Assembly (NCBI GenBank): GCA_026005095.1
Contig: BPKK01000001.1
Span: forward strand, 124,001-188,000
DNA: 64,000 bases
From: Silanimonas sp.
GTDB lineage: Bacteria; Pseudomonadota; Gammaproteobacteria; Xanthomonadales; Xanthomonadaceae
Direction of reading: 5' to 3'
The notes under the pieces were generated by a model that was given only the letters and a program-made list of their open reading frames with translations, ran no database searches and was not told the origin of the DNA. The translations under genes and the position numbers were made by a program. Positions 1 to 64,000 of this stretch are shown here, piece by piece; position 1 is the stretch's first letter; the number at the start of each line of letters is the position of its first letter.

Positions 1-602
1 ATGGCCTTTTCAGCCGTGCCGCCGATGCCGATGCCCAGCATGCCCGGCGGGCACCAGCCGGCGCCCATGGTCGGCACGGTCTTCAGCACCCAGTCCACGA
101 TCGAATCGGACGGATTGAGCATCGCGAACTTCGACTTCGCCTCCGAGCCACCGCCCTTGGCGGCCACGATCACATCGACCGTGTCGCCCGGCACCACCTT
201 CATGTTGACCACCGCCGGAGTATTGTCCTTGGTGTTCTGGCGCCGGCCGGCCGGATCGGCGAGCACCGAGGCGCGCAGGCGATTGTCGGGATGGTTGTAG
301 GCGCGGCGCACGCCCTCGTTCACCATCTCCTCCACCGAGAGCGTGGCCTCCCAGCGGACGTCCATGCCGATCTCGAGAAAGACGGTGACGATGCCGGTGT
401 CCTGGCAGATCGGGCGGTGGCCTTCGGCGCACATCCGCGAGTTGATGAGGATCTGCGCCATTGCGTCCTTGGCCGCGGGGCTCTCCTCCTTCTCATAGGC
501 TTTGGTAAGCGCCTTGATGTAGTCGACCGGGTGGTAGTAGCTGATGAATTGCAGCGCGTCGGCGATCGACTGGATGAAGTCGTCCTGCTTGATGACGGTC
601 AT
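1..602 (-). CDS. fumA: Class I fumarate hydratase, N-terminal part (cut by window edge)
   Basis: I translated this frame by hand because the ORF has no stop inside the window. The visible 200 residues begin MTVIKQDDFIQ and match the N-terminal domain of iron-sulfur (class I) fumarases, which interconvert fumarate and malate in the cytosolic TCA cycle. A Cys at about residue 66 in PICQDTG and a second in CPPGMLGIGIGG near residue 187 are positions expected to ligate the [4Fe-4S] cluster. The ATG at 600-602 is the first in frame; no strong ribosome binding site is visible. The gene runs off the left edge, so the C-terminal part cannot be checked. Family assignment is firm; the choice between fumA and fumB naming is not. 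Confidence 0.93.
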   Translation of the reverse strand, partial: MTVIKQDDFIQSIADALQFISYYHPVDYIKALTKAYEKEESPAAKDAMAQILINSRMCAEGHRPICQDTGIVTVFLEIGMDVRWEATLSVEEMVNEGVRRAYNHPDNRLRASVLADPAGRRQNTKDNTPAVVNMKVVPGDTVDVIVAAKGGGSEAKSKFAMLNPSDSIVDWVLKTVPTMGAGWCPPGMLGIGIGGTAEKA

Positions 603-691
603 GGCATGGCGGCGCGACGCCGCGTGGCGTGGATGAGGATGCTGATTCTAAGCCAGCCGCCACCGGCGGCCGGTGGCGGCCGAGGCGCTTC

Positions 692-1102
692 TCACTCCGC
701 GAAGCGCACCCAGAGCTCGGCCTCGGAGCGCGAGCCGAAGATGCGTACCTCGAGCCCGGCGGCCTGGGCATCGAGCTGGGTGGCCTCGTAGGCCCCCACG
801 CGGTCGACGCTGCGGGCCACGAAGGCCCAGCGCCGGCCGACGAAGGTCTGCGGTCCCAGGGCCCGCATGAAGGCCTCGCGCTGCTCGCCGACGAAGGGCT
901 CGTCGTCCATCAGGTCGATGGCCAGCACCTTCACGATCCGCAGTGAGGCGGCGAGATCGCGCACCGCATGCCAGCAGGAGGCCATGTGCTCCGGAGAGCC
1001 GCGCCGGCCACGGTATTCCACGACCAGGACATCGAGGTCGGCGCGCCAGCGGATCTCCACCGGCGCGTGGCCCTCGAGGACGTGCGGCAACGGCGCATTC
1101 AT
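692..1102 (-). CDS. Conserved hypothetical protein, possible STAS/SpoIIAA-like fold
   Basis: This ORF codes for 136 residues with no signal peptide or membrane segment, so it is probably cytosolic. The alternating hydrophobic pattern (VLVVEYRG, VLAIDLMDD, RRWAFVARSVD) with intervening amphipathic stretches resembles the small alpha/beta SpoIIAA-like or STAS fold, but I see no diagnostic motif and assign no function. It lies upstream of the class I fumarase on the same strand with an 89-nt gap, so the two could be cotranscribed. Codon use fits the surrounding genes. The start ATG at 1100-1102 follows no obvious Shine-Dalgarno sequence, and the N-terminus could be slightly different. Confidence 0.7.
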   Translation of the reverse strand: MNAPLPHVLEGHAPVEIRWRADLDVLVVEYRGRRGSPEHMASCWHAVRDLAASLRIVKVLAIDLMDDEPFVGEQREAFMRALGPQTFVGRRWAFVARSVDRVGAYEATQLDAQAAGLEVRIFGSRSEAELWVRFAE

Positions 1103-1132
1103 GGGGCGAGTGTGTTCCTCATTCCGGCGAAA

Positions 1133-1160
1133 GAAAACCCCGGGCGGACCCGGGGTTTTC
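1133..1160 (-). terminator. Rho-independent terminator of the first cold-shock gene
   Basis: There is a perfect 11-bp stem, AAAACCCCGGG / CCCGGGGTTTT, with a 4-nt loop (CGGA). On the minus strand it is followed by TTTTCTTTC. It lies 27 nt beyond the csp stop codon. Confidence 0.8.
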
Positions 1161-1186
1161 CGTTTTCCCTCCCCTGCGGGCGGGAC

Positions 1187-1396
1187 TCAGGCGACCTGGA
1201 CTTCGTCGGCCTGGAGCCCCTTCTGGCCCTGGACCACTTTGAAGGAGACACGCTGGCCTTCCTTCAGGGTCTTGAAGCCGGTGCCCACGATGGAGCGGAA
1301 GTGGACGAATACGTCCTGGCCGTTCTCCGGCGTGATGAAGCCGAAGCCCTTGGCGTCATTGAACCACTTCACGGTTCCGAACTGACGATCCGACAT
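1187..1396 (-). CDS. csp: Cold-shock domain protein (CspA family), copy 1
   Basis: This is a 69-residue single cold-shock domain protein that binds single-stranded RNA or DNA and acts as an RNA chaperone. The RNP1-type KGFGFI and RNP2-type VFVHF motifs are both present, and the length is typical of the CspA family. The ORF track starts further upstream (1507), but [12 protein letters not shown] is the conserved N-terminus and its ATG at 1394-1396 is preceded by GAGG. A strong intrinsic terminator follows. A paralogue with a closely similar sequence lies at 6169-6378. The long untranslated region upstream would fit the leader-controlled regulation known for csp mRNAs, but no cold-box was identified. 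Confidence 0.95.
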
Positions 1397-1792
1397 TGCA
1401 ATGCATCCTCGAACATTGGCTGGAGATAGGAACGACGCCAACCGCACGCCGCTACTGCTTGCCCGGGGAATCGTTGCGACGATGCAGCAGATCGAACGGA
1501 TCGGCACACCGGGCCACGGTCGACTGTGACCCGGACGGAGCAGTGGTCCTACAGTAACCCGAGGCTGAACGAAAAGTAAGTCCCCGCAGGACTGCGAACC
1601 TCATCTCAGTTCCCCCCCCCTTCCCGGGCCCCTCCCGCCCCCCGGCTGCTGCGCCGCCGCATGGCCCGGCGCAGGTCCGCCCCGCCCGCCCCGCCCGCCC
1701 CGGCGGCTGCCCCGGCAGAGCGGCACGACCCCGGTCAAATCCGGCCCACCCCCGGATGCGACAATGGCGTGTTTCCCGAGACCCCGACCGGC
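1397..1792. other. Divergent intergenic region between csp and fpr
   Basis: This 396-nt gap must hold the promoters of both csp (leftward) and fpr (rightward). A GACAAT hexamer about 30 nt before the fpr ATG could be a -10 element; no convincing -35 is seen. Around 1612-1660 there is a C-rich tract including a run of eight or more C. I see no gene, RNA gene or clear repeat. Confidence 0.5.
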
Positions 1793-2572
1793 ATGTCCTC
1801 CGCCTTCATCACCGAAACCATCCTCGACGTCCGCCACTGGACCGACGCCTACTTCAGCTTCACCTGCACCCGCGACGACGGCTTCCGCTTCGAGAACGGC
1901 CAGTTCGTGATGATCGGCCTCTTGGTGGACGGAAAACCGCTGATGCGCGCCTACTCCATCGCCAGCCCGAACTGGGAGGAACAACTCGAGTTCTTCTCGA
2001 TCAAGGTGCCCGATGGCCCGCTCACCTCGCGGCTGCAGCACATCCGCCCGGGCGACAGCCTGCTGCTCTCGCGCAAGCCCACCGGCACCCTACTGATCAG
2101 CGACCTGTTTCCCGGCGGCACCCTCTACCTGCTCGCCACCGGCACCGGGCTGGCCCCTTTCCTCTCGGTGATCCGAGACCCCGCCACCTATGAGCGCTTC
2201 GACCGGGTGGTGCTGACCCATGGCGTGCGCGAGGAAGCCGACCTCGCCTACCGCGACTACATCGAACGCGAACTGCCCAAACACGAATACCTCGGCGACC
2301 AGATCCGCGAGAAGCTGCTGTACTACCCGGCAGTGAGCCGCCAGCCCTTCCGCCACCACGGAAGGCTCACCGACCTGATGGCGAGCGGACAGATGCAGCG
2401 CGACCTCGGCCTGCCCGAGATCAGCCCGGAACGCGACCGCGCCATGATTTGCGGCAGCCCGCAGATGCTGGCGGATTTCCGCCGCCTGCTCGACGAGCGC
2501 GGCTTCACGGCCTCGCCAAAGATCGGCCAGGCCGGGCACTACGTGTTCGAGCGCGCCTTCGTCGAGAAGTAG
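1793..2572 (+). CDS. fpr: Ferredoxin--NADP+ reductase
   Basis: The product is a 259-residue FAD flavoprotein that moves electrons between NADPH and ferredoxin or flavodoxin in the cytosol, for example for iron-sulfur and oxidative-stress repair. The FAD-binding RAYS motif is at residues 52-55, a glycine-rich NADP-binding GTGLAPF at 117-123, and ICGSPQM further on. The C-terminus YVFERAFVEK extends past the usual terminal Tyr, as in bacterial Fpr enzymes. I chose the ATG at 1793 because the upstream ORF extension is low-complexity Pro/Ala/Arg coding with no homology. The gene is transcribed alone and converges on gpx with a 1-nt gap. Confidence 0.93.
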   Translation: MSSAFITETILDVRHWTDAYFSFTCTRDDGFRFENGQFVMIGLLVDGKPLMRAYSIASPNWEEQLEFFSIKVPDGPLTSRLQHIRPGDSLLLSRKPTGTLLISDLFPGGTLYLLATGTGLAPFLSVIRDPATYERFDRVVLTHGVREEADLAYRDYIERELPKHEYLGDQIREKLLYYPAVSRQPFRHHGRLTDLMASGQMQRDLGLPEISPERDRAMICGSPQMLADFRRLLDERGFTASPKIGQAGHYVFERAFVEK

Positions 2573-2573
2573 C

Positions 2574-3056
2574 TCAGCCGAGCGCCTGCTCGATGTCCTT
2601 GCGCAGGCTCTCCGGCTTGTCGGTGGGGGCGTAGCGCTTCAGTACCCTGCCGTCGCGGCCGACCAGGAACTTGGTGAAGTTCCACTTGATGCCCTCGGTG
2701 CCGAGGAAACCCGCCTTCTCGCGTTTGAGCCAGTCGAACAGGGGGTGGGCCTTGGGGCCATTGACGTCCACCTTGGCGAACATGGGGAAGCTGACGTCGT
2801 AGGTGAGCGAACAGAACTGCCTGATCTCGGCCTCGTCGCCGGGTTCCTGGTGGCCGAACTGGTCGCAGGGGAAGCCAAGCACCACGAGGCCCTTCGCTCC
2901 GTAATCCTTCCAGAGCTGTTCGAGGCCGGCGTATTGCGGGGTGAAGCCGCACTTGCTCGCCGTGTTCACCACCAGCAGGACCTTGCCCCGGAACTCGGCG
3001 AGGGAGCGCTCCTTCCCGTCGATGTCGATGGCGGAAAAATCGAAGGCGGTGGTCAT
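2574..3056 (-). CDS. Glutathione peroxidase family protein
   Basis: This 160-residue thioredoxin-fold peroxidase reduces hydroperoxides using glutathione or, more often in bacteria, thioredoxin. The peroxidatic residue is a cysteine (C36 in NTASKCGFTPQY), not selenocysteine. The conserved FPCDQFGHQEPG and WNFTKFLV segments supply the Gln and Trp of the catalytic site, and the Cys in FPCDQF is the usual resolving residue. There is no signal peptide, so the protein is cytosolic. It stands between the convergent fpr and the TonB receptor gene, with 128 nt upstream, and is probably monocistronic. The length matches the BsaA/BtuE group. Confidence 0.94.
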   Translation of the reverse strand: MTTAFDFSAIDIDGKERSLAEFRGKVLLVVNTASKCGFTPQYAGLEQLWKDYGAKGLVVLGFPCDQFGHQEPGDEAEIRQFCSLTYDVSFPMFAKVDVNGPKAHPLFDWLKREKAGFLGTEGIKWNFTKFLVGRDGRVLKRYAPTDKPESLRKDIEQALG

Positions 3057-3133
3057 GGTCGGTGCTCCGGTGGGAATGCCGAGAAGCCTAATACCTGCGC
3101 TTATACCATGCGATGCTCGTCGCCCCCGGAAAC

Positions 3134-3164
3134 GCGAAGGGCGGCCCTCGATGCCGCCCTTCGC
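3134..3164 (-). terminator. Hairpin downstream of the TonB receptor gene
   Basis: There is a perfect 12-bp stem (GCGAAGGGCGGC with its complement) around a 7-nt loop, 20 nt after the receptor stop codon. The downstream T tract on the minus strand is weak (GTTTCC), so this could be either an intrinsic terminator or an mRNA-stabilising hairpin. Confidence 0.55.
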
Positions 3165-3184
3165 ATCTACCTTTCCCGGCCGGC

Positions 3185-5482
3185 TCAGAAGCTGGCCTTG
3201 AACTCCACGCCCCAGGTGCGCGGCTCATTGATGAAGCCGGTGAGGTTATTGAAGTCGATGCCGCCCACCGCCTCCACGCGGTCGAGGATATTGCGGCCGA
3301 AGGCCGCCACCTCGTAGCGCCCGAGCTCCCAGCTGTAGCCGAAGCGCAGGCCGCCCTCCAGCAGGGCGCGGCCGCGGTAGACCTCGCTCTCGTAGAGGAA
3401 AAAGTTGATCGCGCTCCGATAGGCCCAGTCGGTGTAGACGTAGAACTCGGCGTCGTTGGCGAGCGGGATGCCGTAGCGAGCGGTGAGGTTGGTGGTCCAC
3501 TCCGGGGCCTGCGGCAGCGGATTGCCGTCGATCAGGGCCAGGGTCACGCCATTGCGCACCACCAGCGGATCGGTCACCCGGCAGACCGCGGCGTTGAAGC
3601 AGGTCGCCACGGCCAGGCCGGCATCGCGGATCTCGGTGCGGTTGTAGCCGGTGCCGAAGGTCACCAGCAGCTGGTCACTGAGGTAGGCCTCCATATCCAG
3701 CTCGAAGCCGCGGCCCTTGCCCTTGTCGGCGTTCAGCAGACTGTTGAAGTTGGCGGTGCCGCCGACGGCCGTGAGCTGCTGGTCCTCGATGGTGTAGTTG
3801 AACACTGAGAGGTTGAGGCGGGCACGATTGTCGAACAGGGCGGCCTTCAGGCCGGCCTCGACGCTCAGCACTTTCTCGGCCTGCGCCACGGTGACGAGCT
3901 GGTTCGGCGCCAGCGTGGCATCGGCGAAGGCGAGCCGGCCCTGGATGCTCGGGGCACGGAAACCCTTGGCCACGCGCAGATAGAGGTTCACGTCCTCGTC
4001 CACCGCCCAGGTGGCGGCAAGATCACCGCTCCAGTCCTCGGCCTTCGGGTTCACCCGGATCGGGGCGATCGGCGGAGCGCCGAAGGCGCCGAACACACGC
4101 TCGCCGACGAAGCGCTTCTCGTCCTCGGTGTAGCGCAGGCCGCCGCGCAGGGTCAGGGTGTCGGAGAGCGCCCAGTCCAGCGAGGCGAAGGCCGCCCAGG
4201 CGGTGTTGTCCTGGCGCTGGAAAGCATAGGCATTCGGGGTGCCGCCGGCGAAGGTGTCGTAGCTGAAGCTGTCGATCTCGGCGCGGTCCTTGAACCAGTA
4301 CAGGCCGCCCTGCCAGCGCAGCGGGCCCTCGCCGTTCGAGGCAAGCCGCAGCTCCTGCGTGTACTGCCGCACCTCGGAGCCGTCGCCGGAGTCGGCCGGG
4401 AAGCGGGCGCCGTCCGGGAAGGCGCCAGGGTTGGTGCCAGGGAAGAAGTCGAAGGTGTAGGCAGAGCCGCCGTCGATATCGCCGCGCGAGAACAGGCTGG
4501 CCTGGTTCCAGCTGCTCACCGAGTACAGGGTGGCACCACCGAGGTCCTGGCGCAGGCGCAGGGTGGCGCCGTCGGTGTCGAGGTCCTGGGCGTTGCGGGC
4601 ATCGATGGAGACGCGGCGCGGGTCGAAGTCACGCACCAGCCGGCCTTCCGGCGTGAGGATGTTGGCGCGGAACAGGCGGGCCGTGCCCTCGAGGCGGCGC
4701 GATTGCAGCGAGAGCAGGGCCTCGAAGTCCTCGTCGCCGGAGAACAGCAGCTGGCCGCGGAAGGCCATGTCCTCGTAGCCCTCGAGCGCGCGCTCGCGCG
4801 GGGTGCCTGCGAAGGTGTTCTGCACCCAGTCGCCGCGGCGTTGGTAGAGCATCGAGGCACGGCCGGCAAGGGCGTCACCGAGCGCGCCGCCGATGGCGCC
4901 CTCGAGGTTGGCGGTGTCGAAGCGGCCATAGCTGAGCTTGCCGTAACCGCTGGTGGTGGCCTCCGGGCGCACCGACTCGAACTTGACGAGGCCGGCCGGG
5001 GTGTTGCGGCCGAACAGCGTGCCCTGCGGACCGCGCAGCACCTCGATGCGGTCCACGTCGAATACCGGGAAGCCCTTCAGCGCCACGTTCTCGTACACCA
5101 CCTCGTCGTAGACCAGCGACACCGGCTGCGAGGCATTGAGGTCGAAGTCGGTGTTGCCAAGGCCGCGGATGTAGAAGCGCGGGAAGGCACGGCCGAAGGA
5201 GGACTCGATGTTGAGGCTGGGCACGCGGCTGGCGAGGAAGCGGATGTCCTCGCCGCCGGAGCGGATCACGTCGAGCTTCTCGCCATCGACCGCGCTCACC
5301 GCGATCGGCACCTCGCGGGCATCCTCGCTGCGGCGGGTGGCGGTGACGTTCACCGTATCGAGGGTGCGGGCGTCGGTGCCCGGGGCGTTGCCCTCCGTCT
5401 GAGCGGCGACAAGGGACGGCAGGGCCAGCGCGAGGGCGAGCGCCAGCGCGTGGCGGTTCGGGGAAGTGGGATGGCGGCGCAT
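3185..5482 (-). CDS. TonB-dependent outer-membrane receptor
   Basis: This 765-residue protein has a signal peptide of about 27 residues ending in VAAQ, a TonB-box-like DTVNVTATRR near residues 41-50, a plug domain with IEVLRGPQGTLFGRNTP, and a C-terminal barrel ending in Phe (EFKASF), the BamA recognition signal. Such receptors import siderophores, vitamin B12, carbohydrates or other large solutes using energy from TonB-ExbBD. The substrate cannot be told from sequence or neighbours: SlyD upstream and Gpx downstream are not transport genes. The ATG at 5482 is preceded by AAGGA at good spacing. No Fur box was recognised in the 122-nt upstream gap. Confidence 0.92.
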   Translation of the reverse strand: MRRHPTSPNRHALALALALALPSLVAAQTEGNAPGTDARTLDTVNVTATRRSEDAREVPIAVSAVDGEKLDVIRSGGEDIRFLASRVPSLNIESSFGRAFPRFYIRGLGNTDFDLNASQPVSLVYDEVVYENVALKGFPVFDVDRIEVLRGPQGTLFGRNTPAGLVKFESVRPEATTSGYGKLSYGRFDTANLEGAIGGALGDALAGRASMLYQRRGDWVQNTFAGTPRERALEGYEDMAFRGQLLFSGDEDFEALLSLQSRRLEGTARLFRANILTPEGRLVRDFDPRRVSIDARNAQDLDTDGATLRLRQDLGGATLYSVSSWNQASLFSRGDIDGGSAYTFDFFPGTNPGAFPDGARFPADSGDGSEVRQYTQELRLASNGEGPLRWQGGLYWFKDRAEIDSFSYDTFAGGTPNAYAFQRQDNTAWAAFASLDWALSDTLTLRGGLRYTEDEKRFVGERVFGAFGAPPIAPIRVNPKAEDWSGDLAATWAVDEDVNLYLRVAKGFRAPSIQGRLAFADATLAPNQLVTVAQAEKVLSVEAGLKAALFDNRARLNLSVFNYTIEDQQLTAVGGTANFNSLLNADKGKGRGFELDMEAYLSDQLLVTFGTGYNRTEIRDAGLAVATCFNAAVCRVTDPLVVRNGVTLALIDGNPLPQAPEWTTNLTARYGIPLANDAEFYVYTDWAYRSAINFFLYESEVYRGRALLEGGLRFGYSWELGRYEVAAFGRNILDRVEAVGGIDFNNLTGFINEPRTWGVEFKASF

Positions 5483-5534
5483 CTCGGTTCCTTGGAGACG
5501 AAATAGGGAGAGGATTCGGGGCCGTCCTGGCCAG

Positions 5535-5568
5535 AAAACGCAAAACCCCGCGCCCGTAGGGCGCGGGG
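5535..5568 (-). terminator. Rho-independent terminator of slyD
   Basis: There is a 10-bp perfect GC stem (CCCCGCGCCC / GGGCGCGGGG) with a 3-nt loop. On the minus strand it is followed by TTTTGCGTTTT, 37 nt beyond the slyD stop codon. Confidence 0.82.
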
Positions 5569-5604
5569 TAACACAAGCTTAACGCTGGCGTGTCGAGCCG
5601 GAAC

Positions 5605-6090
5605 TCAGCCGTGGTGGTGGCCACCCGGGCCATGCACATGGCCGTGCAGCACTTCTTCCACCGTGGCCTCGCGCACCTCGACGATCTCGATGTCGAAGTG
5701 CAGGGGCATGCCGGCCAGCGGATGGTTGGCATCGATGGTGATGCTGTCCTCGGCAACCTCACGCACCACCACGGTGATCGGCCCCATCGGGCCCTGGGCC
5801 TCGAACTGCATGCCCGGCTGGATTTCGATGCCCTGCGGGAAGGCCGCGCGGGGCACGGCCTGCAGCATCTCCGGGTTGCTCTCGCCATAGCCCTCGGCGG
5901 GCGGCACCACCACCTGGAAGGTATCACCGGCCATCCGGCCGGCCATGGCCTTCTCGAGGCCGGGCACGATCTGGCCAACGCCGTGCAGGTAGGGCAGCGG
6001 CTCGCGGCCGCGCGAGCTGTCGATCACCTGGCCATCCGGACTGGTGAGGGTGTAGTGGAAGGACGCGACGGTGCGCTCGGCGATCTGCAT
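5605..6090 (-). CDS. slyD: FKBP-type peptidyl-prolyl cis-trans isomerase SlyD
   Basis: This 161-residue protein is a cytosolic prolyl isomerase and chaperone. The split FKBP domain is clear: an N-terminal part with DGQVIDSSRGREPLPYLHG, the inserted IF chaperone flap at about residues 70-125, and FDIEIVEVREAT closing the fold. The C-terminus carries a short His-rich tail (HGHVHGPGGHHHG), a reduced form of the nickel- and zinc-binding tail of E. coli SlyD. The gene has its own terminator downstream and a csp gene upstream with a terminator between them, so it appears monocistronic. Confidence 0.94.
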   Translation of the reverse strand: MQIAERTVASFHYTLTSPDGQVIDSSRGREPLPYLHGVGQIVPGLEKAMAGRMAGDTFQVVVPPAEGYGESNPEMLQAVPRAAFPQGIEIQPGMQFEAQGPMGPITVVVREVAEDSITIDANHPLAGMPLHFDIEIVEVREATVEEVLHGHVHGPGGHHHG

Positions 6091-6108
6091 GGGAAGTCTC
6101 CTCGGGGA

Positions 6109-6139
6109 AAAGAAAAACCCCGGGCGCGCGCCCGGGGTT
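6109..6139 (-). terminator. Rho-independent terminator of the second cold-shock gene
   Basis: There is an 11-bp stem AACCCCGGGCG / CGCCCGGGGTT with a minimal loop. On the minus strand it is followed by TTTTTCTTTT, about 30 nt after the csp stop. It closely resembles the terminator of csp copy 1. Confidence 0.85.
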
Positions 6140-6168
6140 CGTCACGCATAGGCGAAGGCAGGGCTCTT

Positions 6169-6378
6169 TCAGAGCGCCTGGACGGCGTCGGCCTGCAGGC
6201 CCTTCGGACCCTTCACCACGGTGAAGCTGACCTTCTGGCCTTCCTTCAGGGTCTTGAAACCCGAGCCTTGGATGGAGCGGAAATGGACGAAGAGATCCTC
6301 GCCGCCCTCGCGCGAGATGAAGCCGAAGCCCTTCGCGTCGTTGAACCACTTGACGGTACCGTTCTGACGGTCGCTCAT
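6169..6378 (-). CDS. csp: Cold-shock domain protein (CspA family), copy 2
   Basis: This is a 69-residue nucleic-acid-binding cold-shock protein with KGFGFI and LFVHF RNP motifs. It is about 75% identical by eye to copy 1 at 1187-1396 and has the same MSDRQ start and the same length. GGAG lies eight nucleotides before the ATG at 6376-6378, a good ribosome binding site. It has its own intrinsic terminator, so it is a single-gene unit. The 240-nt upstream gap is shared with a divergent metal-related cluster. Which copy is cold-induced cannot be told from sequence. Confidence 0.95.
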
Positions 6379-6605
6379 TTTGTTGTCTCCGAGTAACAGA
6401 TTTCGATGTCTTGAGGGTTCACCGGAAAAACCGGCGGCTGTCTGCTGGGAGGCAACACAAGGGCGATGTAGCGGATCTTCGATCTACCGCATCGGGACAC
6501 AATTCACCGTGACCCGGCAAGCTCAGCCAGACCACGATACGGGTTTTCCCGCCGCCGCGCCAACGGTTTTTCAAGCCCCCTGGGCCGCGGTTCAGGAATA
6601 AGGGC

Positions 6606-6611
6606 TACACT
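6606..6611 (+). promoter_or_regulatory. Putative -10 element directly before the CopL-like gene
   Basis: The hexamer TACACT ends eight bases before the ATG at 6619. If it is a sigma-70 -10 box, transcription would start at or next to the start codon and give a leaderless message. No good -35 is visible, so this is tentative. Confidence 0.35.
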
Positions 6612-6618
6612 GGACGTC

Positions 6619-7038
6619 ATGGCCCTGCCCTTCGCCCGCCGCCTGCTCACTGGCCTGTACCTGCTGCTGGCCCTGGTGCTCGTGCTGCAGTCGACCACGG
6701 CGCTCGCCCTGCGGCAGGCCATGCCACTCGCCCCGGTCGCCGGCGCGGTGGCGGCACTCGAAACCGGCCAGGCCGGCCCTGAAACCGCGCCCTCCCTGCC
6801 TTGTCACGTGGCGCTCGCCACGGCAATGACACCGACCGAGGCGCCTCCTCTTTCCGATGTGGGCGACTGCTGCGATGGCGGCGGGCTCTGCCAGTGGGCC
6901 TGCGCCATGGCCCCGATGGCCCCGGTGGCCGAGCTCCGGCTCGCGCCCGCCGAAGCCGCGCCCGAAGCGCTGCCGGTATCCCACCCAGCTGCCCCCCGCT
7001 GGCCGGTGACCCAGCCACTGCGACCGCCCATCGCCTGA
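6619..7038 (+). CDS. Small Cys-rich secreted protein, CopL-like metal-responsive family
   Basis: This 139-residue protein has an N-terminal hydrophobic segment (residues 8-30) likely to be a signal peptide or anchor, then an Ala/Pro-rich chain. Cysteines and a histidine cluster as CH (62-63), CC (84-85), CQWAC (91-95). This arrangement resembles the short CopL-type proteins that precede copper genes in xanthomonads, and DUF2946-like proteins, but the similarity is weak and judged by eye. It is the first gene of a four-gene rightward cluster with a barrel-like protein, a MerP-like and a MerT-like protein. A role in metal sensing or binding is inferred from the cysteines and neighbours only. 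Confidence 0.65.
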   Translation: MALPFARRLLTGLYLLLALVLVLQSTTALALRQAMPLAPVAGAVAALETGQAGPETAPSLPCHVALATAMTPTEAPPLSDVGDCCDGGGLCQWACAMAPMAPVAELRLAPAEAAPEALPVSHPAAPRWPVTQPLRPPIA

Positions 7039-7114
7039 TTCCGTCGTGAGCGCCCCGCCCCGAGGGCGGGTCCATTCCTGCGGGCGGCTTGCCCGCGTCA
7101 CTACGGAATCCCCA

Positions 7115-7762
7115 ATGAAGACGACTTCTCTCACGGGCCTGCTGGCCCTGGCCGTCCTGCTGGCCGCAAGCGACCTTGCGGCGCGTCCGGTGTCCTATGC
7201 CGGCGGCCATATGCTGATGATCGACCACCAGTCCGATCTGGACCAGTGGAGCTACACCTACTCCCCCAGCTTCCGCTGGTCGGCCTCGGCCGGGCGGCTG
7301 CGGCTGGACGGGCTGGAGCGCACGGGCTCGATCGACCTGCGCTATGCCCGGACGGCCCGCCTGCTGTACCGCTGGAATCTGCCCACAGCCCAGGCCAACG
7401 CCTTCGTCTGGGCCGGCCTCGGGGAGGCGCGAACGGGGCTTGGCACCGGCGCCGCACACCACCTCGGCCTGCAGCTCGACTATGAGACCCGAAGGGTCTA
7501 CACCTCCTTCGTGAGCGAACTGCACGAGGGCGAGGGCTGGTCGCACCGGCTGGATACCGCCTCACTGGGCTGGGCGCCCTATCCGCACGACGTAGACCGC
7601 GTGGCCACCTGGTTCGTGCTGAAGGGCATGCACACCACGAATGCCCTGGAGCGCGGGGTGAAGCCCGCCGCCGTGCTGCGCCTGTTCACCACCCGCTGGT
7701 GGCTGGAAGTGGGCGCCGATGGCGAGGGCAAGCCGCTCGCCAACCTCATGCTCAACCTCTGA
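7115..7762 (+). CDS. Hypothetical secreted, beta-rich envelope protein in metal cluster
   Basis: I do not recognise the family. The 215-residue product starts with a clear signal peptide (MKTTSLTGLLALAVLLAASDLAARP). The mature part has alternating polar and hydrophobic residues with many aromatic residues (WSYTYSPSFRWSA, RTARLLYRWNL), as expected for a small outer-membrane beta-barrel, though it ends in LMLNL rather than Phe. The ATG at 7115 was chosen over the earlier ORF-track start because it opens the signal peptide. It sits between the CopL-like and MerP-like genes with gaps of 76 and 31 nt, so cotranscription is likely. It may form the outer-membrane component of a metal-handling system; that is inference. 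Confidence 0.7.
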   Translation: MKTTSLTGLLALAVLLAASDLAARPVSYAGGHMLMIDHQSDLDQWSYTYSPSFRWSASAGRLRLDGLERTGSIDLRYARTARLLYRWNLPTAQANAFVWAGLGEARTGLGTGAAHHLGLQLDYETRRVYTSFVSELHEGEGWSHRLDTASLGWAPYPHDVDRVATWFVLKGMHTTNALERGVKPAAVLRLFTTRWWLEVGADGEGKPLANLMLNL

Positions 7763-7793
7763 TCCCTTCCGAAATCCTCAAGGAGCACCCGAA

Positions 7794-8123
7794 ATGAACC
7801 GCCTGATCGCCATCCCCCTCGCCCTCCTGCTCGCCGCCGCGCCCCTCGGCCTTGCCGAAGCGCGCAGCATCCGCATCGAGGTCAACGGCCTCGTCTGCGC
7901 CTTCTGCGCCGACGGCATCACCCGGGCCTTGAAAAAGCAGCCGGCAGCCGATGAGGTCTTCGTCAGCCTCGAGCACCGCCTGGTGGCGGTCGGCCTCAAG
8001 GACGGCCAGGACATCGCCGACGAGGTGCTGAAAAAGACCCTCGTGGATGCCGGCTACACCGTGGTCGGGATCGAACGCACGGATGACACCATCGCCGCCA
8101 TCCGTGCCGGGGTGGGGCAGTGA
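7794..8123 (+). CDS. Periplasmic heavy-metal-associated (HMA) domain protein, MerP-like
   Basis: The 109-residue product has a signal peptide of about 24 residues followed by one ferredoxin-like HMA domain. The metal-binding loop reads GLVCAFC (residues 32-38), giving a CxxC pair in place of the usual GMTCxxC. MerP has the same plan: a secreted HMA domain that hands a soft metal ion to an inner-membrane transporter. The start at 7794 follows AAGGAG with good spacing. Its stop overlaps the start of the next, MerT-like gene by four bases (GTGA), implying translational coupling. The bound metal is unknown; there is no merA, merR or P-type ATPase in view. Confidence 0.85.
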   Translation: MNRLIAIPLALLLAAAPLGLAEARSIRIEVNGLVCAFCADGITRALKKQPAADEVFVSLEHRLVAVGLKDGQDIADEVLKKTLVDAGYTVVGIERTDDTIAAIRAGVGQ

Positions 8124-8497
8124 AAGAACTGCGGCAGAGCCTATGGGGCGCCTTCGGCGCCCTCCTCGCCAGCTCCGGCACCCTGGTGTGCTGCGTGCTG
8201 CCGGCAGTGATGGTGAGCCTCGGGGCCGGCGCCACCCTGGCCGGCCTCGTCACCGCCGTGCCGCAGCTCGTCTGGCTTTCCGAACGCAAGGGGCTGGTGT
8301 TCGGCGTGGCGGCCGTCGCGCTGGCGCTTGCCGGCGCCCTGCTCTGGCGCGCCCGCCACGCCCCCTGCCCGGCCGATCCGGCGCTCGCCCGGTCCTGCAC
8401 CCGGCTGCGCCGCTGGTCGAACGGACTGTACCTGGCCTCGGTAGCCGCCACGATCCTGGGCGCGGTGTTCGCCTTCGTACTGCCGGCGCTGGGCTGA
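8120..8497 (+). CDS. MerT-like inner-membrane metal transport protein
   Basis: This 125-residue protein has about four hydrophobic segments. A vicinal pair C24-C25 lies in the first membrane segment (TLVCCVLPAVMVSLG), followed by a loop pair C83/C93 and a final segment ending FAFVLPALG. Mercuric transporter MerT has the same pattern: a Cys-Cys pair in helix 1 that receives metal from MerP and a cytosolic loop Cys pair. It uses a GTG start overlapping the stop of the MerP-like gene. Together they look like a MerP-MerT type uptake couple, but sequence identity to true MerT seems low, so the substrate could be mercury, copper or another soft metal. Confidence 0.75.
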   Translation: MKELRQSLWGAFGALLASSGTLVCCVLPAVMVSLGAGATLAGLVTAVPQLVWLSERKGLVFGVAAVALALAGALLWRARHAPCPADPALARSCTRLRRWSNGLYLASVAATILGAVFAFVLPALG

Positions 8498-8522
8498 GGC
8501 CGGCAGGGTCATCCTCGGAAAC

Positions 8523-8544
8523 GGCGGCCCCCCGAGGGGCCGCC
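8523..8544. terminator. Hairpin between convergent MerT-like gene and rluF
   Basis: There is a perfect 9-bp stem GGCGGCCCC / GGGGCCGCC with a 4-nt loop, placed between two convergent stop codons. There is no good T tract on either strand, so termination efficiency is uncertain. Confidence 0.5.
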
Positions 8545-8545
8545 C

Positions 8546-9265
8546 TCACCACTCGGTGCGGTTCGGCAGCAGGCCACGCAGCTCGGCATCGGTGAGGTTG
8601 CGCCACTGTCCGGGCTTCAGGTGGCCGATCTGGATGTTCACGATGCGGCTGCGGAACAGGCGCTTCACCCGGTAGCCGAAGTGGGCGCACATCAGCCGGA
8701 TCTGCCGGTTCAGGCCCTGGGTCAGTACGATGCGGAAACCCACCGGACCAAGCTTGGAGACCTTGCAGGGCAAGGTCTTCGTGCCATGCATGGGAATGCC
8801 GCCACGCGCCAGGCCACGCAGGAATTCCGGGCTCACGTCCTTGTTGACGCCGACCAGGTACTCTTTCTCCTTGCTGTTCTCGGCGCGCAGGATCTCGTTG
8901 ACGATGTCGCCGTTGCTGGTGAGCAGGATCAGCCCCTCGCTGTCCTTGTCGAGGCGGCCGATGGGGAAGATGCGCTGCTCGTGGCCGATGGCCTCGATGA
9001 TGTTGCCCTTCACGTCCTGCTCGGTGGTGCAGGTGATACCCACCGGCTTGTGGTAGGCGATGTAGACATGCCGGCGCCGGTGGGGGGCCGCGGCAGTACG
9101 CCGGGCCACGGTCTGTCCATCGACGGCGACCACATCCTCCTCGCCAAGCTCGGCGCCGATCCGGGCACGGAGGCCGTTGACGGTGACACGGCCTTCGCCG
9201 ATCAGGCGGTCGGCCTCGCGGCGCGAGCAGAAGCCCGCCTCGGAGAGGTACTTATTCAGGCGCAT
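8546..9265 (-). CDS. rluF: 23S rRNA pseudouridine synthase RluF
   Basis: This 239-residue enzyme isomerises uridine in 23S rRNA (U2604 in E. coli for this subfamily). An N-terminal S4 RNA-binding domain (MRLNKYLSEAGFCSRREADRLI) is followed by the RsuA/RluB/E/F catalytic domain, with the active-site aspartate in GRLDKDSEGLILLTSNGD. The stretch EILRAENSKEKEYLV is typical of RluF rather than RluB or RluE. The ATG at 9265 starts exactly at the S4 domain. The gene is divergent from the S9 peptidase gene and converges with the metal cluster. The exact target uridine is inferred from subfamily resemblance. Confidence 0.92.
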   Translation of the reverse strand: MRLNKYLSEAGFCSRREADRLIGEGRVTVNGLRARIGAELGEEDVVAVDGQTVARRTAAAPHRRRHVYIAYHKPVGITCTTEQDVKGNIIEAIGHEQRIFPIGRLDKDSEGLILLTSNGDIVNEILRAENSKEKEYLVGVNKDVSPEFLRGLARGGIPMHGTKTLPCKVSKLGPVGFRIVLTQGLNRQIRLMCAHFGYRVKRLFRSRIVNIQIGHLKPGQWRNLTDAELRGLLPNRTEW

Positions 9266-9425
9266 CGCTGCGTGCCGAAGGAGAAAGGGTGCGCAGGATA
9301 CCCCCGGCGGGCCGTGGGCGCCTGAACCCCGGCCGATGCCATGGAGCCCGCCTCCTCACTTCCGGCACACCCCGGCGCGATGGCAATCGGCGATGCTCAG
9401 AGATTTCCACCCGATGGGACACCGC

Positions 9426-11540
9426 ATGAGCCTGCTGCGACGCCCTGCCCTGCCCTCCCTGCTCCTGCCTGCACTGGCCGCCCTGCTGGCCCTGCCGGCG
9501 CTGGCGGCCAAGCGGCCGATCACTCACGAGGACCTCTGGAGCTTCGACCGTCTCTCGGCCCCGGCCCTCTCGCCGGATGGCCGCTTCGCCGCGGTGGTGG
9601 TGACGAAACCGGCTTACGACCCGGCCGAGCAGAGCGCCGACCTCTGGCTGCTGCCGGTGGACGGTCGCGGCGAGCCGCGCCAGCTCACTTTCAGCCGCGC
9701 CGCCGAAGCCGGCCCCGCCTTCAGCCCCGACGGCCGCCTGCTCGCCTACAGCGTGCAGCGCGAGGGCGATGCCGCCCCCCAGATCTATGTGCTCGATCTA
9801 CAACAGGGCGGCGAGCCGCGCCGCGTCACCTCGCTCTCCACCGGCGCCCGGCAGCCGCAGTTCTCGCCCGACGGCAGCCGCCTGCTGTTCGTGAGCAGCG
9901 TCTATCCCGGCACGAAAAACGACGCCGACAACCAGCGCATCGCCGCCGAGCGCAAGGCGCGCAAGGACAATGTGCGAGTCTACACCGGATTCCCCATCCG
10001 CAACTGGGACCGCTGGCTCGATGATCGCCAGCAGCACCTGTTCGTGGTGCCGGTGGCCGGTGGCGAAGCCCTCGACCTCCTGGCTGGCAGCGAGCTCGTG
10101 ACGCAGCCCGGCTTCGGCGGCCGCTTCAGCGATACGGGCGAGGAGATCGATGCCACCTGGACGCCGGACGGCCGGTCGGTGGTCTTCGCCGCCACCGTGA
10201 ACCGCCACCGCGCTGCCTTCGCCAATGTGCACACCGACCTCTACCGCGTTCCCGCGAGCGGCGGCGAGGCGGTACGCCTCACCGGCGATGGCACGCTGGA
10301 AGCGCAGGACAGCTATGCCCGGCCGCAGTTCAGCCCCGATGGCCGCACCCTGCTCGCCCAGCGCACCCCGCGCGGCGAGCAGGTCTACCAGCCCACCCAC
10401 CTGCAGCCCTTCGACTGGCCGACGATGCGCCCCGGCACCCCCCTGCGCCTGCCGGGCGAGCGGGCGGTGAATGGCTTCGGCATCGATGCCGACTCCCGCA
10501 CCGTCTGGCTCACCGCCGAGGATGCCGGCCATGAGAAGCTCTGGCGCGCCCGCCTCGGCGAGCCCGAGGCCCGTCTCGCCTTCGACATGGTGCGCGGCGT
10601 GTACACCGGCCTGCAGGTGGCCCGCCGCGCCAGCGGCGTGCTGGTGGCGAACTACGACAGCGCTGCCGAACCGCCCGAGGTGGTGCGGCTCGTGCCGCGT
10701 GGCGGCCACCAGCCGCTCAGCGCCTTCAACCGCGAACGCGCCGCCGCCCTCGACCTCGCGCCCGCCGAGACCTTCTGGTTCGAGAGCGAACGTGGTGCCC
10801 GCATCCACAACCTGTTGGTGAAGCCGGCCGGCTTCGATGCGGCGAAGCGCTACCCGCTGTTCGTGCTGATCCACGGCGGCCCGCACATCATGTGGCGCGA
10901 CAGTTTCTTCGTGCGCTGGAACTACCACCTCATCGCCGGCACTGACCGGGTGGTACTGCTCACCAACTACACCGGCTCGACCGGCTTCGGCGCCGCTTTC
11001 GCCCAGGGCATCCAGGGCGATCCCTTCGAAGGCCCGGCCAAGGAGATCAACCAGGCCGCCGACGTGGCCATCGAGCGCTACTCCTTCATCGACGGCACGC
11101 GCCAGTGCGCCGGCGGTGCCAGCTACGGCGGCCACCTCGCCAACTGGCTGCAAGGCACCACCACGCGCTACCGCTGCCTCGTGAGCCATGCCGGCCTCGT
11201 CAACCTCGAATCGCAGTGGGGCACTTCCGACATCATCTTCAGCCGCGAGCAGAACAACGGTGGCCCGGTGTGGGAGCGCGGCCCGGTGTGGACGTCGCAG
11301 AACCCGATGCTGAAGGCCGGCAACTTCCGGACGCCGGTGCTGGTGACCATCGGCGAGCAGGACTTCCGCGTGCCACTCAACAACGTGCTGGAGTACTGGT
11401 CGCTGCTGCAGCGCCAGCAGGTGGAGAGCCGGCTACTGGTGTTCCCGGACGAGAACCACTGGATCCTGAAGGGCGAGAACAGCCGCACCTTCTACCGCGA
11501 GCTGGAGGCATGGCTGGACCGCTGGGAGGCGGCGCCGTAG
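9426..11540 (+). CDS. S9 family prolyl oligopeptidase / acylaminoacyl-peptidase-like
   Basis: The 704-residue product is a secreted serine peptidase that likely trims short peptides in the periplasm. A signal peptide (LLLPALAALLALPALAA) is followed by WD40-like beta-propeller repeats containing several SPDGR motifs (about residues 45-400). The C-terminal alpha/beta-hydrolase domain carries the nucleophile in GGASYGGHL, the acid in GEQDFRVP and the histidine in DENHWIL. The oxyanion region HGGPH is also seen. The ORF track starts 83 codons earlier; I chose 9426, which opens the signal peptide (ATG at 9414 is possible). It lies alone between the divergent rluF and a convergent acyltransferase gene. 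Confidence 0.9.
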   Translation: MSLLRRPALPSLLLPALAALLALPALAAKRPITHEDLWSFDRLSAPALSPDGRFAAVVVTKPAYDPAEQSADLWLLPVDGRGEPRQLTFSRAAEAGPAFSPDGRLLAYSVQREGDAAPQIYVLDLQQGGEPRRVTSLSTGARQPQFSPDGSRLLFVSSVYPGTKNDADNQRIAAERKARKDNVRVYTGFPIRNWDRWLDDRQQHLFVVPVAGGEALDLLAGSELVTQPGFGGRFSDTGEEIDATWTPDGRSVVFAATVNRHRAAFANVHTDLYRVPASGGEAVRLTGDGTLEAQDSYARPQFSPDGRTLLAQRTPRGEQVYQPTHLQPFDWPTMRPGTPLRLPGERAVNGFGIDADSRTVWLTAEDAGHEKLWRARLGEPEARLAFDMVRGVYTGLQVARRASGVLVANYDSAAEPPEVVRLVPRGGHQPLSAFNRERAAALDLAPAETFWFESERGARIHNLLVKPAGFDAAKRYPLFVLIHGGPHIMWRDSFFVRWNYHLIAGTDRVVLLTNYTGSTGFGAAFAQGIQGDPFEGPAKEINQAADVAIERYSFIDGTRQCAGGASYGGHLANWLQGTTTRYRCLVSHAGLVNLESQWGTSDIIFSREQNNGGPVWERGPVWTSQNPMLKAGNFRTPVLVTIGEQDFRVPLNNVLEYWSLLQRQQVESRLLVFPDENHWILKGENSRTFYRELEAWLDRWEAAP

Positions 11541-11673
11541 AAAACACCTGCACGAGGAGGCGAGCCTGCTCGCCGGGTGCGGCATTGCGGCTCGCCACAG
11601 CCTGCCGGAGCGCCGCGCTCGCGAGGAGTACGCCCCCGTGAGCGAGGCAGGCGCGCCAAGACCACAAACGACC

Positions 11674-12588
11674 TCAGGCCGGCTGCGCGAGCAGCGCGTC
11701 GATCCTCGCGTCCTTCTCCGCCCAGAGGCCGTTCAGCCACTGCTGGAAGCGCGCACGGTAGGCACGGTCGTTCTCGTAGTCGCCGCCCAGGAGTTCCCTC
11801 GGCACCGGCCGCAGGCGCAGGTCGACGCGGATCTCGCGCACCTTGCCGGCGAACAGATCAACGATACTGGGCCGGCCCTGCGGGTAGACGATGGTCACGT
11901 CGACGATGCCGTCGAGCAGCTCGCCCATCGAGTTCATCACCTGCGCCACGCCGCCGGACTTGGGCTTGAGCAGGTGGCGGTAGCCGCTTTCGGCGAGCTT
12001 CTTCGCATTGGCGCGGGTGCCCTCGACGAAGTTCATCACCGAGACCGGGATCTCGCGGAACTTGGCGCAGGCCCGGCGCGCGGTCTCGAGGTCGCGGCGT
12101 GCCAGCTCGGGGCGCTTCTGGATCTGCGACTTGCTGGCCCGCTTCATGAAGGGGAAGTCGAGCGCCCACCAGGCCAGCCCGAGCACCGGCACCCACTTCA
12201 GCGAATCCTTGAGGAAGAAGCGCTGGAAGGGGATGCGGCGGTTCAGCACCTTCTGCAGCACCGGGATATCGACCCAGCTCTGGTGGTTGCTGAGCACGAG
12301 GTAACGGCGGGCGCGGTCGAAGGCCGTATCGCCGGTCACCACCCAGCGCGTCGGGGTGAAGCGGTTCATCGCCCAGCTGTTCACGGCGATCCAGCTCTCG
12401 CCCAGCGCCGGCATCCAGCGCGACATGGCAGCGCGGGCCCGGCGGAACGGCACCACGGCCTTCGCCACGGCGAGCGAGAGCAGGGGCGCGGCGTGGAACA
12501 GGGTATTGGCAGCAACCAGCACACCGGCGGCGGCGGCGCGGAGCCAGGAGAGCGGAGCGAAACGCATGACGGCAGGATTCCAGAACAC
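11674..12588 (-). CDS. Acyltransferase of the lysophospholipid acyltransferase (PlsC-like, YihG) family
   Basis: This 304-residue membrane-associated enzyme would transfer an acyl chain to lysophosphatidic acid or a related glycerolipid. The catalytic NHQSWVD (NHx4D) motif is at about residues 100-106 and the substrate-binding FVEGTR further on, with an N-terminal hydrophobic segment (LSWLRAAAAGVLVAANTLF). Length and motif spacing match the YihG branch of E. coli rather than PlsC itself. The start could also be the Met at residue 8. It converges on the S9 peptidase gene (133-nt gap) and lies 65 nt downstream of the broken selO, so it may share a transcript with it. Confidence 0.87.
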   Translation of the reverse strand: MFWNPAVMRFAPLSWLRAAAAGVLVAANTLFHAAPLLSLAVAKAVVPFRRARAAMSRWMPALGESWIAVNSWAMNRFTPTRWVVTGDTAFDRARRYLVLSNHQSWVDIPVLQKVLNRRIPFQRFFLKDSLKWVPVLGLAWWALDFPFMKRASKSQIQKRPELARRDLETARRACAKFREIPVSVMNFVEGTRANAKKLAESGYRHLLKPKSGGVAQVMNSMGELLDGIVDVTIVYPQGRPSIVDLFAGKVREIRVDLRLRPVPRELLGGDYENDRAYRARFQQWLNGLWAEKDARIDALLAQPA

Positions 12589-12653
12589 CTGTGCAGTGTA
12601 GGGCCTGGCCGGGCCGGCGGCCTGAGGACGCGCCCCGGCATCCGGGCCGGCGT

Positions 12654-14257
12654 TCAGGAACTGCAGCTGAGCGCCGAACAGCCGGGGCGGTCACGAGCCC
12701 AGTCCGGCCGGCGGGCGGCGAAGCGCTCGCCCCCCGGCTGCGGGGTGTAGGGCTGCTCGAGCACCGCCATCAGCGCCCGCAGCTCGGACAGGTCGCCCTG
12801 CTCGGCGGCCTCGATGGCCTGCTGCAGCAGCCAGTTGCGCGGCACGACCCAGGGGTTCGCGGCCTCCATCTGTGTGCGCCGTCTGCGGCGCGTGCTTGCG
12901 GATCGGACGCAAGGCGCGCGGCATAGCGCGGCGAGCCAGTCGCGCCAGCGCGCGGCGCTCCGCGTTCGCGCCCTGGCCGGGTCGTAGAGCACGCCGGCGA
13001 AAGCGCCGCGGGACCGGGTCGGCCACGGCATCCGTGAGACCCGGCCTCGCGCGCCACCCGCCGCCGTGCTCGTCCACCAGTTCGCCGAGCCGGCGGAAGA
13101 ACCGGGTGAAGTCCGCCTCGGCGGCCTGCAGCGCGGCGAACAGGGCGGATACCAGGGCCGCGTCCTCCTCGCGCCACGTCGGCCAGGCCCAGCTTGTCGG
13201 CCCACATCCGCGCCTGCGCGGCATGGAAGGCCTCGACATAGGCCTCGAGACCAGCCTTCAGGGGCGCATCATCGGGAAACAGAGCGGAGAGCGCCGAGGC
13301 CAGGGCCGAGAGGTTCCAATGCGCCACCGCCGGCTGGGCGGCGTAGCAGTAGCGGCGCCCCGGCAGGTCGGTGGTGTTCGGCGTCCAGGCCGGGTTCACA
13401 TCGTCGAGGAAACCGAAGGGCCCGTAATCGAGAGTCAACCCGAGCAGGCTCAGATTGTCGGTGTTCATCACCCCGTGGACGAAGCCCACCCGCATCCAGT
13501 GCGCCATCAGCACCCCAGTACGCCGCGCCACCTCGGAAAACCAGTCGCCGCGCGCATGCGGGCCGTCGAACTGCGGGAAGTGGGTGGCGATGACGTGGTC
13601 GACGAGGGCCGCCAGCAATGCCGTCTCGCCGCGCGAAGCCGGCAGCTCGCAGTGGCCGAAGCGCAGGAAACTCGGGGCCGCGCGGCAAACGATGGCCCCC
13701 GGCTCCGGGCGCGGATGGCCGTCGTAGAGGAGGTCGCGCACCACGGCCTCGCCGCTGCCAATGAGGCAGAGCGCCCGTGTGGTGGGCACGCCCAGCGCAT
13801 GCATGGCCTCCGAGGCCACGAACTCGCGCAGGCTGGAGCGCAGCACGGCGCGGCCGTCGGCCTGCCGCGAATAGGGGGTGGGTCCCGCGCCCTTGAGCTG
13901 CAGCTCCCAGTACCGGCCCTCGCGATCGCGACGCTCGCCGAGCAGGATGGCCCGACCATCGCCGAGCTGCCCGGCCCAGTGGCCGAACTGGTGCCCACCG
14001 TAGTTGGTGGCCAGCGGGCGCAGGCCGGGCGGAACCCGGTTGCCGGAGAACAGCGCGAGGAACTCCGGCGAGGCGGTCTCCGCCGCATCGAAGCCCAATG
14101 CCTCGGCCATCGGCTGCGACAATGCGAGCAGGCGCGGCGCCGCCACCGGCGTGGGTGCCACCGTGGACCATGCCGCCCCGCGCACCGGGCGCGGACGCGG
14201 ATCCGGCGAAGGATCGCCCGGCAGCGCGGCGGCGAAGCGGCTGGGCAGGAGCTCCAT
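12654..14257 (-). pseudogene. selO: Protein adenylyltransferase SelO (YdiU), broken by four apparent frameshifts
   Basis: SelO is a kinase-fold enzyme that transfers AMP from ATP to Ser, Thr or Tyr of target proteins. The N-terminal two-thirds is intact from MELLPSRF and includes the conserved [11 protein letters not shown] and [11 protein letters not shown] segments. From about 13,175 downwards the homology hops frames: [11 protein letters not shown], then [14 protein letters not shown] in a second frame, [15 protein letters not shown] in a third, [14 protein letters not shown] back in the first, and finally [15 protein letters not shown] to the terminal SCSS in the third. Joined, these give a full-length SelO with the usual C-terminal CSS. 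Four single-base indels within 300 bp, with every fragment still well conserved, suggest sequence error rather than decay. Confidence 0.85.
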
Positions 14258-14273
14258 TGGCCTGGCAAGGTAC

Positions 14274-15317
14274 TCAGAACAGCTCGACCTCGCCCGCCCG
14301 AGGCTGCGCCTCGCGCACCAGGCCGCGCGCGACCAGGTCCTCGTACACCGCCACCTGGTTGCGGCCATTGCCCTTGGCGAAATAGAGCGCCCGGTCGGCC
14401 CGATCGACGAGATCGACGACATCGGCCCTGCCTTTGAGCTCAACCACTCCGATCGATACCGTGATCTGCCCCAGTTGCGGGAACACATGGGCCGCCATGG
14501 CCGCGCGGAAGTGCTCGAGGGCTGCCAGCGCGCCCTCTCGGTCGGTGTCGCGCAGGATCACCACGAACTCCTCGCCGCCGAAGCGGAACAGCAGATCCGA
14601 CTGGCGGAAGCTGCGCTTGAGGATCTGCGAGGTCGTCAGCAGTACTTCGTCGCCGTAGAGATGGCCGAAACGGTCGTTGACCCGCTTGAAATGGTCGAGG
14701 TCCAGCAGGGCAAGCCAGTGCCCCGCAGGCGGGCGGCGCCGGGTGCCGGGCTCCGGCATTCGCTCCGCCGCCTCTTCGCCGCCTGCCGCCGCCGGCCGTG
14801 GGGCCAGCAGGCGCAGCACGCAGTCATTGAAGGTGCGGCGGTTGAGCAGGCCGGTGAGCTGGTCGCGCTGCGAATAGTCGAGCAGGCTGCAGTAGTTGGT
14901 GTGGAAGCGCAGGAAGGCGTCGATCAGCCGGGTGTCGTCGAGCACCCGGCCCTCCTCGTGCTCGACATACAGGTAGGCGCTGGCGGCGCGCAGTTCGGCC
15001 ACCGGGAACAGGGCGGCATGGACGGTCCTGCCACCGGCCTGCTCCTGCCAGCGCAGGCGCCCGCCATTGGCCATGCGGGCCCGCAGCAGCAAGGCTTCCG
15101 GCACTTCGCCGAACAGCACCTCGCAGTTCGGCGCCACCGCCCAGAGCGCGGCCTCGCGGCACTGGCCGGCCTCGAGACGGAACAGCCCGACGCGGTACGG
15201 CGCCAGCAGTTCGAACAGGGTGCGGACCATGCTGATGTCGAGCAGGTCTGCATCGCGGATCGAGGTGATGCCGGCGACGCGTTCGAGGATCAGGGGCGCG
15301 GGGTGGTGGGAAGCCAC
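14274..15317 (-). CDS. Diguanylate cyclase (GGDEF domain) with N-terminal sensory region
   Basis: The 347-residue protein is predicted to make cyclic di-GMP from two GTP. The active-site loop reads GGEEF (247-251), and the inhibitory I-site RQSD (238-241) sits exactly five residues before it, so product inhibition is expected. Residues 1-145 form a poorly conserved GAF-like sensory part without membrane segments, so the protein is probably cytosolic. [12 protein letters not shown] marks the start of the GGDEF domain, which carries a low-complexity insertion ([19 protein letters not shown]) at about 177-195. It ends 16 nt upstream of the selO start. Cyclic di-GMP could affect the type IV pili encoded here, but no direct link is visible. 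Confidence 0.93.
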
Positions 15318-15397
15318 GGCTGGGGTTCCGTGAGAGGGGTCACGGAAATTTTAGGGACCGTGGCTCCCAATGCGCTGCCGTCGAATGAACGGGCCGT

Positions 15398-16315
15398 TCA
15401 GGCGATGGTCGGCGAACGGCGGGCCGGGGTGTAGTCGCGCAGGGCCTGGATGCGCTCCGCGAGCGGCGGGTGGCTCATGAACAGGCGCTTGAAGCCACCG
15501 GCCACGCCGCCGGAGATACCGAAGGCCCGCACTTCCGAAGGCAGGGTGCTCTGGCCGTAGCTCAGCGCCAGGCGCTCCAGCGCACGAATCATCTTCTCGC
15601 GGCCGGCGAGGTCGGCGCCGCCGGCATCGGCACGGAACTCGCGCCAGCGCGAGAACCCCATGACGATGATCGAGGCCAGCAAGCCGAACACGATCTCGAG
15701 CACGATCACCGTGAGGAAGTAGCCGATGCCCGGGCCCTCCTCGTTCTTGAACACCACGCGATCGATGATGTTGCCGATCACGCGGGCCAGGAACATCACG
15801 AAGGTGTTCACCACGCCCTGGATCAGGGTGAGGGTCACCATGTCGCCATTGGCGATGTGGGCCACCTCGTGGGCCAGCACGGCCTCGGCCTCGTCGCGAT
15901 TCATGGCCCGCAGAAGGCCGGTGGAGACGGCCACGAGACCATGGTTACGGCTGGCGCCGGTGGCGAAGGCATTGATCTCCGGCGCATCGTAGATACCCAC
16001 CTCGGGCATACCGATGCCGGCCTTCTCGGCCTGGCGGCGCACCGTGGAGACCAGCCACTGCTCGAGCTCGTTGCGCGGCTGCTCGATCACGTGCATGCCG
16101 GTGGAGCGCTTGGCCACCCACTTCGACATCAGCAGCGAGACGAAGGCGCCACCGAAGCCGAACAGGGCGCAGAACACCAGCATGCCGGTGTAGTCGATGC
16201 CATAGGCCGTGGTGAAGGCACGCAGGCCAAAGAAGTGGCTCAGCACCATCCACGCCACCGAGAAGACCAGCAGCACGGCGAGATTGGTGGCGATGAACAG
16301 CAAGACACGCTTCAT
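15398..16315 (-). CDS. htpX: Membrane zinc metalloprotease HtpX
   Basis: HtpX degrades misfolded inner-membrane proteins together with FtsH. The 305-residue product has four hydrophobic segments, two at the N-terminus (about 5-25 and 42-62) and two near 160-220, with the zinc motif HEVAH at 149-153 facing the cytosol and the third ligand in [10 protein letters not shown]. Length and order match E. coli HtpX. The C-terminal [13 protein letters not shown] is also conserved. It stands alone on the minus strand, 80 nt from the GGDEF gene, and is divergent from gluQ. Envelope-stress control is known for the family, but no Cpx box was recognised here. Confidence 0.96.
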
Positions 16316-16418
16316 GGGGCGGACTCCATCCGGGACCTTCGGGACAGGCCCTTAGTGTGGCAGAGATCGATAAAGTTCAAGCGTCCGCCACTGAACACGA
16401 CGCGAATTTCACCCCATC

Positions 16419-17303
16419 GTGACACCATCGCCTGCTCCGTCCTACGTCGGCCGCTTCGCGCCCTCGCCCACCGGTCCGCTGCACTGGGGGTCGGTGCTGG
16501 CGGCCTTCGGCAGCTGGCTGCATGCGCGCCACCACGGCGGCCGCTGGCTGGTGCGCATCGAAGACCTCGACCCGCCGCGCGAACGCCCGGGTGCCGCGCG
16601 GGCGCAGCTCGCCACGCTGGCGCGGCTCGGCCTGCATTCCGATGGCGAGGTACTGTTCCAGAGCCGGCGCCATGCGCGCTACCGCGAAGTGCTCGACACT
16701 CTGCTCGTCCGCGGGCTCGCCTTCCCCTGCCTGTGCAGCCGCAGCGACCTTGCCGCGAGCGGCGGTATCCACCGGGCCTGCGTCCCGGTGCCGGAAGGCG
16801 CGCACCGCACTCGTAGCTTCCGTCTGCGCGTGAATGATCAACGCATCGGCTTTCACGATGCGGTTCATGGTTATGTCGAACAGAACCTACGGCGCGATGT
16901 GGGTGATGTGGTACTGCGTCGCGCCGATGGCTACTGGGCCTACCAGCTCGCCGTGGTGGTGGATGATGCCGACCAGGGCATCAGCCACGTGGTGCGCGGT
17001 GCCGACCTGCTCGATTCCACGCCACGCCAGATCGCCCTGCAGCAGGCCCTGGGCTTTCCGACACCGCGCTACCTGCACCTGCCGCTCTGGTGCGATGCGC
17101 AGGGCCGCAAGCTCTCCAAATCGGAGGGCGCCGAGGCCGTGGACGGCCAGCCGCCGCTCGCGGTGCTGCGCCGCTGCTGGCGCGCGCTGGGCCAGCCCGA
17201 CGACGCCTGGCCAGAGCGGCAAAGCCCGGAGGCCGCGGCGGCCGAGGCGGCGAAATGCTTCGATCCGGCGCGCATTCCCCGCACCCTGCCGGCGGGGATC
17301 TGA
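16419..17303 (+). CDS. gluQ: Glutamyl-Q tRNA(Asp) synthetase
   Basis: This 294-residue paralogue of the GluRS catalytic core attaches glutamate to the queuosine base of tRNA-Asp. The class I HIGH-like segment (FAPSPTGPLHWGS) and KLSKS signature (RKLSKSEG) are both present. The zinc-binding Cys cluster FPCLCSRSDL ... HRAC characteristic of GluQ-RS is seen, and the anticodon-binding domain is missing, as expected. Translation appears to start at GTG (16419). The gene lies 119 nt before phaR, with a palindromic operator-like site between them. Unlike in enterobacteria it is not next to dksA. Confidence 0.94.
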   Translation: MTPSPAPSYVGRFAPSPTGPLHWGSVLAAFGSWLHARHHGGRWLVRIEDLDPPRERPGAARAQLATLARLGLHSDGEVLFQSRRHARYREVLDTLLVRGLAFPCLCSRSDLAASGGIHRACVPVPEGAHRTRSFRLRVNDQRIGFHDAVHGYVEQNLRRDVGDVVLRRADGYWAYQLAVVVDDADQGISHVVRGADLLDSTPRQIALQQALGFPTPRYLHLPLWCDAQGRKLSKSEGAEAVDGQPPLAVLRRCWRALGQPDDAWPERQSPEAAAAEAAKCFDPARIPRTLPAGI

Positions 17304-17350
17304 ACGGCGCCGAGACGCACCGCACAAAACACGCCGCCGCGTCTAGTCTT

Positions 17351-17368
17351 GACAAGCGTTCACTTGCC
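17351..17368. promoter_or_regulatory. 18-bp inverted repeat upstream of phaR, possible operator
   Basis: GACAAGCGTTCACTTGCC is palindromic at 12 of 18 positions (GnCAAGnGnnCnCTTGnC). It overlaps a TTGACA hexamer (17349-17354) that could be a -35 element and lies 55 nt before the phaR start. The form resembles TetR-family operators. The binding factor is unknown. Confidence 0.4.
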
Positions 17369-17422
17369 CTGGTGCGCCGCCGCATCGACGCTAGGCGGCA
17401 TCGCACCCGCCCAGGCTGGCCC

Positions 17423-17938
17423 ATGGATTCGCCCCGACTGCTGAAGAAATACCCGAACCGCCGGCTCTACGACACCCGGATCTCCAGCTACATCACCCTG
17501 GAGGACGTGCGCCAGCTGGTGCTGGAGGGCGAGGAGTTCGAGGTGCGCGACGCCCGCACCGACCAGGACATCACCCGCATCGTGCTGCTGCAGATCATCG
17601 CCGAGCGCGAGGAGGAAGGGCAGCCGATGCTGACGGCGAACGCCCTGCAACTGATGATCCGCTTCTACGGCGACCCGCTGCACGGCTTCATGAGCCGCTA
17701 CATCGAGCGCAGCCTGCAGCTGTTCCTCGAGCAGCAGCATTCGCTGCGCAAGCAGCTCGGCGGACTCATCAGCAACTCGCCCTTCGCCCTGCTCAACCAG
17801 ATCGCCGAACGCAACCTGGAGCTGTGGAAGAGCTTCCAGCAGGGGGTGCTCAAAGGCGGCACCCTGGGCAGCGGTCCTACGGCCAAGAAGGCTCGGGCCA
17901 AGGCAGCCAAGGGCGTGGCGCGCAAGACCAGGGCCTGA
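17423..17938 (+). CDS. phaR: Polyhydroxyalkanoate synthesis repressor PhaR
   Basis: The 171-residue protein is a DNA-binding regulator that represses phasin and PHA-synthesis genes and is released when it binds nascent PHA granules. The N-terminal PHB_acc_N domain (LLKKYPNRRLYDTRISSYITL, about residues 5-65) and following PHB_acc domain (MLTANALQLMIRFYGDPL) are intact, and a basic Lys/Ala-rich tail (KKARAKAAKG) ends the protein. The start at 17423 was chosen from the conserved N-terminus; the ORF track extends upstream without homology. No phaC, phaE or phasin gene is in the window, so target genes lie elsewhere. Confidence 0.93.
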   Translation: MDSPRLLKKYPNRRLYDTRISSYITLEDVRQLVLEGEEFEVRDARTDQDITRIVLLQIIAEREEEGQPMLTANALQLMIRFYGDPLHGFMSRYIERSLQLFLEQQHSLRKQLGGLISNSPFALLNQIAERNLELWKSFQQGVLKGGTLGSGPTAKKARAKAAKGVARKTRA

Positions 17939-17979
17939 AGCCCCGGCGGCCGGAGGGTTCCGCGTTTCAGCACCAGCGC

Positions 17980-19821
17980 TCAGAGATCGCGCGCCACTCG
18001 AAAGCCGATCCGCGCGGTGGTGAGCGTGGCCGGCACCTGCAGGCGGAAGGCGGAGCGTGCCTGCTCCTGGGTACTGGCCCAGGAGCCACCGCGCACCACC
18101 CGTTCGCCGCAGCCCGGATTGACCCAGGCACGGCCATCGGGCGGGGCGCGGCGGTAGCTGTCGTGCCAGCAGTCTTCGACCCACTCCGAGACATTGCCGA
18201 TGAGGTCGCGGGTGCCGAAGCCCTCGGCAGGGAAGCTGCCCACCGGCGCCGGCCCCCAGTGGTCGTCGGACCAGCCGCGGATCGGCCGTCCCCAGCGCCG
18301 GCCCTGCGGCGAGACATCGCCGTCGCCGGTGAGGTTGCCCGGCGCCCGCGCCGGCACGCTGCGTCCCCAGGGCCAGGGCGCGCGCTCGCCGGCGCGCAGG
18401 GCGTATTCGAACTCGGCCTCGGAAGGCAGGCGGTAACGCTGCCCGGTACGGGCGGCCAGCCAGTCGGCATAAGCCGCGGCATCCTCGAAAGCCACGTGCA
18501 GCACCGGATCACGAGGGCCGGCCGCCGCGCGCCCGAGGTAGCCGCGCCGCCAGTGGGCGCCACGCAGCTCCACCATCGCCCCGCTGCGCTCGTCGTACAC
18601 CGTGGAGCGCCCCCGGCGCTCGGCCACGGTGCGGTAGCCGGTGGCGGCGACGAAGGCGGCGAATTCCTCCACCGTCACCTCGTGCACCGCGAGGGCAAAG
18701 CCGCGCTCGAACACCACCTCGCGCTGCGGCCGCTCGTTGTCGCGGGCCCCGGGCTCGCCCTCGGTCGCGCCCATCAGGAAACGGCCATGGGGGATGACCA
18801 CCATCCTCGGCCCCTCGCCACCGCCGGCCATGGCATCGGAAAACACCTGCCCCGGCTGGAAATGGCCGTAGCGCCGCACCATGGCCAGGCGCTTCACCGC
18901 CTCGTCGAGGCCGAGCGCCTGCGGATCGGCCTCGCGGGCCTCGGCGATGCGCTGGGCGGCACCGGGCAGGTCGAGCCGGTCCATGGCCTCGCTGGCCGCC
19001 AGCAGGGCCTGGCGCGCGCGCTCCGCCCGCTCGCGGGCCAGGGCGGCACGGGCATCCTGCACGGCGGCGGGGTCCACGCCCACCCGGCTGGCGCGGCGCA
19101 GGGCTTCCTCGGCGGCCGCGAAATCCTGCTTCGCCCGGGCCTCCTCGGCGCGCGCCAGCAGCTTGGCCTCCAGCCCCGCCAGCGCCGCCTTGGCCGGGCC
19201 GAATCCGGGCACCCGCGCCAGCGCCTCGCGATAGGCCGCCACCGCACTGCCCCCGCGCGGGGCCAGCCACTTGCCGGCCAGCTCGCGCTCGCGCCCCTCC
19301 TCCACCAGGGCAAGGGCGCGGCGGGCCTCCTGCAGCCGGGCCTCGCGCTCGGCCGCTTCCTCGGGCCGGAGCACATCCAGCACATCGGCGCGCAGCCGCG
19401 CCGATTCCAGCAGGCCGGCCCGGCGCTCGTCCTCGAACTGTGCCGCCAGCCGCGACAGCACCCGCTGCACGCCCTCCTCCGCCCCGGGCATCGGCGGCTC
19501 GGCCCCGGCAAGCGCGAGATAGAGATCCAGCGCCCCCGGCGGCTCGCTGCCATAGAGCTGGCCGCGCTGCTCGGCGTCGCGGGCCTGCTGCAGCAGGCTC
19601 TCGCGGGCCTCAGGAGGCACGATCAGCACCATTGGCCGCCAGGGCGAACGGGGGGTGGGGGCCGCTTCCGGCGGCGGGGCCGCCGCTGCCTCCACCGCTC
19701 CCGAATCGGAACTCTCTGCGGCCGGGGCCGCATCGGCCGGCGGCGCTTCGCTGCGTCCGCAGGCCAGCAGCAGGGCAAAGGAAAGCAGCAGCGGGGGAAG
19801 GAGGAGGCGGATCGGAGGCAC
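17980..19821 (-). CDS. Lipoprotein with C-terminal formylglycine-generating-enzyme-like (SUMF1) domain
   Basis: This 613-residue protein has a lipoprotein signal (LLLSFALLLAC, lipobox LLAC), an Ala/Pro/Glu linker to about residue 60, a long helical region rich in Ala, Arg and Glu (about 60-330) that may be coiled coil or TPR-like, and a SUMF1/EgtB/PvdO-type domain from about 345 (MVVIPHGRFLMGATEGE ... GNVSEWVEDCW ... RVVRGGSWAS) to the end. The conserved C-terminal segment reads ARIGFRVARDL with no Cys, so the copper-binding cysteine pair of true FGE is absent and sulfatase activation is unlikely. A role as an envelope binding or non-heme-iron-like protein is open. It converges on phaR. Confidence 0.88.
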   Translation of the reverse strand: MPPIRLLLPPLLLSFALLLACGRSEAPPADAAPAAESSDSGAVEAAAAPPPEAAPTPRSPWRPMVLIVPPEARESLLQQARDAEQRGQLYGSEPPGALDLYLALAGAEPPMPGAEEGVQRVLSRLAAQFEDERRAGLLESARLRADVLDVLRPEEAAEREARLQEARRALALVEEGRERELAGKWLAPRGGSAVAAYREALARVPGFGPAKAALAGLEAKLLARAEEARAKQDFAAAEEALRRASRVGVDPAAVQDARAALARERAERARQALLAASEAMDRLDLPGAAQRIAEAREADPQALGLDEAVKRLAMVRRYGHFQPGQVFSDAMAGGGEGPRMVVIPHGRFLMGATEGEPGARDNERPQREVVFERGFALAVHEVTVEEFAAFVAATGYRTVAERRGRSTVYDERSGAMVELRGAHWRRGYLGRAAAGPRDPVLHVAFEDAAAYADWLAARTGQRYRLPSEAEFEYALRAGERAPWPWGRSVPARAPGNLTGDGDVSPQGRRWGRPIRGWSDDHWGPAPVGSFPAEGFGTRDLIGNVSEWVEDCWHDSYRRAPPDGRAWVNPGCGERVVRGGSWASTQEQARSAFRLQVPATLTTARIGFRVARDL

Positions 19822-19901
19822 GCGATGCGGAAGGCGATGGGCGGCGCGGCGCGCGCCGCGAAGACGGTAGGCTTAAGCCCCCCTCCGCTGCAAGGACAGG
19901 C

Positions 19902-20983
19902 ATGCCCTTCACCCTCGTCGACCACGCCGGACAGGCCTGCTGCTGCCTGCCGGTGCGGCCCTCGACCAGCCGCTCGCCCTCGATACCGAGTTCATGCGCG
20001 AGCGCACCTACTACCCGCAGCTCGCCCTGGTGCAGATGGCCGACGGCGCGGGCCGGATCTGGCTGGCCGACCCCCTCGCCGAGGGCCTCGTCGCCCGCGC
20101 TCTCCCGCCTCGTCGGCGAAAGCCATGCCCTGATGCACAGCGCCAGCGAGGACCTCGTGGCCTTCCGCCATGCGCTCGGCGTGCTGCCGCGCTCGCTCTA
20201 CGACACCCAGATCGCCGCCGCCTTCGCCGGTCTCGGCCCCGGGCTTGGCTACCAGGGCCTGGTCAAGGCCCTGCTCGGGGTGGAACTGGACAAGGCCGAA
20301 ACCCGCTCCGACTGGCTGAAGCGCCCTTTGAGCGAACGCCAGCTCGCCTACGCCGCCGATGACGTGCGCCACCTGCATGCCGCCGTGGCCGCGCTGGACG
20401 AGCGCCTCGAGCGCCGGGGCCACCGCCAGCGAGCCCTGGCCGACATGGCGCGCATGCTGGATTCCGCCCGCGAGGAGCCGGACGATCCCCACCCGCATCT
20501 CGGCTTCCGCCCCGCCGCCCAACTCGACCGCGCCGGCCAGGCCCGGCTGCGCCGCCTGCTGCGCTGGCGCGAGGCCACGGCACGCCGCCGCAACCTGCCG
20601 AAGAAATGGCTGCTCGACAACGAACTCGCCCTCACCCTCGCCCGCCGCCCGCCCCGCACCCGCCAGGCCCTCGCCAGCCTGCTGGAAGGGGCCCGGGCTG
20701 CCCGCCGCCTGGCCGATGAGATCGCCTCTCTGCTGGAAGCCCCGCCCGTGGGCGAGGAGCTCGACATGCCGCTGGCCCGCGCCGAGGAGAAAACCGACCG
20801 CCAGCGCCTCAAGGCCTTGCAGGCCGTGGTGGCGGAGCAGGCCCGGGCCCTGGACCTGCCCGAGGCCTGCTGTGCGCCCGCCGGCATCTCGAGGCCCTGC
20901 TGGAAGACGGCCAGTGGCCCGCCGCCCTGGACGGCTGGCGCCGCGAGGTGCTGGAAGCGCCGCTGCGCCAGGCCCTGGGCTGA
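19902..20983 (+). pseudogene. rnd: Ribonuclease D, broken by three apparent frameshifts
   Basis: RNase D is a 3'-5' exoribonuclease that matures tRNA 3' ends. The start MPFTLVDHAG is in frame 0; the DEDD exonuclease motif ALDTEFMRERTYYP is in another frame from about 19,960; at about 20,095 homology returns to frame 0 (SRLVGESHALMHSASEDL ... LLRWREATARRRNLP), covering the rest of the exonuclease and the HRDC domain; at about 20,870 it shifts again ([16 protein letters not shown]) to a TGA at 20981-20983. Joined length, about 360 codons, is normal for the family. As in selO, each fragment is well conserved, so single-base sequence errors are the likeliest cause. A tRNA gene follows directly. 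Confidence 0.85.
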
Positions 20984-20995
20984 GCCGGGCCGCGC

Positions 20996-21025
20996 TTGGC
21001 AGCCAGTGCCGCGACCTCGTATACT
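20996..21025 (+). promoter_or_regulatory. Sigma-70-type promoter of tRNA-Ala
   Basis: TTGGCA (20996-21001) and TATACT (21020-21025) are separated by 18 bp. The predicted start point, near 21032, lies about 8 nt before the tRNA 5' end. Confidence 0.7.
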
Positions 21026-21039
21026 GGCAGGCCTCTCGT

Positions 21040-21115
<76 letters not shown>

Positions 21116-21124
21116 CTCGAACCG

Positions 21125-21151
21125 AAAAGCCGGGCCTTGCCCGGCTTTTTT
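21125..21151 (+). terminator. Rho-independent terminator of tRNA-Ala
   Basis: The stem GCCGGGC / GCCCGGC with a 3-nt loop is flanked by AAAA and TTTTTT. It starts ten nucleotides after the tRNA. Confidence 0.9.
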
Positions 21152-21234
21152 CTTGCCGCCGAGTGCCAGCCCGCCCGTCACGCCGTCTTCTCCAGCGCCG
21201 GAAGAAGCTCTGGGCCTCGGGTGGGGGAATCCCG

Positions 21235-22021
21235 ATGAAGGCCCTTACCACATTGCTATGGCTTGTGCTCGTCTCCGCTGCCTCCGCAACAGCGCCGGTG
21301 CTGCACATCGCCTCCTTGGAATGGCCGCCCTACGCCGGTCCGCGGCTGCCCGGCCAGGGCACGTCCCTGCAGACCCTGCGCCAAGCAGCCCGGGCCGAAG
21401 GCGCAGAGATCGAAGTGCATTTTCTGCCTTGGACGCGGGTGCTGGCCCAGGCCGGCACCCGCCAAAGCGGCATCATCGGCTTTGCTCCGGAGTACCGTAG
21501 CCGCAGCGGGGAGCAGCGCTGGCTGTTCACTCGCCCGATCGGCTACAGCCCGTTGGGCTTCGCCGAACGCAGCGACCGCCCGGTGACTTGGGCCAGCCTC
21601 GACGATCTGCGGGGCAAGCGGATCGGGGTGGTGCGCGGCTACGTCAACGAAGAGAACTTCGACCGCGAGGTGGCGGAAGGCCGGCTGCGCGTCGAGGCGG
21701 TGAACGACGACCTCGGCAACCTGCGCAAGCTGAAGGCCGGGACGCTTGGACCTCGTGGTGATCGACGCCCGGGTCTTCGAGTACCTGCTTGCTACCACGC
21801 CGGAGCTGCGCCAGCCGGGCCCGGTGCTGCGGATGAACCCGCGCCTGCTCGCGGTGCACAGCCTGCATGCCGCCTTCCGCCGCGACCCGGAGGGGCAGGC
21901 CGCCTGGGAACTCGTGGAGCGCGGCCTTGCCCGCCAGCCCCCGCCCCTGCCGGAGGGCATCGGGGCCGAGGTTCTGCCGCCTGGCGAGGGGCCGGGAGCG
22001 CCGCAGCGGCCCCGGCCCTGA
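21235..22021 (+). pseudogene. Periplasmic solute-binding protein (SBP_bac_3-like), one frameshift
   Basis: The product would be a secreted ligand-binding protein of about 261 residues. A signal peptide (MKALTTLLWLVLVSAASA) is followed by HIASLEWPPYAGPRLPGQG and later LRGKRIGVVRGYVNEENF, the typical lobe and hinge features of extracellular family 3 solute-binding proteins. The frame breaks at a GGG run (21739-21741): dropping one G joins NLRKLKAG to RLDLVVIDARVFEYLL and restores one ORF to the TGA at 22021. No permease or ATPase gene adjoins, so it may be an orphan sensor or transport component. Ligand unknown. Confidence 0.75.
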
Positions 22022-22025
22022 GGTC

Positions 22026-22724
22026 TTAGAGGTTCAGCCAGTCCACCGTGGCGGAAAGGGTGAACAGCACCCGGCCGCCGGCCAGCGCCTTGCCGTCGTC
22101 GGTGGCAGCATCATTCCGGTCGAGCGTGGTGGTGGAATAGCCGAGGTAGGCGGCGAAGTTGCCGAAGGTCTTGCTCACCCCGAGCTGGCCATGGGTGAAG
22201 TCGGTGAAGAGGGAACTGCTGTAATTCGTGCGGGTGGCCTCGAAATCGAGCGACCAGTCATCGCCAAGATCGATGCTGTGCTTGGCCTTCACCCGCCAGG
22301 CCGAGCCATCGAGGGCGTCGTCGTCCGAGGCCCAGGCCTGCAGGCTGGTGCCGCCGGGGAAGGTCAGGCCGGCGGTGAGCTCGGTGTAGTCGTAGCTGCT
22401 CGGGGCGCCGGTGTAGGTGTAGTGGGCGAAGCCGGCGGTCCAGCCCCAGCCGCTCTCGTACTCCTTGGCAAAACCGCCGTAGAAATCGATCTCCACGTCG
22501 GCCGGGTCGCCGGCGCCGAAATCGACGTTCGAGGCCCAGGTGCCGAGGTAGAAGCCGCTGTCATGCGACCAGTCGAGGCTGGCCTGGAAGGCCGGGTCGT
22601 TCTGGGTCTGGCTGACGCCATCGAACAGGTAGTCGGAGGCCAGGGTGAAGGTGCTGGTGAGCGAGGAAGCCGAGGCCGGACCGGCCATGGCGGCGAGGGC
22701 GAGCACGAGCAAGGGGTGGCGCAT
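22026..22724 (-). CDS. TorF family putative porin
   Basis: The 232-residue outer-membrane protein has a signal peptide ending ASA and then the pattern SLTSTFTLASDYLFDGVSQT that marks the TorF/Gcw_chp family. The remainder is a run of amphipathic beta strands (GWGWTAGFAHYTYTG, NFAAYLGYSTTTLDR) ending VDWLNL. Family members are presumed small porins of unknown selectivity. It converges on the solute-binding protein gene with a 4-nt gap, and the tRNA-Arg is upstream in the opposite orientation. Confidence 0.88.
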   Translation of the reverse strand: MRHPLLVLALAAMAGPASASSLTSTFTLASDYLFDGVSQTQNDPAFQASLDWSHDSGFYLGTWASNVDFGAGDPADVEIDFYGGFAKEYESGWGWTAGFAHYTYTGAPSSYDYTELTAGLTFPGGTSLQAWASDDDALDGSAWRVKAKHSIDLGDDWSLDFEATRTNYSSSLFTDFTHGQLGVSKTFGNFAAYLGYSTTTLDRNDAATDDGKALAGGRVLFTLSATVDWLNL

Positions 22725-22924
22725 GGGGCTTCTCCTTTAGGGACTGGATGGCGGGACCGGCCGACGGGGCGCTTCCAGATTAACGCCCCGTTCACCCGCA
22801 GCTAGCACCAGTTGATTGGAGTTTGCAAGCGGGGGCGGCGAACCGGGGCAGCCCCGTTCCCCCGCCTTGCCCCGCCGGCGGCTCGGCCTGTCGCCCGCTT
22901 CGTGCGACAATCCAGCGTCTCGGT

Positions 22925-23001
22925 GTCCCCGTAGCTCAGCTGGATAGAGCGTCCCCCTCCTAAGGGGAAGGTCGCACGTTCGAATCGTGTCGGGGACGCC
23001 A
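22925..23001 (+). tRNA. tRNA-Arg (anticodon CCT)
   Basis: The 77-nt cloverleaf has acceptor GTCCCCG/CGGGGAC, D arm GCTC...GAGC, anticodon loop CTCCTAA closed by CCCC/GGGG, T arm GCACG-TTCGAAT-CGTGT and an encoded CCA with discriminator G. It reads AGG codons, which are rare in such GC-rich genomes. A GACAAT hexamer 13 nt upstream may be the -10. No clear terminator is seen before the dehydrogenase gene, 31 nt downstream. Confidence 0.95.
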
Positions 23002-23032
23002 CCCCCCATCATCCCTTCCGGAGCCGCCCCCG

Positions 23033-24565
23033 ATGACCCATCCCGTGCTCGCCGCCCTCGGCCTTTCCGACCACGAATCCGGCACCTACCTCGGCCACGG
23101 CGAATGGTCGGCCACCCGGGATGCCGGTGTGCTGGAGCCGGTGAACCCGGCCACCGGGGAAGTGCTGGGCCGGGTCTACGCCTCCTCGGAGGCCGACTAC
23201 GCGAAGCTCAAGGAACGCGCCAAGGCGGCCGCCGTGATCTGGCGCAGCACGCCGGCGCCGAAGCGTGGCGAGGCCATCCGCCTCTGCGCCGAGGCCCTGC
23301 GCCGGCACAAGTCGGCGCTCGGCGCCCTGGTCTCGCTGGAAATGGGCAAGATCCGGGCCGAGGGCGAGGGCGAAGTGCAGGAGATGATCGACATCGGCGA
23401 TTTCGCCGTCGGTCTGTCGCGCCAGCTCTACGGTCTTACCATGCACTCCGAGCGCCCGGGCCACCGCATGTACGAGCAGTGGCATCCGCTGGGCCTCGTG
23501 GGCGTCATCAGCGCCTTCAACTTCCCGGTCGCGGTCTGGGCCTGGAACAGCTTCATCGCCGCCGTCTGCGGCAACATCACGATCTGGAAGCCCTCGCCCA
23601 AGACTCCGTTCTGCGCCGTGGCGGCGATGCGGATCTGCAACGAAGCCCTGCGCGAAGGCGGCTTCCCCGACCTGTTCTTCCTGTTCAACGACGCCGGCAC
23701 CGAACTCGCCCAGGCCTTCGTCGACGACCACGACATTGCCCTGGTGAGCTTCACCGGCAGCACCAGGGTCGGCCGCCAGGTCGGCGAGCGCGTGGCCCGC
23801 CGCATGGGCAAATCACTGCTGGAGCTGGGTGGCAACAACGCCATCATCGTCGATGAGACCGCCGACCTGAAGCTCGCCATCCCGGCCATCGTCTTCGGCG
23901 CCGTGGGCACGGCCGGCCAGCGCTGCACCACCACCCGCCGCCTGTTCGTGCACGAGTCGATCTTCGAGGACGTGGTGACCCGGCTGGTCGCCGCCTACAA
24001 GCAGGTCGAGGCCCGGATCGGCGACCCGAACGCCGAGGGCACGCTGATGGGGCCGCTCAATGACAAGGGCGCGGTGGCGGCCTACCTCGCTGCCATCGAG
24101 AAGGCCAAGGCCGCGGGCGGCGTGGTGCGCACCGGCGGGGCGGCGCTCGACCGCCCGGGCAACTTCGTGCTGCCGACCATCATCACCGGCATCGCCAACT
24201 CGGCCGAGGCGGTGCAAACCGAGACTTTCGCCCCGATCCTTTACGCCATGCCCTTCAAGACCCTGGACGAGGCCATCGCGATGCAGAACGCGGTGCCGCA
24301 GGGCCTCTCCTCGGCGATCTTCACCCAGAACCTGAAGGCGGCCGAGCAGTTCCTGTCGGCCGCCGGCTCGGACTGCGGCATCGCCAATGTCAACATCGGC
24401 ACCTCGGGCGCCGAGATCGGCGGCGCCTTCGGCGGCGAGAAGGAGACCGGCGGCGGCCGCGAGTCCGGCTCGGATGCCTGGCGCGCCTACATGCGCCGGC
24501 AGACCAACACCATCAACTACTCCGACGCCCTGCCGCTGGCCCAGGGCATCAAGTTCGAACTCTAG
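23033..24565 (+). CDS. amaB: ALDH7-type aldehyde dehydrogenase (L-piperidine-6-carboxylate dehydrogenase)
   Basis: This 510-residue NAD-dependent aldehyde dehydrogenase would oxidise 2-aminoadipate semialdehyde, in equilibrium with piperidine-6-carboxylate, to 2-aminoadipate in lysine degradation. The general base Glu is in LELGGNNAI, the nucleophilic Cys in [12 protein letters not shown], and the NAD-binding region contains [10 protein letters not shown]. The N-terminal [22 protein letters not shown] and C-terminal [12 protein letters not shown] are typical of the antiquitin (ALDH7) group rather than succinate-semialdehyde dehydrogenases. It follows tRNA-Arg by 31 nt and precedes an unknown secreted protein. 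No other lysine-catabolic gene is nearby. Confidence 0.9.
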
Positions 24566-24615
24566 GCTTTTCGGCCTACACTGGCGGCTACTGGCCGTTT
24601 CGGGGGGGAACGTCG

Positions 24616-25212
24616 ATGCATCGTGCAATGGCTCTGGGAATGGTGGTCGCCGCGCTGGTCGTGGCCAGCCCGGCAGGTGCGCAGGACACGGAAGGCAGCT
24701 TCGTGACCGGCGATGGCACCCGCTTCAGCCTGCCATTGGTGAATGGCGTGCCGGGCCGGGCCCAAAACGAGGTGATGACCTGGGAACTGGCCGGCTTCGA
24801 TACCGACATGCAGGACGCGCCTCAGCTGATCGACCGCTTCGTGTTCGTGTTCCGCAGCAATGCGGTGCCGCGGCGCCTGCGTATCGAGGATGTGACTCTC
24901 GGCGCCCCGGTGCTGATCGCCGACGTGGCGGTGCCGGAGAAACTGCCCGGCGCCGGCTTCCGCCGCTCGCGCTTCGAGTTCCGCGCCGCGCCCTGCGCCA
25001 TCGCCCACGGCGAGCCCTGCAGCGCCTGGATGTTCGGCGAACAGCCGCACCGCCTGTACCGCGCCACCGCCACGCTCGAGGACGGCAGCACCAGCGTGCT
25101 GCACCAGGCCGAGCCCTACCAGATGGCGGCCTTCATCGCCCGCCTGGGCGATCGCATTCCCGACCACCGCAGCCAAGGCGAACGGCGCACGGCGCAGGGT
25201 GAGCAGCCGTGA
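24616..25212 (+). CDS. Hypothetical secreted protein
   Basis: I do not recognise this 198-residue protein. It has a signal peptide (MHRAMALGMVVAALVVASPAGA) and a soluble mature part with a cysteine pair (APCAIAHGEPC) that could form a disulfide in the periplasm. A TACACT hexamer 34 nt before the ATG could be a -10 element, and GGGGGGGAA precedes the start. Its stop abuts the ATG of the following DUF4190-like gene, so the two are likely cotranscribed. The C-terminal 20 residues are polar and probably disordered. Confidence 0.75.
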   Translation: MHRAMALGMVVAALVVASPAGAQDTEGSFVTGDGTRFSLPLVNGVPGRAQNEVMTWELAGFDTDMQDAPQLIDRFVFVFRSNAVPRRLRIEDVTLGAPVLIADVAVPEKLPGAGFRRSRFEFRAAPCAIAHGEPCSAWMFGEQPHRLYRATATLEDGSTSVLHQAEPYQMAAFIARLGDRIPDHRSQGERRTAQGEQP

Positions 25213-25507
25213 ATGCTCCCTGCCTACCGGCGCACCTCCACACTCGCCATCGTCAGTCTGGTGGCCGGCATCCTCGGCTGGACCTTGGCGCCTTGGCTGG
25301 GTTCGCTGGTGGCCATCGTCACCGGCCACATGGCGCGCAGTGAGATCCGCCGCGATCCCCAGAGGGGTGGAGGGCGACGGTTTCGCCGTGGCCGGTCTGG
25401 TGCTGGGCTGGGCCATGCTCGCGGTGAGCCTGCTGGCCCTGCTCGCCATCATTCTGTTCTTCGGTGGCCTGGCTGCCCTCGTCGCCCTGGCCGGCACGGC
25501 CGGCTGA
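25213..25507 (+). pseudogene. DUF4190-type small membrane protein, one frameshift
   Basis: The restored product is a 97-residue two-helix membrane protein: [37 protein letters not shown], then [24 protein letters not shown]. This is the DUF4190 layout (helix, loop with GHxAxxEIR, helix). The two halves are in different frames, separated at a GGGG run (25374-25377); removing one G gives one 294-nt ORF ending in TGA at 25507. As it stands the first frame runs on through pyrD, which explains the artificial 456-residue ORF in the track. Function of the family is unknown. Confidence 0.75.
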
Positions 25508-25536
25508 ACCCCGCCCGGAAGGACCCCGCCCGCCGG

Positions 25537-26583
25537 ATGTACGGACTCGCCCGCCCGCTGCTGTTCCGCCTCGATGCGGAACGCGCCCACGAGCTCGGCC
25601 TGCGGGCCCTGGATGCCGCCTGGAAATGCGGCCTCAATCCCCTCCTCGCCCCCCGTCCGGCGGCCTTGCCCACCGCCTGCTTCGGGCTGCGCTTCCCGAA
25701 CCCGGTGGGGCTGGCCGCCGGTCTCGACAAGAACGGCGCCCATATCGATGCGCTCGCCGCCCTCGGCTTCGGCTTCGTCGAGATCGGCACCACCACCCCG
25801 CGGCCGCAGCCGGGCAACCCGAAACCGCGGATGTTCCGCCTGCCGGAGCACGAGGCGGTGATCAACCGCCTCGGCTTCAACAACGAGGGCGTGGACGCCC
25901 TGGTGCGGAACGTCGAGGCCTCGCGCCTGAAACGCCGGGGCGGCGACACCCTGCTCGGCATCAACATCGGCAAGAACAAGGACACCCCCAACGAACAGGC
26001 GGCGGCCGACTACGTGCACTGCCTCGGCCGGGTGTATCCGCTGGCCGACTACGTGACGGTGAACATCTCCTCGCCGAATACCGCCGGGCTGCGCGAGCTG
26101 CAGGAGGAAAAGGCCCTGCGCGCCCTGCTCGGCGAGCTGTTCGAAGCCCGCGAGCGCCTCGCTCCGCGCCACGGACGGCGGGTGCCGATCCTGGTGAAGA
26201 TCGCCCCCGATCTCACCGAGAACGACATCGAGGCCTCGGCCCGAGTGCTGGGCGAGCTAGGCGTGGACGGGGTGATCGCCGGCAACACCACCGTCGACCG
26301 GCTGGCCATCGAAGGCCACCCGCTGGCGAAGGAACAGGGCGGGCTCTCCGGACGGCCGCTCTACGGCAAGTCCACCACGGTGCTGCGGATGCTGCGCTCG
26401 CGGCTGCCGGCCTCGATCCCGCTGGTGGGGGTGGGCGGGATCCTTTCCGGTGCCGATGCCGCCGGCAAGGTCACGGCCGGGGCCCAGCTCGTGCAGTTCT
26501 ATACCGGCCTCGTCTACCGGGGGCCGGCCCTGGTCGGGGAATGCGTGCAGGCCCTGCGCCACCGGCGCGAGGGCGTGCGCTGA
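25537..26583 (+). CDS. pyrD: Dihydroorotate dehydrogenase (quinone), class 2
   Basis: The 348-residue FMN enzyme oxidises dihydroorotate to orotate in pyrimidine synthesis, passing electrons to ubiquinone at the inner membrane. The N-terminal amphipathic helix ([21 protein letters not shown]) marks class 2. Substrate and FMN motifs include [23 protein letters not shown] with the catalytic base serine, and [12 protein letters not shown]. The start at 25537 opens the conserved N-terminus; the longer ORF upstream is a by-product of the DUF4190 frameshift. Its stop overlaps the murB ATG (TGATG), so the genes are translationally coupled. Confidence 0.95.
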
Positions 26584-27653
26584 TGGCAGACCGGGGCTGG
26601 CGGCTCGCCGAGGGCGTCTCCCTCTCCGGCCGCAACACCTTCCGGGTGGAGGCGCGGGCCGAACGGCTGGCCGACGTACACGACCCGGCCGCCCTGCCCG
26701 CTCTGTTCTCCGAGCCCTGGGCGCAGTTCGCCCCCCTGCTGGTGCTGGGCGAGGGCAGCAATGTGCTGTTGGCCGGCGATGTGCTCGGCCTCACCCTCTG
26801 CCTCACCCGGGCCCGCATCGCGCTCGTGGAGGACGGCCCGGACTCGGCTCTGGTGGAGGCCGATGCCGGCGTGGCCTGGAACGATCTCGTGCACTGGTCG
26901 TTGGGGCGCGGCCTGTGCGGCCTGGAGAACCTCGCCCTGATCCCCGGCACGGCGGGCGCGGCGCCAATCCAGAACATCGGTGCCTACGGCGTGGAAGTGG
27001 GCGAATTTGTCGATTCGGTACAGGCCTTCGACCGCGAAACCCTGCGCCTGCGCGAGTTCGAACGCGAAGACTGCCGCTTCGGCTACCGCGACAGCGTGTT
27101 CAAGCGCGAAGGCGATGCCCTCATCGTCACCGTGCTGCGGCTGCGGCTGCCGAAACGGCGCCCGGTGAACACCGCCTATGCCGGCGTGGCCGAGGAACTG
27201 GCCGCGATGGGCATCGAAGGCCCGCCCAACCACCGCCAGGTGGCCGAGGCCATCGCTCGCCTGCGTACTCGCAAGCTGCCCCATCCGGCCCTGCTCGGCA
27301 ATGCCGGCAGCTTCTTCAAAAATCCAGTCATCGAGGCCGCACGGGCCGAGGCCTTGGCGGCGGCCCACCCCGGGCTGCCGGTGTTCCCCGGCCCCTCGGC
27401 CAGCACCCGCAAGCTCTCGGCAGCCTGGCTGATCGAGCAGGCCGGCTGGAAGGGCTTCCGGGAAGGCGATGCCGGCGTGGCGGCGCAGCACGCCCTGGTG
27501 CTGGTCAACCACGGCCGGGCCAGCGGGGCGGAACTGCTGGCGCTGGCAGAGCGCATCGCCGCCTCCGTGCAGTCCCGCTTCGGGGTGCTGCTCGAGCCCG
27601 AACCACGCATCGTCGGCGGGCGCTTCGACCCCGGGCGCGCGCAGGGCGGATGA
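26583..27653 (+). CDS. murB: UDP-N-acetylenolpyruvoylglucosamine reductase MurB (type I)
   Basis: MurB reduces UDP-GlcNAc-enolpyruvate to UDP-MurNAc with NADPH in the cytosol, an early peptidoglycan step. The 356-residue length and presence of the extra loop fit the E. coli-type (type I) enzyme. Motifs seen are the FAD-binding VLGEGSNVL and PGTAGAAPIQNIGAYG, the catalytic serine in NAGSFFKNP and a C-terminal LEPEPRIVG with the catalytic Glu. It overlaps pyrD by one base and the EamA gene by four (ATGA), forming a tight operon of otherwise unrelated functions. Confidence 0.95.
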   Translation: MADRGWRLAEGVSLSGRNTFRVEARAERLADVHDPAALPALFSEPWAQFAPLLVLGEGSNVLLAGDVLGLTLCLTRARIALVEDGPDSALVEADAGVAWNDLVHWSLGRGLCGLENLALIPGTAGAAPIQNIGAYGVEVGEFVDSVQAFDRETLRLREFEREDCRFGYRDSVFKREGDALIVTVLRLRLPKRRPVNTAYAGVAEELAAMGIEGPPNHRQVAEAIARLRTRKLPHPALLGNAGSFFKNPVIEAARAEALAAAHPGLPVFPGPSASTRKLSAAWLIEQAGWKGFREGDAGVAAQHALVLVNHGRASGAELLALAERIAASVQSRFGVLLEPEPRIVGGRFDPGRAQGG

Positions 27654-28579
27654 ATACCCACAGCGCCAGCCATGCCGCGCAGCGCCAGCTCTGGCTGGCG
27701 GTGGGCTTCATGGTGGCGAGCGCGGCAATGTTCGCCGCCATGGCGGTGATGATCCGGCTCGCCTCGGCCGAACTGCACGCCTTCGAGATCGCCTTCTTCC
27801 GCAACTTCTTCGGCCTGGTATTCGCCGTCCCCCTGCTGCTGCGCCACGGCACCGGCATCCTCAAGACCGACAAGCTGCACCTCTACTTCGGGCGCTGCCT
27901 GATCGGCATCCTCTCCATGCTCTGCGGCTTCTGGGCCATCGTCCATCTGCCGCTCGCCAAGGCGGTGACGATCAGCTACTCCACCCCGCTGTTCGTCACC
28001 ATCCTGGCCGTGCTGTTCCTCGGCGAGGTGGTACGGCTGCGGCGCTGGACGGCGGTGGCCCTGGGCTTCATCGGGGTGCTGGTGATCATGCGCCCCGGCG
28101 CCGAGGGCTTCGATGCGAACACTTTCGTGGCTCTGGCTGCCGCGGTGCTGAGCGCAGTGGTGGCGATCAGCATCAAGGTGCTCTCGCGCACCGAGAAGGC
28201 CGACGCCATCGTGCTCTGGACCACGCTCCTCTGGGTGCCGATGTCACTGGTGCCAGCCTTGTTCGTCTGGACCTGGCCAAGTGGCTGGACCTGGGCCTGG
28301 GTGGCCGCCGCCGGCTTCTTCGGCACTGCCGGCCACATGTTCTGGACCCGGGCGCTGAAACGCGGCGATGCCTCGATGCTGACGCCGATCAGCTTCATGC
28401 AGGTGCCCTTCGCCGCCGCCCTGGCCTGGTGGCTGTTCGACGAGGTCGTGACCGCCTGGACCGCGCTCGGGGCCGGCATCATCTTCCTTGCCAATGCCTA
28501 CATCGCCCACCGCGAGGCGCAGGTGGCCTCGCGCGCGGTGACCGATGCCGAGATCAGCCCGGAGACCCAGAAGCGCTGA
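27650..28579 (+). CDS. EamA/DMT family transporter
   Basis: The 309-residue inner-membrane protein has ten predicted hydrophobic helices arranged as two EamA repeats (about residues 14-145 and 155-295), the plan of drug/metabolite transporters that export small organic solutes. GDASMLTPISFMQVPFAAALAWWLFDE is the conserved end of the second repeat. The substrate cannot be predicted. Its ATG overlaps the murB stop. A hydrophilic tail of about 18 residues ends the protein. No clear terminator follows, though a short GC hairpin lies about 40 nt downstream. Confidence 0.9.
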   Translation: MNTHSASHAAQRQLWLAVGFMVASAAMFAAMAVMIRLASAELHAFEIAFFRNFFGLVFAVPLLLRHGTGILKTDKLHLYFGRCLIGILSMLCGFWAIVHLPLAKAVTISYSTPLFVTILAVLFLGEVVRLRRWTAVALGFIGVLVIMRPGAEGFDANTFVALAAAVLSAVVAISIKVLSRTEKADAIVLWTTLLWVPMSLVPALFVWTWPSGWTWAWVAAAGFFGTAGHMFWTRALKRGDASMLTPISFMQVPFAAALAWWLFDEVVTAWTALGAGIIFLANAYIAHREAQVASRAVTDAEISPETQKR

Positions 28580-28744
28580 AGCCCTGCCGCCGGGCGGCCA
28601 GCGCCGCCGGGAGCGGCGTGGGGGCGGCGTGATCGCCCCCGGACCTTCGGCACATGTCCCCGCCTCCGGCCCGGGTAGGCTCGGGGATGCCGTCGGCCCC
28701 GCCGGCCGGCACCCAACGCCTCCGTACCGCATCCCGGGGACCCC

Positions 28745-30788
28745 ATGAAGAAGCACCTGCTCTCCCTGAGCCTCGCGCTCGCCCTCGCCTCGCCCTTCGC
28801 CCTCGCCGCCGACGGCAAGCCCCAGCTCGGCAGCTTCGGCATCGAACTCAGCAACCGTGACACCCGCGTCCGGCCCGGCGACGACTTCAACCGCTACGCC
28901 AACGGCACCTGGTTCGACAACTACCAGCTCAAGGACTACGAGACCCGTTTCGGCTCCTTCAACCAGCTCTCCGACCAGGCCGAGCTGCAGGTGAAGGCGA
29001 TCATCGAGGAGCTGCTGGCGCGCAAGGACCTCGTCCCGGGCAGCAACGAGCAGAAGATCCGCGATTTCTACGCCAGCTACATGGATACCGCGGCCCGCGA
29101 TGCCGCCGGCATCAAGCCGCTCATGCCCCTGCTCGACCGCATCGCCGCCATCGACTCGAAGGCGAAGCTGGTGGAGGCCTTCGGCCGCGCTAGCCGCGAT
29201 GGCACCCGCTCGCCACTGGGCGGCGGCGTGGGCCTCGACCGCAAGGACCCCGACAACTACCAGCTCGGCATCGGCGTGGGTGGGCTTGGCCTGCCAGACA
29301 AAGACTTCTACCTGAACCCCGAGCCGCGCTTCGTGCTGATCCGCCAGAAGTATCTCGAGCACATCGCCACCATGCTCGGCTTCGCCGGCGTGCCCGATGC
29401 CACCGCCCGGGCGCAGCGCATCCTCGAGCTCGAGACGGCGATCGCGAAGCACCACTGGGACCGCGCCGAGCTGCGCGACCGCGACAAGACCTACAACCTC
29501 TACGCCTTCGCCGACCTCGGCAAGGAGTTCCCCGGCTACGACTGGCGCGCCCACTTCAGCGCCCAGGGCATCGTGCCGCCGGAGACGGTGAACGTGAGCA
29601 CGCCGAGCGCCGTCTCCCCGATCATCGGCATCATCAACGATACCCCGCTCGAGGTGTGGCGCGATTACCTCGCCTTCCACGCCATCGACAACCACGCCCC
29701 CCTGCTCTCCACCGAGATCGACCAGGCCGCCTTTGCCTTCCGCGGCACCGTGCTCTCCGGCCAGCAGGCCCAGCGCGAGCTGTGGAAGCGCGGCGTGGCC
29801 CTGGTGGGCGGCAGCGGCGGGCTGGGGGATGCCGTAGGCCAGCTCTACGTGGCACGCCACTTCAAGCCCGAGGCCAAGGCAGCCATGGACGTGCTGGTGG
29901 AGAACCTGCGCAAGGCCCTGCGCCAGAACATCGAAAACCTCGACTGGATGGGGCCAGAGACCAAGGCCGAGGCCTTCAAGAAGCTGGAGAGCTTCCGCCC
30001 GAAGATCGGCTACCCCGACAAATGGCGCGACTACAGCGCGGTCACGATCGTGCCCGAATGACCTGATGGCGAACGTGCTGGCCCTGCGCGAGTACTACGT
30101 CAACGACCAGAATCGCCGCCTCGGTACCCGGCCGGACCGTGACGAGTGGTTCATGACCCCGCACACGGTGAATGCCTACTACAACGCGGTGTTCAACGAG
30201 ATCGTGTTCCCGGCGGCCATCCTGCAGCCGCCGTTCTTCGACGTGAACGCCGACCCGGCGGTGAACTACGGCGCCATCGGCGGTGTGATCGGCCACGAGA
30301 TGGGCCACGGCTTCGACGACCAGGGCTCGAAGTCCGACTGGCGCGGCGTGCAGCGCAACTGGTGGACCGACGAGGACCGCGCCCGCTTCGAGGCCCGCAC
30401 CAAGGCCCTGGTGGCGCAATACAACCAGTTCTGCCCGCTCGAGGGCTACTGCGTGAACGGCCAGCTGGCGCTGGGCGAGAACATCGGCGATCTTGGCGGC
30501 CTGTCGATGGCCTGGACCGCCTACCAGCTCAGCCTCGATGGCAAGGAGGCACCGGTGCTCGAGGGCCTGACCGGCGCCCAGCGCTTCTTCCTCGCCTGGG
30601 CGCAGATCTGGAAGTCGAAGTACCGCGACGAGGCGATGATCAACCAGGTGAAGGTGGGGCCGCACTCGCCGCCGCAGTTCCGCATCAACGGCCCGCTGCG
30701 CAACCTCGACGAGTGGTACGAGGCCTTCGACGTCAAACCCACCGACAAACTCTACTTGCCGCCTGAGGAGCGCGTGCGGATCTGGTGA
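28745..30788 (+). pseudogene. M13 family zinc metallopeptidase (PepO/neprilysin-like), one frameshift
   Basis: This is a secreted oligopeptidase of about 680 residues once joined. The first ORF (438 residues) has a signal peptide and the M13 N-terminal domain and stops at TGA (30059-30061). The second frame resumes at MANVLALREYY and holds the zinc site HEMGH, the third-ligand motif GENIGDLGG and C-terminal GPLRNLDEWYEAF. Deleting one A from GAATGACCTG turns PE-stop into PDDLMANV, matching the family exactly. Because the frames differ, stop read-through or selenocysteine cannot explain it. If real, the N-terminal product would lack the active site; a one-base sequence error is more likely. 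Confidence 0.87.
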
Positions 30789-30898
30789 GGCCGCGCCGCG
30801 GGCTTCTCCTACCCCGGGTTCGGAAGCAGGCCGACACGGGCCCGCGACGGGGGGAAGGCAGCCTAGCCTTCCCCCCCCGCCGCGAAAGGAGACGCCCC

Positions 30899-31444
30899 AT
30901 GAAGATGCTTCCCGCCCGCCTCCGGGGCCTTGGCCTCGTCGAGCTGCTGCTCGGCCTCGGCCTCGTCGCCCTGCTGCTGGCCCTCGCCCTGCCCGCCTTC
31001 CTCGGCGTGGTCGACCAGACCCGGGCAGAAACGGTGGCAAACCGCCTGCGGGGCGAGATGGCGCTTGCCCGCAGCGAGGCCGTGACCCAGCGGCAGTCGG
31101 TCATTCTCTGCCGTACCCGCGATTTCCAGCGCTGCATCTTCGATGGCCCTTGGTCGGCCGGCCTCATGACCTTCGTCGACCACAACGGCAACCGCAACCG
31201 CGAGCCTTCCGAACCGGTGCTGCGCGTACACCCGCCCGGCGATTTCCAGGGCCTGCTGGTGGTGGGCAGCCAAGGCCGGCCCGTGCTCGGCTTCCGCCCC
31301 GATGGCCGCGCCGCCGGCAGCAACACCACGCTCCGGTTCTGCTCGCGCGACGGCCAGCCGCGCCGCCACCTCGTCATCAACACCGGCGGCCGGGTCCGCG
31401 GCGAGATCGCCCCACCTACCGGGCGCAACTGCCTGCTCGGCTGA
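30899..31444 (+). CDS. GspH/FimT family pseudopilin
   Basis: The 181-residue product has a short basic leader and a prepilin-like segment GLGLVELLLGLGLVALLLALALPAF; cleavage after the Gly would leave Glu at position +5, as in type IV pilins. The rest contains a GspH-like beta domain (ARSEAVTQRQSVILCRTRD, FVDHNGNRNREPSEPVLR) similar to FimU/FimT minor pilins. AAAGGAG precedes the ATG at 30899. It is on the opposite strand from the main minor-pilin operon that starts 250 nt beyond it, with tRNA-Asn between them. It may be an extra pilus-tip or competence pilin. Confidence 0.87.
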   Translation: MKMLPARLRGLGLVELLLGLGLVALLLALALPAFLGVVDQTRAETVANRLRGEMALARSEAVTQRQSVILCRTRDFQRCIFDGPWSAGLMTFVDHNGNRNREPSEPVLRVHPPGDFQGLLVVGSQGRPVLGFRPDGRAAGSNTTLRFCSRDGQPRRHLVINTGGRVRGEIAPPTGRNCLLG

Positions 31445-31511
31445 GAAGGCCGCGCCACGCGCCTGCCCGGGCTTGACGCCCGCGGCCCGGCGGAAGAGAA
31501 TACGCGCCCCC

Positions 31512-31588
31512 GCCCGAATAGCTCAGCCGGTTAGAGCACTTGACTGTTAATCAGGGGGTCGTTGGTTCGAGTCCAACTTCGGGCGCCA
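31512..31588 (+). tRNA. tRNA-Asn (anticodon GTT)
   Basis: The 77-nt cloverleaf has acceptor GCCCGAA/TTCGGGC, D arm GCTC...GAGC, anticodon loop CTGTTAA on stem CTTGA/TCAGG, T arm GTTGG-TTCGAGT-CCAAC, discriminator G and an encoded CCA. A strong terminator follows. No duplicated 3' end (attachment site) was noticed in the flanking sequence. Confidence 0.96.
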
Positions 31589-31597
31589 CGTGTTCTT

Positions 31598-31630
31598 CTC
31601 AGGCCACCTTCGGGTGGCCTGAGCTTTTTT
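31598..31630 (+). terminator. Rho-independent terminator of tRNA-Asn
   Basis: A perfect 11-bp stem CTCAGGCCACC / GGTGGCCTGAG is capped by a stable TTCG tetraloop and followed by CTTTTTT. Confidence 0.93.
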
Positions 31631-31694
31631 GCGGCCCACTAACGGCGAGGCCCCGCCAAGCGCGGGGCCTCGGGTGTCCCGGAGTGGGGGCGGG

Positions 31695-32108
31695 TCACCA
31701 GCACTGCGATGCCGTCACGCCCGCGCCCGAGAAGGTCTTGACCCCTGCCTCATTGAGCGTCAGCACCCCGCAAGGTTGCTGATTCTGCCCGCCGGCAGCC
31801 TGGGGCGTGGCACGCAGACGGAAACGGGTACGCGTCGTCGCCGGGTTGAAGTCGATGACGTAGTAGGCGGTTCCGTTCCGCGGCGACTGGGTGAACGGCA
31901 GGTTGCAGCCCAGGTAAGAATTGTTGGCGGCGAAGCAGCGCTCCATGAACTGGGCCAATTCCAGCAGGTCGGCCTGCGCTTGCCCCATCCGCCCTTTGCG
32001 CACCTGGGCCTGGTACGAGGGATAGGCAATGGCAGCCAGCACGCCGACCACGGCCACGACGATCATCAGCTCGATCAGCGTAAAGCCTCGGGGGTTTCGG
32101 GTTCGCAT
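31695..32108 (-). CDS. pilE: Type IV pilin PilE-like
   Basis: The 137-residue prepilin has the class III methyl/cleavage signal RGFTLIELMIVVAVVGVLAAIAYPSY with Glu at +5. A first Cys pair (CFAANNSYLGC) and a C-terminal pair (CGV ... SQCW) would form the pilin disulfides, and the last four-residue end is typical of PilE. I start at 32108, which is preceded by AGGA and opens the RNPRGF leader; the ORF-track start is 12 codons earlier. It is the last gene of the minor-pilin operon, 63 nt after pilY1, and may be a minor or major subunit. Confidence 0.92.
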   Translation of the reverse strand: MRTRNPRGFTLIELMIVVAVVGVLAAIAYPSYQAQVRKGRMGQAQADLLELAQFMERCFAANNSYLGCNLPFTQSPRNGTAYYVIDFNPATTRTRFRLRATPQAAGGQNQQPCGVLTLNEAGVKTFSGAGVTASQCW

Positions 32109-32171
32109 GTCGGAATTTCCTGAGGGGAACGGGGGAGGAGCCACGCGGCTCCTCCCGGAGAGGGATGGAGG

Positions 32172-35100
32172 CTAGCGGACCTGACGCCAGCTCTGGCGGC
32201 CGCAAACCTGCGGCTCGCCGCCGAAGTCCTGCGTGCCGATCGGGTTGCTGATCGAGCAGGTCAGCCCCTGGGTGCTACCGGTGGTTTGGTTCTCCACACA
32301 CTGGTCGTAGTTCGGGTTGTAGGTAGGTGCGGAAGGATCCGGGCTGCCGCAGGCACTGGCGATCAGTTCCGGATTGGCAATGGCGGGGCACTCAGGATCG
32401 ATGCCACGGCGGCAGGGACGCTGCGGCTGCACCACCGTGCTCCCCGTCACCGGGGCCCCACCGGCCTGTACCAGAAGCGCACCGCAGTTCACGGTGGGAC
32501 ACACCGGACTGCCTCCCGGGCGTTCCATGCGGTTGAGCACCGGGCCACCCGAGAACAGATCCAGGCGATAGCCCCAGCTCCGCAGGCCCGGCGCGCACTG
32601 CGAGTCGCCGGACGGTTCGGAGGTGGGAATGGTGATGGTCTCGCCGATGATCCGAGGATCGCCGATCATGCGCTCGCCCGAAGGCGCCGCGCTTCCCACG
32701 CGCAGATCCATGAACCAGCCGTTCTGGGTGGCGTAGTTCACACGGTTGTTGCTCAGCACACGCCCCAGGTTGGTGCCGGTGCCGAACTGGGAGAGGATCT
32801 GCTGCTGCTGCAGCGAGGCCCGGGTAAGACCGCTGACCGTGCCGCGATCCCACACGCCATACACCGTCTGCAACTGCTGGCCGGCACCGGTCACGGCGTC
32901 GCTGTCGGTCAGGTAGCGGCCGGTACCGAAGCTCACCATCACGCCGCCCGAAGGACCACCGGCGATGGCGATGCCGCCGGTGATCGGCTGCGGATCGCCA
33001 TTGATGTCGCGGGCCCGGAACAGCGGCTGGCCGCCGAAGGCCACGCCCCAAGAGGCCGGGTTGGTGGAGGAGAGGTCGAACTTCCAGAGGTTGCCCAGGA
33101 AATCGCCGCCATAGACCGTGTCCACCCGGCCATTGCCATTGACATCGGCGATGGCGATGCGGGTGAGGCCATTGGTGAAATCGCCGCCATCCTCCGCCGT
33201 GATCCGCCGCACCACCACGCCCGTGGTGAGATTGACGACGTAGAGCACCGGATTGGCGTTGACGCTGTTGAGACCGTTGGCGAAGACGGCGTACCAGTTG
33301 CCGTCCTCGGCATACATCACCTCGACGCGGCCCAGGCTGATGCCGAGGTCGTTGTCCGCGGTGGGCAGTTCCCACATCACCCGGCTGGCATTCACCGCCG
33401 CCGGGTTGGTGACGTCGATGGCAAACACCGAGCGGCCGCCACGCCCCATGCTGCCCAGCAGCACCGTCCCCCAGTTACCACCGATGACGGCATCGGTCAC
33501 GTTGATCTGACCATCGACGTAGTACCGATGCTGGTAGTTGCGGGCCAGAAGCAGCCCCATGTTGGACAGGGCACCGTTCGGCACATAGGCGAACAGCTCG
33601 GCACCGGTATCGGCATTGAAGGCGTGCAACATGCCGGCATTGGCGCCGACGAACACCGTATTGGTGAAGCTGCTGCGCTTGGTGTTGAGATAGGCCCGGT
33701 AGCTGTCGCCGAGCGGCGCGGGCAGCGCATCGAAAGCCGGGTAGAAGGTGCGCCGGGTCTCGACCTCGACATTCGAGTTGATGATGTCGCCCAGGCGGCC
33801 CGAGCGCTGGCGGAAACCGAGCGGCTGGGCAGGAGACTGCTCCTTCGACTGGTCACCGCGCAGATAGTTGAAGGCATCCGCCATGGTCGAACCCGACGTG
33901 AAGTTCGACAGGAACGACGGCAGGCTGACCCCGATCGTCGAGGCGATCGCCGCCTCCGTACCGCCGAAGTTCGCGGCCTGGAAGGGCACTACCTGGCGGA
34001 TGGCCGTGGGTCCGGGAACCCGCATCGCCAGGATGTTGCGGGAGGCGGCTGGAGGCAGCGTAGCGCCGGCATCCCACAGCATCGAGCCGATCGAGCCGTC
34101 GGCATTCAGCCGGAAGGCCTGCAGCGAGCCCACCCAGTCGCGGGCGTTGTTACGCACCACGAACCCGGGCTGGTAGATGGCCGAATCCGTGCCTACGCGG
34201 GCCCCGGACACCGGTGGCGTGCCTACGGGCTGGGTGGAATCGAGCACGGCGTTCACCACTTCCACCATCGCCTCGGACACCGCCTGCGGGTTCTTGGCAT
34301 TGATGTACTTGCCGCGCCCGATCAGGGTGGCCTGCCAGAGCTCATCCACCGCTTCGACACAGTTATCGCAGGCGGGCGCCCATGCCGGCGGATTGGCATA
34401 CGGATTGGCCGTCGCTGTGGCATTCGCGCCATAGATGGCGCCGAGCGCGCCCAGCGTGACCCCGTAGAAGTTCATGTGGGGATCGGTCCGGCAATCCAGC
34501 CGCGGGTCCGGGTTGGGCGCCGAACAGGCCGCCGGCACCCGCACCTGCCCGAGCCCGAGGTCGGTGCGCAGGGGGTTCAGGTAGTAGTTGGCGACGATAT
34601 CGCCCTTCTTGTTGGGGTGGGCATCGGCGAAGGGCGGCCCCATGCCGCCATCGAGATTGCCCACGGTGGGGCCACCGCCGTTGGAATAGCCGTCGGTGAA
34701 CAGCATGCCCGCATTCATCTGGCAGGCCAGCTGCACCGGCGCGCCCGCTCCGGTGCGCCGGAACTGCTCGCCCATGTGCTGGATGGCGAAGCGGTTGGGG
34801 GTGCCGCCATTGGCCGGCAGGGCCGTGATCAGGTTGTAGAAGGCATTGCGCTCCGCCTGGATGCCCATGTCGTACATGGTGACGGCAACGCGGTTGTTGA
34901 TCCTAAAGTAGCCGACCCGCATGAAGTCGACGTCCACGAAGGCGCGGGTCATGGCCGCGACCATGGCGAGATTGCGGTCGCGGTAGTACTGGAACCAGTT
35001 GGCGAAGTTCTGCATCGTGGCGCTGTACGCCGCCGGCGTCATGTTGTCCGGCTTGATCTCGTAGCGGTACAGCGTGACGCCGGGGGGGCCGCCCGGGGCA

Positions 35101-35930
35101 TTGGTCACCGCCAGCGGCGTGGCCGTATAGCCCGGGAAGGTCGGGGAGCTGAGGTAGAAGGTAGCCGGGTAGTAGCGGAAGCCTGCCGTGCAGTTCGCTG
35201 TTGCCGTGGTTTCGGTGTTCACCCTCCACCAGCCGGTGGTGCCGATCTGCGTGCCGCCAAAATTGCAGTTGTTGCCGGTATTGCGCGAATACACCGTGCC
35301 GGCGGGAATCCGCATCCCCACGCGCACATTGAAACGCCAGTTGTTCCCGTCCTGCTGGATATCCTGGGTGAGGTTGAAGGTGGGGTTGGTGGCGCTGGTG
35401 GCTGCCCGCGGGTTGGCCACCACGGCGGTCGCCGTGGCCTGGGGCCACTCGCTGCGGTCGGCCCGCGCCCAGGGCCCGTAGGTCACGAAGGGATTGAAGT
35501 AGGCTGGGTTCCACTCGTGCGAGCGGGCAAAGCCGAAATAGGGAATGGGGGGAATGGCATTCCGCTTCGTGCTGCGCCCGTTGAAAGGGAACAACTCGAG
35601 ATAGTTCGTCAGGCCGTTGCCATTCCCAGTCTCATCACTGCGATAGATGCGTGGACGCCCGTCCGCCCCGGTCTGTGTGGGATGAAAGAACGATGCCGTT
35701 GCCCCGTTCCAGGTTGCACGCCCGTCGATGGTGGGGAACAGGGTCTCCCAGGCCATCGAGCCGGAATCGTCCACCGCCATGATGAAGGCGGGCTTGATCC
35801 GGTTGGTGACGTAGAGCGGTTCCTGGGAAATCGGCAGCGCGGCGGCCTGGGCCCGCAACGGAGAGGACAGGCCGGCCGAAAGGGTCAGGGCCGCGACAAG
35901 GGCGACGGGAGTGAGGCGGGAAGTGCTCAT
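32172..35930 (-). CDS. pilY1: Type IV pilus tip adhesin/biogenesis factor PilY1
   Basis: The 1252-residue secreted protein helps pilus extension, adhesion and surface sensing at the pilus tip. After a signal peptide (about 28 residues) the N-terminal half is vWA-like with a MIDAS-type DDSGSM at residues 54-59. The C-terminal half is the PilC/PilY1 beta-propeller (about 700-1080), with a calcium loop DVNGNGRVD of the DxNxNxxxD kind known to control pilus retraction in Pseudomonas. Several Cys-rich segments near the C-terminus may be disulfide-bonded. Its ATG overlaps the pilX stop (ATGA). The 1224-residue ORF on the other strand is only a shadow. Confidence 0.95.
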   Translation of the reverse strand: MSTSRLTPVALVAALTLSAGLSSPLRAQAAALPISQEPLYVTNRIKPAFIMAVDDSGSMAWETLFPTIDGRATWNGATASFFHPTQTGADGRPRIYRSDETGNGNGLTNYLELFPFNGRSTKRNAIPPIPYFGFARSHEWNPAYFNPFVTYGPWARADRSEWPQATATAVVANPRAATSATNPTFNLTQDIQQDGNNWRFNVRVGMRIPAGTVYSRNTGNNCNFGGTQIGTTGWWRVNTETTATANCTAGFRYYPATFYLSSPTFPGYTATPLAVTNAPGGPPGVTLYRYEIKPDNMTPAAYSATMQNFANWFQYYRDRNLAMVAAMTRAFVDVDFMRVGYFRINNRVAVTMYDMGIQAERNAFYNLITALPANGGTPNRFAIQHMGEQFRRTGAGAPVQLACQMNAGMLFTDGYSNGGGPTVGNLDGGMGPPFADAHPNKKGDIVANYYLNPLRTDLGLGQVRVPAACSAPNPDPRLDCRTDPHMNFYGVTLGALGAIYGANATATANPYANPPAWAPACDNCVEAVDELWQATLIGRGKYINAKNPQAVSEAMVEVVNAVLDSTQPVGTPPVSGARVGTDSAIYQPGFVVRNNARDWVGSLQAFRLNADGSIGSMLWDAGATLPPAASRNILAMRVPGPTAIRQVVPFQAANFGGTEAAIASTIGVSLPSFLSNFTSGSTMADAFNYLRGDQSKEQSPAQPLGFRQRSGRLGDIINSNVEVETRRTFYPAFDALPAPLGDSYRAYLNTKRSSFTNTVFVGANAGMLHAFNADTGAELFAYVPNGALSNMGLLLARNYQHRYYVDGQINVTDAVIGGNWGTVLLGSMGRGGRSVFAIDVTNPAAVNASRVMWELPTADNDLGISLGRVEVMYAEDGNWYAVFANGLNSVNANPVLYVVNLTTGVVVRRITAEDGGDFTNGLTRIAIADVNGNGRVDTVYGGDFLGNLWKFDLSSTNPASWGVAFGGQPLFRARDINGDPQPITGGIAIAGGPSGGVMVSFGTGRYLTDSDAVTGAGQQLQTVYGVWDRGTVSGLTRASLQQQQILSQFGTGTNLGRVLSNNRVNYATQNGWFMDLRVGSAAPSGERMIGDPRIIGETITIPTSEPSGDSQCAPGLRSWGYRLDLFSGGPVLNRMERPGGSPVCPTVNCGALLVQAGGAPVTGSTVVQPQRPCRRGIDPECPAIANPELIASACGSPDPSAPTYNPNYDQCVENQTTGSTQGLTCSISNPIGTQDFGGEPQVCGRQSWRQVR

Positions 35931-36445
35931 GGCGTCCTCGCTTGCGGGGGTACGACGTAGACGGTTTCGATCACGACCACGGCCGAGGGGTCATCGCCCG
36001 CATCGCGATCGGCGGCGGCGGCAATCAACTGGTAATCCATCTCACCGGGAGCAGGAATACCGCCTTCGCCCGTGGGATCGAGAGGGCGGGCGCCAGGGCA
36101 GGCCCCGCCATAGATCTTGCGCACCTGGGAAGGCGGTAGGCTGCCCGGGGTGATGGTCTGGGCCCAGTTGGTGGCATCGGCGAGGCAGTACACCTCGTTG
36201 CGCAGCGCCGCGGTATCGAAGGAGCGCTGCAACTCGAACTCGCCACGCCGCAGCTCGCCCTCGGCGCGTTGGAAGGCCAGGGCGAAATCGTTGAAGTTGG
36301 TGGCCATGCGCTGCTGCAGGCTGGAGACCTGCATCGAGGAGACCCCGATGAGGGTGAGCAGCAAGAGCATGATCATGGCGACATAGAGGGCGGCGCCGCG
36401 CTGGCGGCGAACCGACCGGAAGGCGGGAGTCTGCAGGTGTGGCAT
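35927..36445 (-). CDS. pilX: Type IV pilus minor pilin PilX
   Basis: The 172-residue product shows the PilX N-terminal signature RQRGAALYVAMIMLLLLTLIGVSSMQ: a prepilin-type cleavage after Gly but no Glu at +5, as is usual for this tip subunit. The remaining domain is mostly helical then beta-rich with a Cys pair (VYCLADA ... GGACPGARP). It ends VVPPQARTP. The gene is one base after pilW and overlaps pilY1, so the four are translated together. It is thought to link the PilVW tip complex with PilY1. Confidence 0.93.
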   Translation of the reverse strand: MPHLQTPAFRSVRRQRGAALYVAMIMLLLLTLIGVSSMQVSSLQQRMATNFNDFALAFQRAEGELRRGEFELQRSFDTAALRNEVYCLADATNWAQTITPGSLPPSQVRKIYGGACPGARPLDPTGEGGIPAPGEMDYQLIAAAADRDAGDDPSAVVVIETVYVVPPQARTP

Positions 36446-36446
36446 G

Positions 36447-37664
36447 TCAGTTACCGAACAGGCGATTGCGAAGCGCGATGGTGGTCTCGTAGGGACGACG
36501 CAGGATCGCTTCGTTGGGATTGGTGGTGATGGTGAGGCCGTTGACGACCACTGGGCCGCTCACCGCAGCACGATCCGGCGTACCGGCCCGTTCCGGGCTG
36601 CGCAGCACCAAGCCCAGCTCGACACTGGCCACCGCGCGCCAGCGGTTGGCGATGTCGTTGTAGGCCGTGAGGCCTGCCGCGACCTGATCGGCGCGGACAT
36701 AGTTCTCGACCGCGCCATTGCCATCGGCATCGAGACCGTAGAACACCTGCATGGTGTCCACGCCCTCCACCAGCTCCTCGCTCACCCCCCAAGCGCCATT
36801 GCTGAAACGGGCCCGGAACAGCGAGGGCATGCCATCCACACCGCGCAGACCGACGTAGTAGACGAAAGAATCGGCACGGAACACTTGGGTGGTGTTGGCG
36901 GTGAAGTCCGAGACCGGCGGCCCGCTCCCCCCCTGCGAGGTGTTGAAGCCATTGGCGAGATTGCTGCCGCCGGTGGTCACCGGGAACGCAGTGCCGGACA
37001 CCGGCCCACGGGCCTGGAAGACCGCCGCGCGGTCACAAGACGCCATACCGTAGTACTGGCCGGCCTGGATCAGGGGCACGCCCGCCGGCGCGACCGAGAC
37101 CACGCCCGGCTGGCTGATGGCGGGACGGATGTCGGCGATCACCGGCGCGCCATCGCCACTGAAGATCCGCAGCACCAGGATGTCCGAACCGGGACGCGGG
37201 GCGGGATTGAGTCCGTTGGCGCCAGTGAGCGAAGGATCGAGGGCGGGCGTCCAGCCTCCAGTGGGAGCGGAGACATTGAGGGTATTGCCCCGCCCCGTAT
37301 TCACCGCCTCGAAGCCCTGGATCGGGATGTCGAAGCGCAGCGGAAAGGGAGCAGCCGAATACAGGCCGACATCACGGTTGGCGTTGGTGAGGAAGAAGCT
37401 GTCGAGGAAGGCATTGGGATGGCGGGCATTGCGCGCGCGGTCATTCGAACAGCCCATGAAGCCGGCCATGCGGATGTCACGCTGCAAGAAATCGACGGCG
37501 AAGCGGCTGCCTTCCTGCACCCGGGCAAGCCCGGTGGTGCTCTGATAGGCGAGCCGCGAGGCGCTGAAGACCTGCACCAGGCCAAGCAGCAGGAAGGCAG
37601 AGAGGGCGACCGCGATCATCAGCTCGACGAGCGACACGCCCGACTGTCGGAAGGCAGGATGCAT
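36447..37664 (-). CDS. pilW: Type IV pilus minor pilin PilW
   Basis: The 405-residue protein begins with the prepilin segment SGVSLVELMIAVALSAFLLLGLVQVF (Glu at +5) and the common PilW region QEGSRFAVDFLQRDIRMAGFMGC. A long extracytoplasmic part follows, ending with NPNEAILRRPYETTIALRNRLFGN, where the RRPYETTIALRNR motif is conserved in PilW and PulJ-like pilins. It is a pilus-tip minor pilin with PilV, PilX and PilY1. It follows pilV by 11 nt. Length is typical for xanthomonads. Confidence 0.93.
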   Translation of the reverse strand: MHPAFRQSGVSLVELMIAVALSAFLLLGLVQVFSASRLAYQSTTGLARVQEGSRFAVDFLQRDIRMAGFMGCSNDRARNARHPNAFLDSFFLTNANRDVGLYSAAPFPLRFDIPIQGFEAVNTGRGNTLNVSAPTGGWTPALDPSLTGANGLNPAPRPGSDILVLRIFSGDGAPVIADIRPAISQPGVVSVAPAGVPLIQAGQYYGMASCDRAAVFQARGPVSGTAFPVTTGGSNLANGFNTSQGGSGPPVSDFTANTTQVFRADSFVYYVGLRGVDGMPSLFRARFSNGAWGVSEELVEGVDTMQVFYGLDADGNGAVENYVRADQVAAGLTAYNDIANRWRAVASVELGLVLRSPERAGTPDRAAVSGPVVVNGLTITTNPNEAILRRPYETTIALRNRLFGN

Positions 37665-37675
37665 TCGGAGATCCT

Positions 37676-38239
37676 CTAAAGTCCGCTACGCGCAACGACG
37701 ACGTTCACGGTGCCCGGGCAGCCCGCAGTGAACAGAGGTGGGAATTCCGGCGTGCCGCTCAGGGGCGTGGCCCGGGGATCGCACCACTCCAGACGCACCT
37801 CCACCTGCGCCGGAGTGGCGACACCGCCGCCCACGGGGACTACGGCGCCGGTCACCGTCACTCTCCCCCGGGCTTCCGGGATGGCACGCCGCACCGCACA
37901 CACCCATTCGTTGCGGTCGGCCGCCCAGCGCTGAGCCGGCACTGGCGCGCCGGGCGCACAGAGGCCCCCCACCCCGTCGCCGAAGAAGGCGTCCTCGCGG
38001 ATCAGGCCGTACAGACTGGCCTGGCGGCGATTGGCACGCACCATATCCATCATCTGATAGACCAGCATGGTGGCCTGCGAACGCTCGTTGGTGGCCTGCG
38101 CAGCCCGCAGCGAGGTGGACTGCAGCAAGGCCATGCCGAGCAGGCCTACGCTGAGGATCACGACCGCCACCATAATCTCCAGCAGCGAAAACCCGTGCTG
38201 GCGGCGGCCACCCGGCATGGACGGACGCATCCGGTTCAT
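37676..38239 (-). CDS. pilV: Type IV pilus minor pilin PilV
   Basis: The 187-residue product has the leader and hydrophobic helix HGFSLLEIMVAVVILSVGLLGMALLQ typical of PilV/PulI pseudopilins (Glu at +5), then TSLRAAQATNERSQATMLVYQMMDMVRANR. A C-terminal disulfide is likely (ECDP-type pair: EWCDPRATP ... AGCPGTVN). The ATG at 38237-38239 overlaps the fimU stop (ATGA), which fixes the start well inside the longer ORF in the track. It is the second gene of the operon. Confidence 0.93.
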   Translation of the reverse strand: MNRMRPSMPGGRRQHGFSLLEIMVAVVILSVGLLGMALLQSTSLRAAQATNERSQATMLVYQMMDMVRANRRQASLYGLIREDAFFGDGVGGLCAPGAPVPAQRWAADRNEWVCAVRRAIPEARGRVTVTGAVVPVGGGVATPAQVEVRLEWCDPRATPLSGTPEFPPLFTAGCPGTVNVVVARSGL

Positions 38240-38757
38240 GCGCAGTTCCCCTTGGTGATGCGGACCATGCCGCCGCCAAGCACTTCGATGGTGCGGCGGA
38301 ACGGCTTGCCGCTGGTGCAGCCCTCCGGCTGCAGTTGGATGGCAGTGGCGCCGGAAGCCACGGTGCCGCGCGGCGAGAAGCGGATTGGCGTGCTGCCCGG
38401 AGCCACCTGCTTGTTCAATGCGCTCTGGCGGCGCAGAACGGGTTCGGTGGGATCCTCGCGGGTGCCGTTGGCGTTCTGGTCGGCCCAGACGATCCAGCCA
38501 TCGGCCCAGGTACCGCCACAGGTGCTGCCATCCACGCTCGGGCACATCACCGCGCCCGCATTGTTGCGCATGGCCTCGGAACGGGCGAAGGCCACCGAGG
38601 CCATGAACTCGTTACTGGTGGTGGCCACGCGGTTCGACTGCAGGGAGCTCTGGAAACTGGGAACGGCGATCGCACTCAGGATGGCGACAATCGCCACCAC
38701 GATCATCAGTTCCAGCAGGGTCAGGCCGCGGGCGCGGCGGTAGGCGACGGGGGACAT
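38236..38757 (-). CDS. fimU: Type IV pilus minor pilin FimU/FimT (GspH domain)
   Basis: The 173-residue product is the first gene of the fimU-pilV-pilW-pilX-pilY1-pilE operon. It has the prepilin segment RGLTLLELMIVVAIVAILSAIAVPSFQS and a GspH domain (FARSEAMRNNAGAVMCP ... GWIVWADQNANGTREDPTEPVLR). Two candidate ATGs exist; I chose 38757 because GAGG lies six bases before it, whereas 38763 has poor spacing. The operon promoter should be in the 111-nt gap up to ppnN, where no clear -35/-10 pair was seen. Confidence 0.92.
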   Translation of the reverse strand: MSPVAYRRARGLTLLELMIVVAIVAILSAIAVPSFQSSLQSNRVATTSNEFMASVAFARSEAMRNNAGAVMCPSVDGSTCGGTWADGWIVWADQNANGTREDPTEPVLRRQSALNKQVAPGSTPIRFSPRGTVASGATAIQLQPEGCTSGKPFRRTIEVLGGGMVRITKGNCA

Positions 38758-38868
38758 GGGCATCCTCACGGTTGCATGAGGGCACGCTAGCAAGCCCGCC
38801 GCCCGGATGTCCCGCCCGCGCCGACGACCGGCAGCCCCCGGGGGACGAGCGTTGCCGCAGTACGCTCC

Positions 38869-40290
38869 TCAGGCCACCACCCGGTAGCAGGGCTTGTACT
38901 CGCCGGACATCTTCATCCGCCGCTGCTCGACGAAAGCCCGCAGGAGTTCGTCGAGGCTCTGCATGATGGCCTTGTCGCCGTGGATCTCGAAGGGGCCGTG
39001 CTCCTCGATGCGGCGCATGCCGGGCTCCTTCACATTGCCGGCCACGATGCCGGAGAAGGCGCGGCGCAGGTCGGCAGCCAGTTCGTGCACGGGGCGGCCG
39101 AAGTGCAGGTCGAGGGCCGCCATGGCCGCATGGTCGGGCTCGAAAGGCTGCTGGAAGGCGAAGGGGATCTTCAGCGACCAGTTGAAGAAGAAGGCGTCGC
39201 GCTGGGCGATGCGGTGCTCACGCACCTGCTTCATGCCTTCCTTCATCGCCCTGGCCACGGCCACCGGGTCCTCGACGATGATCTGGTAGCGCTTTGCCGC
39301 CTCGTCACCGAGGGTGAGGCGGATGAAGCGGTCGATCTGCTCGAAGTAGACGGCCGAAGCCTTCGGCCCGGTGAACACCAGCGGAAACGGAATGCCAGCG
39401 TTGTCCGGGTGCAGCAGGATGCCGAGCAGGTAGAGGATCTCCTCTGCCGTACCCACCCCGCCCGGGAAGACGATGATGCCGTGGCCGAGCCGGACGAAGC
39501 CCTCGAGGCGCTTCTCGATGTCCGGCATGATGACCAGCTGGTTGACGATCGGGTTCGGCGACTCGGCGGCGATGATGCCGGGCTCGGTCATGCCGATGTA
39601 GCGCGGGCTGCGGTGGCGCTGCTTGGCATGGGCAATGGTGGCGCCCTTCATCGGGCCCTTCATGGCGCCCGGGCCGCAACCGGTGCAGATATCGAGCCCG
39701 CGCAGGCCAAGCTCATAGCCGACCTTCTTCGTGTAGAGGTACTCCTCTCGGCCAATCGAGTGGCCGCCCCAGCAGACCACGAGGTTCGGGTCCTGGTGTG
39801 GGCGCATGGCGCGGGCATTGCGAAGGATCTCGAACACCACACTGGTGAGACCCTCGGAAGTATTCAAGTCGAACTGGCCGCTCTGTACCTCGATGGCGGT
39901 ATAGGCGATGTCGCGCACCACGGCGAACAGCAGATCGGCCACGCCGCGGATCAGTTCCCCGTCGACGAAGGCGATGGCCGGCGCGTTCTTCAGCTCGAGG
40001 CGGATACCGCGGTCCATCTGCTGCACTTCGATCTCGAAGTCCGGATAGCGGGCCGAAGCGGCGCGAGGGTCGTCGGAATCCGAACCCACGGTCAGCACCG
40101 CCAGCGCGCAGCGGCGCAGGGTCTCGCGCAGGCTGCCCTGGGTGGCATCGGTGAGCCGGGCGATCTCGGCGCGGGAGAGGATGTCGAGCCCGCCGCGCGG
40201 GCTGATGCGGGCGTTGACGGTGGGCAGGGGGGCGAAGGCGGTATCGGAGGGAGCAGCAGCGTGCATGGCGGGATGGCGCTCGTCGTTCAT
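38869..40290 (-). CDS. ppnN: Pyrimidine/purine nucleotide 5'-monophosphate nucleosidase PpnN (LOG family)
   Basis: The 473-residue protein hydrolyses nucleoside monophosphates to base and ribose 5-phosphate. In E. coli the enzyme (YgdH) is stimulated by (p)ppGpp. It has the LOG core with a PGGVGTAEE motif near the middle, flanked by the PpnN-specific N-terminal domain (INARIS-like VNARISPRGGLDILSRAEIARL) and C-terminal domain (FGRPVHELAADLRRAFSGIVAGNVK). Length matches the family. A second in-frame ATG eight codons in (40266) is possible. It is followed 111 nt later by the pilin operon but shares no function with it. Confidence 0.93.
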   Translation of the reverse strand: MNDERHPAMHAAAPSDTAFAPLPTVNARISPRGGLDILSRAEIARLTDATQGSLRETLRRCALAVLTVGSDSDDPRAASARYPDFEIEVQQMDRGIRLELKNAPAIAFVDGELIRGVADLLFAVVRDIAYTAIEVQSGQFDLNTSEGLTSVVFEILRNARAMRPHQDPNLVVCWGGHSIGREEYLYTKKVGYELGLRGLDICTGCGPGAMKGPMKGATIAHAKQRHRSPRYIGMTEPGIIAAESPNPIVNQLVIMPDIEKRLEGFVRLGHGIIVFPGGVGTAEEILYLLGILLHPDNAGIPFPLVFTGPKASAVYFEQIDRFIRLTLGDEAAKRYQIIVEDPVAVARAMKEGMKQVREHRIAQRDAFFFNWSLKIPFAFQQPFEPDHAAMAALDLHFGRPVHELAADLRRAFSGIVAGNVKEPGMRRIEEHGPFEIHGDKAIMQSLDELLRAFVEQRRMKMSGEYKPCYRVVA

Positions 40291-40365
40291 TCGTTTTCAG
40301 GGCCCGAGACTCTAGCACCCGGGCCGATGGCGGCGCGTCGCTGGGTGGGCGTCAGGCGAAGGGCG

Positions 40366-40398
40366 AAAAAAAGAACGGCCGGGTTGCCCCGGCCGTTC
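40366..40398 (-). terminator. Rho-independent terminator of the Oar-like receptor gene
   Basis: A perfect 11-bp stem GAACGGCCGGG / CCCGGCCGTTC with a TTGC loop is followed on the minus strand by seven T residues. It lies 24 nt after the receptor stop codon. Confidence 0.95.
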
Positions 40399-40422
40399 CT
40401 CGTGACGCGATACCGCGATGGA

Positions 40423-43400
40423 TCAGAAGCGGTAGCGAACGGTCAGCTGCGCAGTCCAACGGGACTCGCCACGACGGTCGCGGAAGAAAGTCGAGTCCGG
40501 CGTATTGAAGCGGTAGACGTACTTGCCCGTCGATGCGTCGATGCCACCGTACTCGACGACACCGCGGTTGAACGGGAAGGAATACTCCTCGATCAATCCC
40601 CAGTCCGAATTCAGCAGGTTGCCGAAGTTCAAGATATCAAGGGCGATCTCACCCTTGTGACCTTCGGCGAAGCCCGGGATTTCCTGGGAGATCCGCACGT
40701 CGACGGTATTCACCCACGGACCGCGCGCCGCATTGCGCTCGGCCACTTGGCCGCGGATCGAGTTCAGGTACGCATCGCTCTCGACGAAGCTCCAGAACGC
40801 CGCCTCTTCTGCCGCCGAGCCGAAAAGTACATCGCCGGGGCTGCTCGGCATGTAGAAGAGATCGTTCCCGGAGACGCCGTCGCCGTTGGCATCGTTGTCG
40901 AAGACATAGCTGAAGGGACGACCCGCGCGACCTTCATAGAACGCCGAAACCTTCGTCTCATAGCCTGCGAAGAAATTGTGCTTCCACGCCACCGCCGCCG
41001 TGATGCGGTCACGCACCGCGTAGTTGGCTCGGTATTCCTTCTCCTCGTGATTGAACACCGAGGCACCGTTCCAATTCGAGATGGCTCGACTGGAGGTGAG
41101 CGGGCTGACTTCCGTAGCGTTCGTGTAGGCGTAGGCCACCTGCCAGAACCAATCACTATTGCCAAAGGGCTTCTGCAGGGAGAGCGTCAGGTTCTCACCA
41201 CCGCCCTTGCTGGTCGGACGCGCAAGTACGACGTCGTTGAATCCAGCCGGGCGGTTCGCACGGGAGCTCACACCCGAGCCGCTGCCGAACTGATTCCATC
41301 GGGCAGGGTCGTAACCATTGGCATTCCAGAACATCTGGCGGCCATCAGGACCGGTGCCAGTCGGGGCCCCAAGTGCAAGATGCTCGTAGTAGATGCCCTC
41401 GTTGACCTCGGTGAGGAGCAGTTCCGCGGTTCCGACGAGCCCCCAGAACGGAAGCTCATGATCAAAGGCGAGGTTTGCCTTCCAGACCGAAGGCTGCTTG
41501 AGCGATGGATCGACGATATCCACATCCGTACGCGGCTGACCGCCCACGACCAAGAGCGGCTGGTTGTCCGGATCAAGCGTCGGAGTGATCGGTGCGCCAG
41601 TGCAGCTGGCGAGGCCGCCCGTACCGCAACCGTAGACGAAGATCGTGCGGCCGTTGTTGGTGAACGGATTGGAGAGCCAGACGCTGGGCGCGGCGCCCTG
41701 GAACAGGCCGATGCCGCCACGGAGCTGGGTGGGACGATCACTATCGAAGGTGTAGTTGAAGCCGAAGCGGGGCTGGAAGAGCCCATTCCCATCGATTGTG
41801 CCGTCGTTACGCAGACCGAACGTGTCGAGGACGCTCTGATTGAAGAGCGGTTTGTCATCGATGGCCGGCATGTCGTAACGCACACCGAAGGTCAGGGTGA
41901 GGTTGTAGTTGACCGCCCACGTGTCCTGCACGAACAGGCCCAGGTTCTCGTATGTCCAATTCGCCGCCGTGTCGTTGACCGAAAAGCCAGCCTGCGGCGT
42001 ACGGTAGACGTATTCACGAACGATGCCGTTCTGGAAGTTCGCGAGACTTCCGAAACGATAGCGACCCAGCGAGGACTCGAGGAACAGGTTGAAAATGTCG
42101 TTCTGCTCCCAGTCGGCGCCGAACTTGATCTCATGATCGCCGAGGAACAGGTTGCCCGCGGCGAACACGTTGGTCGTGTCTGTACTCAGCACGTTGGCAT
42201 GACGGAACTGCTCGGTACCGAAATTGAGCTGGTTCGGGCCGATGTCGATCACGACTTGCGGCAGGCGCGAGAAGGTGTTCGGAGCCGAATCGTAGGTACG
42301 CGAGGTGAGCTTGAGCTCGGTCGAGAAGCGGTCGCTCCAGTCACTGAACAGCTCGGCATTGACCGTTTCGAAGGTCTTGACCTGGTCATACCAGTGACTG
42401 GAGAGCGAGAGGTCATCACGGTCATTGTTCGGCGTGATGACCTGGTTCTGCTCGGTTTTGTTGTAACGCAGGCTCGCGCGCTGGTTGTCAGAAATGTTCC
42501 AGTCCAGCTTGAAGAGCAGGTCTTCGGTGTTATCGCTGACTTCGTCGAGACGCTCACCAATCGATGCACCATACCGGGTCTGGGCAATGCCAATCGCCTG
42601 ATCGATCTCGGCTTGGGTGATGGCCACCGGATTGGTCGCCGAGCTGCCGATCGGGCCGAACTCGGCACCCGGGTTGGACGTCTGCTTGAAATCCTCGTAA
42701 GCGAGGAAGAAGAACAGCTTGTCCTTGACGATCGGGCCACCCAGCGTCAGCGCCCAAGTATTCTCATCCTCGAAGCCGAGGAACGACCGCCCGTCGAAAT
42801 CGCCCACCGCGTCATTATTGCGATAGACGTAAGCAACCGAGCCCTTGAACTCGTTGGTACCGGACTTGGTGACGGCGTTGATGTTGGCGCCCGTGTAGCC
42901 GGTCTGGGTCACGTCATAGTTCGAGACGTTGACCTGCACCTCCTCGATCGCGTCGATCGAGATCGGCTGACGGCCCGTTGGCAAATTGTTGGCCTCCAAA
43001 CCGAACGTGTCGGACGTATTCACGCCGTCGATCGTGATGCGGTTATACCGGCTGTTCTGACCAGCCGCCGAGATCTCGCCACGCTCCTTGTCGGTCTGTG
43101 AGATCCGCGGATCGAGGCGGGCGTAGTCCTGCAGGTTGCGCTGGATCGAGGCGAAGCTGTCGAGCTGGTCGCGGGTGATCACCGAGCCGGCGCCCACGGC
43201 GGTGGCGCTGAAGGGCGAGTAGCCGATATCGGCCGCAGTCACCTCCACCGTCTCGATGGTGGTGGGCGTAGCGCCGAGCAGCGCGTTCACCTGGGTGGTC
43301 TCGGCGAGCTGCAGGAAGACGTTGTCGATGGTCTCGGTCTTGCCGTCCTTGGTGATGGTGACGCGGTATGGGCCGCCCACGCGCAGACCGCGAGCCGAGT

Positions 43401-43614
43401 AGCGGCCGTTGGCGTCGGTGACCGCCTGCGAGACCGTGCCCGAGGGCAGATGGGTGATCGTGACCTGGGCGCCGGCAACCACCGTCTGCTCGGCGGTGGT
43501 GACACGACCGCCGATGTTGGCCGTGGTGTTCTGGGCCATGGCGGGGGCGGTCGCGAGGGCGATGGCGAGACCGAGCGCGAGCTTCGAGTAACGCACCTTG
43601 CTGCGATGATTCAT
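40423..43614 (-). CDS. Oar-like TonB-dependent receptor with carboxypeptidase-regulatory domain
   Basis: The 1063-residue outer-membrane protein has a signal peptide ending AMAQ, an N-terminal carboxypeptidase-regulatory-like beta-sandwich (about 30-110, TANIGGRVTTAEQTVVAGA), a plug (about 115-250, ending GYTGANINAVTKSGTNEFKG) and a long barrel that ends in Phe (LTVRYRF). This is the Oar/OmpA-related group common in xanthomonads. Its base composition is slightly lower in GC than neighbouring genes. Two PhoB-type direct repeats lie 135-192 nt upstream of the ATG, so expression may respond to phosphate shortage. The ligand is unknown; protein or phosphate-containing polymers are possible. Confidence 0.92.
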   Translation of the reverse strand: MNHRSKVRYSKLALGLAIALATAPAMAQNTTANIGGRVTTAEQTVVAGAQVTITHLPSGTVSQAVTDANGRYSARGLRVGGPYRVTITKDGKTETIDNVFLQLAETTQVNALLGATPTTIETVEVTAADIGYSPFSATAVGAGSVITRDQLDSFASIQRNLQDYARLDPRISQTDKERGEISAAGQNSRYNRITIDGVNTSDTFGLEANNLPTGRQPISIDAIEEVQVNVSNYDVTQTGYTGANINAVTKSGTNEFKGSVAYVYRNNDAVGDFDGRSFLGFEDENTWALTLGGPIVKDKLFFFLAYEDFKQTSNPGAEFGPIGSSATNPVAITQAEIDQAIGIAQTRYGASIGERLDEVSDNTEDLLFKLDWNISDNQRASLRYNKTEQNQVITPNNDRDDLSLSSHWYDQVKTFETVNAELFSDWSDRFSTELKLTSRTYDSAPNTFSRLPQVVIDIGPNQLNFGTEQFRHANVLSTDTTNVFAAGNLFLGDHEIKFGADWEQNDIFNLFLESSLGRYRFGSLANFQNGIVREYVYRTPQAGFSVNDTAANWTYENLGLFVQDTWAVNYNLTLTFGVRYDMPAIDDKPLFNQSVLDTFGLRNDGTIDGNGLFQPRFGFNYTFDSDRPTQLRGGIGLFQGAAPSVWLSNPFTNNGRTIFVYGCGTGGLASCTGAPITPTLDPDNQPLLVVGGQPRTDVDIVDPSLKQPSVWKANLAFDHELPFWGLVGTAELLLTEVNEGIYYEHLALGAPTGTGPDGRQMFWNANGYDPARWNQFGSGSGVSSRANRPAGFNDVVLARPTSKGGGENLTLSLQKPFGNSDWFWQVAYAYTNATEVSPLTSSRAISNWNGASVFNHEEKEYRANYAVRDRITAAVAWKHNFFAGYETKVSAFYEGRAGRPFSYVFDNDANGDGVSGNDLFYMPSSPGDVLFGSAAEEAAFWSFVESDAYLNSIRGQVAERNAARGPWVNTVDVRISQEIPGFAEGHKGEIALDILNFGNLLNSDWGLIEEYSFPFNRGVVEYGGIDASTGKYVYRFNTPDSTFFRDRRGESRWTAQLTVRYRF

Positions 43615-43748
43615 GTTGTGACCTGCTCAGGGTTCCTGCGGAAGAGAATCGGAAGCGGCACGGGCCGCCCCGGAGGACGAGCGCGGCCGCGATCGGGCGG
43701 AGGCACTCGCTTCTAACCGCCGTCGACTGCGGACGGGCTTCTTTGGCA

Positions 43749-43766
43749 ATGGCAGTCTAACGACAG
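43749..43766 (-). promoter_or_regulatory. Pho-box-like element 2 upstream of the Oar-like receptor
   Basis: Read on the minus strand: CTGTCGT-TAGA-CTGCCAT, two 7-mers each one mismatch from the PhoB half-site CTGTCAT, with the standard 4-bp spacer. It lies 22 bp downstream of the better box. Confidence 0.55.
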
Positions 43767-43788
43767 TTTAACAGCCTAGGCGGCTCAG

Positions 43789-43806
43789 ATGACAGCACGG
43801 TGACAG
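43789..43806 (-). promoter_or_regulatory. Pho-box-like element 1 upstream of the Oar-like receptor
   Basis: Read on the minus strand: CTGTCAC-CGTG-CTGTCAT. This matches the PhoB consensus (two direct CTGTCAT repeats, 4-bp spacer) at 13 of 14 half-site bases. TAGGCT ten bases downstream could serve as a -10 element. The receptor ATG is 175 nt away. Confidence 0.7.
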
Positions 43807-43857
43807 CCGTCTCACGGCGGTCATGGACGCCCGCTCCGCCGTCCCCGGGGCCGGCTT

Positions 43858-44466
43858 TCAGCCCGGCGGGGCCCAGCCGAGGTAGGCCGCGAGGCCGTCC
43901 AGGAACATCTGGACGGAAATGGCCACCAGCACCATGCCCATCAGCCGCTCCAAGGCGGTCAGGGCGCGGCGGCCGAGCAGGCGGTAGAGCCGGGTGGCCG
44001 AGAACAGGATGGCGGCGGTGGCCGCCCAGGCCAGCAGCAGGGCCAGGCTCCAGTCGAGCAGGCGGTCGGGCTCCTTGGAGCCCATCAGCATCACTGCCGC
44101 CATGCCGGAGGGGCCGGCCACCAGGGGCACGGCCATGGGCACGATGAAGGGCTCGCCGTCCGGCGTGTCGCCGAAGATGCCCTCGGGGGCCGGGAAGATC
44201 ATCCGCAGGCCGATCAGGAACAGGATGATGCCGCCGGCGATGCTCACCGACTCCTGCCGCAGATGGATGAAGTCGAGGATGTAGCGGCCGGCGAACAGGA
44301 ATAGGAACAGCACGGCCAGCGCGATCACCAGCTCGCGGGCCAGCACCCGGCGCCGCCGGTGCTCGGGCACGGGCTTGAGCAGGCTCAAGAACACCGGCAC
44401 GTTGCCCAGCGGGTCGAGGATGAGGAACAGCAGCACCGCCGCGGCGAAGAGGCTGGAATCCTGCAC
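43858..44466 (-). CDS. MarC family integral membrane protein
   Basis: The 202-residue inner-membrane protein has six predicted helices and the UPF0056/MarC signatures LFLILDPLGNVPVFLSLL at the N-terminus and MAVPLVAGPSGMAAVMLM in the middle. Despite the name, members of this family have not been shown to confer multiple antibiotic resistance, and the function is unknown (YhgN and YchE in E. coli). It is 9 nt after the SDR gene on the same strand and may belong to the grxD-SDR-marC transcription unit. The start is preceded by AAGGAG. Confidence 0.9.
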   Translation of the reverse strand: MQDSSLFAAAVLLFLILDPLGNVPVFLSLLKPVPEHRRRRVLARELVIALAVLFLFLFAGRYILDFIHLRQESVSIAGGIILFLIGLRMIFPAPEGIFGDTPDGEPFIVPMAVPLVAGPSGMAAVMLMGSKEPDRLLDWSLALLLAWAATAAILFSATRLYRLLGRRALTALERLMGMVLVAISVQMFLDGLAAYLGWAPPG

Positions 44467-44475
44467 GGGGCTCCT

Positions 44476-45252
44476 TCAGGCGATCGCGGTGGCGGCCGGT
44501 GAGGCCGGGGCGGGGACGTGGATTCGGCCGCGCTGTTCGGCGCCGGCCGGCGAAAGCAGGTGCACGCAGGCCCCGGCATAGGCCTCGGGGCCGGGCACGC
44601 GCAACATGGCCTCGTCGACGAAGGCGCGGCTGCGCAGGGCGGTACGCATGGGGCCGGGCTGCAGGCCGCTCACCCGCACCGTCGAGCGGTCGGTCTCGGC
44701 ATGCAGCAGGCGCACCAGGGCCTCGCCGGCGGCCTGGGTGAGGCCATAGGCGCCCCAGTAGGGCCGCAGCACCCGCTCCGGGGCGTCGAGCACGAAGACC
44801 ACCGCGGCATCCGGGGCCTTGTGCAGCAGGGGCAGGCAGGCCTGGGTGAGGAACCAGCGGGCGTTGAGGTTCACCTGCACCTGGCGGGCGAACTGCTCGG
44901 GCGGGGTGTTCGCGAGCGGCGTAAGACCGGCGAAGTCGGCGGCACAATGCAGCAGGCCGTCGAGCCGCCCCAGCTCGCGCTCGATGGTGTCGGCCAGGGT
45001 TTCCATGTCGGCCGGATCGGCGCCGGCGAGATCCATGGGATAGAGCGCCGGCTCCGGGCCGAGGGCCTTGAGGGCGTCGTACACCCGGCCCAGCTTGGGC
45101 ACCCGCCGCCCCAGCAGCACTACGGTGGCGCCGGCACGGGCACAGGCCTTCGCTGCCTCGGCCCCGAGACCGCCATGCGCACCGGTGATCAGCACCACGC
45201 GCCCCTCGAGCGGCTGCGGCACCACCTCGGGGAAGGGCACGAACTCGCTCAT
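44476..45252 (-). CDS. Short-chain dehydrogenase/reductase-like protein with degenerate active site
   Basis: The 258-residue product resembles YciK-type SDRs, with an NAD(P)-binding TGAHGGLG motif near residue 24. The catalytic set is damaged: the Ser segment (TSSS in YciK) reads VLDA, the YxxxK motif reads YGLTQ so Lys is Gln, and the structural NAG reads CAA. Only the Tyr and the helix-4 Asn (VNLNA) remain. It may bind a nucleotide without being a normal reductase. The ATG at 45252 overlaps the grxD stop (ATGA), so the two are translationally coupled; the longer ORF upstream overlaps grxD and is not real. Confidence 0.88.
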   Translation of the reverse strand: MSEFVPFPEVVPQPLEGRVVLITGAHGGLGAEAAKACARAGATVVLLGRRVPKLGRVYDALKALGPEPALYPMDLAGADPADMETLADTIERELGRLDGLLHCAADFAGLTPLANTPPEQFARQVQVNLNARWFLTQACLPLLHKAPDAAVVFVLDAPERVLRPYWGAYGLTQAAGEALVRLLHAETDRSTVRVSGLQPGPMRTALRSRAFVDEAMLRVPGPEAYAGACVHLLSPAGAEQRGRIHVPAPASPAATAIA

Positions 45253-45569
45253 GCCGCCTGCGCCTCGGCCACGATGCGCGCCAGCTCGCCGGCCTCGGCC
45301 AGCTCGACGATGATGTCGGCGCCACCGATCAGCTCGCCCTGCACGAAGAGCTGCGGAAAGGTGGGCCAGTTGGAATAGCGCGGTAGCGCGGCCCGGATCT
45401 CGGGGTCGGCCATCACGTTGACCGTGTGCAGCCGGGGGGCGCCGGCGGCGCGCAGGGCCTCGACGGCGCGCTGTGAATAGCCGCACATCGGAAACTCCGG
45501 CGTGCCCTTCATGTAGAGCACCACCGGGTGCGCTGCGAGTTCCGCCCTGATCCGTTCCGTCACCGCCAT
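45249..45569 (-). CDS. grxD: Monothiol glutaredoxin, Grx4 family
   Basis: The 106-residue cytosolic protein carries and delivers [2Fe-2S] clusters, usually with BolA partners. The single active Cys is C29 in CGYS, a variant of the usual CGFS. Glutathione-binding features YSNWPTFPQLFVQGELIGGADI are intact, including the WPTFPQ loop and GGxD. It lacks a C-terminal extension. It is divergent from sodB (123-nt gap) and translationally coupled to the SDR-like gene, an unusual partner. Iron or oxidative-stress regulation would make sense but no Fur site was recognised. Confidence 0.94.
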   Translation of the reverse strand: MAVTERIRAELAAHPVVLYMKGTPEFPMCGYSQRAVEALRAAGAPRLHTVNVMADPEIRAALPRYSNWPTFPQLFVQGELIGGADIIVELAEAGELARIVAEAQAA

Positions 45570-45692
45570 CGGCGTCCCTCCGGATGTTCACGACACCGGC
45601 ACCGGTGGCCGGCGCCGCACAGGCTATGATTTTAGCCCCTGAGGCGGTGCCGCCGCCTCCCCCTTCCACGCCATCCGCCACCGGAGAGCCCC

Positions 45693-46270
45693 ATGGCCAT
45701 CACCCTGCCCCCCCTGCCCTACGCCCGCGACGCCCTCGCCCCGCACATCTCGGCCGAGACCATCGACTTCCACTATGGCAAGCACCACCAGGCCTACGTG
45801 GACAACCTCAACAAGCAGATCGCCGGCACCGAGTTCGAGGCCATGGACCTCGAGAGCATCGTGAAGAAGTCGCAGGGCGGCATGTTCAACAACGCCGCGC
45901 AGGTGTGGAACCACACCTTCTACTGGAACTGCCTGAAGCCGAACGGCGGCGGTGAGCCCACGGGCCGGCTGGCCGAGGCCATCAACGCCGCCTTCGGCTC
46001 CTTCCAGGCCTTCAAGGAACAATTCACCCAGACCGCGCTGACCACCTTCGGCTCCGGCTGGGCCTGGCTGGTGCAGCGCCCGGACGGCGCGCTGGCGCTG
46101 GTCTCGACCTCGAACGCTGCCACCCCGATCACCGGCGCCGACACCCCGCTGCTGACCTGCGATGTGTGGGAGCACGCCTACTACGTCGACTACCGCAATG
46201 CCCGCGCCAAGTACGTCGAGGCCTTCTGGAACCTGGTGAACTGGGACTTCGTCGCCCGCCAGATGCGTTG

Positions 46271-46271
<1 letters not shown>
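45693..46271 (+). CDS. sodB: Iron superoxide dismutase
   Basis: The 192-residue cytosolic enzyme dismutates superoxide. Metal ligands are visible in HYGKHH (His 27), NHTFYW (about His 74), and DVWEHAYY (Asp and His near 157-161). [13 protein letters not shown] and the short length point to the iron rather than the manganese form. CGGAGAG precedes the ATG, and TATGAT at 45625-45630 may be its -10. The stop overlaps the ATG of an ABC transporter ATPase gene by one base (TGATG), so the two are coupled. Confidence 0.96.
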
Positions 46272-47299
<1,028 letters not shown>

Positions 47300-47317
47300 A
47301 GGCGCGGCGGAAGCCCT

Positions 47318-48460
47318 TCAGCCGCGCAATCGCGCCAGCACCGGAGCGAACTCGGCCTCGCGGCCCAGCGCCGATGCTACCCGCTGCAGTTCCACGGCCA
47401 GCCCGGCGCGGTCATCGGCGCGCAGGGTGGCATGCCCCACCTTGCGCCCGGCACGCGGTGACTTGCCGTAGTCGTGCCAGTGCCCGGCCGGGCTGGCCAG
47501 CAGCGGCGCGGCCGGCGGCAGCTCGCCCACCCAGTTCAACATCACGCTGTGGCCGAGCGCATCGGTGCTGCCGAGCGGCAGGCCGAGCACGGCGCGTAGG
47601 TGGTTCTGGAACTGCGAGGTCTCGGCGCCCTCGATCGTCCAGTGCCCGGAGTTGTGCACCCGCGGCGCCATCTCGTTGGCCAGCAGCTCGCCTCCGCGCA
47701 CGAAGAGCTCGAGGGCGAACACGCCAACATAGTCGAGCGCCTCGGCCACGGTGCGGGCATGGGCCACGGCCCGCGGCGCCAGTGCCTCGGCGCCGGCAGC
47801 CGGCGCCATCGAAGCCGAGAGAATGCCCATGCGGTGCCAGTTCTCGGTGAGCGGCCAGGCCCGGAACGCACCGTCTCGGCCGCGCACCGCCACCACCGAG
47901 ACCTCGCGCTCGAAGGGCACGAAGGCTTCGAGGATCAGGCCCACGCTGGCGGCCTGCGGGCCCAGCGCCTGCCAGGCGGCGTCGAGGTCCTCCGGCGACG
48001 TCAAGCGGAACTGCCCCTTGCCGTCATAGCCCAGGCGGCGGGTCTTGAGGATGCAGGGCGTGCCGATGTGCGCCAGCGCCGCCGCCAGCGAGTCCCTCGA
48101 ATCCACGGCGGCGAAGGCCGGGGTATTGATGCCGAGTTCGTTGAACAGGGTTTTCTCGGCTAGCCGGTCCTGGGCCACGGCCAGCGCGCGCGGGGCCGGG
48201 AACACCGGGATGCGCGCCGCCAGCCACTCGGCGCTCTCGGCCGGCACGTTCTCGAAATCGAAGGTGGCGACATCGACCTTGCGGGCGAATTCGGCCAGCG
48301 CCGTCTCATCGCGCCAGTCGCCCACCACCATCGGCACGAACTGCCCGGCGCAGGCCTCGGCACTGGTGTCCATCACCAGGAAGCGCAGACCGAGCGGCGC
48401 GCCCGCCAGCGCCAGCATGCGTGCGAGCTGCCCGCCGCCAAGGATGCCGACGGTGCTCAT
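47318..48460 (-). CDS. purK: 5-(carboxyamino)imidazole ribonucleotide synthase
   Basis: PurK uses ATP and bicarbonate to carboxylate AIR to N5-CAIR in purine synthesis. The 380-residue product has the N-terminal [23 protein letters not shown]-grasp residues [13 protein letters not shown] and [15 protein letters not shown], and [22 protein letters not shown]. The ATG at 48460 overlaps the purE stop (ATGA); the longer track ORF runs backwards through purE and is rejected. The C-terminal part [21 protein letters not shown] is also conserved. Forms a purE-purK operon. Confidence 0.96.
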
Positions 48461-48975
48461 GCCCGTGGGTCCGGCTGGGCCAGCACGGCCTCGGTCTGTT
48501 CGCGGCGGAAAGCCGCGAGCGCCGCGGCGATGGCCGGATGATCGTGCGCCAGCAGGGCGGCGGCGAACAGCCCGGCATTGGCTGCGCCGGCCGCGCCGAT
48601 GGCGAAGGTGGCCACCGGGATGCCGGCCGGCATCTGCACGATCGAGAGCAGGGAATCGAGGCCGTTCAGCGTCCTGCTCTGCACCGGCACGCCGAGCACC
48701 GGCACGGCGGTCTTGGCCGCCAGCATGCCCGGGAGGTGGGCGGCGCCGCCGGCCCCGGCGATGATGGCGCGCAGGCCGCGCGCGGCGGCCTGTTCGGCGT
48801 ACTGGAACAGCAGATCCGGGGTGCGGTGCGCGCTCACCACCCGCACTTCGTGCGGCACGCCCAAGCGCTGCAAGCGTTCGACGGCGTGCTGCATCGTCTC
48901 CCAGTCGGAACGCGATCCCATCACCACGCCCACCCGCGGAGTCGCGTGCGCGGTGTCCTGTCCAGCAGCCTGCAT
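48457..48975 (-). CDS. purE: 5-(carboxyamino)imidazole ribonucleotide mutase
   Basis: PurE converts N5-CAIR to CAIR, the step after PurK. The 172-residue product shows [14 protein letters not shown] with the substrate-binding SRSD, the conserved VSAHRTPD, and [16 protein letters not shown], all marks of class I PurE. I start at 48975, where GAGAGG lies six bases upstream, rather than six codons earlier. It forms a two-gene operon with purK and is divergent from the Trm112-like gene, with only 65 nt between them. Confidence 0.96.
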
Positions 48976-49040
48976 GGCGAGCCTCTCCGGCAAAAGCGTA
49001 TTCTAGACCCTTCTCCCCGACGCGCCCCAGCCATCCCCGC

Positions 49041-49310
49041 ATGGACCGCTCGCTGCTCGACCTGCTGGTCTGCCCGGCCACCCACCAGCCCCTGCACCGG
49101 CTCGACGCCCGCCAGCGCGAGGCGGTGAATGCCGCCATCGCCCGCAACGAGGTGCTGCGCGGCGACGGGCGCTTCCAGACCGAGCTGCTGGCCGACGCGC
49201 TGGCCACCCGCGATGGCCGCAGCGTCTACCGCATCGACGACGGGATCCCGGTGCTGCTCGAGGACGAGCGCCTGCAGACCGCCGGCATCGATGGCCTCGC
49301 CGCCCGCTGA
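49041..49310 (+). CDS. Trm112-family small protein
   Basis: The 89-residue protein matches the Trm112/YcaR family: DRSLLDLLVCPATHQPL at the N-terminus and a C-terminal VYRIDDGIPVLLEDE. Only the first of the zinc cysteines is present (CPATHQPL instead of CPVCKGPL), so metal binding is probably lost. Bacterial members are longer here by an inserted helix (AVNAAIARNEVLRGDG). Family proteins activate methyltransferases in eukaryotes; the bacterial role is unclear. Its end overlaps the possible ATG start of nadC. Confidence 0.85.
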   Translation: MDRSLLDLLVCPATHQPLHRLDARQREAVNAAIARNEVLRGDGRFQTELLADALATRDGRSVYRIDDGIPVLLEDERLQTAGIDGLAAR

Positions 49311-50187
49311 TCCGGCGCAGGCGGGCCGGTCCGCCGTGACGCCACCCGATCCGGCCCTGATCGAGGCGCAAGTGCGGGCGGCGCTGGCCGAAGACATCGG
49401 CCCCGGCGATGCCACCGCGCAGCTGCTCGAGGACGGCCCCGCCGAAGCCTTCGTGGTGTGCAAGGAGGCGGCGGTGATCGCCGGCCGGCCCTGGTTCGAC
49501 GCCTGCTTTCACGCGCTCGACCCGGCCATGGCGATCGACTGGGCCGTGGCCGAGGGCGAGCACGTCGCCCCCGGCACCCGGCTCTGCACCCTGCGCGGCC
49601 GCAGCCGGGCGCTGGTGAGCGCGGAGCGCACCGCGCTCAACTTCCTGCAGACCCTCTCGGCCACCGCCACCACCACTGCACGCTACGTGGCCGCCCTCGC
49701 CGGCAGCCGCACCCGCGTGCTCGACACCCGCAAGACCCTGCCGGGGCTACGCCTCGCCCAGAAGTACGCGGTGCGGGTCGGCGGCGGGGTGAACCACCGC
49801 ATGGGCCTGCACGATGCCGTGATGCTGAAGGAGAACCACATCGCCGCCGCCGGTTCGATCACCGAGGCGGTGCGCCGCGCCCGGGCCCTGCACCCCACCC
49901 TGCCGCTGATCATCGAGGTGGAGACACTGGACGAGCTCGAGGAGGCACTGGCCACCGGCTGCAGCCGCATCCTGGTGGATGACTTCGACGAGCCCATGCT
50001 GGCCGAGGCGGTGCGCCGCGCCGCCGGCCGGGTGCCGCTGGAAGTCTCCGGCGGCGTCTCGCTGGAACGGCTGCCGGCGCTGGCCGCCACCGGCGTCGAT
50101 TACGTCTCGGTCGGGGCGCTCACCAAACACGTGCGCGCCATCGACCTCTCGCTCAGGATCAGCGCCCCAGCACCAGCCAGGCGATGA
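49291..50187 (+). CDS. nadC: Nicotinate-nucleotide pyrophosphorylase (carboxylating)
   Basis: NadC makes nicotinate mononucleotide from quinolinate and PRPP in NAD synthesis. The product shows the quinolinate-binding RTALNFLQTLSATATTT, TRKTLPGLRLAQKYAV with the catalytic Lys/Arg, HRMGLHDAVMLKENH, and ILVDDF with barrel-closing VSGGVSLE. Two starts are possible: ATG at 49291 (298 residues, overlapping the Trm112 gene) or GTG at 49336 (283 residues, closer to the family norm). Neither has a strong ribosome binding site. The 3' end overlaps the convergent FHA gene by 29 nt. Confidence 0.95.
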   Translation: MASPPADPAQAGRSAVTPPDPALIEAQVRAALAEDIGPGDATAQLLEDGPAEAFVVCKEAAVIAGRPWFDACFHALDPAMAIDWAVAEGEHVAPGTRLCTLRGRSRALVSAERTALNFLQTLSATATTTARYVAALAGSRTRVLDTRKTLPGLRLAQKYAVRVGGGVNHRMGLHDAVMLKENHIAAAGSITEAVRRARALHPTLPLIIEVETLDELEEALATGCSRILVDDFDEPMLAEAVRRAAGRVPLEVSGGVSLERLPALAATGVDYVSVGALTKHVRAIDLSLRISAPAPARR

Positions 50188-50992
50188 GGGCGAGCGAGCC
50201 TGCGATCACCCCCCCCGCCGTCACCTTCACCCAGCCCGGCACGCCCGCGGCCGCTGGCGACCGCGCCGCCGGCGCGGTCTTCTGCTGCACCTGCTGGATC
50301 TCCATACCGGGGGCGACCAGGATCAGCCGCACCTGGTCGAGGCGCAGCTCGTCGCCGGGCAACAGCTGGCCGGTCTGCACCCGCTTGTTGTTGATGTAGG
50401 TCCCGTTCGAGGAGCCCAGGTCTTCCACCAGCAGGCCCTGGGCATTCGGCTTCACCAGCGCATGGCGGCGCGAGATCTCGTCCACCGGGATGCTGATGTC
50501 GCATTCGGCGGAGCGGCCGATGGTCATCGGTCCTGGCACCCCGTACATCTTGCCGAAGGTGGTACCCGAAACCCCGCGCAGCACGAACTTGGGCGGCGCG
50601 GCACGCACCCGGGTGGCGCCGGTGTCGCCATCCAGCGCCATGGCCTGCGCAGCCGCCACCACCGAGGCCGGCAGCACGCCGCCCGCGGCACCACTGCTGG
50701 CCCGGGCCGGCTCCGAGGCCACGAACTTCACCGTGACCGGGCCAAAGCCCACGAGGTCACCGGTGCGCAGGGCGATGAGCTCGTTCACCGGCTTGCCGTT
50801 CACCGTGACGGGCCCGCTGCCCTCGGGCTTCTGCAGGTTGGCGCCGGTGCTGGTGACATGGATCTCGAAATGCCTGTGCTCGATACCGGGCAGAGCCAGC
50901 ACCACCGCCCCTTCCGGATCACTGCCGATGCGGTTGACTCCCATGCTGAGCAGCACGGTGGCATGCTCGCCGTTCGGAAACACCAGCTTCAT
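50159..50992 (-). CDS. Tail-anchored protein with two FHA domains
   Basis: The 277-residue protein has one FHA-like domain at about residues 5-95 (VNRIGSDPEGAVVLALPGIEHRHFEI) and a second, better conserved one at about 130-220 (TIGRSAECDISIPVDEISRRHALV ... DLGSSNGTYINNKRV), which keeps the phosphothreonine-binding Arg, Ser and Asn. A C-terminal membrane helix (VTAGGVIAGSLALIAWLVLG) would anchor it in the inner membrane facing the cytosol. It should bind phosphothreonine proteins, but no Ser/Thr kinase, phosphatase or type VI gene is nearby. The start at 50992 opens the first domain. Confidence 0.9.
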   Translation of the reverse strand: MKLVFPNGEHATVLLSMGVNRIGSDPEGAVVLALPGIEHRHFEIHVTSTGANLQKPEGSGPVTVNGKPVNELIALRTGDLVGFGPVTVKFVASEPARASSGAAGGVLPASVVAAAQAMALDGDTGATRVRAAPPKFVLRGVSGTTFGKMYGVPGPMTIGRSAECDISIPVDEISRRHALVKPNAQGLLVEDLGSSNGTYINNKRVQTGQLLPGDELRLDQVRLILVAPGMEIQQVQQKTAPAARSPAAAGVPGWVKVTAGGVIAGSLALIAWLVLGR

Positions 50993-51124
50993 CCGCTTCC
51001 CCCGTCGCGACGTTGCCCGCGCAGTGCGGGCCCAGGACATACAGTGTGCCGAGCGCCACGGCCTTCGTCACCCTCCCCCGGGAGGGACTTGCAGCTGCCG
51101 CACGCGACCTCCATGTTCGGCGGC

Positions 51125-51457
51125 ATGGATGCCCTGACCCTGCTCGGCCTCGGTGCCGCCACTGCCTTCGCCTGGAACTGGTGGGCCGACCGCCAGGCCG
51201 CCGACCAGGCCACCCGTCTCGCCCGCCAGGCCTGCGAACAGGCCGGGGTGATCTGGCTCGACCAGAACGTGCAGCGGGTGCGCAAGCGCCTGCAGCGCGG
51301 CGAGGACGGACGGCTCGGCTGGCGGCGCGACTTCGATTTCGAGTTCTCCCACAGCGGCGAGGAGCGGCAGCTGGGCCGCATCAGCCTGTTCGGCAGGCGG
51401 CTGCTGTCCCTGGTGGGACCGGAGCGCCCGCCACCGCTCATCTACGTCGGCCGCTGA
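51125..51457 (+). CDS. DUF3301 domain protein
   Basis: This 110-residue protein has one N-terminal hydrophobic segment (LTLLGLGAATAFAWNWWADR) and then the DUF3301 pattern LARQACEQAGVIWLDQNVQRVRKRLQRGEDGRLGWRRDFDFEFSHSG (conserved AC...LDQ and RR.F.FE). The family is of unknown function and is common in gammaproteobacteria. An ATG four codons earlier (51113) is possible. It is convergent with sspB, 10 nt away, and divergent from the FHA gene. Confidence 0.82.
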   Translation: MDALTLLGLGAATAFAWNWWADRQAADQATRLARQACEQAGVIWLDQNVQRVRKRLQRGEDGRLGWRRDFDFEFSHSGEERQLGRISLFGRRLLSLVGPERPPPLIYVGR

Positions 51458-51467
51458 GGGCCTCTGG

Positions 51468-51890
51468 CTACTTGATGATGCGCAGGTGGCCGCCCCGCTT
51501 CGGCGGCTCGGGGCTGGTCTCCGGCCCACTGGGGTCTTCGGGCGGGGCGACCTCGCCCTCGTCGGGGGGCAGGCCCATGCCCTGGCCGGTCTCCTGGGCA
51601 TAGATCGCGAGCACGGCGGCCACCGGCACCACCACGGAATGGCTGACGCCGCCGAAGCGCGCCATGAAGCTCACCTCGCGGTTGCCGAGCTGCAACTGGG
51701 CCACGGCGCGGGCGGCGATGTTCAGCACCACCCGGCCATCCTTGACCGCCGAAGGCGGTACCCGCACGCCCTCGTGGCGGGCATCGACCAGCAGGTAGGG
51801 GGTCATGCCATTGTCCACGATCCATTCGTGCATCGCCCGCAGCAGGTACGGGCGGTTCGAGGTCATCAGGGGCGGTTTGGCATCGCTCAT
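51468..51890 (-). CDS. sspB: ClpXP adaptor SspB
   Basis: SspB tethers ssrA-tagged and other substrates to the ClpXP protease. The 140-residue product has the folded substrate-binding domain RPYLLRAMHEWIVDNGMTPYLLVDA ... VVLNIAARAVAQLQLGN ... FMARFGG, an acidic and Pro-rich linker, and a basic C-terminal tail KRGGHLRIIK that docks to the ClpX zinc-binding domain. The ATG overlaps the sspA stop (ATGA), which fixes the start. Linker length is typical. Confidence 0.95.
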   Translation of the reverse strand: MSDAKPPLMTSNRPYLLRAMHEWIVDNGMTPYLLVDARHEGVRVPPSAVKDGRVVLNIAARAVAQLQLGNREVSFMARFGGVSHSVVVPVAAVLAIYAQETGQGMGLPPDEGEVAPPEDPSGPETSPEPPKRGGHLRIIK

Positions 51891-52525
51891 GCGGGCAGTT
51901 CGCGCAGCGCCTTCTCTTCCGGGGTCAGGCTGCGCAGGAAGCCGGGGTTGCGGAAGATCCGCATGCCGTAGTCCTCGATCGGCTTGGCCTCCTTCGGCAG
52001 CACCACACCCAGGGCCGGCAGGCGCCAGATGATGGGGGCCATGGCGCAGTCGGCCAGGCTCATCTCGGGGTTGAGGAAGAACTTCGAGGCCTTGAACAGC
52101 GGCAGGGCGGCCAGCACGAGGTCGCGCAACTGCTTCCTTGCCGCATCGAGCTGGGCCTTGCTGGTGGCCTGCTGCGCCGCCTGCACGTGCGGCACCCACT
52201 CATGCTCCAGGCGCAGCATGGCGAGCCGTAGCCTGGCGCGCGAGAGCGGATCGATCGGCATCAGCGGCGGGTGCGGATAGCGCTCGTCGAGGTACTCGGT
52301 GACCACCGAGGCCGAGTACAGCACCAGATCCCGCTCCACGAGAGTGGGAACGGAATGGTAGGGGTTGAGGTCGATCAGGTCTTCCGGCGGATTGGCCGGG
52401 TCGACCGGGAGCAGGTCGTAGTGGACGCCTTTCGCGGCGAGCACCAGGCGGACGCGGTGGCAAAGAACGCAGTCCCTGGCGGAGAACAAGGTGAGGGTGT
52501 TGCGCAAACGCGGGCTTGCAGCCAT
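51887..52525 (-). CDS. sspA: Stringent starvation protein A
   Basis: SspA is a glutathione-S-transferase-fold protein that binds RNA polymerase and helps stationary-phase and stress transcription. The 212-residue product has an N-terminal thioredoxin-like domain (TLFSARDCVLCHRVRLVLAAKGV ... YHSVPTLVERDLVLYSASVVTEYLDERYPHPPL) and a helical C-terminal domain. I start at the ATG 52525; the ORF track uses a GTG two codons earlier. It forms the conserved sspA-sspB operon downstream of the petABC genes, as in many gammaproteobacteria. Confidence 0.94.
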   Translation of the reverse strand: MAASPRLRNTLTLFSARDCVLCHRVRLVLAAKGVHYDLLPVDPANPPEDLIDLNPYHSVPTLVERDLVLYSASVVTEYLDERYPHPPLMPIDPLSRARLRLAMLRLEHEWVPHVQAAQQATSKAQLDAARKQLRDLVLAALPLFKASKFFLNPEMSLADCAMAPIIWRLPALGVVLPKEAKPIEDYGMRIFRNPGFLRSLTPEEKALRELPA

Positions 52526-52630
52526 CGGCACTTCCCTTCGACGTGGCCTTCGACCCCGCGTCGATGGCCCAACATCCCCTAACGTGCCGCAAAACCCCGG
52601 CCGGCCGCAAGGGTCCGGCAGGGCTGGGGG

Positions 52631-52653
52631 CCGGCGGGGCCGGGCCCCGCCGG
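52631..52653 (-). terminator. Hairpin after petC
   Basis: There is a 9-bp stem CCGGCGGGG / CCCCGCCGG with a 5-nt loop, starting 9 nt after the petC stop. There is no T tract, so it may be a stabilising or Rho-assisted structure between petABC and sspAB. Confidence 0.4.
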
Positions 52654-52662
52654 AGGGGCGCG

Positions 52663-53373
52663 TCAGTGGACGTCGCGCCAGTATTCCTTCTTCAGCAGCC
52701 AGGCCAGCAGGGTGAAGAAGGCGAAGAACAGCACCACCCAGGCGCCCATGCTCTCGCGCTTGAGGCGGGCCGGCTCGCCGACGTAGGTGAGGAAGGCGGT
52801 GAGATCGACGATGGCGCGCTCGTACTCGGCCGGGCTCAAGCGGCCGCGCTCGTGCTCCTGGATGACGAAGCCATCCTCGGTCTTGCGCTGGATGCCCTGC
52901 AGCTCCCAGAGCACGTTCGGCATGCTGGCGCCGGCGAGCACGGTGTTGTTCCAGCCCATCGGCCGGGTCTCGTCGACGTAGAAGGACTTGAGGAAGGTGT
53001 AGATCCAGTCCTCCTGGCCGATCTTGCCGCGGGCGGTGGTGGAGAGGTCCGGCGGCGCCTTGCCGAACCAGGCCTGAGCATCGCCCTTGTCGAGGCCGGT
53101 CTTCATCAGGTCGCCGATCTTGGCGTCGCCCTTGACCAGGAACTCCTCGACCATCTCGTGGCTCAGGCCGAGGTCGTCGGCAAGCCGCGAATAGCGCATG
53201 TATTGCAGGGAGTGGCAGCCCGAGCAGTAGTTCATGAACAGGCCGGCACCCCGCTGCAGCGAGGCCCGGTCGGACAGGTCGATCGGGGCATCCTGCAGCT
53301 TCACGTTGCCGGCAGCGAAGGCCGCGGCCGGGGCGAGGGCGAGCAGGAGAGCGAAAAGGCGCGACTTAAGCAT
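52663..53373 (-). CDS. petC: Cytochrome c1 of the bc1 complex
   Basis: The 236-residue subunit carries a covalent heme that passes electrons from the Rieske protein to soluble cytochrome c. It has a signal peptide (about 20 residues), a heme-binding CSGCH at 50-54, a distal Met in LAGASMPNVLWELQG, and a C-terminal membrane anchor WVVLFFAFFTLLAWLLKKEYW. Its start overlaps the end of petB by eight bases, so the three subunits are made together. Length is normal for a short gammaproteobacterial c1. Confidence 0.97.
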   Translation of the reverse strand: MLKSRLFALLLALAPAAAFAAGNVKLQDAPIDLSDRASLQRGAGLFMNYCSGCHSLQYMRYSRLADDLGLSHEMVEEFLVKGDAKIGDLMKTGLDKGDAQAWFGKAPPDLSTTARGKIGQEDWIYTFLKSFYVDETRPMGWNNTVLAGASMPNVLWELQGIQRKTEDGFVIQEHERGRLSPAEYERAIVDLTAFLTYVGEPARLKRESMGAWVVLFFAFFTLLAWLLKKEYWRDVH

Positions 53374-54613
53374 GCGAGGTCACCCGCTCCGGAACCGGCT
53401 TGGTCGGATCGATGGCCGTCCAGAACGGCATCGTGATGAAGAAGAGGAAGTAGAAGACGGTGCAGATGCGCGCCACCAGGGTCTGCAGTTCGGAACCCGA
53501 CTGCAGGCCGAGCCAGCCGAGCACCACGAAGCTGATGCAGAACAGCGTGATCATGGTCTTGCTGATCCAGCCGCGGTAGCGCAGCGAGCGGGCCTTGCTG
53601 CGGTCGAGCCAGGGCAGCAGGAAGAAGATCATCACTGCCGCACCCATCACGATCACGCCGGCCAGCTTGCCCGGGACGGCGCGCAGCATGGCGTAGTAGG
53701 GCGTGAAGTACCACACCGGCTTGATGTGCTCCGGCGTGACCAGCGGATTGGCTTCGTTGAAGTTGTCGAACTCGAGGAATAGATCGCCGAAGGTCGGGGC
53801 GAAGAACACGATGAAGCTGGCAATGATCAGGAAAAAGCCGGCGCCGAAGATGTCCTTCACCGTGTAGTACGGGTGGAAGGGGATGCCGTCGAGCGGCTTG
53901 CCGGTGGCCTTGTCCTTCATCTTCTTGATGTCCACGCCATCCGGGTTGTTGGAGCCCACCTCGTGCAGGGCGCCGAGGTGCAGCACCACCAGCAGCAGGA
54001 TGACGAGCGGCAGGGCGATGACGTGCAGGGCGAAGAAGCGGTTGAGGGTGGCGTCGGAGACCAGGTAGTCGCCGCGGATCCACTCGGTGAGCTCGGTACC
54101 CACCACCGGGATGGCAGAGAACAGGTTGATGATCACCTGCGCGCCCCAGTACGACATCTGGCCCCAAGGCAGCACATAGCCCATGAAGGCCTCGGCCATC
54201 AGCACGAGGAAGATGAACATGCCGAGCACCCACACCAGCTCGCGCGGCTTCTGGTAGGACCCGTAGATCAGGGCCCGGAACATGTGCAGGTAGACCACCA
54301 CGAAGAACAGCGAGGCGCCGGTGCTGTGCATGTAGCGGATCAGCCAGCCGAACTCGACGTCACGCATGATGTACTCGACCGAGGCGAAGGCTTCCGCCGC
54401 GCTCGGCTTGTAGTGCATGGTGAGGAAGATGCCGGTGACGATCTGGTTCACCAGCACCAGCAGGGCCAGCGAACCGAAGAAGTACCAGAAGTTGAAGTTC
54501 TTCGGAGCGTAGTACTCCGACATGTGCTTCTTGTAGAACGGCACCAGGCCGGGCGTGCGCTGGTTGAACCAGTCGACGACGCCATTGACGGCCTGCTCGA
54601 GCTTGGCATTCAT
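53366..54613 (-). CDS. petB: Cytochrome b of the bc1 complex
   Basis: The 415-residue membrane protein contains eight helices and the two b hemes and quinone sites of ubiquinol:cytochrome c oxidoreductase. The histidine ligands are in RYMHSTGASLFFVVVYLHMFR and FFALHVIALPLVILLLVVLH. The Qo-site signature PEHIKPVWYF (a PEWY variant reading TPEHIKPVWYF) precedes helix F. It is co-translated with petA and petC. Length matches bacterial full-length cytochrome b. Confidence 0.97.
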   Translation of the reverse strand: MNAKLEQAVNGVVDWFNQRTPGLVPFYKKHMSEYYAPKNFNFWYFFGSLALLVLVNQIVTGIFLTMHYKPSAAEAFASVEYIMRDVEFGWLIRYMHSTGASLFFVVVYLHMFRALIYGSYQKPRELVWVLGMFIFLVLMAEAFMGYVLPWGQMSYWGAQVIINLFSAIPVVGTELTEWIRGDYLVSDATLNRFFALHVIALPLVILLLVVLHLGALHEVGSNNPDGVDIKKMKDKATGKPLDGIPFHPYYTVKDIFGAGFFLIIASFIVFFAPTFGDLFLEFDNFNEANPLVTPEHIKPVWYFTPYYAMLRAVPGKLAGVIVMGAAVMIFFLLPWLDRSKARSLRYRGWISKTMITLFCISFVVLGWLGLQSGSELQTLVARICTVFYFLFFITMPFWTAIDPTKPVPERVTSHA

Positions 54614-55224
54614 CAGGCGGCTCCCTCGGGGGCGACGCCGACCACGATACGGTCGGGGTTCGCCGGGTCGAAGTGATAGGGCGGGACCTCGAGGTTCGAG
54701 GGTGCGGGCACGCCGGAGAAGACGCGCCCGGCGAGGTCGAAGCGTGAGTTATGGCAGGGGCAGTAGAAGCCGCCCTTCCACTCGCTGTCGAAGGCCTGCG
54801 GCTGCAGCTCAGGAACGAACAGCGGCGAGCAGCCGAGGTGGGTGCAGATACCGACCAGCACGCCGATCTCGGGCTTGAGCGAGCGGGTCTCGTTCTTGGC
54901 GAAGGCCGGGGTCTGGTCGGCATTCGCCGAATCCGGGTCGGCAAGGCGGGCGTTGAGGGTGGGCAGGGCCTCGAGCTGCTCGGCGTTACGCTTGAAGATC
55001 CACACCGGCTTGCCGCGCCACTGCACGATCATGCGGGCACCGGGCTCGAGGTCGAGCTTGCCGATGTCCACCACGACCGGCGCGCCGGCGCTCTGGGCGC
55101 GGGCGCTCGGCTTCCAAGAGGCGAGGAAGGCGTAGCCCCCCGCAGCAGCGCCGGCGGCGCCCACCACGGCGGTGGTCGCGGTGAGGAACCGGCGACGCCC
55201 GTTATTGATCCCTTCGTTGGCCAT
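54613..55224 (-). CDS. petA: Rieske iron-sulfur subunit of the bc1 complex
   Basis: The 203-residue subunit holds the [2Fe-2S] Rieske cluster that takes the first electron from ubiquinol. A twin-arginine motif (NGRRRFLTA) starts an uncleaved anchor helix (VVGAAGAAAGGYAFLA). Cluster ligands are in CTHLGC and CPCHNSRFD. It is the first gene of petA-petB-petC and overlaps petB by one base (TGATG-type). The 123-nt gap upstream should carry the promoter. Confidence 0.97.
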   Translation of the reverse strand: MANEGINNGRRRFLTATTAVVGAAGAAAGGYAFLASWKPSARAQSAGAPVVVDIGKLDLEPGARMIVQWRGKPVWIFKRNAEQLEALPTLNARLADPDSANADQTPAFAKNETRSLKPEIGVLVGICTHLGCSPLFVPELQPQAFDSEWKGGFYCPCHNSRFDLAGRVFSGVPAPSNLEVPPYHFDPANPDRIVVGVAPEGAA

Positions 55225-55347
55225 TCGGCTCTCCGAACTTCGCTAGACGTGAGGTTGCGGGAAGGCCAGAACCGGCCGCCGCGGCAGAGCGGAAGTGTAG
55301 CCGAACGCCTGTTTGGCGGACAACGCCGCCTGCCCGTGCCCAAAGCC

Positions 55348-56316
55348 TCAGGGCACGGCCCCGGTGGCAGCACCCGCGGCCCCGCCGCCTGCGGCCAGGG
55401 CCTCGCGGTAACGGGCGTGAAGGGTGGCCACGCGGGAGACATAGAGCTGGGTTTCCTGGAAGGGCGGCACGCCGCCGTGGCGATCGACATTGCCCTCGCC
55501 GGCGTTGTAGCCAGCGGCCGCGAGGGTGATGTCGTTGCCGTAGCGATCGAGCAGCCAGCGCAGGTACTGCACGCCGCCGCGGATGTTCTGCGCCGGATCG
55601 AAGGGGTCCTGCACGCCGAAACGCTGCGCCGTGGCCGGGATGAGCTGCATGAGCCCCTGCGCCCCCTTGTGCGAGAGGGCGTTGGGGTTGAAGGCCGACT
55701 CGGCATGCATCACCGCCCGCACCAGAGCTTCGTCGACGCCATGCTGGCGTGCCGCAGCGCGGATCTCCTCGGCATAGGCGGTGGTGTTGAGCCTGACCGT
55801 GCTGAAATCCACGCCGGGCAGCGCGGCACAGGCATAGCAGGTTTCGATGTAGGTGAAGAGTGTGCGTACTGGCGCGCCGGCGTTCCGTGGCCGGACGTTG
55901 GTGTAGTGGGTGACGCCATCCTTCACATAGGTGTAGACCGCCCCCCGGGTGACTCGCGCGCCCTTCACCGCCGGGGCGGCCGGAGGCGGGGCATCGCCCG
56001 GCAGGCTCAGGAACTCGACGCGCCGCCCCGGCGCGGCCATGGAGGCGCTGCCGGGCGCGCCCCCCACCGGTGGCGCAGACGCTGCGGAGACAGGCGCAGG
56101 CGTGGGCGGCGGGGCCGGGCGGACCGCCGGCCGCGGATCGGGCCGGTACTGCGCGGCCACCGTGCACTGCATGCCCGGCAGGCGCTTGCTACCGTAGTGC
56201 GAGATGCCATCGGCACCGACACAGCGGTACAGGGTGCCGGCCAGGGCCGGACCGAGGCCGAGCAGGGCCAGGACAGCGAGGGTCGGGCGCAGGAAGGTGG
56301 CGGGGGCGGTCCGCAT
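55348..56316 (-). CDS. Lytic transglycosylase with N-terminal DUF4124
   Basis: The 322-residue secreted protein cleaves peptidoglycan glycan strands. After a signal peptide ([18 protein letters not shown]) comes a DUF4124-like segment ([19 protein letters not shown]), a Pro/Ala linker (about 60-130), a second short beta region ([13 protein letters not shown]), and an SLT domain with catalytic Glu in [27 protein letters not shown] and the GYNAGEG motif. The Gly/Ala tail is low complexity. I start at 56316 (first Met before the signal peptide); the track ORF extends far upstream over miaB. It is divergent from miaB. Confidence 0.92.
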
Positions 56317-56446
56317 GGCGCGCAGTGTCCCCTCACCCCGCCCGCCTGCCAAGCCCCGCGGCGGCGCGGACAGGCCATGTTCGGGCCACGGGCGGCGCCG
56401 GGGCGTACAATCGCGCCCCCACCCACCGGAACGGAATAAGCGCCGT

Positions 56447-57790
56447 ATGCCCGGCAAGCTCTTCATCAAGACCCACGGCTGCCAAATGAACGAGTACGAC
56501 TCGGCCAGGATGGCCGACGTGCTCGCCGCCGAACACGGCCTGGAACTCACCAACGACGAGGCCGAAGCTGATGTCATCCTCGTCAATACCTGCTCGATCC
56601 GCGAGAAGGCGCAGGAAAAGGTGTTCTCCCAGCTCGGCCGCTGGCGCGAGCTGAAGAAGGCCAATCCGAAGCTCGTGATCGGCGTGGGCGGCTGCGTGGC
56701 CTCGCAGGAGGGCGAGGCGATCATCAAGCGCGCTCCCTTCGTCGATCTCGTGTTCGGCCCGCAGACCCTGCACCGCCTGCCGGCTCTGATCGAGGCCCGG
56801 CGCGAGAGCGGGCGGCCGCAGGTGGACATCTCCTTCCCGGAGATCGAGAAGTTCGACCGGCTGCCGGAGCCGCGTGCCGAAGGCCCCACGGCCTTCGTCT
56901 CGATCATGGAGGGCTGCAGCAAGTACTGCAGTTTCTGCGTGGTGCCCTACACCCGCGGCGAGGAGGTGAGCCGTCCCTTCGAGGACGTGCTGGTGGAAGT
57001 GGCCCAGCTCGCCGAACAGGGCGTGCGCGAGGTGACCCTGCTCGGGCAGAACGTGAATGCCTACCGGGGCGCCACCGAGGACGGCGGCACGGCCGATCTC
57101 GCGGATCTCATCCGCGCCATCGCCGAGTTCGAGGGCATCGGCCGCATCCGCTTCACCACCTCACATCCGCTGGAGTTCACCGACTCGCTGGTGGAGGCCT
57201 ACCGCGACGTGCCGAAGCTCGCCTCCTTCCTGCACCTGCCGGTACAGTCGGGCTCGGATCGCATCCTGGCGGCGATGAAGCGCAACCACACGGTGCTGGA
57301 GTTCAAGGCCAAGATCCGCAGGCTGCGCGAGGCCCGGCCGAACATCTGCATCAGCTCCGATTTCATCGTCGGTTTTCCTGGCGAGACCGACCGCGACTTC
57401 GAGCAGACCATGAAGCTGATCGAGGAGGTGGGCTTCGACCAGAGCTTCAGCTTCATCTACTCCAGGCGCCCGGGCACGCCGGCGGCCAGCCTGCCGGACG
57501 ACACGCCCGCCGAAGTGAAGAGCGCCCGGCTTTCGCGGCTGCAGGCCGCGATCACTGCCAATGCGCGTCGTATCTCCGAGGCCATGGTGGGCACGGTGCA
57601 AACGGTGCTGGTGGAAGGTCCTTCGAAGAAGAACCCGGAGGAAGTGACCGGGCGCACCGAGAACATGCGCTTCGTGAACTTCCCTGCCCCGCCGCGGGTG
57701 ATCGGGCAGTTCGTCCAAGTCGAGATCACCGAGGCGCTGAGTAACTCGCTGCGCGGCCGCATCCTCACCCGCGAGACGGTGGCGGCCTGA
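56447..57790 (+). CDS. miaB: tRNA-2-methylthio-N6-dimethylallyladenosine synthase MiaB
   Basis: MiaB adds a methylthio group to isopentenyladenosine at position 37 of tRNAs reading UNN codons. The 447-residue radical-SAM enzyme has an N-terminal MTTase domain whose Cys residues ([30 protein letters not shown]) hold the auxiliary cluster, the radical-SAM CSKYCSFC loop, and a C-terminal TRAM domain. TACAAT (56406-56411) could be the -10. Its stop overlaps the ybeZ start (TGATG), beginning the conserved miaB-ybeZ-ybeY-corC run. Confidence 0.97.
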
Positions 57791-58794
57791 TGCCTCCGGC
57801 GATGGCGGAAGGCGCGGCGATGGGCAGTGGCATGCGGCGCGATTTCACCCTGGAGCCTGCCGATGGCGAGCGCCTGGCGAACCTCGCCGGGCCGCTGGAT
57901 GCCCACCTGCGGCAGATCGAGCTGCGGCTCGGGGTCAGGATCGCCAACCGCGGCGGCGTGTTCCGTATCGACGGCCCGGAAAAAGCCACGGCCGTGGCGG
58001 AACGCCTGCTGCGTCAGCTCTGGCGGGATGCCGAGACCGAGGTGCTGACGCCGGAGGCCGTGCACCTGCGACTCGGCGCCGACGACGAGACGGCGCAGGA
58101 ACGCGACCTCGGCTTCGCCCCGCAGGACGTGGCGATCAAGGTGAAGCGCGGCACCATCCGCGGCCGCGGCGCCAACCAGGCGGCCTACCTGCACGCCATC
58201 GCCACCCACGACATCAACTTCGGCATCGGCCCGGCCGGCACCGGAAAGACCTACCTCGCCGTGGCCAGCGCGGTGGAGGCCCTCAACGAATCGCGGGTGC
58301 AGCGCATCCTGCTGGTGCGCCCAGCAGTGGAGGCGGGCGAGAAGCTCGGCTTCCTGCCCGGCGATCTTTCGCAGAAAGTCGACCCTTACCTGCGCCCGCT
58401 CTACGACGCCCTTTACGAGATGCTGGGCGTGGAGAAGGTGACGCGACTGCTGGAACGCAACGTGATCGAGGTGGCGCCACTCGCCTACATGCGCGGCCGC
58501 ACGCTCAACGATGCCTTCGTGATCCTCGACGAGGCGCAGAACACCACGGTCGAGCAGATGAAGATGTTCCTGACCCGCATCGGTTTTGGCACCACCGCGG
58601 TGATCACTGGCGATCTTTCCCAGATCGACCTGCCGCGCCAGCAGAAGAGCGGTCTCAAGGACGCCGTGGAAGTGCTGCGCGGGGTGGAGGGCATCAGCTT
58701 CAGCTTCTTCGAGGCCAGGGACGTGGTGCGTCACCCGCTGGTGGCGAAGATCGTGCGCGCCTACGACCGCCGCGACGGCGGTGATACTGCTTGA
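57790..58794 (+). CDS. ybeZ: PhoH-like ATPase YbeZ
   Basis: The 334-residue cytosolic P-loop ATPase has Walker [12 protein letters not shown] and Walker [10 protein letters not shown], and the PhoH signature [18 protein letters not shown]. An N-terminal KH-like region (about 30-90) suits RNA binding. YbeZ works with YbeY in rRNA processing and ribosome quality control. The ATG overlaps the miaB stop; a later Met ([11 protein letters not shown]) could be the true start. It leads directly into ybeY. Confidence 0.95.
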
Positions 58795-58799
58795 GCGCA

Positions 58800-59258
58800 A
58801 TGGCAGAACCTACGGTGAGCGTGAGCTATGGCCTGCCGCGCCGGGGGCTGCCCGCGCCCGTCAGTGTGCGCCGCTGGGTGGCCGCAGCTCTCGCCGGACG
58901 GCGCGCCCGGGCCGAAGTCTCGGTGCGGTTCGTCGATTCGCCCGAGGGGCGTGCACTCAACCGCACTTACCGCGGCAAGGATTACGCCACCAACGTACTG
59001 AGCTTCCCGGTCGAGCTGCCGCCGGGCGTGCGCTCGCCTCTGCTCGGCGATCTCGTGGTCTGCGCGCCAGTGGTGGCGATGGAAGCACTGGCCCAGGGCA
59101 AGCCGCTTGCCCATCACTATGCCCACCTCGTGGTGCACGGCTGTCTGCACCTGCTCGGCATGGACCACCAGGACGAGGCCGAGGCCGAGGCAATGGAAGC
59201 CCGCGAGCGGCGCATCCTCGCCCGGCTCGGCATCCCCGACCCCTATGCCGGGCGCTGA
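58800..59258 (+). CDS. ybeY: Endoribonuclease YbeY
   Basis: YbeY is a zinc-dependent RNase that helps 16S rRNA 3'-end maturation and degrades defective ribosomes. The 152-residue product has the hallmark metal motif [15 protein letters not shown] and the substrate segment [18 protein letters not shown] start at ATG 58800, five nt after the ybeZ stop; the track uses an upstream TTG (58791) that would overlap it. Length is in the usual range. Part of the miaB-ybeZ-ybeY-corC group. Confidence 0.95.
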
Positions 59259-59364
59259 ACCGGCCGGCGCCACGGCGCGGACCGGGCCTCGACCGGAAGT
59301 GTCACGGGGCTTGGGCTACACTCCGCGGCCTGCGCCCTCCGTCGAGGGCATCCGTTTGGTCTGA

Positions 59365-60231
59365 ATGTCTGAGGACGATTCCAGTCCCCTGCCCGAGAAG
59401 CGCTCCTGGCTCGAACGCCTGTCGCATGCCTTCTCGGGTGAACCCCGCAACCGCGAGGACCTCATCGAGATCCTGCGCGATGCCCGCCGCAACGGCATCA
59501 TCGAGAACGACACTCTGGGCATGCTCGAGGGCGCGCTCGCCGTATCGGCCATGACCGTGGCCGACGTGATGGTGCCGCGGGCGCAGATGGTCTCGCTGCC
59601 CGCCGACCTGTGCCTGCTCGACCTGATGCGGCAGGTGGTGGAGAGTGGGCACTCGCGCTTCCCCGTGCATGGCAATGATCGCGACGACATCCTCGGTATC
59701 CTGCTGGCGAAGGACTTGCTGCGCGGCATCGTCGAGGACAATGCCGTGCAGGACGTGCGCGAACTGCTGCGCCCTGCCCTGCTGGTGTCGGAGGGCAAGC
59801 GCCTCGACGTGCTGCTGCGCGAGTTCCGCGCCTCGCGCAACCACATGGCCATCGTGGTGGACGAGCACGGCGGCGTGACCGGCCTCGTCACCATCGAGGA
59901 CGTGCTGGAGCAGATCGTCGGCGACATCGACGACGAGCATGACGAGGCTGAGCCGGAGGGCGCCGGGATCGCGGTGGCCGGTGACGGCAGCTGGGTGGTG
60001 GAGGCGGTGACGCCGATCGAGGAGTTCAACGAACGCTTCGCCGCCGGTCTGCCGGATGACGAGTTCGATACCGTGGGCGGCTTCGTGGTGGCCGGCATTG
60101 GCCACCTGCCCGAGCCCGGCGAGACCTTCGACGCTGCCGGTTTCCGCTTCACCGTGCTGGAGGCCGACCAGCGGCGGGTGATCCGCCTCGGGGTGCGGCC
60201 GGTGGACGCGGATGCCGATGCCGCGGCCTGA
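59365..60231 (+). CDS. corC: CorC/HlyC family CBS-domain protein YbeX
   Basis: The 288-residue cytosolic protein has an N-terminal helical region, two CBS domains (about 70-190: MVPRAQMVSL, SRFPVHG, DILGILLAKDLL, GGVTGLVTIEDVLEQIVGDI), and a C-terminal CorC_HlyC domain (about 200-285). It is linked to magnesium/cobalt efflux with CorA and to ribosome metabolism. The upstream gap of 106 nt holds TACACT (59317-59322), a possible -10, so it may be expressed separately from ybeY. A corA gene lies two genes downstream, which suits the suggested pairing. Confidence 0.93.
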   Translation: MSEDDSSPLPEKRSWLERLSHAFSGEPRNREDLIEILRDARRNGIIENDTLGMLEGALAVSAMTVADVMVPRAQMVSLPADLCLLDLMRQVVESGHSRFPVHGNDRDDILGILLAKDLLRGIVEDNAVQDVRELLRPALLVSEGKRLDVLLREFRASRNHMAIVVDEHGGVTGLVTIEDVLEQIVGDIDDEHDEAEPEGAGIAVAGDGSWVVEAVTPIEEFNERFAAGLPDDEFDTVGGFVVAGIGHLPEPGETFDAAGFRFTVLEADQRRVIRLGVRPVDADADAAA

Positions 60232-61429
60232 CGCCGCCGCCCGGCGCCTGGCGCCTTGGCTGCTGCTCATCCTCTCCCTCGCCCTGTTCGGCAGTGCGCT
60301 GGCCGCGGCGCCGCGGATCGGCGTGCTCACCATGCAGCCGGGCGAAGTGTTCTTCGAACGCTTCGGTCACAACGCGCTGGTGGTCGATCCCGGCGACGGC
60401 GGCGAGCCTGTCAGCTACAACTTCGGCTATTTCGATCCCGAGGAGCCGGATTTCCTCGCCCGCTTCGTGGCCGGCACGATGCGCTACCGGCTGGTGGCCT
60501 TGCCACTCGCCTACGATCTCTCGCTCTACGAGCGCGCCGGGCGTGGCGTTTCGGTGCAGTGGCTCGATCTCGATGCCAGCGAGGCTGCGGCGCTGGCAGC
60601 GATGCTGGAAGTGAACGCCCGGCCGGAAAACGCGGTCTACGACTACCGCTATTTCACCGACAACTGCTCGACCCGGGTGCGCGATGCGCTGGATGTCGCC
60701 ACCGGCGGCCTGCTCAAGCGCCGCCTCACCGCGAGTTCACTCGGCAACACCTACCGCGGCGAGGCAGTGCGTCTTGCCTGGCCTGATCGCTGGATGGGCC
60801 TTGGCTTCCACCTCGGGCTTTCGGCCCGCGCCGACCGCCCCCTCTCGCGCTGGGACGAAGCCTTCATCCCGATGCGGCTCGCCGATTCCCTACGCGGCCT
60901 CAGCCGCGAGGACGGGCGCCCGCTGGTGGCGGAAGAACGGGAGCTGCTGCCGCACCGCCTGCCCGCGCCGCCCGCGGAGCTGCCGCGCTGGCGCGGCGGG
61001 GCGATGCTCGGCGGGCTTGCCGCCGCCCTCGGCCTGCTCGCCCTCGGCACCCGCCGCCCGCGCCTGGCGGCAGCCCTGGCCCTGCCCTTCTGGGCGCTCT
61101 CGGGCCTTGCCGGCCTGGTGATGCTCTTCCTCTGGTTCGGCACCGGCCACGAGTTCGCCCACCGCAACGAGACCCTGTTCTTCGCCAGCCCGCTCGCCCT
61201 GCTGCTGCTGCCCGGGGCCTGGCGGGCGGCGCGCGGCCGCGAGCCGGGGAAAATCTTCCGCGCCGTCCTGCTCCTGCTGCTGGGCTCGGTGGTGCTGGGC
61301 TGCGTGCTGAAGTTCATGCCCTTCATGCGCCAGGAGAACCTGGAGTGGCTGCTGGTGCTGGTGCCCCTGCACTGGGCCTTCGCCCGCCATTTCCGTCGCC
61401 TTGCGGAGAACCGCACCCGGGCCGGATGA
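60212..61429 (+). CDS. DUF4105 (Lnb N-terminal) membrane protein
   Basis: The 405-residue product has a signal or anchor sequence (LAPWLLLILSLALFGSALA), a periplasmic DUF4105/Lnb-N domain (about 35-230: LTMQPGEVFFERFGHNALVV, YFTDNCSTRVRDAL with the conserved His and Cys of the permuted papain-like fold), and about five C-terminal helices. The family is suspected to act on lipids or glycans in the envelope. Its start overlaps the corC stop by 20 bases; an ATG two codons later (60218) is as likely. In many relatives this slot next to corC is taken by lnt, but this gene is not Lnt. Confidence 0.85.
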   Translation: MPMPRPDAAARRLAPWLLLILSLALFGSALAAAPRIGVLTMQPGEVFFERFGHNALVVDPGDGGEPVSYNFGYFDPEEPDFLARFVAGTMRYRLVALPLAYDLSLYERAGRGVSVQWLDLDASEAAALAAMLEVNARPENAVYDYRYFTDNCSTRVRDALDVATGGLLKRRLTASSLGNTYRGEAVRLAWPDRWMGLGFHLGLSARADRPLSRWDEAFIPMRLADSLRGLSREDGRPLVAEERELLPHRLPAPPAELPRWRGGAMLGGLAAALGLLALGTRRPRLAAALALPFWALSGLAGLVMLFLWFGTGHEFAHRNETLFFASPLALLLLPGAWRAARGREPGKIFRAVLLLLLGSVVLGCVLKFMPFMRQENLEWLLVLVPLHWAFARHFRRLAENRTRAG

Positions 61430-61436
61430 TGCCGGC

Positions 61437-62450
61437 ATGCGCCCGGCCGACGACGACGCCCCCTTCCCGCGCAGCGAGATGCTGCGCTCCTGTGTGCACT
61501 ACCGCGACGGCCGGCGGGTGGCCGACCTCTCGCTGGAGGCCATCTCCGAGGTGCTGGCCGTGGACGACGGCAGCTTCGTCTGGGTGGGCCTGTACGAGCC
61601 GGATGCCGCCCTGCTGGCCAAAGTGCAGGAGGAGTTCGGCTTGCATCCGCTGGCGGTGGAAGACGCCCTGAAGGCGCACCAGCGCCCCAAGGTGGAAGCC
61701 TATGGCGATGCGCTGTTCATCGTGCTGCACACCGCCCAGGCCAGCGAGACGCTGGAGATCGGCTTTGGCGAGACCCATGTGTTCTTCGGCCCGCGCTATC
61801 TGGTGACGGTGCGCCACGGGCCCTCGCTTCCCTATGCCGCCGCCCGCGAGCGCTGCGAGCAGCAGCCCGCCCTGCTCGCCCTCGGCCCCGGCTTCGGCCT
61901 GTACGCCGTGCTCGACCAGGTGGTGGACCATTATTTCCCGATGGTCGAGCAGTACCGCCGCGAGCTCGAACGCATCGAGGCCGAGCTATTCGATGGCCAC
62001 TTCAAGCGCGAGACGGTACGCCGGCTCTACGACCTCAAGCGCGACGTGACGCGGATGCGTCTCGCGGTCTCGCCGCTCGGCGACGTGCTGGGACAACTGG
62101 CCAGGCTCTACCCAAGCCTCGTCCGGCCGGAGCTGAAGGTCTACCTGCGCGACGTGAACGACCACGTGCTGCGCGTCACCGAGGCCACCGATACCCTGCG
62201 CGAGATGTTGAGCGCCGCCATGTCGGTGAACCTCGCCCTAGTGGCCGCCGAGCAGGGCGAGGTGGTGAAGCGACTGGCCGGATGGGCGGCGCTGCTGGCC
62301 GTGCCCACCCTGTTCGCCAGCTGGTATGGCATGAACTTCGAATTCATGCCCGAGTTCAAGGAGCGCTACGGCTACCCCGTGCTCATCGGGGTGCTAGTGG
62401 TGGTCTGCGGCCTGCTCTACTGGAAGCTCAAGAAGGCCCGCTGGCTCTGA
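61437..62450 (+). CDS. corA: CorA family magnesium/cobalt transporter
   Basis: The 337-residue inner-membrane channel imports Mg2+. A large N-terminal cytosolic domain and long stalk helix (about 1-275) lead to two membrane helices near the C-terminus with the selectivity motif YGMNFEFMPE between them. The protein ends in a Lys-rich tail (LKKARW). I start at the ATG 61437 rather than 61401 because 61401 lies within the DUF4105 gene. It follows that gene by 7 nt and so may be co-transcribed with corC and DUF4105. Confidence 0.94.
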   Translation: MRPADDDAPFPRSEMLRSCVHYRDGRRVADLSLEAISEVLAVDDGSFVWVGLYEPDAALLAKVQEEFGLHPLAVEDALKAHQRPKVEAYGDALFIVLHTAQASETLEIGFGETHVFFGPRYLVTVRHGPSLPYAAARERCEQQPALLALGPGFGLYAVLDQVVDHYFPMVEQYRRELERIEAELFDGHFKRETVRRLYDLKRDVTRMRLAVSPLGDVLGQLARLYPSLVRPELKVYLRDVNDHVLRVTEATDTLREMLSAAMSVNLALVAAEQGEVVKRLAGWAALLAVPTLFASWYGMNFEFMPEFKERYGYPVLIGVLVVVCGLLYWKLKKARWL

Positions 62451-62469
62451 GGCCTGCGGGCCGGCGCCT

Positions 62470-63021
62470 TCAGAGCATGCCGGTCTCGAGTTTCGCCGCC
62501 TCGCTCATCATCGACTGGTTCCACGGCGGATCGAACACCAGCTCGACGTCGGCCTCGGCGATGGTGGGAATACGCTCGACCTTGCTGCGCACATCGTCCA
62601 CCAGGATGTCGCCCATGCCACAGGCCGGGGCGGTGAGGGTCATGCGGATCGCCACACGGCGCGCCCCGTCCTCGCGGCGGCCGAGTTCCACCGAGTAGAC
62701 GAGGCCGAGCTCGACGATGTTCACCGGGATCTCGGGGTCGAAGCAGGTACGCAGCTGCGACCAGACGAGCTTCTCCACCTCCTCGTCGCTGGCGTCCTCG
62801 GCCAGCGCGATGGCTTCCGGCGGCTCCTTGCCGAGGGCATCGGCATCCTCGCCGGCGATGCGGAACAGATTGCCCTCCACGAACACGGTGAAGGAGCCGC
62901 CGAGCGCCTGGGTGATGTAGCCGACACTGCCGGCCGGCAGGGTCACGCGCTCGCCCTGCGGCACCAGCACGGCAGCGCAGTCGCGGGAGAAGCTGACGGG
63001 TTCGCTGGAGCGGCTGTACAT
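62470..63021 (-). CDS. sufT: Fe-S cluster maturation protein SufT (MIP18/DUF59 family)
   Basis: The 183-residue product has an N-terminal SufT-specific region (VLVPQGERVTLPAGSVGYITQALGGSFTV) and a MIP18/DUF59 domain (about 85-175: LRTCFDPEIPVNIVELGLVYSV ... LTAPACGMGDILVDDVRSKV), which has the conserved DPE and the reactive Cys. SufT helps load iron-sulfur clusters onto enzymes such as aconitase and lipoyl synthase. No other suf gene is nearby. It is convergent with corA at 19 nt. Confidence 0.92.
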   Translation of the reverse strand: MYSRSSEPVSFSRDCAAVLVPQGERVTLPAGSVGYITQALGGSFTVFVEGNLFRIAGEDADALGKEPPEAIALAEDASDEEVEKLVWSQLRTCFDPEIPVNIVELGLVYSVELGRREDGARRVAIRMTLTAPACGMGDILVDDVRSKVERIPTIAEADVELVFDPPWNQSMMSEAAKLETGML

Positions 63022-63161
63022 CGGGCGGAATCAGGACCAAATCAGCCCGAATTGTAGCCGCTGGCCGGGCGAGCCGGAATGACGGCGCCGTCCCCGTCCG
63101 GAACGGCCCACGGCATGGCGGCAGGCCGACGCCGGGGCCGGCCGTTCCGCGGGCCGGAGGC

Positions 63162-64000
63162 TCACCGCGGCGGCGCGACCTCCTGCAGCGACCAGCCCGC
63201 CTCGCCACGCTCGACCCGGAAACGCCGCTCCTGCACCTGCTCCCGCCAGGCCCCGGGGCGCTCGTACAGGCACTCGCCGGCGAGGCGCTCGTCGAATTCG
63301 AGGAAGCGGACCTCCATGGCCTCGCTCCCGAGCATGACCAGCGAGACGCCGTGGCGGCGGGTCTGGGCATAGCGCAGGCCGGGATAGCCGGCGATCAGCA
63401 GGGCATCGAGGGCCTCGACCAGGCGCCGGCCCGCCGCCCGGGTGGCCGCATCGCCATCGACATTCCTGCCGAGGATGCTGCCGAGCGTGGTGGAGGACAC
63501 GGCCGGGGTGGTGAACTCCACCACCCTCGCCGCGTGCTGGCTGGCGAAGCCGGCGTGGATGTCGCCGGAGAGCAGCAGGGCGCCATGGCGGTCGAACGCT
63601 TCGAACCAGGCTGCGCGCTCCACCGGGAAGGCATCCCAGTGGTCGACGTTGAGCAGCACCTCGTGGGCCCAGGCCGGCGGTGATGCGAGTTCGGGCCGGC
63701 GCAGGTCGAGCTGCAATGGGGTGAAGGACACCGAGCTCGCCACGATGCGCCAGTCTGCACCGGCATGGCGCTCCAGCGCTCCTTGTAGCCACCGGGCCTG
63801 CGCTTCGCCGAGGGCGCTCGGCGTCTCCGCCGCCCTGAGCCGTGCCAGCAGCCGGTAGGTCGGGGCGATGACGAAATAGCGGCTGCCCACGGCGTCGAAC
63901 AGCCGGCTTTTACCGAGCGCCGCCCAGCTCAGGCCGCGCGGCAGGTCGGGGCGGGCTTCGATCGGGCCGGCCTTCAGGAAGAAGGGGGCGGCGGCATCGT
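63162..64000 (-). CDS. PhoD-like alkaline phosphatase, C-terminal part (cut by window edge)
   Basis: The frame is open from 63162 to the right edge (279 residues seen; the listed ORF starts at an internal GTG). It has LLSGDIHAGFASQHA, the PhoD-family motif with the metal-binding Asp and His, followed by VEFTTPAVSSTT. PhoD enzymes are secreted phosphodi/monoesterases using calcium and iron. The N-terminus with the signal and other metal ligands lies outside the window. It may belong to the phosphate-starvation response together with the Pho-box-controlled receptor at 40.4 kb, but its promoter is not visible. Confidence 0.8.
   Translation of the reverse strand, partial: DAAAPFFLKAGPIEARPDLPRGLSWAALGKSRLFDAVGSRYFVIAPTYRLLARLRAAETPSALGEAQARWLQGALERHAGADWRIVASSVSFTPLQLDLRRPELASPPAWAHEVLLNVDHWDAFPVERAAWFEAFDRHGALLLSGDIHAGFASQHAARVVEFTTPAVSSTTLGSILGRNVDGDAATRAAGRRLVEALDALLIAGYPGLRYAQTRRHGVSLVMLGSEAMEVRFLEFDERLAGECLYERPGAWREQVQERRFRVERGEAGWSLQEVAPPR

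Follow-up and report, generated by a model that had tools for sequence, protein, structure and literature searches.

A conserved PhoB-type box predicted to control an Oar-like TonB-dependent receptor gene in Silanimonas and other Lysobacterales

Gene content of the locus

The window (the whole 64,000-nucleotide stretch of Silanimonas sp. DNA that was analysed) belongs to a 2.45-Mb genome, 83% complete, of the family Lysobacteraceae. It contains a gene for a large TonB-dependent receptor, oar, flanked upstream by a marC-family gene and downstream by ppnN (Table 1). The receptor matches PF13620, PF07715 and PF25183 above their cut-offs and PF00593 just below its cut-off; it has the N-terminal CarboxypepD_reg domain, plug and outer-membrane barrel that characterize Oar-like proteins. 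NCBIfam provided no name for it, and a search for a solved relative found none.

Receptor matches are present in 190 of 199 Lysobacteraceae genomes, and synteny of grx, marC, oar and ppnN extends over much of the family, with ppnN staying beside oar in some families outside it as well. PpnN hydrolyses nucleoside monophosphates. Its position beside oar fits a nucleotide or phosphate context, which is no proof of the receptor's substrate. The receptor may take up phosphate-containing substrates, as an earlier note on this DNA proposed, a suggestion drawn only from the regulation described below and the neighbouring ppnN.

Table 1. Features of the marC-oar-ppnN region (coordinates within the window)
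Feature	Coordinates	Strand	Remarks
ppnN (nucleotide 5'-monophosphate nucleosidase), downstream neighbour	38869..40290	minus	Syntenic in much of the order
oar-like TonB-dependent receptor, 1063 aa	40423..43614	minus	Pfam: CarboxypepD_reg, Plug, outer-membrane beta-barrel
Pho-like repeat 2 (box 2), CTGTCGT-TAGA-CTGCCAT (CTGTCGTTAGACTGCCAT)	43749..43766	minus	Genus-restricted; approximately +1 to +18; overlaps element B
Element B, TGTTAAACTGTCGTTAG (consensus TGTTAAnCTnnnGTTAA)	43757..43773	minus	Nearly invariant order-wide; 11-bp direct repeat of GTTAA
Predicted -10 element, TAGGCT	43773..43778	minus	Follows box 1 at exactly 10 bp
Pho box 1, CTGTCAC-CGTG-CTGTCAT (CTGTCACCGTGCTGTCAT)	43789..43806	minus	Predicted PhoB activator site
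marC-family gene, upstream neighbour of oar	43858..44466	minus	Pfam; syntenic across Lysobacteraceae

Pho box 1 and its promoter

The earlier note had read two adjacent Pho-box-like repeats ahead of the receptor gene. Both were recovered at the positions in Table 1, within the marC-oar intergenic gap and on the same (minus) strand as the genes, with one mismatch to CTGTCATN4CTGTCAT in box 1 and two in box 2; the separation of 22 bp between them holds, and the receptor ATG lies at 43614. In a whole-genome pattern search, no site other than box 1 has one mismatch or fewer, and none other in the 2.45 Mb matches YTGTMAYN4YYGTMAY exactly. When up to two mismatches are allowed, the genome contains 8 sites, compared to 1 for the reversed-pattern control, and boxes 1 and 2 are the sole adjacent pair among the 8. 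Sites within the window were ranked with a matrix derived from the boxes upstream of pstS in the same order, with oar sequences excluded: box 1 is first with 22.5 bits, and the runner-up has 12.8 bits.

Receptor homologues collected from 61 relatives, 199 family genomes and a set of named genomes yielded 112 distinct upstream sequences, which were scanned for tandem half-sites using hand-chosen weights (the pstS-derived matrix agrees with these). Averaged over the sequences, the best tandem score is highest when the gap is exactly 4 bp (19.9, versus 14.1–16.0 at gaps of 0–3 and 5–10 bp). Tandems scoring above the 99th percentile of shuffled sequences are found in 75% of the 112 upstreams on the coding strand and in 2% on the reverse strand (76% and 4%, respectively, with the pstS matrix), while about 7% have no recognisable tandem; the sequences share ancestry, and these counts are thus not of independent events, though register changes are separate ones.

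The -10 element is similarly constant in position: TAnnnT occurs exactly 10 bp past the box in 83 of 104 box-bearing orthologous promoters, compared to 2 promoters at a spacing of 13 and 2 at a spacing of 20. A spacing of 18 is seen in 69 because TAAnCT lies inside element B. In E. coli phoA, the box is followed after 10 bp by TATAGT, 10 bp being the distance in PhoB-activated promoters, which can do without a good -35. The TAGGCT of the window is a poor -10 match, as is usual for activator-dependent promoters. Box and -10 are placed 8 to 10 bp farther from element B in some genera. In the families outside Lysobacteraceae they are 8 bp closer to it, with TAAACT within element B serving as the -10. 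As the internal 10 bp is fixed and the distance to element B varies, the box and -10 module behaves as a unit, as would be expected if activator site and -10 function together. Sequence and conservation thus establish the repeat together with its strand, spacing and -10: box 1 has the tandem half-sites with a 4-bp gap, the -10 at 10 bp and the conservation upstream of orthologues that are expected of a PhoB promoter.

This order-wide conservation with fixed spacing already contradicts chance as an explanation of box 1, and we regard the view that chance matches account for the repeats as very improbable; what it has in its favour is box 2, which by itself is unexceptional because it scores only 11.0 bits with the pstS matrix (rank 4 in the window).

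Other components of a Pho regulon can also be recognised in this genome. PhoB is encoded by an intact gene (369.8 bits versus a curated cut-off of 296.2), followed by a polyphosphate kinase gene, and pstS carries a box of the same kind as box 1. Another TonB receptor gene is preceded by CTGCCAT-N4-CTGTAAC, 10 bp and CAGACT, an arrangement conserved in the genus. pstS and a TonB receptor gene are each present in identical copies on two contigs (C14/C18 and C18/C22 of the window's genome, G000), probably as a result of assembly duplication. A second Oar-type receptor is encoded approximately 4 kb from pstSCAB-phoU in another genus member, G003 (L258, C9:12000-30000). We set this paralogue aside as proof of a phosphate role, since genes for RNase R and an rRNA methylase separate it from pstSCAB-phoU, placing it near the operon and not in it.

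Which protein would bind box 1 has two candidate answers. Besides PhoB, the genome encodes at least six full-length regulators of the OmpR family, and next to box 1 lies another 11-bp direct repeat, element B; both observations would suit a different OmpR-family regulator with a PhoB-like half-site, in which case oar would answer another signal. This is quite unlikely: box 1 agrees in its half-sites with the boxes ahead of pstS in the same family, the 10 bp between box and -10 is the spacing of PhoB promoters, and the half-sites of element B differ from those of box 1 (GTTAA versus TGTCAY). Box 1 is instead very probably a PhoB site, given its order-wide conservation, a -10 at the phoA distance and the agreement with the pstS matrix, and we place the probability that it is a real, conserved PhoB-type activator site for oar under phosphate limitation at about 0.86.

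We infer that phosphorylated PhoB would bind box 1 when phosphate is limiting and activate oar. It would occupy both half-sites, which lie 11 bp apart, and recruit RNA polymerase to the weak -10, with transcription predicted to start near 43766 and to produce a 5' leader of approximately 150 nt. The induction of the receptor by phosphate starvation that the earlier note had suggested is well supported by sequence as far as box 1 is concerned, because this box is conserved order-wide with the PhoB-type -10 distance; that support does not cover box 2 in an activating role.

Box 2 and element B

Box 2 consists of the second half of element B plus 8–9 bp specific to the window's genus. Conservation among orthologues, the check that box 1 passes throughout the order, fails for box 2 beyond the genus: the orthologous upstreams outside it lack the repeat, and it is lost in the genus member L011. 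Its register scores 16.4 in two sister genomes, 11.0 in the window and in the sister nearest to it, and -1.2 in L011, against a median of -15.7 over all promoters.

A joint array of four PhoB half-sites formed by boxes 1 and 2 would be in keeping with the 12 of 14 half-site bases matched by box 2 in the window and the single mismatch in the two sister genomes. Such an array is nonetheless unlikely, given the absence of box 2 outside the genus and its loss in L011; in addition, box 2 begins at about the predicted transcription start and is not followed by a -10 element at 10 bp. Because of this position and the missing -10, PhoB bound to box 2 would be unable to activate transcription in the normal manner. 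We therefore do not count box 2, which is genus-only, lies at and after the predicted start and overlaps element B, as a second activator site. It would have arisen within the genus over element B, and a regulator bound there would more likely modulate or repress. One possibility is that box 2 serves negative feedback in this genus only; another is that it is a by-product.

Element B directly follows the -10 in the window. Among the 104 aligned promoters, the G, T, T, A and A of its consensus are each present in 104, its C and T in 99 and 103, and the four bases of the second GTTA in 94, 104, 102 and 103, values that are flattered somewhat by the anchoring of the alignment on element B itself. 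Matches to the strict form are almost all at oar. When the pattern is relaxed slightly, the family has about one match per genome, again at oar, with a few genomes having extra matches or none. The underlying repeat GTTAAN6GTTAA is found approximately 39 times in 16 Lysobacteraceae genomes, versus 6 times for the reversed control (our own tally, with oar counted). Away from oar, the repeat lies in three genera near genes for OapA-type M23 peptidases, and in the window's genus between rimK and the gene of an OmpR-family response regulator. The loci concerned (L227, L229, L231, L233-L235, L241 and L246; L228, L230, L232 and L236) were assigned with Pfam for L227, L241, L246, L228 and L230 and otherwise by sequence similarity. 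The GTTAAN6GTTAA repeats may mark a further OmpR-family regulon.

Because this repeat is enriched and recurs outside oar, we prefer to read element B as an operator for an OmpR-family regulator, a proposal with about an even chance of being correct. Its main rival, that element B is a second extended -10 promoter, is plausible, with the odds somewhat against it. Two further ideas were considered and rejected. The idea that element B activates from a downstream -10 does not agree with the promoters inspected by eye, which have no TAnnnT 10 bp beyond it. A hairpin in the 5' leader after element B, suspected on visual inspection, is not indicated by folding against dinucleotide shuffles (mean z of -0.68, compared to -1.05 for the next 52 nt), and Rfam contained no match for this leader.

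Receptor divergence and comparison with known systems

Within the genus, the receptor is far less similar than the genes around it: receptors are 47–61% identical among genus members, while flanking genes are mostly 88–98% identical (see L009 against L024 and L017 against L034). In a DNA comparison of the window with the sister genome G001, the flanks are mostly 93–99% identical (86–94% just downstream of the receptor gene), and most of the receptor gene is only 46–75% identical. At the protein level the corresponding values are 97% for the flanks and 54.5% for the receptor with G001, and 98% and 47% with G002 and G004. Two control TonB receptors of the same genomes are 92, 79, 78 and 76%, and 93, 91 and 86%, identical to the copies in the window's genome. 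The N-terminal 50–100 residues of the receptor stay alike within the genus. In pairs of Lysobacter genomes, the receptor can track its flanks (for example, 88.5% versus 88.6%).

Since its identity lies far below that of both the flanks and the control TonB receptors, the receptor body in the window's genus has, judging from these alignments, either been exchanged or diverged very rapidly, with its promoter unchanged. This pattern looks like cassette replacement or extreme diversification. Within-genus divergence of this kind would make the receptor a candidate target of phages or antagonists.

Taken together, we propose tentatively that oar in the Lysobacterales is under dual control, by PhoB through box 1 and by another regulator through TGTTAAnCTnnnGTTAA, and that in the window's genus the receptor has been swapped or has diverged to an extreme degree (driven by phages, antagonists or a change of substrate) behind a near-identical promoter and flanks; as a whole, this combination is rather doubtful. 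The PhoB assignment would give a widespread receptor a firm place in regulation, its promoter suggesting a role in phosphate scarcity, and the comparison of oar promoters has exposed element B as a previously unrecognised conserved element.

The oar promoter resembles those of E. coli phoA and pstS in its tandem CTGTCAY half-sites 11 bp apart, and that of phoA also in the -10 placed 10 bp after the second half-site. It differs from both in that it drives an Oar-type TonB receptor gene and in the nearly invariant element that overlaps the start region. A link between an Oar-type receptor and the Pho regulon was not found in the open full-text literature, the scope of our search. The Oar-like TonB receptors of Xanthomonas share the Oar-type N-terminal extension with the window's receptor, and the available portions of the papers describing them report no phosphate regulation (PMC1790865, PMC3542200). 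A regulatory parallel is offered by Caulobacter crescentus, which belongs to a different order: in the accessible part of that report, no Oar-type receptor is named, and the link to PhoB comes from measured expression, whereas that of oar comes from sequence conservation (PMC11208175). As proposed here for oar, TonB receptors of C. crescentus are under PhoB control and form part of its PhoB regulon (PMC11208175).
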